From the NCBI GenBank assembly GCA_902782645.1, contig CACZNV010000129.1, positions 1 to 36,348 on the forward strand: a DNA stretch of 36,348 bases, read 5' to 3'. Shown piece by piece: positions 1-36,348 of this stretch (position 1 is its first letter; each line of letters begins with the position of its first letter). A model generated the notes under the pieces. That model was given only the letters and a program-made list of their open reading frames with translations. It was not told where the DNA came from and did no database searches. A program made the translations under genes and the position numbers. Source of the DNA: an uncultured Ruminococcus sp. (GTDB lineage Bacteria; Bacillota; Clostridia; UBA1212).

Positions 1-498
1 GGCCTGTCCCGGAAACTCGGAGAGAGTGTTTTTTACGAAAACCAATTCAGCCGCCAATGTAACCGCCGGCCCGTCAGTCTCAAGCACCAGCTTTACGGGG
101 TCAAAATCAAGACCGTTTCTTGAAAAACATATGCCCCTGTCGCCCTTCGCAAAGGACAGGCCGCAGGCGCTGGCAAAGCTCTCCCCCTTTTCGCCGAAAT
201 ACACCGCCCTCACCGTTGCATCCTCTTCAGATGAAGCGCCAAACAGTCTGAAACCGGTGCTCTTTTTAATAAGCTCAAGGATATCCCCTGTGACACTTAT
301 GACCGCAGGCTTTTCCTTCGAAAAAGTGAAGACCCCAAGGTCCCCCGCCCTGTCGACCCGGAAAAGGTCCGGGATGTAGTTATGCGAACAGATGCCGCGC
401 ATTGACTTTGAATAAGGCGCGTAGTTTTCGCTGTAGGTAAAGTCTGTCTGGGGTCTTCTGTCGTATGTATATTTGTTTTTTACCAGGTATCTAGCCAT
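1..498 (-). CDS. Hypothetical protein, N-terminal 166 residues (cut by window edge)
   Basis: The minus frame is open from an ATG at 498-496 to base 1 with no stop, so at least 166 codons are present and the C-terminus lies outside the window. A GGGAG lies about 8 bases before the ATG. The product starts MARYLVKNKY and is a soluble-looking mix of charged and aromatic residues, with no signal peptide and no membrane segment. I recognise no domain. It lies 70 bases downstream of truA on the same strand and may share its transcript. One copy of the iterated octamer (52-59) falls inside it. The start and frame are supported by the unbroken reading frame and normal codon use. The function is unknown. 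Confidence 0.6.
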   Translation of the reverse strand, partial: MARYLVKNKYTYDRRPQTDFTYSENYAPYSKSMRGICSHNYIPDLFRVDRAGDLGVFTFSKEKPAVISVTGDILELIKKSTGFRLFGASSEEDATVRAVYFGEKGESFASACGLSFAKGDRGICFSRNGLDFDPVKLVLETDGPAVTLAAELVFVKNTLSEFPGQA

Positions 499-568
499 CC
501 TATTGCGCTCCCGATTATAAATATATTGTCTGCCCTGTGTTTAAGGCTTTTATTCAAATTTGATGTGT

Positions 569-1354
569 TTAGTATTTTACGTCCGTGAGAAAAAGTCCCT
601 CCGGAGGCGCCGTGAACCCGGCAAGCTTTCTGTCCCCCGTTTCCAGCACTTTTTTCACCGTCTCAGGGGGCAGCGAACCGCTTCCTATCTCAAGGAGCGT
701 GCCGGCAATGATTCTCACCTCGTTGTACAAAAATCCGTCGCCGGAAAGGGTTATTTTAACTCTTTTGGCGCCGCCGCGGTTCCCGGGGGTGAGCTCCGCG
801 AAGGTCACATTGGCGGCAGTTATTGTTCGCACCGTGCTTTTCTTTTTAGGTGCGGCGGTGCAAAAGCCTTTAAAATCATGGCGCCCGACAAGGTCGCTGC
901 AGGCCCTTGCCATCTTCCCCTCATCCAGGTCTTTTCCGTAGCAATAAACGTATTTTCTTTCAAAAACAGGCGCCTTGGCGGCAGTCAGGGCGTTGTACTC
1001 ATAGGTTTTTTCCTTCGCCGAGAGCCTCGCGTGGAACCTCTCCGGCACCTCCGCCACACCGTCAACGCATATCGCAGCGGGAAGGTATTTGTTGAAATAA
1101 TCCTTTATGAAGTCCGCATCCTTATCGCCAATGATCTTCACGCTTGCAACCTGCTTCCTTGCGTGAACTCCCGCATCGGTCCTTCCGGCGCCGTCAACGG
1201 CCGTCTCGAATCCGTTGAGAAGGGACGCAACATGCTCAAGTTTACCCTGGATCGTGTCGTCTCCGGGGCCCTTCTGCTTCTGCCAGCCCTTGAAATCAGT
1301 CCCGTCGTAGGATATGGTCAGCATATAATTTTTCAACCCGCCAATGTTTCCCAT
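569..1354 (-). CDS. truA: tRNA pseudouridine(38-40) synthase TruA
   Basis: TruA isomerises uridines 38, 39 and 40 in the anticodon arm of many tRNAs. The 261-residue length is normal. Near the N-terminus is the family pattern LTISYDGTDFKGWQ (residues 12-25), and AGRTDAGVHA (56-65) carries the catalytic Asp60. C-terminal family blocks include FLYNEVRIIAGTLLEIG. The ATG at 1354 has an AGGA about 11 bases upstream; the in-frame Met11 at 1324 is a possible alternative because the conserved part begins just after it. The gene begins only about 15 bases after a strong terminator that ends the upstream uracil permease transcript, so its own promoter is not obvious. Three copies of the iterated octamer lie inside (808, 1126, 1339). 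Confidence 0.93.
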   Translation of the reverse strand: MGNIGGLKNYMLTISYDGTDFKGWQKQKGPGDDTIQGKLEHVASLLNGFETAVDGAGRTDAGVHARKQVASVKIIGDKDADFIKDYFNKYLPAAICVDGVAEVPERFHARLSAKEKTYEYNALTAAKAPVFERKYVYCYGKDLDEGKMARACSDLVGRHDFKGFCTAAPKKKSTVRTITAANVTFAELTPGNRGGAKRVKITLSGDGFLYNEVRIIAGTLLEIGSGSLPPETVKKVLETGDRKLAGFTAPPEGLFLTDVKY

Positions 1355-1368
1355 AGTGCCGTTTTCCT

Positions 1369-1420
1369 AAAAAGCCCCTTCCCGCTTTTTGCGAGACAAA
1401 CTGTCCGCGCGGGATGGGGC
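1369..1420 (-). terminator. Rho-independent terminator after the uracil permease gene
   Basis: Read on the minus strand, GCCCCATCCCGC (1420-1409) pairs with GCGGGAAGGGGC (1385-1374), giving 11 paired positions and one A-A mismatch, followed at once by five T (1373-1369). It lies about 50 bases past the uraA stop and right before the truA ribosome site. It either isolates truA or works as an attenuator. Confidence 0.85.
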
Positions 1421-1469
1421 CTGTGTAACTTTTAATCAGTCATTAAAAATCATGATCGGATCGTTCCTC

Positions 1470-2912
1470 TCAGATTTCCTCTTCTTTAACTGCATCTTCC
1501 TCTTTTTTCTCAGCTTCAACTTTAACTTCATCGCCGGAGTTTGACTTTCTGCCCTTCTTGAGGATGAGGTTTACGAAGATACCGAGGATCAGAGCGGCTG
1601 CAACTGTTGTGATGGTAACCTTACCGAATGTGAAGGAGAGGCCGCCGACGCCGCAGATGAGTATAACGGAAACCGTGAAGAGATTTGCGTTGTCGTTGAG
1701 GTCCGCTTTCTGGATCATCTTCAATCCGGAGACTGCGATGAATCCGTAGAGAGTGATGCAGACGCCGCCCATCACGCAGCTGGGGATGGACTGCAGGAAT
1801 GCCATAATCGGCGAAATGAATGAAACAACGATTGCGAAGATTGCCGCAAAGAGAATCGTGATGACGGAAGCGTTTCCGGTGATGGCTACACAGCCGATGG
1901 ACTCACCGTAGGTTGTGTTGGGGCAGCCGCCGAAGATTGCGCCTGCAAATGATCCTACGCCGTCGCCAAGGAGCGTCCTTGAAAGTCCGGGATCCTTGAG
2001 AAGATCTTTCTCAATGATGGAAGAAAGGTTCTTGTGGTCTGCGATGTGCTCAGCGAAAACAACGAATGCAACAGGGATAAATGCAACGGCGATGGTAGCG
2101 ATGTAGCTGCCGTTGATTGCCTTGAAGCCCTCAAGCGCTTTTACAAATGTGAAGTCAGGGAGCTGTACGAAAGAGGATGTCTGTACGCCCTTGGCGAAAA
2201 GATTTGTGAAAGCAGAGAAGTCAACGATTTTAAGCGCGGGTGTGTTCGTAAGCATACCGATAATCGTGAAGTAGCAGCCGGTGGCATAGCCGGCAAGGAT
2301 ACCGATGATGAACGGAATGAGCTTACCCATTTTCTTGCCGTATGTGGAGCATACAACAACAACAATCATTGTGACAAAAGCGCAGATGAATGCGATGTGA
2401 GGATTTGCAACAGCGTTTCCTGCAGCGTCCTTAACACCGCCCGTAACAGCGTCGCCGACAGCGTTTCCCGCCAAGGAAAGACCGATGATTGCAACCGTAG
2501 GACCGATAACAACTGCCGGCATAATCTTGTTGATCCAGTTGACGCCCGCAGCTTTTACAACGATTGAGAGAATCACATAGACAAGGCCTGCAAAAGCCGC
2601 ACCGAGTATGAGGCCCAGATATCCGAGGCTCATAGCAACGCCGCCGCCGAATGCCGCGAACATCGATCCTAAGAAAGCGAACGAAGATCCGAGGAAAACA
2701 GGGCTCTTAAACTTTGTGAAAAGTAAATATACAATGGTGCCTACGCCTGCGCCGAACATAGCTGCAGAAGCAGACATTTCACTTCCGGTAGCGCCGTTGA
2801 CAATTCCCGGAACAGCTATTGTAGCTGCCATGATTGCCAGAAGCTGCTGGAAGGCGAAGATGATTATCTGTCCGGCCTTTGGCTTGTCCTGGACATTGTA
2901 AATCAATTTCAT
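1470..2912 (-). CDS. uraA: Uracil permease (NCS2 family nucleobase:cation symporter)
   Basis: This is a cytoplasmic-membrane symporter for uracil uptake, 480 residues, with the many hydrophobic segments of the NCS2/UraA fold. The N-terminal region KAGQIIIFAFQQLLAIMAAT and later FGGCPNTTYGESIG match the family; the latter covers the transmembrane-10 region with the conserved NTTYGE element. The tail is highly charged and Glu/Lys rich. The ATG at 2912-2910 was chosen because a GGAGG lies 5 bases before it; a longer frame to 2945 has no better ribosome site. It follows pyrR by about 120 bases on the same strand, the classic pyrimidine-salvage pairing. Notably, it holds no copy of the octamer that is frequent elsewhere in the window. 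Confidence 0.93.
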   Translation of the reverse strand: MKLIYNVQDKPKAGQIIIFAFQQLLAIMAATIAVPGIVNGATGSEMSASAAMFGAGVGTIVYLLFTKFKSPVFLGSSFAFLGSMFAAFGGGVAMSLGYLGLILGAAFAGLVYVILSIVVKAAGVNWINKIMPAVVIGPTVAIIGLSLAGNAVGDAVTGGVKDAAGNAVANPHIAFICAFVTMIVVVVCSTYGKKMGKLIPFIIGILAGYATGCYFTIIGMLTNTPALKIVDFSAFTNLFAKGVQTSSFVQLPDFTFVKALEGFKAINGSYIATIAVAFIPVAFVVFAEHIADHKNLSSIIEKDLLKDPGLSRTLLGDGVGSFAGAIFGGCPNTTYGESIGCVAITGNASVITILFAAIFAIVVSFISPIMAFLQSIPSCVMGGVCITLYGFIAVSGLKMIQKADLNDNANLFTVSVILICGVGGLSFTFGKVTITTVAAALILGIFVNLILKKGRKSNSGDEVKVEAEKKEEDAVKEEEI

Positions 2913-3000
2913 AGAAACCTCCATATCTTGCACGCACGGGTACAAATTAATATTTATCTTCGAGCAGCATTATTCATGCCGCGTAAAGATCGATTTTATG

Positions 3001-3028
3001 CTCTCCGCCAATGAGAGTCTTCCGGAAG
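3001..3028 (-). other. Small hairpins in the pyrR-uraA gap
   Basis: Between pyrR and uraA lie CTCTC/GAGAG arms around a 7-base loop (3001-3017) and a perfect palindrome CTTCCGGAAG (3019-3028). The loop of the first hairpin contains the iterated octamer (3006-3013). There is no T-run, so this is not a simple terminator. A role in pyrimidine-linked attenuation is possible, but I do not see a clear PyrR-binding loop. Confidence 0.35.
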
Positions 3029-3031
3029 CCC

Positions 3032-3568
3032 TCAGCCGTACAGCTCCACGGCGATTCTGTCGTCATAGGGAGGTATTTTGACCTCTATGTGCTCCGATTT
3101 TGATGTGGGCACATTTTTCCCTATAAAATCGCCTCTTATGGGGAGCTCTCTGTGGCCCCTGTCTATCAGCTCCACAAGCTGTATTCTCGCGGGTCTTCCC
3201 TGCTGCATAACGGCTTCCATAGCGGCCCTTGCGGTCCTCCCCGTAAAAAGAACGTCGTCCACAAGGACGACAATCTTCCCGTTAATATCAAAATTGAGGG
3301 CAGTGCCCCCAACGCAAGGATTCTCGTTGATCCTCGAAAGATCGTCACGGTAAAAAGTGACGTCGACAGCACCGCACAAAGGCTTCGTGCCGGTTATTGA
3401 CGAGATATTATCCGCTATCATTTCGGCCAGCGGGACACCCCTTCTTTTGACGCCTACAAGACAGAGGTTTTCGCAACTTCTGTTCTTCTCGATGATCTCA
3501 TGCGCAATGCGCGTAAGAGCCAGCTTCACAGCCGTTTCATTCATCAACGTTGCCTTGTAGCTACTCAA
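3032..3568 (-). CDS. pyrR: Bifunctional pyr operon regulator / uracil phosphoribosyltransferase PyrR
   Basis: PyrR binds pyr mRNA when UMP is abundant and also converts uracil plus PRPP to UMP. The 178 residues contain the PRPP-binding loop VVLVDDVLFTGRTARAAM and the family-specific RGHRELPIR...GKNVPTS region. The start is a TTG (3568-3566). Alignment from memory to Bacillus PyrR places this codon at the normal N-terminus (K-A-x-L about ten residues before the ALTRIAHEI block), and a GGAGGGAGG run lies roughly 12 bases upstream. The ATG at codon 9 is the alternative but would cut conserved sequence. It forms a unit with uraA downstream and has its own sigma-A-type promoter. Confidence 0.93.
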   Translation of the reverse strand: MSSYKATLMNETAVKLALTRIAHEIIEKNRSCENLCLVGVKRRGVPLAEMIADNISSITGTKPLCGAVDVTFYRDDLSRINENPCVGGTALNFDINGKIVVLVDDVLFTGRTARAAMEAVMQQGRPARIQLVELIDRGHRELPIRGDFIGKNVPTSKSEHIEVKIPPYDDRIAVELYG

Positions 3569-3605
3569 AGAGCGGGTCTCCTCCCTCCGTTCCGAAGTTG
3601 AGAAT

Positions 3606-3634
3606 ATTGTAGCAAATGAAAAATTATAAGTAAA
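3606..3634 (-). promoter_or_regulatory. Sigma-A-type promoter of pyrR
   Basis: On the minus strand TTTACT (3634-3629) and TACAAT (3611-3606) are separated by exactly 17 bases. They match the consensus boxes at 4 and 5 of 6 positions. The site lies about 40 bases upstream of the TTG start. Confidence 0.6.
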
Positions 3635-3702
3635 GCATTTTTATGGATTTTTACTCTCTTCGTCAAACATTTTTCTTCTCTTTACAGGGCAGATCTTTCC
3701 GG

Positions 3703-4184
3703 TTATTCCGCTCTCTTCCCGGCACCCTTTTTTCTGTCCTTCTTTATGATTATTATAGCTATCGGAACAGTCACAGCCGCAGCAAACAGGGGCACCGCAA
3801 CCGGTATAAAATACAGTTTTGAGGAGCCCGGCTTTGCAAAAGCCTCCGGGAAATGTGTTTTAAAGTTGCTGACCTTGATACCAAAATACTTTTCAATATC
3901 TGGCGTGCCCGCCGATGCACAGTAAAACTCATAACCAACATCTTCGTTTTGGTTTAAATCAGATTCTCCCGACTGTTCGGCTTCATCGGGGTTTATGCTT
4001 TCCAGGTAGTCTTTTAATTCTTCGGCCGCGCTTTCAAGTTCTTCTCCGGCGTAAATAATTCTGCGTCCGTGAGTTATGTCTATCTCCCCGACCCACGAGT
4101 AGAAAAGATAGAAGAACTCGCCAATGCTAAAGAGAAAACGATAACCGCCATGTAAAAAACGGATAAACGTAAATACTTTTTCAT
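3703..4184 (-). pseudogene. Small secreted or membrane protein, probably frameshifted
   Basis: A strong AGGAGG (4194-4189) precedes the ATG at 4184-4182. That frame encodes a clear signal peptide (MKKYLRLSVF, then a hydrophobic core ending SLALASS) but stops at 4082-4080 after 34 codons. The neighbouring frame continues from there to a stop at 3703 with an acidic middle (GEELESAAEELKDYLES), a globular part, and a C-terminal membrane segment (IPVAVPLFAAAVTVPIAIIII) with basic tail. One extra base around the GGG/GGGG runs at 4086-4094 (minus strand) would join the two into a type I membrane protein of about 160 residues. So this is either a broken gene or a sequencing error. An in-frame reading from 4203 is possible but would bypass both the ribosome site and the signal peptide. 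The function is unknown. Confidence 0.6.
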
Positions 4185-4298
4185 AATGCCTCCTAAAAAC
4201 CATTATGCCTGCCGTTAAAGCTACATCTGTTCAAAAAACAAATTAGTTCTTAAGTTCACTCTTACAGCCAAATTCTAATCACAATATATTAAAAAAGA

Positions 4299-4327
4299 TT
4301 GAAAGACGCTTTTCACTTTTTTATACT
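4299..4327 (+). promoter_or_regulatory. Sigma-A-type promoter of the glycyl radical enzyme operon
   Basis: TTGAAA (4299-4304) and TATACT (4322-4327) are separated by 17 bases, each one base from consensus. The implied start near 4334 gives a leader of about 85 bases containing a dyad. Confidence 0.65.
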
Positions 4328-4381
4328 GTGAAAAAAGTATTGTTTATGATATATTGTCAGTGTAATTAAATGATGCGCGGT

Positions 4382-4398
4382 CCGTTTCCCGGAAACGG
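4382..4398 (+). promoter_or_regulatory. Dyad CCGTTTCC-c-GGAAACGG before the glycyl radical enzyme gene
   Basis: Perfect 8-base arms flank one central base, and CGG/CCG just outside can extend the pairing with a one-base bulge. It lies downstream of the predicted transcription start and 21 bases before the ATG. It may be a repressor site, or a hairpin near the ribosome site. Confidence 0.5.
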
Positions 4399-4419
4399 CC
4401 GATTTAAATAGGGGACGGT

Positions 4420-6531
4420 ATGTTTCACATGGGTATCGTAAGCGGGTTGAAAAGCGAAATGGAGTCAAAGCCGGAGGGTGTTTTCTTTCCGGATCTTTTG
4501 AGGTGCCGCGGCTATGAGGCCTCCGGCGAAACCGCCAATGTCAACGCCCGTGCCGACGGTATTGCGGCGATTTTTGAGCTCTCCGAGCCCCACATCTACA
4601 AGAACGATCTCATTGCCGGCAGCATCAGAGACGCCTTCTTTAATGTAACTGCTGCAGACGAAGACGCCGCCAGGGTCTGGAAGGCAAAATACCCGGAGAG
4701 ATCCTTCCCCACAAACTTCGACCACTATGCGCCGGATTACCGGGCCGCAGTAAACGAAGGCATTCCGGGTCTCATTGCCCGCATTGAGGAGTCACTTGAT
4801 AAGCCAAAACGGAGCCCTCTCTCCGTGAGCCTGCTTCTGGCCATGAAAAGAACCCTCACGGCTCTTATGAACCGCCTTGAAAACTATGCGAAGAAGGCAA
4901 GGGCTCTCATGGGCACCGAAGGGTACAACGACGACAGACTCAGTTTTATTGCCTATAACTGCGACGCCCTTGCAAAAGGCGCCCCGGAGTCCTTTGCCCA
5001 GGGGCTGCAGCTTGTGTTTATGATTCACAACTGCTTCGTGCTTGAGGGCAGGTATGCCATGGCCCTCGGAAGAATCGATCAGTATCTCTACCCTCTTTAC
5101 AAAAAAGACACCGGTTCCGGTCTCTTTACGGACGCTTTCTGCGAGGAACTTCTCGCCAATGCGTTTCTCAAAATCTGCGAGTTCAGATACAGGGGCTGCG
5201 ACGATGTGGTCAATATTGCCATTGGCGGTGTGGATGAAAACGGTAAAAGCGCCGTCAACGAGCTCTCATACTGCGTGCTGCACGCTGTCAGGGATGTGAA
5301 CCTCCCCGGTCCGAACCTGTCCGCCCGCATTTTGCCGGACTGCCCCGACGTTTTTCTTGATGAGTGTCTGAAGGTCATAGGGACCGGTCTGGGCTACCCC
5401 GCTTTGATGAACGACGAGGTGAACATCGCCGCCCTTCTGAGAAAAGGCTACGACATAAAGGATGTCAGAGATTACTGCATGGTGGGGTGCATCGAGAATT
5501 TCATTGCCGGAAAGCAGCCGCCCTGGTCCGACGGTCGCTTCGATCCGATAAAGTATCTTGAGGCGCTGCTGCGGGACACTCCGCCTGACGAACTTGACGC
5601 CATAGGTTCCATGGACGACCTCATGGAGATATACGAGGAGAAGCTTGAGCTGGGCACCGCGGAATACATCGGCAATATGAGGCATTCAGCTTTCGTCAAA
5701 GACCCCGAAAACATGATGTCGCCCTTCTTGTCCTGCTTCTGCGAGGACTGCATAGGAAGAGGCCTTGACATTAACATGGGCGGCGCAAAATATCCATCGG
5801 CCCACGGCGCGGCACTCATGGGCATCGGAACCGTCAGCGATTCCTTGGCGGCAATCGAAAAGCTGGTCTTTGCGGACAAAAAAGTGAAGCTTTCGGAACT
5901 CGCCAATGCCCTCCGCAGCAACTTCGACGGTTATGAAGACTTAAGGGAGCTCTGCCTTGGGGCGCCGAAATACGGCAACAACGACAACTTTGTCGACAAA
6001 TACGCGGTTTGGTACACAAGCACCCTCTCCGACATGTTTGACTCCTACAGGACCCTTGACGGCGGCCCAGTCTACACCATAATGGCTTCAAACATTTCAA
6101 ACATCGCTGCGGGGAAAGAGCTTGGCGCCACCCCGGACGGAAGACTTGCCGGAAGGCCCCTCTCAGACGCAGCCTCCCCAACTTACGGCTGCGACACAAG
6201 AGGCGTCACATCCACGCTTCTTTCAGCCTCCAAACCGGATTACACCCGCTGCGCCTGCGGCACCGTCCTGAACCAGAAGTTTTCTCCCTCAGTTTTCAAA
6301 GACGGCAAGCGGGAGAAGCTGGCAAGCCTCATCCGTGTATATTTTTCCAGAGGCGGTCAGGAGATACAGATCAATTCCACCTCCCGCGAGGTTCTGAAGG
6401 ACGCCCGAATTCACCCGGAGAACTATCAGTCCCTGGTGGTTAGGGTTTCGGGGTTCTCCGCCCTTTACGTCACCCTTTCCGACGACGTGCAGGAGGATAT
6501 CCTTGCCCGCACCCAGCACGAAGACATATAA
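4420..6531 (+). CDS. Glycyl radical enzyme, dehydratase/lyase type, substrate unknown
   Basis: Glycyl radical enzymes hold a stable backbone radical and use it, through a thiyl radical, to break C-O, C-N, C-S or C-C bonds without oxygen. The C-terminal loop RVSGFSA places the radical on Gly678. The active-site motif is GCIE, with Cys357 and Glu359. Cys-x-Glu is typical of dehydratases and eliminases (glycerol/propanediol dehydratase, choline lyase, hydroxyproline dehydratase), whereas pyruvate formate-lyase has Cys-Cys. At 703 residues it is shorter than the usual 780-850, with a short N-terminal part. The motif is followed by GKQPPWSDGRFD, which I cannot assign to a characterised class. It is followed directly by its activase and a zinc dehydrogenase, suggesting a cytosolic pathway that dehydrates or cleaves a small polyol-like compound. 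Start: ATG after an AGGGGA. Confidence 0.9.
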   Translation: MFHMGIVSGLKSEMESKPEGVFFPDLLRCRGYEASGETANVNARADGIAAIFELSEPHIYKNDLIAGSIRDAFFNVTAADEDAARVWKAKYPERSFPTNFDHYAPDYRAAVNEGIPGLIARIEESLDKPKRSPLSVSLLLAMKRTLTALMNRLENYAKKARALMGTEGYNDDRLSFIAYNCDALAKGAPESFAQGLQLVFMIHNCFVLEGRYAMALGRIDQYLYPLYKKDTGSGLFTDAFCEELLANAFLKICEFRYRGCDDVVNIAIGGVDENGKSAVNELSYCVLHAVRDVNLPGPNLSARILPDCPDVFLDECLKVIGTGLGYPALMNDEVNIAALLRKGYDIKDVRDYCMVGCIENFIAGKQPPWSDGRFDPIKYLEALLRDTPPDELDAIGSMDDLMEIYEEKLELGTAEYIGNMRHSAFVKDPENMMSPFLSCFCEDCIGRGLDINMGGAKYPSAHGAALMGIGTVSDSLAAIEKLVFADKKVKLSELANALRSNFDGYEDLRELCLGAPKYGNNDNFVDKYAVWYTSTLSDMFDSYRTLDGGPVYTIMASNISNIAAGKELGATPDGRLAGRPLSDAASPTYGCDTRGVTSTLLSASKPDYTRCACGTVLNQKFSPSVFKDGKREKLASLIRVYFSRGGQEIQINSTSREVLKDARIHPENYQSLVVRVSGFSALYVTLSDDVQEDILARTQHEDI

Positions 6532-6553
6532 CCGGTATTGTTATTCTTAAGCG

Positions 6554-7324
6554 ATGAGCATTCTAAACGTCAGCCACATACAGCGCTTTTCCACCGGCGA
6601 CGGTCCGGGCATAAGGACAACTGTGTTCCTGAAGGGCTGCAACCTGCATTGCCCCTGGTGTCACAACCCGGAGAATATAAGGGCGGACCGCGAGGAGCTT
6701 TTTTACGAAAAAACAGGAAAAAGAATCCCCTACGGCACCATGCTGGCGCCGGCCTCCGCCGCGGCGGATGTGCTTGAAGACAAGGAATTTTACATAAGGA
6801 GCGGCGGAGGCGTCACCGTCAGCGGCGGCGAGCCCATGCTCCAGAGCGAAGGGGTTGCGGAGCTCGCCGCCATACTGCGCGAAAACGGCGTCAATGTGCT
6901 TATTGACACCGCAGGCTGCGTGCCCTGGAGCAGCTTTGAAGCGGTTCTGCCCTTCGTAAGCGACTTCTACTTTGACGTCAAGGCGGGCAGCCCTGCAAAG
7001 TACCGGGAGCTCATTGGCGGCGAGATGGCTCTTATAGAGAACAACCTGAGAAAGCTGGTTTTGGTTGGCGCCAATGTGACCGCCAGGATTCCCCTGATTC
7101 CGGGCGTCAACGACTCTGAGACGGAGCTGCGGCAGATAGGTGCTGTCATTTCAAGCGCCGGCGTGAGGCACGCAGATATTCTGCCTTTCCACAGGCTCGG
7201 GAGTGCAAAATACGAGGCCATGGGGCTTGATTACGGGTTTAAGAACACATTGCCCCCTTCAAGGGATGAAATTTTAAAGGCTGCCGGCATTCTCGGCGCA
7301 TATACCGATGTGGGCATTGAATAG
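6554..7324 (+). CDS. Glycyl radical enzyme activase (radical SAM)
   Basis: The activase uses S-adenosylmethionine and a [4Fe-4S] cluster to abstract hydrogen from the partner's Gly678. The cluster motif is GCNLHCPWC (CX3CX2C) near residues 28-36. The N-terminal IQRFSTGDGPGIRTTVFLKG is typical of the family, and SGGEPM is the SAM-contacting GGE motif. At 256 residues it has only a short stretch between the cluster motif and GGEP, so it lacks the extra ferredoxin-like domain with two more clusters found in most dehydratase activases. In this it resembles the compact pyruvate formate-lyase activase. It begins 22 bases after the enzyme gene, with only a weak ribosome site, so translational coupling is likely. 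Confidence 0.9.
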   Translation: MSILNVSHIQRFSTGDGPGIRTTVFLKGCNLHCPWCHNPENIRADREELFYEKTGKRIPYGTMLAPASAAADVLEDKEFYIRSGGGVTVSGGEPMLQSEGVAELAAILRENGVNVLIDTAGCVPWSSFEAVLPFVSDFYFDVKAGSPAKYRELIGGEMALIENNLRKLVLVGANVTARIPLIPGVNDSETELRQIGAVISSAGVRHADILPFHRLGSAKYEAMGLDYGFKNTLPPSRDEILKAAGILGAYTDVGIE

Positions 7325-7348
7325 TCTATAAAAAGGAGTTTACTTACA

Positions 7349-8443
7349 ATGAAAGCAAAAGCAGCCGTTTTTCTTGGCGCCAATAAACCGTTTGATGTCA
7401 GAGAATTTGAGGTTACCGGGACTCCGAAGGGCTACGGGCGGAGCGAGCTCATTGCCAGCGGCATCTGCGGCACCGACATACACATCTTCAAAGGAAAACT
7501 GGATATGCCCTTCCCTTCCATAATCGGGCACGAATTTGTGGGAAGGCTTGTCGACTGCGACCCTGAGGAGGCGGCGAAAAACGGTCTTGCCATTGGCGAT
7601 AATGTTATTGCGGACATTGCCGTGCCCTGCGGAAAATGTCTTCTCTGCCGGACCGGCGACGACGCCAATTGCGTGAACATGCAGGTCACAAACGGTGAGA
7701 GCATCGAAAAGCCGCCCTATCTCTACGGAGGCTATGCCGAGGTCAATTACACGCCCCTTTCAAACCTGATTAAGATTCCGGAGGGTGTGAACCCAAGAGC
7801 CGCGGCAATCTTTGGCTGCCCCGGGCCCACGGTAATTCACTCTGCAAGGCTGGCGGGACGGGCAGGCTTTGAAATCGGCAAAGACACGGTTGCTGTCGTC
7901 CAGGGGCTCGGCCCGGTTGGATGCTTCGCGGTGGCCTATCTTAAAGCCCTTGGCGTCAAAAAACTTTTTGCGATAGGAGCCAGGGAAAACCCCGCACGGG
8001 CAAAGCTTCTCAAGAAGCTGGGCGCCGACGAGGTGCTGAGCATCGAAAAGGACGGCGAAGAAAACATAACCGCAAAACTGCTTAAGGAAAACGGCGGCCT
8101 TGGCGTTGACCTCTGTCTTGAGGCATCCGGCGCCCCCTCCGCCATAACTCTGGGCATGAACGTGCTGAGAAACCGGGGCGTTTACCTCATCCCCGGTCAG
8201 TACAGCAACAGCGGAAGCATTTCAATTCCGCCGGAGATCATCACTTTCAAAGCCCTCAGGTTCATAGGCTCCTCCCAGTACTCTATCATCGACGTGCGGG
8301 ACTACCTTGAGTTCATGCGCACCCGCAAGGATCTTGAGGAGACAATCCTTTCCCTTGGAACTTTTTACACCGTTTCTGACGTCAATAAAGCCTTTTCCGA
8401 CGCCATGGCCGGCAAAAACGTCAAGACGCTTCTTGTCAAATGA
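7349..8443 (+). CDS. Zinc-binding medium-chain alcohol/polyol dehydrogenase
   Basis: This is a cytosolic NAD(P)-dependent dehydrogenase of the sorbitol/threonine dehydrogenase type, 364 residues. Catalytic zinc ligands are visible in GICGTD (Cys40) and IIGHEF (His61, Glu62). The structural zinc lobe is CGKCLLCRTGDDANC. The nucleotide fold has VQGLGPVG. A good AGGAG precedes the ATG. It is the third gene of the glycyl radical enzyme operon, 24 bases after the activase, so it probably oxidises the substrate precursor or reduces the aldehyde or ketone made by the lyase. The substrate cannot be read from the sequence. A stretch of about 55 bases separates it from the next gene; it includes a small palindrome (8479-8489) overlapping that gene's ribosome site. 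Confidence 0.88.
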   Translation: MKAKAAVFLGANKPFDVREFEVTGTPKGYGRSELIASGICGTDIHIFKGKLDMPFPSIIGHEFVGRLVDCDPEEAAKNGLAIGDNVIADIAVPCGKCLLCRTGDDANCVNMQVTNGESIEKPPYLYGGYAEVNYTPLSNLIKIPEGVNPRAAAIFGCPGPTVIHSARLAGRAGFEIGKDTVAVVQGLGPVGCFAVAYLKALGVKKLFAIGARENPARAKLLKKLGADEVLSIEKDGEENITAKLLKENGGLGVDLCLEASGAPSAITLGMNVLRNRGVYLIPGQYSNSGSISIPPEIITFKALRFIGSSQYSIIDVRDYLEFMRTRKDLEETILSLGTFYTVSDVNKAFSDAMAGKNVKTLLVK

Positions 8444-8498
8444 CCCATTTGACCAAACACGCCAATTAAACTAAAACGCTCCCCGGGAGGGGCTTGAC

Positions 8499-10208
8499 AT
8501 GGTCAGACTGATGAAAAAAATGATACCGCTTCTTGTGACCGCAATCATAGTGCTGTCAGTGTTGCTGGTCTTCGGCCTTGCCGGCAAAGGCGGCCGCAAT
8601 GAAGCCCAAAAGCCCTCTGCGACGGAAGGCGCGGCCGCGCTGAACACCGCCTCTCCATCGCCGGCAACAACAAACAGCCCTGCCCCCGATATCACGGAAG
8701 AGCCCTCTGTCACCCCTGAACCCACACCGACGCCGGAACCTACGCCCACGCCGGAGCCCACTTTTTCCGCGGTTTTAGAGCCAAAGGTTGAGGGCGACGG
8801 CGCTGAGCTTGTCACAGTCATAGTTACCGAAAATCTCATTGAAGCTAAATACGCATACGACGCATCTGAGGAGAAGCTTTCAAAGCTTGAGCTGTCCCTT
8901 GAAGGTGAAGGCATTGGCGGTTCCTCCTATCAAAACAAGGGTTTTGAGCCCTGGGTGACCTACCCCGTCACGGTCACGGACGAAAACGGGCTCACCAAAG
9001 ATTACACGTTCAGGCTCGTTCCGGACGGCAAGAACATACCTGTTGTTTCGATTTACACCGACGCGCCCGTGAAAAACAGGGTCGACTACGTCGGGGGCAG
9101 GATTTATATTGACGGCGGCGACACATTGGCGTATTCCGGTAAGAACATAGACGGCGCAAGCCTCAAAATCCGGGGCCGCGGCAACGCCTCCTGGGACCAG
9201 ACGGACAAAAAGTCCTACAGAATAAAGCTTGACGAGAAGGCCTCTGTGCTGGGGCTTAAGAAAGACAGGGACTGGGTGCTGGTTTCCAACCATTTCGACA
9301 AGTCCCTTCTCCGCAACGTCGTAGCGCACTCGATGGCGCAGCAGATGGATTACCTCTACTACACGCCGACGCACATTCTTGTCGATTTCTTCCTCAACGG
9401 CCAGTACATGGGGGTCTACGCCATTGCCGACAAGATTGAAGAAGCCAAGAGCAAGGTGAACATCTACAACGGGACAAATCCGGAGGAGCCCGGGTTCTTA
9501 ATTGAGATTGGCTGGGACTACTCTCAGCCCTACGTGAGGGACCGGGACTATTTCGACACGGATATTATCATCCGACTCTTCGTAAAGGAGCCTGAAATTA
9601 CATCCGCCAATAACGCGGACATGATGTACATCAAAAACTACATAAAAAAGGCCGAGCAGGCCATGGTGGCTGGCTCCGGCTATGAGGAGTACATTGACGT
9701 TGACAATTTCGTCGACTGGTTCATCATCGCGGAACTCACCAACAACACCGAAATGGCCTTCTACCGCAGCTGCTACTTCTACAAACCCGAAGGCGGCAAG
9801 CTCACCCTCGGTCCCGTCTGGGACTTTGACATGGCTTTCGGAAACCACGAAGGCGACATTAAGGGCTACAACGGCTGGGCCACCGCAGAGGCCTCCTACC
9901 ACTACGTCAACGACACCTGGATGACCTACCTTGTGAAAGACCCCGCCTTCATGGAAAAGGTCAAGGCCCGCTGGCAGGAGGTCCGTGACAGGCTCCTGGA
10001 AACCGCCAATGCAACCATCGACACTCAATACGCCCTCGTAAAGGACTCAGCTGAACTCAACTTCAAAAAATGGGATATTTTAGGCAAAAAAATAGGCATC
10101 GGCACCGTTGATTACAAGGTGTATAACACGTACGAAAAGCAGGTCGAATACGTCCGCCAGTTCATAATAAACCGAGCCGCCTGGATTGATCAGCGGCTCG
10201 GCAATTAA
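8499..10208 (+). CDS. Secreted CotH-family protein kinase
   Basis: CotH kinases are atypical protein kinases of spores and secreted surface proteins. The 569 residues comprise a membrane anchor or signal segment (9-27), a Pro/Thr/Glu spacer with TPEPTPTPEPTPTPEPT (72-88), a small beta-sandwich-like region (about 90-172, ending YPVTVTDENGLTKDYTF, as in cadherin-like domains of surface proteins), and the CotH domain. Kinase-like marks are GRGNASW (226-232), KKSYRIKLD (237-245), DWVLVSNHFDKSLLRN (258-273) and WDFDMAFG, with Asp442 and Asp444. The ATG follows GGGAGGGG, part of which lies in a short palindrome that could mask it. It may be read from the upstream operon. It converges with the PIG-L gene, the two stops lying one base apart. 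Confidence 0.85.
   Translation: MVRLMKKMIPLLVTAIIVLSVLLVFGLAGKGGRNEAQKPSATEGAAALNTASPSPATTNSPAPDITEEPSVTPEPTPTPEPTPTPEPTFSAVLEPKVEGDGAELVTVIVTENLIEAKYAYDASEEKLSKLELSLEGEGIGGSSYQNKGFEPWVTYPVTVTDENGLTKDYTFRLVPDGKNIPVVSIYTDAPVKNRVDYVGGRIYIDGGDTLAYSGKNIDGASLKIRGRGNASWDQTDKKSYRIKLDEKASVLGLKKDRDWVLVSNHFDKSLLRNVVAHSMAQQMDYLYYTPTHILVDFFLNGQYMGVYAIADKIEEAKSKVNIYNGTNPEEPGFLIEIGWDYSQPYVRDRDYFDTDIIIRLFVKEPEITSANNADMMYIKNYIKKAEQAMVAGSGYEEYIDVDNFVDWFIIAELTNNTEMAFYRSCYFYKPEGGKLTLGPVWDFDMAFGNHEGDIKGYNGWATAEASYHYVNDTWMTYLVKDPAFMEKVKARWQEVRDRLLETANATIDTQYALVKDSAELNFKKWDILGKKIGIGTVDYKVYNTYEKQVEYVRQFIINRAAWIDQRLGN
10172..10201. other. 8-bp inverted repeat at the end of the CotH gene
   Basis: CCGAGCCG (10172-10179) and CGGCTCGG (10194-10201) can form a stem with a 14-base loop. 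It overlaps the last codons of the CotH gene, where two genes converge. There is no adjacent T-run on either strand, so its role as a terminator is uncertain. Confidence 0.4.
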
Positions 10209-10209
10209 G

Positions 10210-12321
10210 CTATTTCGTTTTAATCTTTTTTATTATTGTTATCGCTGCGGGAACAAGCCCCACCGCGATTATCACTATCGCAACGAATATCATGAGGACG
10301 CCGATGAACTTCCTTGTCGTATCGGAGGGGCCGCTCTCCTGAGCAGGCTCTTTTGTTGCCTTGGCGTTTTCTTCTTCCTCGCGCTTTCTGCGCTCTTCTT
10401 CGAGTCGCTTTTGCTCCTCTTCTTCAAGCCTCTTGCGTTCCTCTTCCTCCAGTCTCTTTCGCTCTTCTTCCTCGGCCTTTTTTCTCTTCTCTTCCTCTTT
10501 TCTCAGTCTCTCCTCTTCCTCAAGTCTGAGCCGTTCCTCTTCCTCACGCTTTTTCCTTTCCTCTTCCTCAAGTCTCTGACGCTCCTCTTCCTCGGCAATG
10601 CGTTTCTGTTCCTCATAGGAGACGATGTTTTCCATCATATCGTTTTTGCCGGCAGTGTCATTTCCCACCAGAGTCCTGTAAAGGCCGAAATCAGCGCAGC
10701 TGTATTTGTATTCGTCGTCAACATAAAACCAGGTCCACTGCTGGGAGACGTGTTTTTTATACGCATCCTTTTCAACATCGAGAGGCGTTCTGCCCGAGAG
10801 CTCGTCCATGGTTTCCCGGAGGTTAAGTCTTAGCTTGTTTTCGCCGTAGAGGTGAAGATATGTCTTCGGCACGTTGTATGTGCCGTAAAGCTCTGCGGAT
10901 TCAGGTCTGAATGAGGCATCTGCGGTTTTTTCCACAGCCTCTCTGAGGGCAGCGCACAGTATCATATGGCCCCCGTGGCCGTACTCGCCGTTGATGTCAT
11001 GGGTCACGATGACCTGGGGCTTAAATCTTCTTATGTTTTTGGTTACGGCGGTGACAATGGAGTCAATGTCGTAGGTCTTTTTGGCCTCCTCCAGGGATTC
11101 CGAATAGTAATCGCCAAACTCCATGTTGACGGGGTAGTTTCTGAGACCCATTGCCCATAAGCCGTCAAGCTTTTCGTGCTCACGCACCTTGGCGGCATCC
11201 CAGTAGTTGCACATGTAAACCACCTGAACCTTGTAGCCCAGGGCGTTGTAAAGCGTTGCGGCTCCGCCAAAGAAAAGCACCTCGTCGTCCGCGTGGGTGG
11301 AAAATACCAGCATATCGGCCTTCTCAAGGGGCTTCTCCCAGACTTCCACGTCATCGGGCAGTTCACCCTCGGAATAGGCATAAATCTCGCTTATTTTCGT
11401 CCAGCCGGAAATGGTCAGCGTGCACTCTGTTGCTCCGCCCACCTCCACATAGTCGTGTATGAAGCCTTCGCTGCCGCACTCGATCTCATCCCCGTTGAAA
11501 GCCAGCTTCCAGGGCCTCACAGGGGCGTCCCAAATCACATAGATGCCTGCCATCGGTGTTTCGGATTTCACGGTGACCTTGTCGTTTGAGACATAGGCAA
11601 CGGAGGTCTTGTAGTCTTTGTCCCGGAGATCGGCCTGGTTCTTGCCGTCCTTGGTGACGGTTATTGAAAGCGAAGAAGCTTTTCTCACCACTGTCAGCGA
11701 CGAGGAGACATCGCCAATATAACGCCCGTTCCTGTCAAAGTCCTCTTCGCCGTTGTATATGCAGGCGGTGACTCGGATTGGCGTGTTTATGAGGTCAACC
11801 TTTTTGCCTGCGGTGAACTTTACCGATGAGAGTGTAAGGTCGCCTGTGTCGTCGGGGGTGAGGTGGGAATACCAGGTGTTTTTGGGGACTCTGATATCGT
11901 CGTAGATGTAGTTTTCAAGATAATCGCTGTAGAGGAGCTCGTCGCCGGGCTTCATTATCATCACGTCAAAGCTCTTGCCGTCAAAGGTTCCGAACTCGAT
12001 GCGGTAGCAAATCTTTGACGACTCCCAGCCCTCGTAGCTTTTCCAGAATTCGTTGAAGACATCCTGGTGGTGCCTGCCGTTAATGGCGACCTCCCCCATG
12101 TCGGTGGCAAGGGGGTAAACCGTGGTTATGTCCTTGCCGGCTTTCCACTCGGAGGTATAGACGTCGCCGTCCCGGACGAACACGTCCCTGTTGCGGTCCT
12201 GCCTGTAGAGCGTGACCCGGTTTACTCCGGGATCTGTCGCATTGGCGGCAAGACCCGTAAAGACCAGCGCCGCAATCGCCAGCGCCGCCAAAAGAACCAC
12301 GATACCGGTTATCTTCTTCAT
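10210..12321 (-). CDS. Membrane-tethered PIG-L (LmbE-like) deacetylase with long charged helix
   Basis: PIG-L enzymes are zinc N-deacetylases of GlcNAc-type sugars. The 703 residues have a signal segment (about 5-25), an N-terminal beta-rich region of unknown type (30-325), the PIG-L domain with HADDE (343-347, the family's HPDDE zinc motif) and HGGH (449-452), a long run of Glu/Arg/Lys blocks such as RLEEEERKR (about 570-652), and a C-terminal membrane span (672-692) with a basic tail. The charged run has the pattern of a single-alpha-helix or coiled-coil rod of roughly 80 residues, about 12 nm if fully helical, which could hold the enzyme away from the membrane. Its ATG overlaps the upstream gene by 4 bases (ATGA), so translation is coupled. 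It belongs to a three-gene unit with the phosphodiester glycosidase. Confidence 0.85.
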   Translation of the reverse strand: MKKITGIVVLLAALAIAALVFTGLAANATDPGVNRVTLYRQDRNRDVFVRDGDVYTSEWKAGKDITTVYPLATDMGEVAINGRHHQDVFNEFWKSYEGWESSKICYRIEFGTFDGKSFDVMIMKPGDELLYSDYLENYIYDDIRVPKNTWYSHLTPDDTGDLTLSSVKFTAGKKVDLINTPIRVTACIYNGEEDFDRNGRYIGDVSSSLTVVRKASSLSITVTKDGKNQADLRDKDYKTSVAYVSNDKVTVKSETPMAGIYVIWDAPVRPWKLAFNGDEIECGSEGFIHDYVEVGGATECTLTISGWTKISEIYAYSEGELPDDVEVWEKPLEKADMLVFSTHADDEVLFFGGAATLYNALGYKVQVVYMCNYWDAAKVREHEKLDGLWAMGLRNYPVNMEFGDYYSESLEEAKKTYDIDSIVTAVTKNIRRFKPQVIVTHDINGEYGHGGHMILCAALREAVEKTADASFRPESAELYGTYNVPKTYLHLYGENKLRLNLRETMDELSGRTPLDVEKDAYKKHVSQQWTWFYVDDEYKYSCADFGLYRTLVGNDTAGKNDMMENIVSYEEQKRIAEEEERQRLEEEERKKREEEERLRLEEEERLRKEEEKRKKAEEEERKRLEEEERKRLEEEEQKRLEEERRKREEEENAKATKEPAQESGPSDTTRKFIGVLMIFVAIVIIAVGLVPAAITIIKKIKTK

Positions 12322-12716
12322 TCTGATTTTCTCCTGCGTATTATGCCCGAAACAAGGCAGATTATTAAGCTGATTATTGCTGCGACGCCGAAAAACACTG
12401 CCGGGAAGTAAAGATAGTACATTGCCGAGGAAACCGTTCCGTAGACTCTGACGATGCCTATAAAAGCGTTTCTCGCCATCTCCGACGCAGCCATGAGGCG
12501 AATAAAAGTTATCGCCAAGAGATAAGGTTCAAAGTTATATTTGACCTTTTTCATGATTAAAAACAGACAGAACATGCCAAACGGTATCAGTGAAAGCAGC
12601 CTGATCCGCCAGGAGTAAATGCCGTGGCCGAAAATCTCGTAAATTACCGTAAAAATAACGCAGACGACGGTTGTTATGAGATATCCGATTATTCCTCTAT
12701 TCAGGTATGTAGACAA
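12318..12716 (-). CDS. Small integral membrane protein, four predicted spans
   Basis: This is a 132-residue hydrophobic protein with four likely membrane segments (about 9-28, 38-56, 63-82 and 98-122) and a basic C-terminus (GIIRRRKSE). I do not recognise the family. The frame has no early ATG; the most likely start is the TTG at 12716-12714, which overlaps the end of the phosphodiester glycosidase gene by 20 bases. Its stop overlaps the ATG of the PIG-L gene. The double overlap argues that all three proteins are made together and act on the same surface glycan. It could position or regulate the two enzymes, but that is inference. Confidence 0.65.
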   Translation of the reverse strand: MSTYLNRGIIGYLITTVVCVIFTVIYEIFGHGIYSWRIRLLSLIPFGMFCLFLIMKKVKYNFEPYLLAITFIRLMAASEMARNAFIGIVRVYGTVSSAMYYLYFPAVFFGVAAIISLIICLVSGIIRRRKSE

Positions 12717-13836
12717 TGTCGCTCACGTACCTTTCCGTTATTCTCCCGCTGTTGACGGGTTTGTTCACAATCCTGCCGTTGAAATACATTGTGGAGGAGC
12801 CGCCGCCGTCAAGGTTATATGCCTGAACAGCGCCAAGGGATTTCAAAAACTGCGCCATATTGTAAAGGGACAGTCCCTCGCTGGTGGATATACGTCCGTC
12901 GCTCACCACAAACAGATAGTGATTCGGCTCAATCTCCGCGATAGCAGTTCTCGGATTGCTTGCCATGTGGTTCAGCACGTCGTCTTTTTCGCCAACGCAT
13001 ATCTCGCCGTCGATAATGAGCCCCGGTCCGAAGGAGAAAACATGCCAGGGCGACCAGGTGACCACCTCGTCCATGCTGACCTTGTTTTCCTCAAAGATTT
13101 TAAAGGAACCGTCCTGCAGCACCGCCAGGTCCTGATAGTTTGTCCTCTCGTTTTTTGCGGACACCTTTTTGCGGTACACCAATGCGTTTCTCAGGACATA
13201 GCCGTTTTCCCGTTTTCCGTAAAAGTCGCCGTTGATGGCAAGTATCGCATGGTTGGCAGCAGCCTGCTGAGAAGTCATCTGTATTATGTTTTTGCCGTAC
13301 TGACCCTTGGCGAGTGCCGTTTTGAGCATCAAGGGGTCTTTCACCCTGATATCGGCAACATAAATATCCGTGTTGTACTCGCGGTATTGCGTTATAACTA
13401 TATCTGTCTCGCCGTTGTGGTATTCAGTGTCAGACAGATAAACGGTGGGCTCCGGGGTTATTTCCGGTGTGGGAGTATCGGTGGGAACCGGTGTCGGCGT
13501 GGGCGAAGGTGTAATAGTCGCCGTAGGAGCCGGAGTCCCGCTCAGCTCACCCGGATTTGTCCCTTCGGGAGTTCCCGAAGTGTCAGGGGTTTCCGAAGCA
13601 TCGGGAAATGCCGTCTCCGCCGCGGGCGAAGGAGTCTCCGGGAGTTCCGGTGTTGACCCCTCGGGGGTTGCAGTGCGCACAAGAATCGGCACCGCCTCCG
13701 GCTCCACGTCGTAAACAACTTTCCTTAGGAAAAAATCGTAAAGACAGTACACAAAGACCAGCGCAATAATCACGCAGGACACGATATATATTATCGAATA
13801 GATCTTTGTTCTGTTTTTCATTTTAATCCGTTTCAC
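12697..13836 (-). CDS. Membrane-anchored phosphodiester glycosidase (NAGPA-like)
   Basis: Proteins of this family (DUF2233, related to the mammalian uncovering enzyme NAGPA) hydrolyse sugar-1-phosphodiester bonds and in bacteria often accompany polysaccharide or wall-polymer genes. The 379 residues have one N-terminal membrane anchor (about 12-33), a Pro/Thr/Glu spacer (53-131) and an extracellular catalytic domain with AINGDFYG (200-207), FGPGLIIDG, NPRTAIA (294-300), VVSDGR and NLDGGGSSTMYFNG (341-354). The start is GTG at 13836 or ATG at 13821; neither has a strong ribosome site. The iterated octamer (13854-13861) lies about 17 bases upstream of the GTG. It is first in the unit with the small membrane protein and the PIG-L deacetylase, which suggests trimming of a phosphosugar-decorated surface glycan. 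Confidence 0.85.
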   Translation of the reverse strand: MKRIKMKNRTKIYSIIYIVSCVIIALVFVYCLYDFFLRKVVYDVEPEAVPILVRTATPEGSTPELPETPSPAAETAFPDASETPDTSGTPEGTNPGELSGTPAPTATITPSPTPTPVPTDTPTPEITPEPTVYLSDTEYHNGETDIVITQYREYNTDIYVADIRVKDPLMLKTALAKGQYGKNIIQMTSQQAAANHAILAINGDFYGKRENGYVLRNALVYRKKVSAKNERTNYQDLAVLQDGSFKIFEENKVSMDEVVTWSPWHVFSFGPGLIIDGEICVGEKDDVLNHMASNPRTAIAEIEPNHYLFVVSDGRISTSEGLSLYNMAQFLKSLGAVQAYNLDGGGSSTMYFNGRIVNKPVNSGRITERYVSDIVYIPE

Positions 13837-13880
13837 CGGTTCCGGGTATAAACCGCCAATGCATCACAAACGTATGCACT

Positions 13881-15839
13881 TTATCTCTTAAACATGAATG
13901 CCCCTGCCGGTATTCCTGCGGAGTTGCAAAGGTTGAGCTGGTCTCCGAAGTAATACTCTGTCTTGACGTTGTAGGCAACACCGTATTTTTTGGACGAGAG
14001 GTTAATCACAACCGTGTCGTCTCCGGAGATATAACCTGTGACGCTTACACCGGCAAAGCCGTTTGACGAAACCACGTTAAAGCCTCTTACGGAGTTGCTT
14101 CCGTCAATAGTCTTAAGACCTGATCCCACGTTTTTGAACTTGACGTATGCGGTCAGACCGTCCTCCGAATATGTTATCGATTCAACAACCGGTCCGGAAG
14201 CGTTTTCCATGGCTATTCCGCCCTCGCCGTTGAAGGCGCAGGCGATCTTGGCGGCTCTCAGTGCCTGTTCGTATTTGCAGTTGGGGTGGAGACTGTTCCA
14301 GAATGTCTTGTCCGCCCAGGCGTCGCTTGACTGGATCTGGAACATATTCTCAGACATGGTGACCATATTGCCCATCATGCCGCGGATTCTTCCAACATCC
14401 ATGTATGCCCATGAGCCCGAGTAGCCCTGAGGCGCTGTGTACATTGACGGGAACTCTACAAAGTATACAGGGAAGTTTTTGTTCACCGTATTGTGGGTTC
14501 CGCGCATGTACTCGATAAAGTCGCAGAATGTCTCTGCATAGCGGTTTGACTCTTTCAGGGCATAGTCGCTTTCGCCCTGGTACCAGATCACACCTGCGAT
14601 GGGCATGTTCTGGAAAGGCGCCATGAACATGTTGTAAAGGAATCTGGCGTGGTCGGCGTTGACGCCTGTGGTCACATAGTAGCCCTTGGAGGCATCGTAC
14701 GAGTCCGTGTTGTGCTTCTCGGCAACCTCGTTGCAGAGGAATGCGCCGAGAGGCTGGCCGTTGCCGTCAACCTCGATGAGGCCGATGGGAACGGTGCTGT
14801 CCGTCATTCTGCAGTAGTTTCTGGCGAAAAGGTAGCCTATCGCAGTGAAACTCGAAATATTGCCCTTGTTGCCCACCTTCCAGGAGTTGGTGCGGGTGAT
14901 ATCCTTGGCTTCAACATCGCCGCCCTTCTGAACGGTATTGTTCAGCTGCATCTGGGTGTTGTAGTTGATTCTGATCGGGTAGTCGTAATTGGCGTTTCTG
15001 CCGGCCTTTTCGTCATCGCCGGCGTCAACATACTGCCAATGGGAGTCCATGCCGTAGGCGCAGTTGGACTGTCCTGCAACAATATACACATCGCCAACGA
15101 GAACATTGGTGAGTTCGACGGTCTTGGACTTGCTGTACACTTTGAGGGTGTTGCCCTGGTTTGCGTTTGCAGGGAATGACTTGTCAAAAACAATCATCCA
15201 CTCGCCGTCATTAATAGTGGTCTGAGCTTTCTCGCCAAGGAACTCCGCGTAAACAATACCGCCGTTCGAGGCGTCATCCGCAAATCCCCAAACCTTCACA
15301 GGCTCGTTTCGCTGGATGACCATGTTCTTGGAAAACACCTTTGCCACTGTAAAATTGACCGTGTCAGGCTCAACCGGAGGAGGAGTCGGAGTAGGTGTGG
15401 GAGTTGGAGTGGGTGTATGTGTAGGTGTAGGCGTCGGGGTTGGAGTCGGAGTCGGGGTTGCCGTGGGTGTAGGAGTAGGCGTAGGAGTAGGGGTGGGAGT
15501 CGGTGTCGAAGTCGGCTCCGGAGTATCAGTCGGCACCTCCGTAGGAGTAGCTGTGGGGTTGTCAGTCGGGCCCTCTGTAGGAGTGTTTTCCGGGGTGCCT
15601 TCAGGTGTTGCGGTCTGACCCTCTGTCGGAGTATTCTCCGGGGCATCCGTGGGCGTCACTGCCGGCACATCGGTGGGGTCTTCAATCTTATCTGTCGCTG
15701 TCGGAGCTTCGGTATTCGTTTCCGGAACGGAAGTCGGATTGGCCGGCTCGGGCGACGTGCAGGACACAAACAGTGCTGCAACAGATAAAACAACAAGCAG
15801 CACCAGCGCCGGTTTTATCAAGGAATTCATCTTTTTCAT
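13881..15839 (-). CDS. Lipoprotein, sialate O-acetylesterase-like (SGNH hydrolase)
   Basis: This surface lipoprotein of 652 residues probably removes O-acetyl groups from sialic acid or other glycans. The signal ends at a lipobox-like FVSC with Cys27. Residues 30-155 are a low-complexity Pro/Thr spacer, with PTPTP runs over about 108-153. The esterase part then has a small beta domain (about 160-245), AGQSNCAY (catalytic Ser258; many relatives have GQSNM), IWYQGESDY near residue 415, and LHP near 550 as the likely catalytic His site. The usual Asp of the D-x-x-H pair is replaced by Asn (N-S-L-H), so activity should not be assumed. The ATG follows GGAGG by 7 bases. It is monocistronic or heads the glycan block; the next gene downstream starts 45 bases on. 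Confidence 0.85.
   Translation of the reverse strand: MKKMNSLIKPALVLLVVLSVAALFVSCTSPEPANPTSVPETNTEAPTATDKIEDPTDVPAVTPTDAPENTPTEGQTATPEGTPENTPTEGPTDNPTATPTEVPTDTPEPTSTPTPTPTPTPTPTPTATPTPTPTPTPTPTHTPTPTPTPTPTPPPVEPDTVNFTVAKVFSKNMVIQRNEPVKVWGFADDASNGGIVYAEFLGEKAQTTINDGEWMIVFDKSFPANANQGNTLKVYSKSKTVELTNVLVGDVYIVAGQSNCAYGMDSHWQYVDAGDDEKAGRNANYDYPIRINYNTQMQLNNTVQKGGDVEAKDITRTNSWKVGNKGNISSFTAIGYLFARNYCRMTDSTVPIGLIEVDGNGQPLGAFLCNEVAEKHNTDSYDASKGYYVTTGVNADHARFLYNMFMAPFQNMPIAGVIWYQGESDYALKESNRYAETFCDFIEYMRGTHNTVNKNFPVYFVEFPSMYTAPQGYSGSWAYMDVGRIRGMMGNMVTMSENMFQIQSSDAWADKTFWNSLHPNCKYEQALRAAKIACAFNGEGGIAMENASGPVVESITYSEDGLTAYVKFKNVGSGLKTIDGSNSVRGFNVVSSNGFAGVSVTGYISGDDTVVINLSSKKYGVAYNVKTEYYFGDQLNLCNSAGIPAGAFMFKR
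15381..15517 (-). repeat. Degenerate hexanucleotide repeat encoding Pro-Thr linker
   Basis: About 23 imperfect 6-base units (consensus CCNACN on the minus strand) code for alternating Pro-Thr, broken by single Ala and His codons. Shorter versions of the same spacer occur in the CotH, phosphodiester glycosidase and 453-residue secreted proteins. Such arrays easily change length by slippage. Confidence 0.8.
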
Positions 15840-15949
15840 ATTCTTTCCTCCATATACGAAAGTTTTCGAATTTCCGCACTATAATCATTTCGCGGCATTT
15901 GAAGGCATTTTACTATAAATTATTATTTTTTTCTACACCGACTGTGAAC

Positions 15950-15985
15950 AAAAAAAAGCGGCTGTGGTCAATAAAACCCCGCCGC
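15950..15985 (-). terminator. Probable terminator after the wall-anchored protein gene
   Basis: On the minus strand GCGGC (15985-15981) and GCCGC (15962-15958) can pair around an 18-base loop, followed by eight T (15957-15950). The stem is short but the T-run is strong, and it lies 40 bases past the stop at 16026. Confidence 0.55.
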
Positions 15986-16025
15986 CGATGTTAAGCTCCG
16001 CAAATTTCAAAACGGAGTGTGTTTC

Positions 16026-17228
16026 TCATAAAGTCTGCTCTCCATGCCTTTTTCTTTTTATCAGGATTGCAGCCGCCAATGCAGCGGCCACCGTTATTGC
16101 AAAAATGCCTGAATCCGATGTCTTCGGATTGGCATGGGCTGAATAAACCGACTGGATTTTTTCGTAAAAGTCTCCTCCCGAAATGAGCCAGCGCCCGCCG
16201 CTCCTTGTGAATTCTATGGTCAAAGAACAGATTTCCTTGTCTCCGTAGCCGAAGGAATAAATGCAGGTTGCATTGGAGGCGTCGGCAGATGTCACAGTTA
16301 ACCTGTTGGCGGCAAACCCCTGAACCGCTTGATAGATGCCGATTCCGCAGCCCTTTTCGGTCCTTTCAAGGAGCCCGTCGCTTCTCAGCTTTAACATGTC
16401 ATTTTTGAACAGAACCTTATCGGCAATCCCGTCAGAGGCAAAGCCCTTCAAATACTGTCTCCAGGTTTCCGGTAGCGCCAGGGAACCTTCAAGAAGCTTG
16501 CTTCCGCCGCCAAGCTCATAATAAGCATCTGTCGCATGACCCATCAGACTCGTATAGTAATACCCCTCCATGATAACTGCCTTCACAGCCTCAAGAGCCG
16601 CTTCTTCGGAGAAGTCATCCGCCTTCATAAGCTCCGGATTTCCTGTCAGGAGGAGCTTATCTGCGTCATACGAAGATACTTTCCACGTTCCATTCTCATT
16701 CACAAGGGACAGACGAACAGTCAAATCAGGGATGAGATGAACTTCAATCACTGCATTTTCGGTACTTTTCTCAACGACAACTATATCAGCGGCACTGTCC
16801 CTCTTATATTCTCTGTAACCATTGCACAGGGTGTAGCCCCATTCTCTGAAGTACATTGCCCCGTCAATTTCTTTGAAATCTTCAAAAAAGGCCCCGTTTC
16901 TCGCCAATACATCACCCGCAAATCCTTCAGAAAGGGTGTCGTTGACAAGTTTTTTTATTCCCGCCTCGTCAAATCCGTCGATAATAGGCCTGTAAATATA
17001 GCTAAACAGAATACCGTTTCTCTCTTCCTTAACTTGTATTGACGAAAGTTCACCGCTTTCATAATCCCAGGGGTATCTTCCGGCACCCAGGATTGATCTC
17101 ACAAGCAAAGCATTGTCAACCAATTTCTCCAGTTCATTCGCTGAAGGAAAAGCCTCTTCTGCATACGGGCAAATAACCGTAAACACGGTTAATATACACG
17201 CCAAAAATAATAATACGTTTTTTTTCAT
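16026..17228 (-). CDS. Secreted protein of unknown function with NPKTSD wall-sorting tail
   Basis: The 400-residue protein has a clean signal peptide (MKKNVLLFLACILTVFTVIC) and no recognised catalytic motif. Two similar-looking regions, around WKVSSYDADKLLL and RWLISGGDFYEK, resemble the NTF2-like folds common in such proteins. The C-terminus has the layout of a sortase substrate: NPKTSD at 367-372, a hydrophobic stretch (IFAITVAAALAAAILI) and a basic tail (KRKRHGEQTL). It is therefore probably linked to the cell wall. The ATG has GGAGG 7-8 bases upstream. It may be expressed alone, with a promoter at 17286-17316 and a terminator at 15950-15985. Iterated octamer at 16074. Confidence 0.7.
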   Translation of the reverse strand: MKKNVLLFLACILTVFTVICPYAEEAFPSANELEKLVDNALLVRSILGAGRYPWDYESGELSSIQVKEERNGILFSYIYRPIIDGFDEAGIKKLVNDTLSEGFAGDVLARNGAFFEDFKEIDGAMYFREWGYTLCNGYREYKRDSAADIVVVEKSTENAVIEVHLIPDLTVRLSLVNENGTWKVSSYDADKLLLTGNPELMKADDFSEEAALEAVKAVIMEGYYYTSLMGHATDAYYELGGGSKLLEGSLALPETWRQYLKGFASDGIADKVLFKNDMLKLRSDGLLERTEKGCGIGIYQAVQGFAANRLTVTSADASNATCIYSFGYGDKEICSLTIEFTRSGGRWLISGGDFYEKIQSVYSAHANPKTSDSGIFAITVAAALAAAILIKRKRHGEQTL

Positions 17229-17285
17229 AACGATACCTCCAATTACAATTTGCCAAAGTCAAACTATATGTTCTGATTCGTGATT

Positions 17286-17316
17286 ATTTTACCACATTTT
17301 TAGCTGCATGTGTCCA
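17286..17316 (-). promoter_or_regulatory. Possible promoter of the NPKTSD protein gene
   Basis: On the minus strand TAAAAT (17291-17286) is preceded by TGG, giving an extended -10 look. TGGACA (17316-17311) lies 19 bases upstream, longer than ideal. Confidence 0.35.
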
Positions 17317-17345
17317 ACAATCTGTGGGGTAAGTGTTGCATAAGT

Positions 17346-18626
17346 TCAAAATTTAACAGGCACTCCCTTTTCCAACGATTCATCTGCCCTGAAAACAAGC
17401 AGTTGACCGTTTACGGAATCGTCTATGGTCGTTGCCGATACGGAAAGCTCGCCGCCGTTAATCGTGCTCACAAAATCGCTCACAAGGCCCCGGTCGCCCC
17501 CAAAGTGGCCGCCCTCGTACCCGTCTTCGCCTGCAATTTCAATAACTCTGCTGTCAAACCAGGATGTGTTCCTGTCGTAGTGGCGTATAGTGAGTCGACC
17601 CTCGTCAGCTCTGCCGTCAATCTCTCCCAAGGTTCCCGCAACAAAAATGTCGCGGCCGTCCCGGAAGGAGGACAAAGTCACGCTGTGGGTCGCAAAGGAG
17701 CCGTTTTCGAACCTGACGTTTACCGTCTGGTGGTCGCATATGTCTCCGCCGCACTTGTATGCGCAAAGTCCGTGGGGATTGTAGGTTTTGAGAGACTCCA
17801 GTTTTTCTGCATCTGTGATTGTCCGGTAGTCCTTGCCGGTGCACTGCCATGGGTACCAGGGCAGCAAGCAGTTGTCAAGATAAAGAGGTCCCGCATCAAA
17901 AATGCATCTGTCCCGAACCTCCTTCGGACAGTCCACAAGGCACCTTGTTCCGGCCCCATCCGGCGCGTTTTCGGGTGTGAGGAAATTTCTGCCGCCGTAG
18001 CTCATGACCTCGCATGGCCTTGTGCTGTTGTTCAGCCAGCAGAGAAGGTCCATGTCGTGGGAACACTTGGCGAGAAGCAGCGACGAGCCGCACTCCTTTT
18101 TGCTCTTCCACTTGCCCCGGACAAAGCTTGCCGATGTGAGGAACACGCCAACGTGCTCATAAGTGCTGATATTGACGATTTTCCCTATTTCTCCGGAGAG
18201 AATAATCTCCTTGATTTTTCTGTAGAAAGGCGAATAGCGGAGCACATGGCACACAAAAAGCCTGCAGTTGTGCTTCTTGGCGGTTTCCGCAAGGGTCAGA
18301 AGGTCCTTTTCGTTGTTGCACACAGGCTTCTCAAGAAGAACGTCGTAGCCCTGCTCGAGGAAAGGCATTGTGGTCTCAACATGCAGCCGGTCCATGGTGC
18401 CGTTAATAATGCAGTCGCAGAATCTGCCCCGGGCAAGGGCCCCTTCGATAGAAGTAAAGCAGTTTTCCCTTGGCACGCCAAACTCCCGCACCATCATATC
18501 AAGCTTGTTTATGTCGGGATCCACGCAGGCGTCTATCTTCATGACGCCAAGCTTATTCACTCCCTCATCGGCATACACGTTCGCCCTGTCGCCGCAGCCG
18601 ATTATCATCACCGAAATCTTTTTCAT
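17346..18626 (-). CDS. Gfo/Idh/MocA family NAD(P)-dependent sugar oxidoreductase
   Basis: This is a cytosolic oxidoreductase (426 residues) acting on sugars, inositols or sugar-derived compounds. The Rossmann motif GCGDRA lies at residues 10-15 and the family motif EKP at 99-101. The middle has KCSHDMDLLCW, where the catalytic His-type position is expected. A Cys-rich stretch (CLVDCPKEVRDRC, YPWQC, CAYKCGGDICDH) may bind metal and is common in a subgroup of unknown substrate. The ATG at 18626-18624 overlaps the stop of the upstream acetyltransferase (TGATG), so translation is coupled; the longer frame from 18656 would lie inside that gene. The substrate is unknown. Confidence 0.85.
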   Translation of the reverse strand: MKKISVMIIGCGDRANVYADEGVNKLGVMKIDACVDPDINKLDMMVREFGVPRENCFTSIEGALARGRFCDCIINGTMDRLHVETTMPFLEQGYDVLLEKPVCNNEKDLLTLAETAKKHNCRLFVCHVLRYSPFYRKIKEIILSGEIGKIVNISTYEHVGVFLTSASFVRGKWKSKKECGSSLLLAKCSHDMDLLCWLNNSTRPCEVMSYGGRNFLTPENAPDGAGTRCLVDCPKEVRDRCIFDAGPLYLDNCLLPWYPWQCTGKDYRTITDAEKLESLKTYNPHGLCAYKCGGDICDHQTVNVRFENGSFATHSVTLSSFRDGRDIFVAGTLGEIDGRADEGRLTIRHYDRNTSWFDSRVIEIAGEDGYEGGHFGGDRGLVSDFVSTINGGELSVSATTIDDSVNGQLLVFRADESLEKGVPVKF

Positions 18627-19144
18627 CAATTCACCGCCAATATCTTTTCCATCCATATCATGTTATAGAAGCGCCCGAATTTAATGCCGCATCTGTGAAA
18701 CTCTCCCACCTTGGCGAAGCCTTCCTTTTCGTGAAAAAGCTCGCTCGACCTGTCAAGATACTCGTCAGGCACCACGGGATCGGCAATACACGCATACATA
18801 TTGAGCATTCCCCGCTTCAAAAGCTCCTTCTCAAGCTCCGAATAGAGCATCCTTCCGTATCCGCGGCCTCTTGAATCCTTGTCAACATATATGCTAACCT
18901 CGCAGGACCTGTCGTAGGCTGCTCTCGCCTTGAAAACCCCGGCGTAGCAGTATCCCTCAATGACGCCGTCCTCCTCAAGCACAAGATAAGGGTATTTCTC
19001 AAGTGTCTTTTCGATGCGTCCCCTGAACTCATCTTCTCCCGGCACCTCGTACTCAAAAGAGATTGCGGTGTTTCTCACATAGTAGCTGTATATTTCAAGG
19101 AGACGAGGCGCGTCATCCGGTCTTGCGCTTCTTATGCTTATCAT
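18626..19144 (-). CDS. GNAT N-acetyltransferase (phosphinothricin/amino-acid acetyltransferase-like)
   Basis: The 172-residue protein has the GNAT fold: ISIRSARPDDAPRLLEIY at the N-terminus, the TAISFEYE motif typical of the phosphinothricin/amino-acid acetyltransferase branch, and the acetyl-CoA loop RGRGYGRML. In this branch DPVVPDEY usually reads with an Asn, so the substrate may differ. The ATG at 19144-19142 follows GGAGG by 4 bases. The iterated octamer (19153-19160) overlaps this ribosome site. It is translationally coupled to the oxidoreductase downstream and has a promoter with a perfect -10 box. Confidence 0.85.
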   Translation of the reverse strand: MISIRSARPDDAPRLLEIYSYYVRNTAISFEYEVPGEDEFRGRIEKTLEKYPYLVLEEDGVIEGYCYAGVFKARAAYDRSCEVSIYVDKDSRGRGYGRMLYSELEKELLKRGMLNMYACIADPVVPDEYLDRSSELFHEKEGFAKVGEFHRCGIKFGRFYNMIWMEKILAVN

Positions 19145-19196
19145 AAAACCTCCGCCAATGCGCTTCTTTGTATTTTCTTCCGAAAAATACGGCTTG

Positions 19197-19224
19197 ATTA
19201 TATCATATTTCACTTTTTTGACCA
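19197..19224 (-). promoter_or_regulatory. Promoter of the acetyltransferase-oxidoreductase operon
   Basis: On the minus strand TATAAT (19202-19197) is a perfect -10 box, with TGGTCA (19224-19219) 16 bases upstream. It lies just past the terminator of the preceding lipoprotein gene, which fits a separate transcript. Confidence 0.65.
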
Positions 19225-19229
19225 TATGC

Positions 19230-19263
19230 AAAACGGGACGGCAGAATTTTCCCCGCCGTCCCG
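19230..19263 (-). terminator. Terminator after the small lipoprotein gene
   Basis: On the minus strand CGGGACGGC (19263-19255) and GCCGTCCCG (19242-19234) form a perfect 9-bp stem with a 12-base loop, followed by TTTT. Confidence 0.85.
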
Positions 19264-19314
19264 CATACAGTCTGCATTACAGATCTTACTTTGGATTTAT
19301 TAAGTCCGGTTAAA

Positions 19315-19809
19315 TCATTTTGTCACACGTTCTTCAACCTTATAACCTGCCGACGTGATTTTCTCATTCTTCTCCATTTCAACGATAACAACACATTCTT
19401 TAACCATCGTCGCGGAATACTTGGGAAGTTTCCTTGAAAGCAAAACTGTGACAACGTCATTGTCGTACCGAATACCTTTTACGGATATTTGGCTTGAGAT
19501 ACTGCCGTCGAAATAATACAGAACGACCAGGCTTTTCTTCTCAAAGAATTTGTCGTCGTATGTTTCAATTTTTTCATAGTACGGCTGCTGAATTGCATCC
19601 GTTTTATATTCACGGATATGATTCTCTACCTCGTCCGCGTTTGTAAATAAAAACGCTTTGCTTTCAAAATTAAAACGCATGTCAGCCGGGACATCGTCAA
19701 AAACGACAGCTTCAAATCTCAGCGCACAGCCGGTCAATACTGCCGTTGAGACTGTCAGCACAGCTATCGACAAAGTAATCAGTAAAAAACGCATCCATTT
19801 CTTCTTCAT
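19315..19809 (-). CDS. Small lipoprotein of unknown function
   Basis: The 164-residue product has a lysine-rich N-terminus, a hydrophobic core and a lipobox LTGC, so it is probably lipid-anchored on the outside of the membrane. The mature part (about 135 residues) is a mixed alpha/beta domain rich in Tyr, Lys and Val; I recognise no family. The ATG at 19809-19807 was chosen because GGAG lies 8 bases before it; a GTG three codons earlier overlaps that ribosome site. It is bounded by its own terminator and appears monocistronic. The 282 bases upstream, between it and the next gene's stop, hold only that gene's terminator and no coding sequence that I can support. Confidence 0.7.
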   Translation of the reverse strand: MKKKWMRFLLITLSIAVLTVSTAVLTGCALRFEAVVFDDVPADMRFNFESKAFLFTNADEVENHIREYKTDAIQQPYYEKIETYDDKFFEKKSLVVLYYFDGSISSQISVKGIRYDNDVVTVLLSRKLPKYSATMVKECVVIVEMEKNEKITSAGYKVEERVTK

Positions 19810-20049
19810 TTCTACCACTCCTTCTTCTCATGGATCTTCCCTTCCGCACAACAGTGTAAATTACCGCAGCAGTTATTCAACTTTAGAATATAGTTTTGCC
19901 GTAACCGTATATTGCTAAAGAAAATGAACAAATTGCTTAGCACCATAATAAAACTATACATGCGTAAAAACAAGCGGCCTTGTCTGGCTTTCAAGTTTTT
20001 TCAACATTCTTTTGAGTTTCCGGGTGTGGTGAATCGTTATTTGACACAT

Positions 20050-20084
20050 AAAAAAAGCCGGCAGAGTTTTCAGTTCCGCCGGCT
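20050..20084 (-). terminator. Terminator after the secreted 453-residue protein gene
   Basis: On the minus strand AGCCGGC (20084-20078) and GCCGGCT (20062-20056) pair around a 15-base loop, followed by a run of T on the minus strand (20056-20050). It begins 17 bases past the stop. Confidence 0.88.
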
Positions 20085-20100
20085 CGCCTTTGATTATGTT

Positions 20101-21462
20101 TTATCTTTTCTTCTTTCTCAAAATCACAGCCGCCGAAACTGCAAGTGCAAGAGCGGGTATTGCAGCGACAAAGCCGCCGCAGCCGGCCTTTTTGGCGGGT
20201 TTATCGGACGTTTCCTTTCCGTCCGCAGTTTCTGTCGGAATCACGGCATCCGGCTCTTTCGTCGTTGTGTCCTCAGGCGCAGCAGTCACTTCGGGAGTCT
20301 CGGTGGGGGTTGGCGTCGGTTCAGGAGTCGGGAAAATTGCATCTCCGATTTCTTTGTAGGATTCCGCAAAGGCGTTGGCTTCATTGGCGTCAGAGAAAAA
20401 GCCAAGGAGATAGAAGTCGTAGGTGCAGTCGTTGTCGGTCTTTGCGAAATAGTCAAATCTGCAGTCGTCAACGCTTCCCTTCCAGAACCTGTTCTCTGAA
20501 AAATCAAGCACCACGAACTGGAGACCGTCTGTTCTTTCGTATGTGTAGATCAGATTTTTAGATTCGGTCAAAGTGTTGTCCGCGTCCGTCGTAAAGTAGA
20601 AGGATCCGATTACATCCTGATCGGAATTGAGAATCGTGTCGTAGTCAAACCTTCCCACAAGAAGAAGCGCCTTGTAGACCGAGGTGTCAATGCTTTCCAT
20701 GTCATAGGTGTCGTCGTCCGCAATCTGCCCAAACGGGAGCTTCACATTCGGATCAAGGCCCGCAGAAGTTTCTATTACGGCGCACTTTTTTTCCTCGTCA
20801 AAATCTATGGATGTGACATTGCTGTTGTAGTTTGAGAAAAGGAAGAAATCGTCAACCTCTTCAACCGTGTTGAATCTTACGATCACAGGCTCCGCGGTTT
20901 CCATAGTTTCGGGAGTCGGTGTGGGTTCGGATTCGGTTCCCTTTTGGATAAAGTCAAACTCAAGGTCGAAGCCAACCATAAGACTTACCGTATATATTCC
21001 GTCCTCAGTGTCCAGCAGGACCGCTATGGAGTTCTTTCCTTTAAGCTCCGAAACATCGATATCCACAACAAATCTTCCGCCGTACTCCGCACCAATCGAT
21101 GTCCCTGCATCGTAAATGGCCTGCTCTGTTTCAACACTGAACTCATCTTTGAAAACAGGGGCGTCGTTGTTTATCTGATATCCGAAAGATCTCACCTCGG
21201 AATCGCACACCGCCCAGCCTCTCACGCAGAGAGTATTGGCCTGTTCCTCAATACGGAAGTTGCTGCTCACAATATAGGTCTGAATCTGGGTGCCTGCTCC
21301 TATTTCAACGCCGTCTACAAGCATGGAATCCCAGTGGCCGGTCATGGCTCCCGCATAGTCCGATCCGTGATAAACCTCGTTTTCGCCTTCCGCCCAGGCT
21401 GTCACGCTGATGCAGGGCAACGCAAGCATAATCACTAAAAGAATTGCCAACAGTTTTTTCAT
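20101..21462 (-). CDS. Secreted, C-terminally anchored protein with beta-sandwich domains
   Basis: The 453 residues start with a signal peptide ending near AWAEG. The first 170 residues look like an all-beta domain (FGYQINNDAPVFKDEF, GGRFVVDIDVSELKGK), similar to domains often met beside carbohydrate-binding modules. A short TPTPE spacer then leads to a second beta-rich domain (about 195-375), a longer PTPEPTPTPTETPE linker, and a tail GCGGF plus hydrophobic stretch plus RKKKR. The Cys-Gly-Gly before the final membrane span is not an LPXTG motif and may mark another anchoring route. No catalytic motif is seen, so it may bind glycans or peptides. The ATG has GGAGG 5 bases upstream; promoter and terminator are both visible, so it is probably monocistronic. 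Confidence 0.7.
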   Translation of the reverse strand: MKKLLAILLVIMLALPCISVTAWAEGENEVYHGSDYAGAMTGHWDSMLVDGVEIGAGTQIQTYIVSSNFRIEEQANTLCVRGWAVCDSEVRSFGYQINNDAPVFKDEFSVETEQAIYDAGTSIGAEYGGRFVVDIDVSELKGKNSIAVLLDTEDGIYTVSLMVGFDLEFDFIQKGTESEPTPTPETMETAEPVIVRFNTVEEVDDFFLFSNYNSNVTSIDFDEEKKCAVIETSAGLDPNVKLPFGQIADDDTYDMESIDTSVYKALLLVGRFDYDTILNSDQDVIGSFYFTTDADNTLTESKNLIYTYERTDGLQFVVLDFSENRFWKGSVDDCRFDYFAKTDNDCTYDFYLLGFFSDANEANAFAESYKEIGDAIFPTPEPTPTPTETPEVTAAPEDTTTKEPDAVIPTETADGKETSDKPAKKAGCGGFVAAIPALALAVSAAVILRKKKR

Positions 21463-21503
21463 ATAATCCTCCGATAAAAAAATGTTTTGGTTTTATGTTA
21501 CAT

Positions 21504-21532
21504 ATTATTGCAAATTCTAACCTGCTTGGCAA
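21504..21532 (-). promoter_or_regulatory. Promoter of the 453-residue secreted protein gene
   Basis: On the minus strand TTGCCA (21532-21527) and AATAAT (21509-21504) are separated by 17 bases, both one base from consensus, about 40 bases before the ATG. Confidence 0.65.
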
Positions 21533-21598
21533 GCGTTTTAAAGGGTTTTTCCCGTTTTTTTCGAAACTTTTACTCTTTTAACAATTGCGGTTCCGGTG

Positions 21599-21628
21599 TT
21601 TGCCCGAAGAAGGCAAATGTGGTATCAT
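21599..21628 (+). promoter_or_regulatory. Promoter of the (alpha/alpha)6-barrel gene with internal inverted repeat
   Basis: TTGCCC (21600-21605) and TATCAT (21623-21628) are separated by 17 bases. An inverted repeat TTTGCC/GGCAAA (21599-21604 and 21612-21617) lies between and over the boxes, as expected for a repressor site. Confidence 0.6.
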
Positions 21629-21639
21629 CTTATACACAG

Positions 21640-21651
21640 ACAGTTGACTGT
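21640..21651 (+). promoter_or_regulatory. Dyad ACAGT-TG-ACTGT downstream of the start point
   Basis: A perfect 12-base inverted repeat sits about 12 bases after the -10 box and may be an operator. The iterated octamer follows at 21657-21664. Confidence 0.45.
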
Positions 21652-21713
21652 GAACACGCCAATGCGACGGTCCCTGTTAAAAAGAAAAAACTGCAACCGC
21701 AAGGAGAATCAAT

Positions 21714-23288
21714 ATGACAAGAAAAGAGCTTGCAGAGAAAGCTGCTTTAGAGTGCTGCTCTGCTGAAACCACCGTGCGCTACGGTGTAAAACGGGGCAAT
21801 CCCTTCTGGAACATAGAATCCACCCAGTTTATGTACGTGCCTGCCTTTCATTTCACGGCTGTCCGGGGCATCGGACGCTACCGCTTTGATGCGGTGGATG
21901 AGCTTGGCGGTGTCCACTCCTTTGAGGCGAGCGACTGCTGCGCGCTGCTCACGCCAATCTGGGCGGAGCTTCCCGAGGGGGTTGTGCGTCTCACAGTGAC
22001 GGCTCTCAACGGGGACGGAAGCGAATTCGGGCCCGCCGGCTCACGAACCTTTTTCAAGCTCGCCCCGTTTCCGGAAGAAACCCCCAAAGCTGCCTGTTCA
22101 TATAAGGAGAGCGCCATAAAGGCATACCGCTACGCCATGTCCCGGAGCTTCATAAAGCATTGGCGTCTTCACGGCGTTCCGGACCCATATTACGACCTCA
22201 ACTCCTACCCCAGCAAGATGATAGGCTCCCTTGTGGAGGCGATGATTTCTTACGCAAGTCTTTGCCCCGAGGATGCGGAGGATGCCATGACCGTCGCGAA
22301 AAAAGCCGCGGATTACCTGATAAGCATCACGCCAAGGGGTGACGTGCCCCTTGCGGACCTTCCCCCGACCTACTACCTGGGTTTTTGCCCGGATCCTGAA
22401 AAATACGGTATCATATCATCAAACTGGCACGCGGCAATCCAGCACAACGGCACAATGATGATGATTTACCCGCCAAGAGCCGGTATCATGTACATCGCCC
22501 TCTTCAAAGCTACAGGCGACGTGAAATACCTTGACGAGGCAAAAAAAATAGGCCGCTACTATGCGGACACCATTGAGCCCAACGGGAGCTGGTATCTTGT
22601 GCGCTCCTGCGCCACCGGAGAGCCTGTGACCGGGAACTTCGTGTCTCCCATTGGCGAGGTGGTTCCCTTCATGATGAAGCTGTACGAGGCCACAGGTGAC
22701 GAGAGCTTCAGGGAGTGCTGCGGCAAAGCCGTTTCCTATGTAATGGACACCCAGTACCGGACATACAACTGGGAGGGCCAGTTTGAAGACAGCCCCCTCT
22801 CCACCAATTACATGAACCTGACCCACTATGCGCCGGTGGAGCTTTCGATGTACCTGGCAAAGTACCGGAAGGACGATCCGGCTTCTCTTGAAACCGCCAA
22901 GGAGCTCATGCGCTTTGCGGAAGATCAGTTTGTGGTTTGGAAGAGACCGGCACCCTGGCCCCATCCCACTCCGGACGGAAGCACGCCCTACGACCCCGCT
23001 CTCTGGCACACCCCCGCAGGTCTTGAGCAGTACGGCTGGTACGTTCCCATCGATGCATCCACCGCATCCATAGCCCGGGGCTTTCTAACGCTTTATGAGG
23101 CCGGCTGCGGAGAACTGTACCTCGCCAAGGCCAAAGCCCTTGCGGACCAGCTGACCCTCATGCAGGGCCCCGACGGCAGGATTGAAACCCACTGGATGAA
23201 CACGGAAGGGGCCAGGAAGAATTTCTGGTTCAACTGCATGTTTGAGAGCTGCCGTTTCCTTTCGGAAATATCCAAATACAGCGATTAG
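21714..23288 (+). CDS. (Alpha/alpha)6-barrel protein, putative glycosidase or sugar isomerase
   Basis: The 524 residues have no signal peptide, so the protein is cytosolic. Residues 1-125 resemble a beta-sandwich (VRYGVKRGNPFWNIEST, FHFTAVRGIGRYRF). From about 130 onward repeated helix pairs with aromatic residues (YPSKMIGSLVEAMISYA, GIMYIALFKATGDVKYL, YVMDTQYRTYNWEGQFED, TASIARGFLTLYEAGCGEL) have the pattern of six-hairpin glycosidase and related barrels. I cannot assign a family or substrate; a glycoside hydrolase, an uronate-acting lyase or a sugar epimerase are all possible. The ATG follows AAGGAG. It is the only gene on its strand here, with its own promoter and two dyads, so regulation by a sugar-responsive repressor is plausible. 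Confidence 0.65.
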   Translation: MTRKELAEKAALECCSAETTVRYGVKRGNPFWNIESTQFMYVPAFHFTAVRGIGRYRFDAVDELGGVHSFEASDCCALLTPIWAELPEGVVRLTVTALNGDGSEFGPAGSRTFFKLAPFPEETPKAACSYKESAIKAYRYAMSRSFIKHWRLHGVPDPYYDLNSYPSKMIGSLVEAMISYASLCPEDAEDAMTVAKKAADYLISITPRGDVPLADLPPTYYLGFCPDPEKYGIISSNWHAAIQHNGTMMMIYPPRAGIMYIALFKATGDVKYLDEAKKIGRYYADTIEPNGSWYLVRSCATGEPVTGNFVSPIGEVVPFMMKLYEATGDESFRECCGKAVSYVMDTQYRTYNWEGQFEDSPLSTNYMNLTHYAPVELSMYLAKYRKDDPASLETAKELMRFAEDQFVVWKRPAPWPHPTPDGSTPYDPALWHTPAGLEQYGWYVPIDASTASIARGFLTLYEAGCGELYLAKAKALADQLTLMQGPDGRIETHWMNTEGARKNFWFNCMFESCRFLSEISKYSD

Positions 23289-23289
23289 A

Positions 23290-23493
23290 TTTTTGGCTCT
23301 TTACGCAAGTCGCGTAAAAATCAATAACGGATAACAATGAAAAAAGGTGTCTTGCGACGATTACTCGCGACTTGCTTTCCGCGAGCGGACCGCTCGAAGT
23401 ACCTTCGTACATCATCGGGTCCGCGCACGAAAAAATAGCTCAAAAATCACGTTTTTTTGCTCTTTACGCAAGTCGCGTAAAAATCACGTTTTT
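23290..23493. repeat. Structured repeat element with two 28-base direct repeats
   Basis: The same 28 bases, starting GCTCTTTACGCAAGTCGCG, occur at 23296-23323 and 23459-23486. Between them lie the inverse of the central ten bases (CGCGACTTGC at 23366-23375), a 7-bp palindrome CGAGCGG-a-CCGCTCG, a CGAAG-tac-CTTCG hairpin, and GGTCCGC pairing back to GCGGACC. AAAAATCACGTTTTTT occurs twice near the right end. The second copy supplies the stop codon (23484-23486, minus strand) of the clostripain gene. It could be a small mobile or dispersed element, or a structured RNA; no credible protein is encoded. Confidence 0.6.
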
Positions 23494-26339
23494 TGGTTCT
23501 TGCGGCGCCTGCCTAGGATTTCACAGAATGCAATTGCGGCAAGTGCGATGATAATACAGTAGTCGAAGCTGCCGCCGGTGGGCGGGTTGACCGTCTGCGG
23601 AACTATGGAGTATGAAACGGAACGCACCCCGTAGAAATCGCCAATGCCAATGATCACAACCTCTGCCTCGCCGATTTCAGAGCTTCCGTCGTAAAGGACT
23701 TTGAAATCCTTGCCCTCTTCAAGTATCTTGCCGTTGAATGTGGCAGTGATCTCAGGGCTTTGGGCTTCGCCGCTGTACACCGCATCGCCGATTTCAAACG
23801 CGACATCGCCAATCAGATACGCTCCGTCACCCTGCAGGGCCGCCTCGTCCGCTTCCTCGAAGAGCGAATTGGCGTTAAATCTGAATCCGTTAAAAGTCTT
23901 TATGATGTAAGTAGGGCTGCTGTCTGCAATCTCTTCTACCTCTTCAATTCTCTTCCAACCGAGAGTAATACCCCAGCCTTCCTTTTCGATGTCTATCGGA
24001 CTGAACTGGGATATCGGGACAAGGGCATCGTAGTTGTCGCAATCCGTCACGTGTGCACCGGCCGCATATCTGGCACCTGTAAAGCGGTTATCGTCCATTG
24101 GATAGAAGGCTCTCTCGTCAATTGAATTAAATGTGAGCCCATCCACCTTCCAGCTGCCGTCGACAAAAGATATCGAAAGGAATGCATCGCTGAATTCACC
24201 GTTTCCCCAGTAAAGCTGGATGGGAACAAGGGCCTTTTCTTTGGACCGGTCCTTGTAATTGATTTGGGCGGGATGCTCGTTTCCCTCCGCATCTGTCAGC
24301 ACAAAAGTGTATGTTTCTACGCCGGGCATAATCCACACGGAAGTGTCGGATGAATACACTCTGCGTAAAAGATCGGCGCTGTTTTCGTAGTAGTTTTCGT
24401 AATACCGGTTGATGTCGAGGCTGCCCTCATACTCCGGTGTGTTATAGCTGATTCCGTTTGGGAAAGCCTTCTCGATTGGCTTGTCATCGTAAAAGAGATG
24501 CAAAATCAGATCAAATTCATCGCTCCGGTAATTGGTGGGCTCGATTTTGGCGGATGAGGTTACGCTCATCAATGACTGGGCGGTCGTGCCGCTGATTGTC
24601 ACTTGGTAGAAACCGGTGTCGCCTGTGCCGATTATTCTCTTAACACTGACTTTTTTCCCGGAAATCGCCTCTTTTGCCTGCTGATCAACTATGAGCGAAA
24701 AATAATCCGTAATATCCTCCGCCGAAGAGAAGTCTTCGTCATAAGTTTCTATCGTTTCATACGCCTTGTCTATTGCGGTTTTGAATGAGTTGTACTGATT
24801 AATGTACTCATCAACATCCGCCCAGGTAACTGCGTCCGTTGTTTTCGGTGCAAGCTTGTCCACGGTGCGTCCGATGCGCAAGATAACCGAATAATATGTG
24901 ACTGCAAGGGCCCTCTCCGCCAAAAACTCCCGGATTACCGGATCATCAACGACACCGTTCATTCTCGAGATTTCGGAGAGATAGCAGTCCATGTTGTCCA
25001 GATTGCCGTCGCCGAACACAATGTTGAATCCTGTGGGCTCCACTGTGATGTAACCGTTTTCGTTGGGATTAATAAACTCTCCGTCAAGGCCACGAATGTA
25101 ATACCCGGACATTATCCTGCGTGTGGAGTCAGAATTGGCGGTGTAAATAACATCGTCACCGCTTCCGTCGCAATCGTTAAGGATTGAAAGTATCCTGAGC
25201 GCAACCTCTGTATAGGCGTTTGTCAAGCCGTTAATTTCCGAGGCTGAGGCATTGTCGAGTTCGGACTGCAAAGCGCTCAAGCCGCCAACGATATTTCCAA
25301 AGTCATAAAGAGAGTATCCCCCTCCGTTATATTCAAAGGCGGTTAGGAGCGAATTAATTTCGTCGTAGTAGTTGTATTTTCCGTTCACAGCGCCGGGATT
25401 CTTTGCCTCGCTGATCAATAATTTGTCAAGGGCGGTAATCTCCGGCATCAGACGTTCAGTAAAATTTTTTGTATTGATTACGGAAAGAGTCGCTTCGGAA
25501 TGCTGCTCCTCGCTGTAAAATTTTACAAGACCGTCAACTATGTGCCTGCCCAGTTCAAATCCGTCCATTCCGGGGTTCTCCTTGAGAGCGTTCAGCCAGG
25601 ATGTGTATTCCTGCCCGTTTCCCGGTTCAGACTCCGCCGAAGCCACCAGATAATCGGTAAAAGGAGCAAGCACCGCAGCGATTTCAACGGAAGACATTAA
25701 ACAGGCGTCAAAATTTATGATTTCAAATTTTATGCCGTCTTTTATAAGCTTTGTGTCGCCAAGGAGGGAGACTGTTGCCGTCATTTCGATAATGCTTGGA
25801 TCTATAAACCTTTCATCGCAGCCGAACCCGAGCGAGAACGCGCCGCCGTGGTCCCATAAAATCAGGTCGTATTTGTCTGCAGGATAGTTTTCATAACAGT
25901 AATCAATGAAAGCGGTAAGGGTTTCCGGCTTACTCATGTTGGCTTTTTCAAAACCCTCTATGCCCGTAGCTTCAATGAGCTTCATTATACCGTGGTCTTC
26001 GTTTTCCCGTTTTCCTTCAATCTTCCAAATCTGGTCGTATTCCGGGTTGACCTCTTCGGCCCCTGAGAGATACTCTGCCTCTGTCTTCCACTCAGTTGTT
26101 CCGCCGGTCATCACTATGAAATCTATATTTTCATCGTAATCCGCTTTCATCGCCTGAACAAGATTCCATGTTCCGTCACCCCACATGCGCTCCAGATTAG
26201 ATCCGACAAGGTAAAGCATTATAGTGCGTTTTTGAGGTTCCTGAGAAGCTTCAGCCGGCTGTGGTGAGACTGCGATTAAGCAGAAAACAACAGCAGCAGC
26301 CGTGAGGAATGCAATCAGCCTCTTTTTCATTTTCTCCAT
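23484..26339 (-). CDS. Secreted clostripain-family (C11) cysteine protease with sorting tail
   Basis: Clostripain-type peptidases cleave mainly after Arg. The 951 residues have a signal peptide ending near AEAS, then the C11 domain: MLYLVGSNLE, ILWDHGGAFS (catalytic His164) and NFDACLMS (catalytic Cys213). A long region to about 830 has no motif I know, followed by a small beta domain of the MBG/filamin-like type (EGKDFKVLYDG, AEVVIIGIGDFYG). The end is NPPTGG (from 918), a hydrophobic stretch and RRRKNQKT, which looks like a sortase signal. AGGAGG lies 8 bases before the ATG. It begins 55 bases after the phosphatase gene in the peptide-export operon, so it may mature, degrade or respond to the exported peptide. 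Its stop codon lies in the structured repeat. Confidence 0.87.
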   Translation of the reverse strand: MEKMKKRLIAFLTAAAVVFCLIAVSPQPAEASQEPQKRTIMLYLVGSNLERMWGDGTWNLVQAMKADYDENIDFIVMTGGTTEWKTEAEYLSGAEEVNPEYDQIWKIEGKRENEDHGIMKLIEATGIEGFEKANMSKPETLTAFIDYCYENYPADKYDLILWDHGGAFSLGFGCDERFIDPSIIEMTATVSLLGDTKLIKDGIKFEIINFDACLMSSVEIAAVLAPFTDYLVASAESEPGNGQEYTSWLNALKENPGMDGFELGRHIVDGLVKFYSEEQHSEATLSVINTKNFTERLMPEITALDKLLISEAKNPGAVNGKYNYYDEINSLLTAFEYNGGGYSLYDFGNIVGGLSALQSELDNASASEINGLTNAYTEVALRILSILNDCDGSGDDVIYTANSDSTRRIMSGYYIRGLDGEFINPNENGYITVEPTGFNIVFGDGNLDNMDCYLSEISRMNGVVDDPVIREFLAERALAVTYYSVILRIGRTVDKLAPKTTDAVTWADVDEYINQYNSFKTAIDKAYETIETYDEDFSSAEDITDYFSLIVDQQAKEAISGKKVSVKRIIGTGDTGFYQVTISGTTAQSLMSVTSSAKIEPTNYRSDEFDLILHLFYDDKPIEKAFPNGISYNTPEYEGSLDINRYYENYYENSADLLRRVYSSDTSVWIMPGVETYTFVLTDAEGNEHPAQINYKDRSKEKALVPIQLYWGNGEFSDAFLSISFVDGSWKVDGLTFNSIDERAFYPMDDNRFTGARYAAGAHVTDCDNYDALVPISQFSPIDIEKEGWGITLGWKRIEEVEEIADSSPTYIIKTFNGFRFNANSLFEEADEAALQGDGAYLIGDVAFEIGDAVYSGEAQSPEITATFNGKILEEGKDFKVLYDGSSEIGEAEVVIIGIGDFYGVRSVSYSIVPQTVNPPTGGSFDYCIIIALAAIAFCEILGRRRKNQKT

Positions 26340-26394
26340 TGTTAAAGCCTCCTAAAGAAGTCAATCCCTGCTTTTCACCGTCAGTTTATTGCCG

Positions 26395-28503
26395 TCAAAC
26401 CAGATTCTTGACGATTGTCAGCACATTCCGGCCGTCTTTGTACTCATACTTTATATCGTCCATGCTCTTCTTGACCATGTAAATTCCCAAACCGCCAATG
26501 GGCCTGTCTTCCGCCGCGAGGGTCAAATCCGGGTCCGGCTTTGCAAGCGGGTCATAGGGAGTGCCGCTGTCGCTGAAAGTAATCGATATGCGGCGGGGGT
26601 CGGACGCTGAGCCTTCAATCCGGATCTCGGCAGAGCCCTTTTCCGGATGATAGGCGTAATGGGCAATATTGACGAATATCTCTTCCACAGCCACGTTGAT
26701 TTTCATTTTTGTTTTCTCAGGGCAGTTCATGGCGTCAAGTTCGCGGTCCACGAAAGAAAGCACATGTTCAAGGTTTTCCACCTCAGCGTCAAGCTTTATT
26801 TCCTTGACGACCTGCGCCCCGTTGTAGCAGAAGCCCATCATGGTTATGTCGTCAAACTGTGGAGCGTCGCCCACAAAGCCGTCAATCGCTTCTCTCACAG
26901 AACGGAGAATTCCCTCCGGAGAGCCGTCCTCGCTGCCGTTCAGGGCGGCAAGCATACGCTCGGCTCCGAACAGCTCGTTGTTTGCGTTTGTGGCCTCCGG
27001 AACGCCGTCCGTGTACACAAACAGCCTGTCGCCGGGGTTGAGTTCGAAGGTGTGCTCTTTAAAGCGGATGCCGTTCATTGTGGCAACAGCCGGGCTGTGG
27101 CGGTACACCACAAGTTCAAACTGTCCGTCTGCGCGGCAGATGACGGGGTGCTCGTGGCCTGCATTGGCGGCAACACCCTTGCCGGTTGAGAGTTCGATGA
27201 CGGCAAGCCACACCGTGACGAAAAGTTCCGCCTCGTTTCCTTCGCAGAGCTGCTCGTTGACGTTCTTCAGTATCTCAGCGGGGCTCTCGCCAAGCTGGGC
27301 CCGGTTTTTGATAAGGGTCTTCGCGATGACCATGAACAGAGCCGCGGGAACGCCCTTGCCGGATACGTCCGCCATTACAAGTGCGATGTGGTCGTCGTCA
27401 ACAAGGAAGAAGTCGTAGAAATCGCCGCCAACTTCCTTGGCAGGGTTCATCGATGCGTAGAGATCGAATTCTTTTCTGTCCGGGAAAGCGGGGAATATTC
27501 GGGGCAGCATATCCGCCTGGATCTGCGTGGCAACATTCAGCTCCGCGCCGATGCGCTCTTTTTCCGCGGTGACTGCGGTCAAGTGGGTGATGTAGTTGTT
27601 GATATCCCGCTCCATCTGCTTCACGGAGTCGCACAGCGTCTCCACTTCGTCGCCTGTGCGTATCTTCAGCTTGGAGATTGCGGAGTCTGTTTTCTGTTCG
27701 TTCGAACGGTCCTGTACGAAGGAGCGGGCCGCGTCGGTGAGCATGTTAATGGGTTTGATAAGCACCTTGGCGATGCCGAAAAGAATGCCCGCCGTAATAA
27801 TGACAGCTGCAATACCGATGAAGATCAGAACGTTGCGCAGATAATCGGCCCTGTCCTGCATTATTTCGTCCATCGATATGTCAACGCCGACAAGAGCCAC
27901 CGGATTTCCGGCTTTGTCCCTCACCGGCTCCATGGAAGTACAGAGCCATCCGTATGAGTCATTGGTGATAAAGGCCGGGATGCCCTCTTCAGGGTTCTTG
28001 GTTTCCTTTGTGGGACCTGAGACCTTGTGGGTGGTGCCCAGCTGGCACTGCTCGGATGACCTGTCGGCGTCCAGTATGTAGGTGCACCAGTCGCCGTCCA
28101 GCTTCTGGACGTAGAGGTAGGTTATGTCGTTGCTGTCCTTTATGTCAAAGAGGATGCTCAGCATGCGGTAGTAGTCGGCGTCTTTCAGGGCGTTTGCCTT
28201 GGCGTCGTACTCTATACGGTACTCAGTGTTCTCTTTATCACTGTACTTGTCTTCGTCGTACTCTCCAATCTGCTTCACAGCATTGTAATAGTAAAGCAGC
28301 GCATCCGGATCGAGCTGGGAGGCTGCTGTTTTTGCGAGATTGGAGGTCAGTTTTTTGTAGTGTGAATCCATCGTGTCGCTGTAAACGCGGTAGCTGATGG
28401 TCACCGCGATAGCCGACAGAACCAGGGCTGCGAGAATGATTACCACAACGGTTTTGAATCTGAGGGAAACCACCCGGAACTTCTTTTTCTTCATTTGAGC
28501 CAT
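26395..28503 (-). CDS. Sensor PP2C (SpoIIE/RsbU-type) phosphatase fused to an RsbW-like ATPase
   Basis: This 702-residue membrane sensor probably dephosphorylates the STAS protein of the operon. Order: membrane span (17-37), extracellular Cache-like sensor (38-221), second span (222-245), HAMP (about 245-305), PP2C domain with GGDFYD (Asp361) and ADVSGKG (Asp379) as metal ligands plus DDITMM, then an anti-sigma-type ATPase (about 575-702). In the ATPase VEEIFVN keeps Glu608 and the Mg-binding Asn612, FSDSG (645-647 DSG) is the G1 box and GGLGI the G2 box, so it looks active. One chain thus carries both opposing activities of a partner switch. The ATG at 28503-28501 was chosen over a 72-codon extension because conserved sequence starts there and AGGA lies 11 bases upstream. 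Confidence 0.88.
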   Translation of the reverse strand: MAQMKKKKFRVVSLRFKTVVVIILAALVLSAIAVTISYRVYSDTMDSHYKKLTSNLAKTAASQLDPDALLYYYNAVKQIGEYDEDKYSDKENTEYRIEYDAKANALKDADYYRMLSILFDIKDSNDITYLYVQKLDGDWCTYILDADRSSEQCQLGTTHKVSGPTKETKNPEEGIPAFITNDSYGWLCTSMEPVRDKAGNPVALVGVDISMDEIMQDRADYLRNVLIFIGIAAVIITAGILFGIAKVLIKPINMLTDAARSFVQDRSNEQKTDSAISKLKIRTGDEVETLCDSVKQMERDINNYITHLTAVTAEKERIGAELNVATQIQADMLPRIFPAFPDRKEFDLYASMNPAKEVGGDFYDFFLVDDDHIALVMADVSGKGVPAALFMVIAKTLIKNRAQLGESPAEILKNVNEQLCEGNEAELFVTVWLAVIELSTGKGVAANAGHEHPVICRADGQFELVVYRHSPAVATMNGIRFKEHTFELNPGDRLFVYTDGVPEATNANNELFGAERMLAALNGSEDGSPEGILRSVREAIDGFVGDAPQFDDITMMGFCYNGAQVVKEIKLDAEVENLEHVLSFVDRELDAMNCPEKTKMKINVAVEEIFVNIAHYAYHPEKGSAEIRIEGSASDPRRISITFSDSGTPYDPLAKPDPDLTLAAEDRPIGGLGIYMVKKSMDDIKYEYKDGRNVLTIVKNLV

Positions 28504-28519
28504 TTTGTGCACAGTCCTT

Positions 28520-29350
28520 TCATATGAGAAGTAGATTGGCGTATGTGCGCCGGAGAGGCGCGTTGAATACAAGAGAGGACACATCGGAAGAGCCTTTGCA
28601 GGAAGCATCTTCGGGAAGATATGCCAAAATGCGGGAGACGCTGAATAAGCCGCAGAGAGCTGATGAGATTCTCCGGAGCTGTTCCGGATTAAGATCAGTC
28701 TCAATGATGCGAAGAACACCTTCAGAGGGGCAGGCCATCAGAAAACGGGTGCCGCCGTCCAGTGTGAAAGCAACCGTTTTACCTCCGCAAAAACCGTTTT
28801 CTTTCACGCACCAGCGCAGGTGGCTGTCGGACCATTTCACGTAGGGGCGCCCATTGAACGCCCTGTTGCGGAGCCGGTTGTATTCTTCCGCAGAAATAGG
28901 TGAAAAATATATATTTTCCTCTCTGTTTTTTCCCGGGGCCGCCTCAAACAATTTGAAGTGGCTGTCCTCGGTAAAGCCCAGGTAGGAATAGTATTCTATA
29001 AGCGCAGGCACGGGCTTCAGGAACAGTCCGTAACCCTTCTCCTCCGCAGTATGTGCAGCGGAAAGGAGCAGGGAACGCATCAAGCCCTTGTCCCGGTATT
29101 CGGGGAGAGTTCCCACCGCATAGACATACTTTACCGGGTCCTCCCGCAAGCCTTCGGCGAACGCCGCGTCCATCAGGTTTACCATGCTGACAGGCTTCCC
29201 GTCCACCGTGTAGACGAGGACGCCGATCCGGCCGAAGTTTTCCCTGTAGAAAAGGCGTATGTACTCCCCCGGGTCGGGGAAGCAGGACTGCCAGACAGCG
29301 CAGAGATCCGGAATATCATGTTCGTTTGCCATTCGGATATCGGATTTCAA
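28520..29350 (-). CDS. GNAT N-acetyltransferase, enhanced-survival-like
   Basis: The 276 residues have a GNAT domain: DIRMANEHDIPDLCAVW, a long substrate part, VYAVGTLPEYRDKGLMRSLL with the acetyl-CoA loop, and FLKPVPALIEYYSYLGF. A C-terminal domain of about 120 residues places it with larger Eis-like transferases rather than single-domain ones. The start is probably TTG (29350-29348), 6 bases after the MATE stop, with GGAGGTG lying in the last codons of that gene; the ATG at codon 7 is the alternative. The tight fit means its translation is coupled to the transporter. It could acetylate the exported peptide or a toxic product, but no substrate can be read. Confidence 0.8.
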   Translation of the reverse strand: MKSDIRMANEHDIPDLCAVWQSCFPDPGEYIRLFYRENFGRIGVLVYTVDGKPVSMVNLMDAAFAEGLREDPVKYVYAVGTLPEYRDKGLMRSLLLSAAHTAEEKGYGLFLKPVPALIEYYSYLGFTEDSHFKLFEAAPGKNREENIYFSPISAEEYNRLRNRAFNGRPYVKWSDSHLRWCVKENGFCGGKTVAFTLDGGTRFLMACPSEGVLRIIETDLNPEQLRRISSALCGLFSVSRILAYLPEDASCKGSSDVSSLVFNAPLRRTYANLLLI

Positions 29351-29356
29351 AACTGT

Positions 29357-31096
29357 CTACACCTCCACGGTAAGGGTGTTGAAACCGGCGTAGCGGCGGT
29401 AGAAAAACTGCTTGGATTTCGCTTTCACCATCTGGATGCCCAGGGACGCCAGATTCTCGTCGTCGTCATAGTCCCGGCCCGTCTTCATGGCGAAAGGATT
29501 GAAGTCAACCGCGTTGTCCCGTATGTGAAGCACCACGGAGCCTTCTTTTTCAAAGCAGACCGTGAGCTGTATGTATTCGTTGCCTTCTTTGCGGAATGCA
29601 TTGGCGATAATCGCCTGGCAGACCTCCTCCACGCAAAGGGAGACATAGTATATCTGTTTCGGCGTCGCACCGTTCTCCTCGCAGAAAGCTTCCGTCTTGC
29701 CCAGTAAATCCGAAATATCCGTAGAGTTCGCGTCCAGGAGATAGGAGAACACCACATCCGACACCGGCTGCTTTCTGAGACGGCAGACAGGTATCCACAC
29801 GGCAAGGGCACCCAGCTCCGCACCGAGGAAAACGAACCAGAACCATTTCAGACCAAAGAAGGACAGTATCAGTGCAAAAGCGGTAAAGCACACAAAGTTC
29901 CTCATCTGATTGATGAGAAACACGATTTTCTCACCGCCAACGGCCTGGTAATAGTAGCTCCAGACTATGCTCAGTCCGGCAGGCACCACCGACAGGCAGA
30001 ACAGGCGCACCGCAAAAGCTCCGGCCTTCACCGCCGCACCTGTGAGTCCGAACATAGAGCACACATAGGGTGCAAAGACCGCAAACAGCCCGGAGACCGC
30101 GCCGCCCGCCAATACGCCGATGATGACCGTAAAAAACATAACCCGCTTCACTGCATCTTTGTTGTGTTCCGCAAAGAAAGTGCCGCACAAAGGCTGGGCG
30201 GTATCGCCGAGAGCGGAATAAATCGCCAATGCAAAATATGACACATTCTGAACGACGTTGAACTGTGCCAGAGCCCCGTCACCGCCAATGCGCAGCAGAA
30301 TGTTGTTTGCAATCAAGAGTGCCGCAAACTGACCGATATAGCCAAAGGAAGATGACATTCCGGTTTTCAGCACCGAAAAAATAATTTTTATGTTGGGTTT
30401 GACGAACTTAAAGCGGAGAATTGCCCATTTTCTCGTGAAATGGAGGGAGAAGATGGCGATTCCCACCGCCTTGCCGAGTACCGTCGCAATGATTGCGCCG
30501 CGGACGTCCATTTTGAACACAAGCACAAGCAGCGCGCTGGCGGCGACGTCAGTCAGGTACCCCGTGACGTATCCTATGCTCGCCAGTTTTTCATTGTCAT
30601 CGCAGCGCACGCAGTAGTAGAGCAGGAAGTACATGAACGTGAGCGGCGCTCCTAAAAACATAATCTGCAAATAGTCTTTTGCATATTTCCACAGCTCGCC
30701 CTCCGGGGAACCTGCCCCCAGCAGACGAAGAATATATGGCATTAAAATCAGGCCCAGCGCCCCGATTAAAACGCTGACGGCAACAGCGAACATCAGCATC
30801 TGGGAGTAGATCTCAATTGCTTTTTTTGCCTTGCCCTTGCCGAGAGTCCTGGTGTAGTGCACGGAGGTGCCCACGGCAATTCCGATGTCCAGCACGTTGT
30901 AGAGCATATATACAGGTGCCACCAGGGACATGATTGCAAGCCCTGTCTTTCCGATCCTGATGCCCACAAAAAGAGCGTCCGCAATATCTCCCAGGGCCAG
31001 TCCCAGCGCAGAAAAAAGCGTGGGCCAGAAAAGCCGGCGGAACATGCGGTCGGTAAACGATTTGTTTTTCAGGACACTTGCCCCATGCTCGCTCAT
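29357..31096 (-). CDS. MATE-family transporter fused to a degenerate RsbW-like ATPase
   Basis: The first 435 residues are a polytopic MATE exporter (twelve likely spans; LFWPTLFSALGLALGDIADA at the start). After a linker, residues about 455-579 form a GHKL ATPase of the anti-sigma type. Its N-box reads VEEVCQA: Glu491 is kept but the Mg-binding Asn is Ala495. The G1 box is DNA (527-529) instead of D-x-G, and the G2 box is SLGI. It may therefore bind the STAS partner without being an active kinase. The start overlaps the DUF2156 gene by 4 bases (ATGA). Exporter plus switch domain in one chain suggests that the STAS protein controls transport directly. Confidence 0.85.
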   Translation of the reverse strand: MSEHGASVLKNKSFTDRMFRRLFWPTLFSALGLALGDIADALFVGIRIGKTGLAIMSLVAPVYMLYNVLDIGIAVGTSVHYTRTLGKGKAKKAIEIYSQMLMFAVAVSVLIGALGLILMPYILRLLGAGSPEGELWKYAKDYLQIMFLGAPLTFMYFLLYYCVRCDDNEKLASIGYVTGYLTDVAASALLVLVFKMDVRGAIIATVLGKAVGIAIFSLHFTRKWAILRFKFVKPNIKIIFSVLKTGMSSSFGYIGQFAALLIANNILLRIGGDGALAQFNVVQNVSYFALAIYSALGDTAQPLCGTFFAEHNKDAVKRVMFFTVIIGVLAGGAVSGLFAVFAPYVCSMFGLTGAAVKAGAFAVRLFCLSVVPAGLSIVWSYYYQAVGGEKIVFLINQMRNFVCFTAFALILSFFGLKWFWFVFLGAELGALAVWIPVCRLRKQPVSDVVFSYLLDANSTDISDLLGKTEAFCEENGATPKQIYYVSLCVEEVCQAIIANAFRKEGNEYIQLTVCFEKEGSVVLHIRDNAVDFNPFAMKTGRDYDDDENLASLGIQMVKAKSKQFFYRRYAGFNTLTVEV

Positions 31097-31980
31097 TTAA
31101 GAGTTCCTTTCCAGATTCGCACCAGTTCTTTCGGCCGGCGCAGCAGTTTGTGCTGTCTGAGACCCGCAAGTCCCATGTCCTCTTCCGAATCCACGGTTTT
31201 AACTTCTTCCGGGAGTTCGGAATAGAGAACCCATTTGATATAGCAGTCGCATTGTTTGTCTATCACCTTGCAGAAGCTGATGTCAAATACCTCCGGGGTG
31301 ATAAAAATGCCTGCGGCATATGCCGCGTCCTCCCCGTCCGCCTGATACAGTCTGCCCCATAAACGGAGCTCCGAGAAGTGTTTCAGGGCCTCTTCCGCAA
31401 CAGCCGTATCCGCCAAGTCTCCCGTCATGCGGTCCTCAGCCCATCTTCTGTTGATTACAATCGCCCTTTCAACATTGCCCGGAGTCAGGGGTTCCGAGGA
31501 CCATTCCTTCGCAGAATCCCGTCCGACACGTATCCTGTGGCGGAGGTCTTTAAATTCTTTTCCTTCAAGAGCAAGCTGCCTGTCCTTATCGTATAGGTAC
31601 GGAAAATCGTCCCTGCATTCTTCGAAAACGAATCTGTCCGGATAGGTCTTCTCCAGGAAAAGCCTGTCGCCGTCGCTCACGTAAGAAAATACGGGAGATT
31701 CATATTGAAGGAGTGTGTCTAAAAGCTTCTTTTTCCCTGTTTCAGAGCCGCAGGGGAACATATATGCATTATCTCCCCTGGCTCCGTATTTAATCAGGAA
31801 AGCGTCATCCGTGAGGCAGATACTGTACTTTTCATGCTTCTGCCACGCAAAGAGAGAGGCAAAGGCATAAACGTACAGCGTGCTTCCGGATGCGGCGCGG
31901 ATGGTCTCCACCCTTGCCATCTGGTCCATTGTGATTTTTGTGAACACGAGTGATGACGTGTTGCAATTGTCGGATGTCAA
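31093..31980 (-). CDS. DUF2156 / phosphatidylglycerol lysyltransferase C-terminal-like protein
   Basis: The 295-residue soluble protein resembles the cytosolic domain of MprF-type aminoacyl-tRNA:lipid transferases, a double-GNAT fold. Supporting stretches are FTKITMDQMARV, LFAWQKHEKYSICLTDDAFL, KDLRHRIRVGRD and the closing MGLAGLRQHKLLRRPKELVRIW, typical of the family's end. There are no membrane spans, so it is the soluble type, whose function is mostly unknown; transfer of an amino acid to a lipid or peptide is possible. The start is TTG (31980-31978) with a strong GGAGG 8 bases upstream. It overlaps the MATE gene by 4 bases and follows the STAS gene by 56 bases. Confidence 0.8.
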   Translation of the reverse strand: MTSDNCNTSSLVFTKITMDQMARVETIRAASGSTLYVYAFASLFAWQKHEKYSICLTDDAFLIKYGARGDNAYMFPCGSETGKKKLLDTLLQYESPVFSYVSDGDRLFLEKTYPDRFVFEECRDDFPYLYDKDRQLALEGKEFKDLRHRIRVGRDSAKEWSSEPLTPGNVERAIVINRRWAEDRMTGDLADTAVAEEALKHFSELRLWGRLYQADGEDAAYAAGIFITPEVFDISFCKVIDKQCDCYIKWVLYSELPEEVKTVDSEEDMGLAGLRQHKLLRRPKELVRIWKGTLK

Positions 31981-32036
31981 AATGTTATCCTCCGGTTTCG
32001 GCAGAGATAATCAAAGGTGCAGATGCCTGCGGCTTC

Positions 32037-32333
32037 TCACTCGATCTCAAGAAAATCAACGAAGCCTGTCACTTCGAATATCTCCATTATCTCCGGTTTC
32101 ACGTTTCTTATGACCATGCGGCCCTGTTTGTTCATCACTTTCTGAGCGGAAAGCAGGACCCGCAGCCCTGCGGAGGAAACGTAATCCAGCGCGGTGAAGT
32201 CAAAAATCAGCGTGGTGATGCCGTTTACCGATGTCCGCAGCTCGCCTTCAAGCATTGGCGATGTCATTGTGTCCAGCCGCCCCTCCAGGGCTACGGTCAG
32301 TGTGTTTTCTTCCTGTTTTTTTATGATATTCAT
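32037..32333 (-). CDS. STAS-domain anti-anti-sigma factor (RsbV/SpoIIAA-like)
   Basis: The 98-residue protein is a single STAS domain. The phospho-acceptor loop LDYVSSAGLR puts the switch serine at Ser54; VALEGRLDTMTSPMLEGEL and FDFTALD are the usual strands around it. In known systems the unphosphorylated form binds an RsbW-like ATPase and frees its target; a PP2C enzyme such as the one downstream restores it. The ATG at 32333-32331 has GGAGG 5 bases before it; the frame runs four codons further upstream without a better site. No sigma factor lies in the window, so the target may be the ATPase domains of the transporter or the phosphatase themselves. An octamer copy at 32253 spells Ser-Pro-Met here. 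Confidence 0.88.
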   Translation of the reverse strand: MNIIKKQEENTLTVALEGRLDTMTSPMLEGELRTSVNGITTLIFDFTALDYVSSAGLRVLLSAQKVMNKQGRMVIRNVKPEIMEIFEVTGFVDFLEIE

Positions 32334-32373
32334 GGGTACCTCCAATCAGGCTCCTGAATCAAACCGCAGATAA

Positions 32374-32655
32374 TCAAAGACGTCTTTTAACATCTTTCTG
32401 GCTGTAAGGGGTGGAATCGGAGGCGTCGGTTATAACCTGGGGTCTTGAGTAAGCGGTGCCCGGCCTATTCATTCCCGGTAAAATAAAGCCGCCGGATGCT
32501 TCGTCAAGGAGCTCGTCGGGCAAAGCAACGCCCATTTTGCTCAAAAGGTCAAGCACCTCTCCGCTGTTTTTGCAGGCGGACACTTTTGCCTTTTGGTCCT
32601 TCGACAATCCGGCAATTACACCGTTAAGTATCTCATTAAATTTCTTTTCGTCCAT
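32374..32655 (-). CDS. Peptide precursor with Nif11-like double-glycine leader
   Basis: The 93-residue product starts MDEKKFNEIL. An amphipathic leader with KVSACKNSGEVLDLLSKMGV and ALPDELLDEASGG ends in Gly55-Gly56, as in Nif11/nitrile-hydratase-type leaders cleaved by the C39 peptidase of an export ABC protein. The 37-residue core that follows begins FILPGMNRPG and ends DVKRRL; it has no Cys, four Pro, four Arg and several Ser/Thr. So it is not a classic lanthipeptide or sactipeptide. The ATG at 32655-32653 has a GGAAG about 10 bases upstream; the longer frame into the ABC gene is a shadow. It sits directly after the two NHLM exporter genes, which supports its role as their cargo. Confidence 0.8.
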   Translation of the reverse strand: MDEKKFNEILNGVIAGLSKDQKAKVSACKNSGEVLDLLSKMGVALPDELLDEASGGFILPGMNRPGTAYSRPQVITDASDSTPYSQKDVKRRL

Positions 32656-32687
32656 TTTTCTTTCTTCCTTTCTGTTTATGAATCCGA

Positions 32688-34877
32688 TTACTCGGAAATA
32701 TCCAATTGCTGACGGGCCACAAGGTCCGCAAAGAATCCTTTTTTTGCCATCAGGCTGTCGTAGGTTCCGTCCTCGACGATATGGCCCCTGTCCAGAACTA
32801 TGATGCGGTCGCATTGGCGGATTGTGGAAAGCCTGTGGGCTATGATGATGCGGGTGCATTTCATCCGGTCAAGTGCCTCCGAGACCTGTTTCTGAGTCAG
32901 ATTGTCCAGTGCGCTGGTGGCCTCGTCGAACATCAATATCTTAGGTTTCGGCGCAATGGCCCGGGCAATCAAAAGGCGCTGCCGCTGCCCGCCGGATATG
33001 CCGCCCTGTCCTTCGGAGATCAAGGTGTGCATTCCCATCGGCATAGCGCGTATGTCGTCTGCGATGCCCGCCAGTTCCGCAGCCTCCCAGGCGTCATCGA
33101 GAGTGAGCCACGGTGCTGATATGGTTATGTTCGAAAAAATGTCCCCGGTGAACATTTTCCCGTTCTGCATCACCGCTCCGATTCTGCGGCGCAGCGATTT
33201 CAGATCTATCCGGTTAAGGTCCCGTCCGTCATAATAGACGGCGCCCTTTTGGGGCGTCTCGAAGCCCAGCATCAGGCGCATAAGCGTGGATTTCCCGCAG
33301 CCGGTCTTTCCCACAATGGCAACGTACTGCCCCGGCCTTATCTTAAGCGTGAGGTCGTCAAGCACCGGAGGCATGCTTTCAGTATAGCGGAAAGTCACAT
33401 TGTTCAGTTCTATGCCGCCGGAAAGACGGGTCAGAACCAGTTTATCTTCCGCAACTTCAGGTTCTGTCTCCAGTATAGGCTTTGCCATCTCCATTGCCGG
33501 CTTGATCAGCGCAGCGCCGGAAGCGATGCCCGCCAATGCCATGAAAGCCGCATTCATCATTCCGTAGGCGGAGTTGAAAGCGTAATACTCGGCAACGCTA
33601 ACCCCGGTCTTCACTGCTGAAGCGTATATGAACATGGTGCCGATCACCGAAACCGCCAATGTTATCACAGGTGCAACCTTCAAATACATCGGAGGGTTAT
33701 ACAGTAGTTTCGCCTCATCGGCATACAGTTTTCCCCAGCGGGCGAAGGCCCGTTTTTCCGCGCCGGAGAGCTTAATCTTCTGGATTCCTGAAATCAGTTG
33801 GTAGCTGAGGCCGCTCTCTTTATTGGCGAGTTCCATCTGCCTGCGGCTGATTTTCATCTGCCCTAATGTCTGCACAAGGGTGACAAGGAGCGTCAGCAGC
33901 GTTATGATCAGAGCCGGGGCCACCAGGGCCGGCGCATAAATGAATATCTGTGTTATGTAGACCAGCGAAAACAGGCTCGTAAGCCCCGTGGACAGCGCCA
34001 TGCTCACAATCTCGCTGCAGAGGCCGTTGATGTACTGCGCACGGTTTGAGAGCTCGCCGGAGCTGTACTTTTTGAAGAAATCAGCCGGCAGGCTGAGGAT
34101 GCGCATCATGGTGGCGGCCTCCACAGACTGGTTCAGTTTCATTCCTATACGCGCCACAAGGAGCGCTTTGATTGACCCGAACAGCAAGGCGGCTATTGTG
34201 GACGAAACCAGGAATACTCCCACGCCAAGCAGCGCCCTCATGCTCCCGTCGGCAAGCACATCCGAGAACAGCAGCTTGCTGAGCCACGGCGTCAGCATTC
34301 CGATTGCAGTCACCGCAACCATTGCCGCCAAAAGAAGTACCACGTCAGGCAGTGTGATCTGCTGCACAATATACTTCACCAGGCCCCCAAGGGTCATCTT
34401 GGCGAGAGGGAAAGGCTTGTAGAAGGCCACTGCCTCTCTTTCGATCAGGGACTGTGTTTTCCGGTTCAGGCGCACCGTTTTTCCGCTCTTTCGGTCGAAA
34501 AAGCGATACCCGTTCAGTCCCGAGGGTATAAGGGCCACCACGCTGCCGTCGTCTTTTCTCGTTCCCAGCATCGCGCCTGCCGCGTCGTGGTACCAGCCCG
34601 GATCCAAGTGAACGGTTCTGCGCATTATCCCGTAAGGGCGGAGCAGAAACTCCAGCACCTCGTTCATGTCTTTTATACTCTCCGGAATATCCCGGGACTT
34701 CACCCGGTAGTACTTCAGAATCTCGCCAATGGCATCCGCCGCAATCTGACGGTCGTCATTCAGGGCTTCGTTCATGCGCTGCCCCATTACGGCGCCTGCC
34801 ATCTGCCTGAAGGAATCTTCGAATACGAACTCATCCGCTTCTTTTCTTGCGCGGATCTGTTCATCAAACCAACCCAT
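32688..34877 (-). CDS. NHLM-type bacteriocin export ABC transporter, permease/ATPase subunit
   Basis: The 729 residues have an N-terminal extension of about 160 residues without peptidase motifs (typical for the second subunit of NHLM exporters), six membrane spans (about 170-450) and an ATPase domain: Walker A GKTGCGKST, signature ISGGQRQR, Walker B ILMFDEATSALD and the His loop IIIAHRLSTI. It should form a heterodimer with the peptidase-bearing subunit encoded 12 bases upstream and export peptides with double-glycine leaders. The ATG has AAGGAGGGAT closely before it. Octamer copies at 32812, 33531, 33654 and 34724. Confidence 0.9.
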   Translation of the reverse strand: MGWFDEQIRARKEADEFVFEDSFRQMAGAVMGQRMNEALNDDRQIAADAIGEILKYYRVKSRDIPESIKDMNEVLEFLLRPYGIMRRTVHLDPGWYHDAAGAMLGTRKDDGSVVALIPSGLNGYRFFDRKSGKTVRLNRKTQSLIEREAVAFYKPFPLAKMTLGGLVKYIVQQITLPDVVLLLAAMVAVTAIGMLTPWLSKLLFSDVLADGSMRALLGVGVFLVSSTIAALLFGSIKALLVARIGMKLNQSVEAATMMRILSLPADFFKKYSSGELSNRAQYINGLCSEIVSMALSTGLTSLFSLVYITQIFIYAPALVAPALIITLLTLLVTLVQTLGQMKISRRQMELANKESGLSYQLISGIQKIKLSGAEKRAFARWGKLYADEAKLLYNPPMYLKVAPVITLAVSVIGTMFIYASAVKTGVSVAEYYAFNSAYGMMNAAFMALAGIASGAALIKPAMEMAKPILETEPEVAEDKLVLTRLSGGIELNNVTFRYTESMPPVLDDLTLKIRPGQYVAIVGKTGCGKSTLMRLMLGFETPQKGAVYYDGRDLNRIDLKSLRRRIGAVMQNGKMFTGDIFSNITISAPWLTLDDAWEAAELAGIADDIRAMPMGMHTLISEGQGGISGGQRQRLLIARAIAPKPKILMFDEATSALDNLTQKQVSEALDRMKCTRIIIAHRLSTIRQCDRIIVLDRGHIVEDGTYDSLMAKKGFFADLVARQQLDISE

Positions 34878-34889
34878 AAGATCCCTCCT

Positions 34890-36348
34890 TTACTCCGAAG
34901 TCACAAGCGCTTTGTACACGCCGTCTTTTGCCATCAATTCTTCGTGGGTGCCCCGCTCGACAACCTTGCCCTTGTCCAGCACTATGATTTCGTCGCAGTC
35001 ACGGATGGTGGAAAGCCTGTGGGCAATGACCACGCAGGATATTCCCCTGTCCTTTATGGAGCGCACAACGTCATATTCGGTCTTTGCGTCAAGAGCGCTG
35101 GTGGCCTCGTCCAGAATGATCATGGTGGGGTCCTGGGCCAGCACCCGGGCAATCTCCATGCGCTGCCTCTGGCCGCCGGAGAAATCCTTGCCGCCTTCCG
35201 TAATCTTGTACTGATATCCGCCCTCACGCTGCATGATGTCCTCGTGAATCTGGGCGTCCCTTGCAGCCATGATGATTTCGAAATCCTCAATGGAGTTGTC
35301 CCACATCCGGAGATTATTGCCGATAGTGTCCTCAAACAATATGATTTCCTGGTCCACCACCGCCACGGAGCCCGTAAAAATGCTCCGGTCGATTTGGGAG
35401 ATGGGCTTGCCGTCAAAAAGTATTTCGCCGCTCCAGGGCTGATAGAGCCCGGAAATAAGCTTGGAAAGCGTGCTCTTACCGCAGCCGGATGTGCCAACGA
35501 AAGCCACCCGCTGTCCCTGCTTCAGCTCCAGGCTGAAATCTTCGATCAGCGGCGGTGCGAGACGTGAATAGCCGAAGGTCACATTCTTCATCACCAGGCT
35601 GCCGCTCAGTTTGTCGTAGCTTGCGTTATTGTCCCCGGCCTGCGCCGCATCTGCGGCAAACATCTCGTCCTCCGGGTACTCCATAACGTCCTCGATACGC
35701 TCCATGCTCGTGCGCATCTCCTGCATCTGCTGTCCCGACTCAATGAGATTCTGTGCCGGCGTCATAAACGAGCCCAGGAAGCCCTGGAACGCCATGACCA
35801 TACCTACGGTGAACTGACCGCGCATAACCAGCCAGACGCCAAGGATAAGCACCGCATTGTTAAGCACCCCTGCCACGACGGAGGGGACCACGCCAAGGTA
35901 TTGATTGATTTTCTGGAACCGTACGTTCTGAGTGTTGACGGATGCCTGATAGCCGGACCATTTTTCAAAAAAACCGTTTTCCGCGCCGCTGGCCTTGATG
36001 GTTTCAATCATCTCGATTCCCGAGACGGTTGCAGAGGCAAGTTTTCCACTGTCGCGCATCATGACGCGGGTTATATTGATGCGCTTCGCAGAAATGAAGC
36101 GGGACATAAATATCTGGATAAGGACGGAAGCGATTCCCACAAGGGCCAATATCCACGAATAGCGCAGCATGACCACCAGATAAAAAATCATCATAAAGCT
36201 GTTGATGGCAAGCGGAGCCAGGGTATTCACGATGTCGCCGGCAACGGTTTCATTGGCGGCTTTGCGCATCTGAATATCCCCCGCCATGCGCTGGGAAAAG
36301 AATTCCATAGGCAGGCGGAGCACTTTCCACATGTAGCTGCTGTTTCCC
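34890..36348 (-). CDS. NHLM-type bacteriocin export ABC transporter, peptidase subunit (C-terminal 485 residues)
   Basis: The frame is open to the window edge, so the N-terminal part, expected to hold the C39 peptidase domain and first membrane spans, lies outside. What is seen begins within the transmembrane domain (SSYMWKVLRLPMEFFSQRMAGDI is characteristic of these exporters) and continues to a full ATPase: Walker A GTSGCGKST, signature FSGGQRQRMEIARVLAQDP, Walker B MIILDEATSALD and AHRLSTI. It is the likely first visible gene of the nine-gene operon and would cleave the precursor after Gly-Gly during export. The presence of the peptidase domain is inferred from family, not seen. Confidence 0.87.
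   Translation of the reverse strand, partial: GNSSYMWKVLRLPMEFFSQRMAGDIQMRKAANETVAGDIVNTLAPLAINSFMMIFYLVVMLRYSWILALVGIASVLIQIFMSRFISAKRINITRVMMRDSGKLASATVSGIEMIETIKASGAENGFFEKWSGYQASVNTQNVRFQKINQYLGVVPSVVAGVLNNAVLILGVWLVMRGQFTVGMVMAFQGFLGSFMTPAQNLIESGQQMQEMRTSMERIEDVMEYPEDEMFAADAAQAGDNNASYDKLSGSLVMKNVTFGYSRLAPPLIEDFSLELKQGQRVAFVGTSGCGKSTLSKLISGLYQPWSGEILFDGKPISQIDRSIFTGSVAVVDQEIILFEDTIGNNLRMWDNSIEDFEIIMAARDAQIHEDIMQREGGYQYKITEGGKDFSGGQRQRMEIARVLAQDPTMIILDEATSALDAKTEYDVVRSIKDRGISCVVIAHRLSTIRDCDEIIVLDKGKVVERGTHEELMAKDGVYKALVTSE

Follow-up and report, generated by a model that had tools for sequence, protein, structure and literature searches.

A MATE exporter encoded by an uncultured Ruminococcus sp. 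carries at its C-terminus a degenerate RsbW/SpoIIAB-type HATPase domain. With rather better than even confidence, we read this domain as an RsbW/SpoIIAB-derived pseudokinase that would dock a STAS protein and so put the transporter under partner switching. RsbW/SpoIIAB-type kinases normally control gene expression, and partner switching is known mainly for sigma factor control and in a few cases for second-messenger enzymes. The DNA analysed, called the window here, is the whole stretch of 36,348 nucleotides (GCA_902782645.1, contig CACZNV010000129.1, positions 1-36,348, forward strand). The argument starts from the fusion, the motif loss and its conservation, the intact partners and their clustering, the fold and the selection on the domain, all of them read from sequence. 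The exporter gene has the following features.

29357..31096, (-) strand: MATE exporter fused to a degenerate RsbW/SpoIIAB-type HATPase, 579 aa (ORF and Pfam; DinF-type by its PDB relatives BH2163 and PfMATE)
29363..29752, (-) strand: C-terminal pseudo-HATPase domain, aa 449-578 (Pfam HATPase_c_2; AF2 and PDB fold matches)
29612..29614, (-) strand: N-box Ala495 replacing Asn, codon GCG (alignment)
29510..29512, (-) strand: G1 box Ala529 replacing Gly, DNA for DxG (alignment)

The MATE part occupies about aa 1-430. Pfam MatE matches it in two stretches (best aa 25-182, E 9e-28), the two PDB relatives match aa 17-429, and the AF2 model of aa 2-440 is all-helical, as in the 12-TM MATE fold. The C-terminal domain is matched by HATPase_c_2 at aa 459-577 with 35 bits, against a cut-off of 27.4. 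Around the exporter lie the following genes and sites.

23484..26339, (-) strand: clostripain-family (C11) peptidase, downstream end of the cluster (Pfam PF03415; also beside relatives L144 and L162)
26395..28503, (-) strand: membrane sensor PP2C (SpoIIE) phosphatase with a C-terminal intact HATPase (Pfam SpoIIE; HATPase_c_2, 85 bits; all motifs intact)
26413..26781, (-) strand: live HATPase domain of the phosphatase, with N-box Asn, DSG, lid Arg and GGLG (alignments)
28520..29350, (-) strand: GNAT acetyltransferase between the MATE fusion and the phosphatase (Pfam Acetyltransf_9; conserved in near relatives)
31093..31980, (-) strand: LPG_synthase_C/DUF2156 aminoacyltransferase-like protein (Pfam PF09924)
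32037..32333, (-) strand: stand-alone STAS protein, anti-anti-sigma type (Pfam STAS, TIGR00377)
codon 32172-32174, (-) strand: phosphorylatable Ser of the STAS protein, in VSSAGLR (sequence motif)
32374..32655, (-) strand: putative exported peptide with a DELLDEASGG double-Gly leader (homologous peptides in L162, L163 and L205)
32688..34877, (-) strand: NHLP-type peptide exporter, ABC2 subunit (TIGR03797, 728.8 bits, above cut-off)
34890..36332, (-) strand: NHLP-type peptide exporter, ABC1 subunit, truncated at the contig end (TIGR03796, 640 bits, model positions 234-709)

The PP2C-HATPase protein is likely a bifunctional phosphatase/kinase. The stop codon of the LPG_synthase_C/DUF2156 gene overlaps the MATE start (ATGA), and the two genes are translationally coupled; the MATE exporter could move an aminoacylated product. 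Like the window operon, the relatives L163 and L205 have both NHLP ABC subunits alongside a double-Gly peptide; the product that the exporter serves may thus be a peptide or a lipid, the link being one of association only. At its end the clostripain-family peptidase has NPPTG followed by a hydrophobic stretch and then RRRK, the look of a surface protease anchored to the wall. At 4420-8443 a glycyl radical enzyme, its activase and a zinc-type alcohol dehydrogenase stand in a row, an unrelated cluster that was read by eye only.

The N-box and G1 residues bind Mg-ATP in RsbW and SpoIIAB. The N-box reads VEEIFVN in the phosphatase copy and VEEVCQA in the exporter, where A495 takes the place of Asn; the G1 box reads DSG in the former and DNA in the latter, with A529 at the Gly position. 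Both substitutions had been proposed by eye in an earlier note on this DNA, and the alignment agrees with them, as it does with the claim that the phosphatase-fused copy is intact (N-box Asn, DSG, lid Arg and GGLG all present). Two further losses were found that the earlier note did not have: the lid Arg, which is invariant in live HATPase copies, and the two leading glycines of G2 (GGLG to ASLG). Retained in the exporter domain are E491, the catalytic Glu of the N-box, D527, the adenine-contacting Asp of G1, and the final Gly of G2. A SpoIIAB sequence served as motif anchor in the alignments; the motif register was independently confirmed by alignment to actual PDB sequences of RsbW and SpoIIAB.

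Searches of the class, the family, the phylum and named genomes yielded 104 distinct MATE-HATPase fusions from Bacillota. We scored four positions in each domain: N-box Asn, G1 Asp, G1 Gly and G2 GxG. All four were intact in 0/104 fusions, and in 30/30 PP2C-fused, 6/6 STAS-fused and 35/39 stand-alone HATPases of the same neighbourhoods; of the four stand-alone domains that fall short, at least two are pieces of transporter fusions (L141, beside a MATE fragment, and L130, an SDF fusion). Nearly all MATE-HATPase fusions have lost the G2/lid motif, and the G1 Gly is usually lost too. The clade of the window has 58 members (SH-aLRT 100), none of which has the N-box Asn, and in the window and its 15 near relatives the residue is Ala in 16/16. 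This rules out a lone mutation, and a shifted Asn is ruled out as well, 78/104 fusions having no Asn at E+3 to E+5. Loss of the N-box Asn, which the earlier note had raised for the clade, thus holds for all 58 members but not for MATE-ATPase fusions at large: 25/104 keep it, a share that is not a natural frequency, since the named set, although gathered with patterns outside the N-box, was seeded with the window clade. Universal loss is thereby ruled out. The N-box state changes at least five times across the fusion tree, a number that is approximate because the tree was a quick one with several long branches flagged. A narrow taxon-specific oddity is ruled out by fusions present across the class and the phylum; an order-level search found no second clear MATE-HATPase fusion in the window's own order. 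In L204 (7989-9667, the same locus as L030) and L203 (8007-9748) the MATE fusion appears as two ORFs with an apparent frameshift, either a sequencing error or a split gene. The main proposal of the earlier note, a kinase-dead domain on a transporter beside a live copy, is strongly supported: the loss is clade-wide and occurs in other lineages too, the domain is under selection, and the contrast of live and dead copies recurs across loci.

The partners recur with the fusion. Any STAS, PP2C or live HATPase lying no more than 6 kb away counted as a partner. All 62 fusions of the named set have one, and 167/170 of these partners are co-directional with the fusion. In the independent set partners were found for 36/48 fusions (32 with PP2C, 25 with STAS, 24 with live HATPase), and 88/90 are co-directional. 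The other 12/48 have no partner within 6 kb; in their genomes STAS was found in 11/11 searched and HATPase_c_2 above cut-off in 10/11, these hits being partly the fusions themselves. The phosphorylatable residue of STAS is Ser in 65/66 and Thr in 1/66, and the metal-binding Asp residues of PP2C are mostly retained. The gene order in the window clade is STAS, LPG_synthase_C, MATE-HATPase, (GNAT), and PP2C with or without HATPase. The LPG_synthase_C/DUF2156 protein accompanies mainly the Asn-less clade. The window operon has the full set: its STAS protein carries the phosphorylatable Ser, and a PP2C phosphatase and a live HATPase kinase are both encoded.

With the N-box Glu and the G1 Asp retained, nucleotide binding without catalysis is possible. 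The domain might then bind adenine nucleotide without Mg and report the energy state to the exporter, STAS being secondary. The Glu is invariant (104/104, despite the decay of the nucleotide site), and the G1 Asp is kept in 90/104 fusions (87%), along with the last G2 Gly in the window domain. Against this, the Mg-binding Asn, the G1 Gly, the lid Arg and the first G2 glycines are lost together, several clades have C, N or S in place of the Asp, and the clustering with STAS and PP2C would be left unexplained. We regard such a nucleotide sensor as unlikely, although it survives best among the alternatives.

The AF2 model of the exporter HATPase domain has a pLDDT of 83.6; in the full-length model, confidence is good over the MATE part and lower over the HATPase domain. 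Foldseek gave SpoIIAB:SpoIIAA (1tid/1til) and RsbW:RsbV (6m37) as the best PDB folds for the domain model, with TM 0.61-0.71 by query. In profile searches of PDB sequences, the broader alignment A1 matched RsbW and SpoIIAB; the close-clade domain alignment gave no real match and the window domain alone gave only noise. SpoIIAB and RsbW are dimers, and a domain of this fold might simply dimerise the exporter, or recruit STAS and the phosphatase to the membrane, with no gating of transport. Motif loss would be irrelevant for a scaffold of this kind. The conserved STAS Ser and the intact kinase/phosphatase pair favour a switch over a static scaffold, and we hold this reading to be marginally less likely still than the nucleotide sensor.

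The least degenerate MATE fusion is that of L124 (genome G860, 5714-7429), which keeps the Asn, the Asp, the lid Arg and GGLG. Its locus has STAS and PP2C, with no separate HATPase within 10 kb. This one case fits a course in which a live kinase was fused to the exporter and lost its activity after a separate kinase took over, L124 being a possible ancestral form. It also lends something to the view that the exporter domain is an active or slow kinase for STAS with unusual active-site residues, as do the conserved Glu and Asp and the fusions that still have the N-box Asn. That view is improbable: the operon already has a live kinase, and the window clade has lost the Arg, Gly and Asn found without exception in live copies.

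Strong purifying selection acts on the pseudo-HATPase domain. For the window and its 15 near relatives the median dN/dS is 0.079 in the HATPase domain (about 0.08) and 0.10 in the MATE part, values that are rough because synonymous sites are near saturation. Decay of the domain is ruled out by this ratio, and a functionless relic, for which motif loss alone speaks, deserves hardly any credence given also the absence of stops, the fixation of the loss in a 58-member clade and new residues conserved in the wider window clade (EExC, FNPF and YRR..GFN).

We return to a STAS-docking pseudokinase. The inventory of the window's genome rests on family searches of a 96%-complete draft, in which no sigma-B/F/G factor scored above cut-off. 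HATPase_c_2 was above cut-off in the phosphatase and exporter genes only, and the operon STAS is the only stand-alone STAS that was found. With no other RsbW-like domain or SigBFG match above cut-off, the exporter is the visible output candidate, if an anti-sigma-type output exists; the genome being a draft, another output could be missing. The other STAS of this genome is N-terminal to an acyl-CoA ligase-like enzyme (L222, 5436-7295, contig C98) and keeps its Ser motif (ITSAGL); this fusion is a possible second STAS player or STAS-controlled enzyme.

The conserved STAS/PP2C/kinase cluster, the lack of another output in these searches and the AF2 fold make it a well-motivated proposal that STAS docking gates the exporter. 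The membrane PP2C-HATPase would sense an outside signal and set the phosphorylation of one STAS Ser, its HATPase adding the phosphate and its PP2C removing it. Unphosphorylated STAS would bind the pseudokinase domain of the exporter in the manner of SpoIIAA with SpoIIAB, docking through a conserved face around the N-box Glu, and this binding would switch the MATE exporter on or off. In such a cycle the exporter would thus stand in place of a classical sigma factor or its anti-sigma factor.

Degenerate domains of this type were also found on other transporters, in assignments that rest on profiles built in this analysis, as Pfam hardly detects the ABC- and SDF-fused domains. They are C-terminal on GlnQ-type ABC ATPases (L129-L131, L032, L226-L228, L230, L232, L239, L247 and L248), part of longer ABC fusions (L203, with substrate-binding protein, permease and ATPase, and L234) and N-terminal on SDF symporters (L246, L231, L235 and L249). 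The N-box Asn is kept in 2/9 tabulated ABC forms (L232 and L234) and in no SDF form. Whether degenerate RsbW-type pseudokinase domains on at least three unrelated transporter classes (MATE, GlnQ-type ABC and SDF) let a phospho-switched STAS gate transport generally in Bacillota is, in our judgement, an evenly balanced question.

If the proposal is true, transporters would be a direct output of partner switching, read by a dead kinase copy, and export would follow an extracellular signal within seconds, with no need for transcription. A large group of gut-bacterial MATE proteins whose sole annotation is efflux pump would gain a function, and regulatory pseudokinases would have a bacterial parallel. 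In the open-access literature we found no description of transporter-fused RsbW-type pseudokinases or of partner switching on MATE or other transporters, and a rewired gene switch of the kind suggested here, which would turn transporters of gut Clostridia on and off directly, appears to be previously undescribed.

Like the SpoIIAB-SpoIIAA-SpoIIE and RsbW-RsbV-RsbU/P systems of Bacillus, the window operon combines a kinase/anti-sigma fold of the HATPase_c_2 type, a STAS protein with a phosphorylatable Ser and a PP2C. It differs from the SpoIIAB/RsbW systems in that its putative STAS-binding domain is a pseudokinase on a transporter and that no sigma-B/F/G factor scores above cut-off in the window's genome. 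Partner switching has been described with sigma factors and with diguanylate cyclases (PMC6482189, PMC9239204). SiaABCD and HsbRAD of Pseudomonas share with the window a PP2C, a HATPase kinase, a STAS and a non-sigma output (PMC9239204, PMC6482189); their output is a diguanylate cyclase, whereas that proposed here is a membrane transporter reached by way of a degenerate kinase-domain copy. In MlaFB a STAS protein is bound to an ABC ATPase (PMC7367683), which resembles the direct control of a transporter by STAS that we suggest for the window. MlaB, however, binds the ABC ATPase itself, and no HATPase domain, PP2C or kinase is established there (PMC7367683). SulP/SLC26 transporters likewise carry a fused domain of the partner-switching type, but theirs is the STAS half, while the window exporter is fused to the anti-sigma/kinase half (PMC8256260). 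The DinF-type MATE proteins BH2163 and PfMATE correspond to the MATE part of the exporter; their match ends near aa 430, and the cytoplasmic C-terminal domain of the window exporter is extra.
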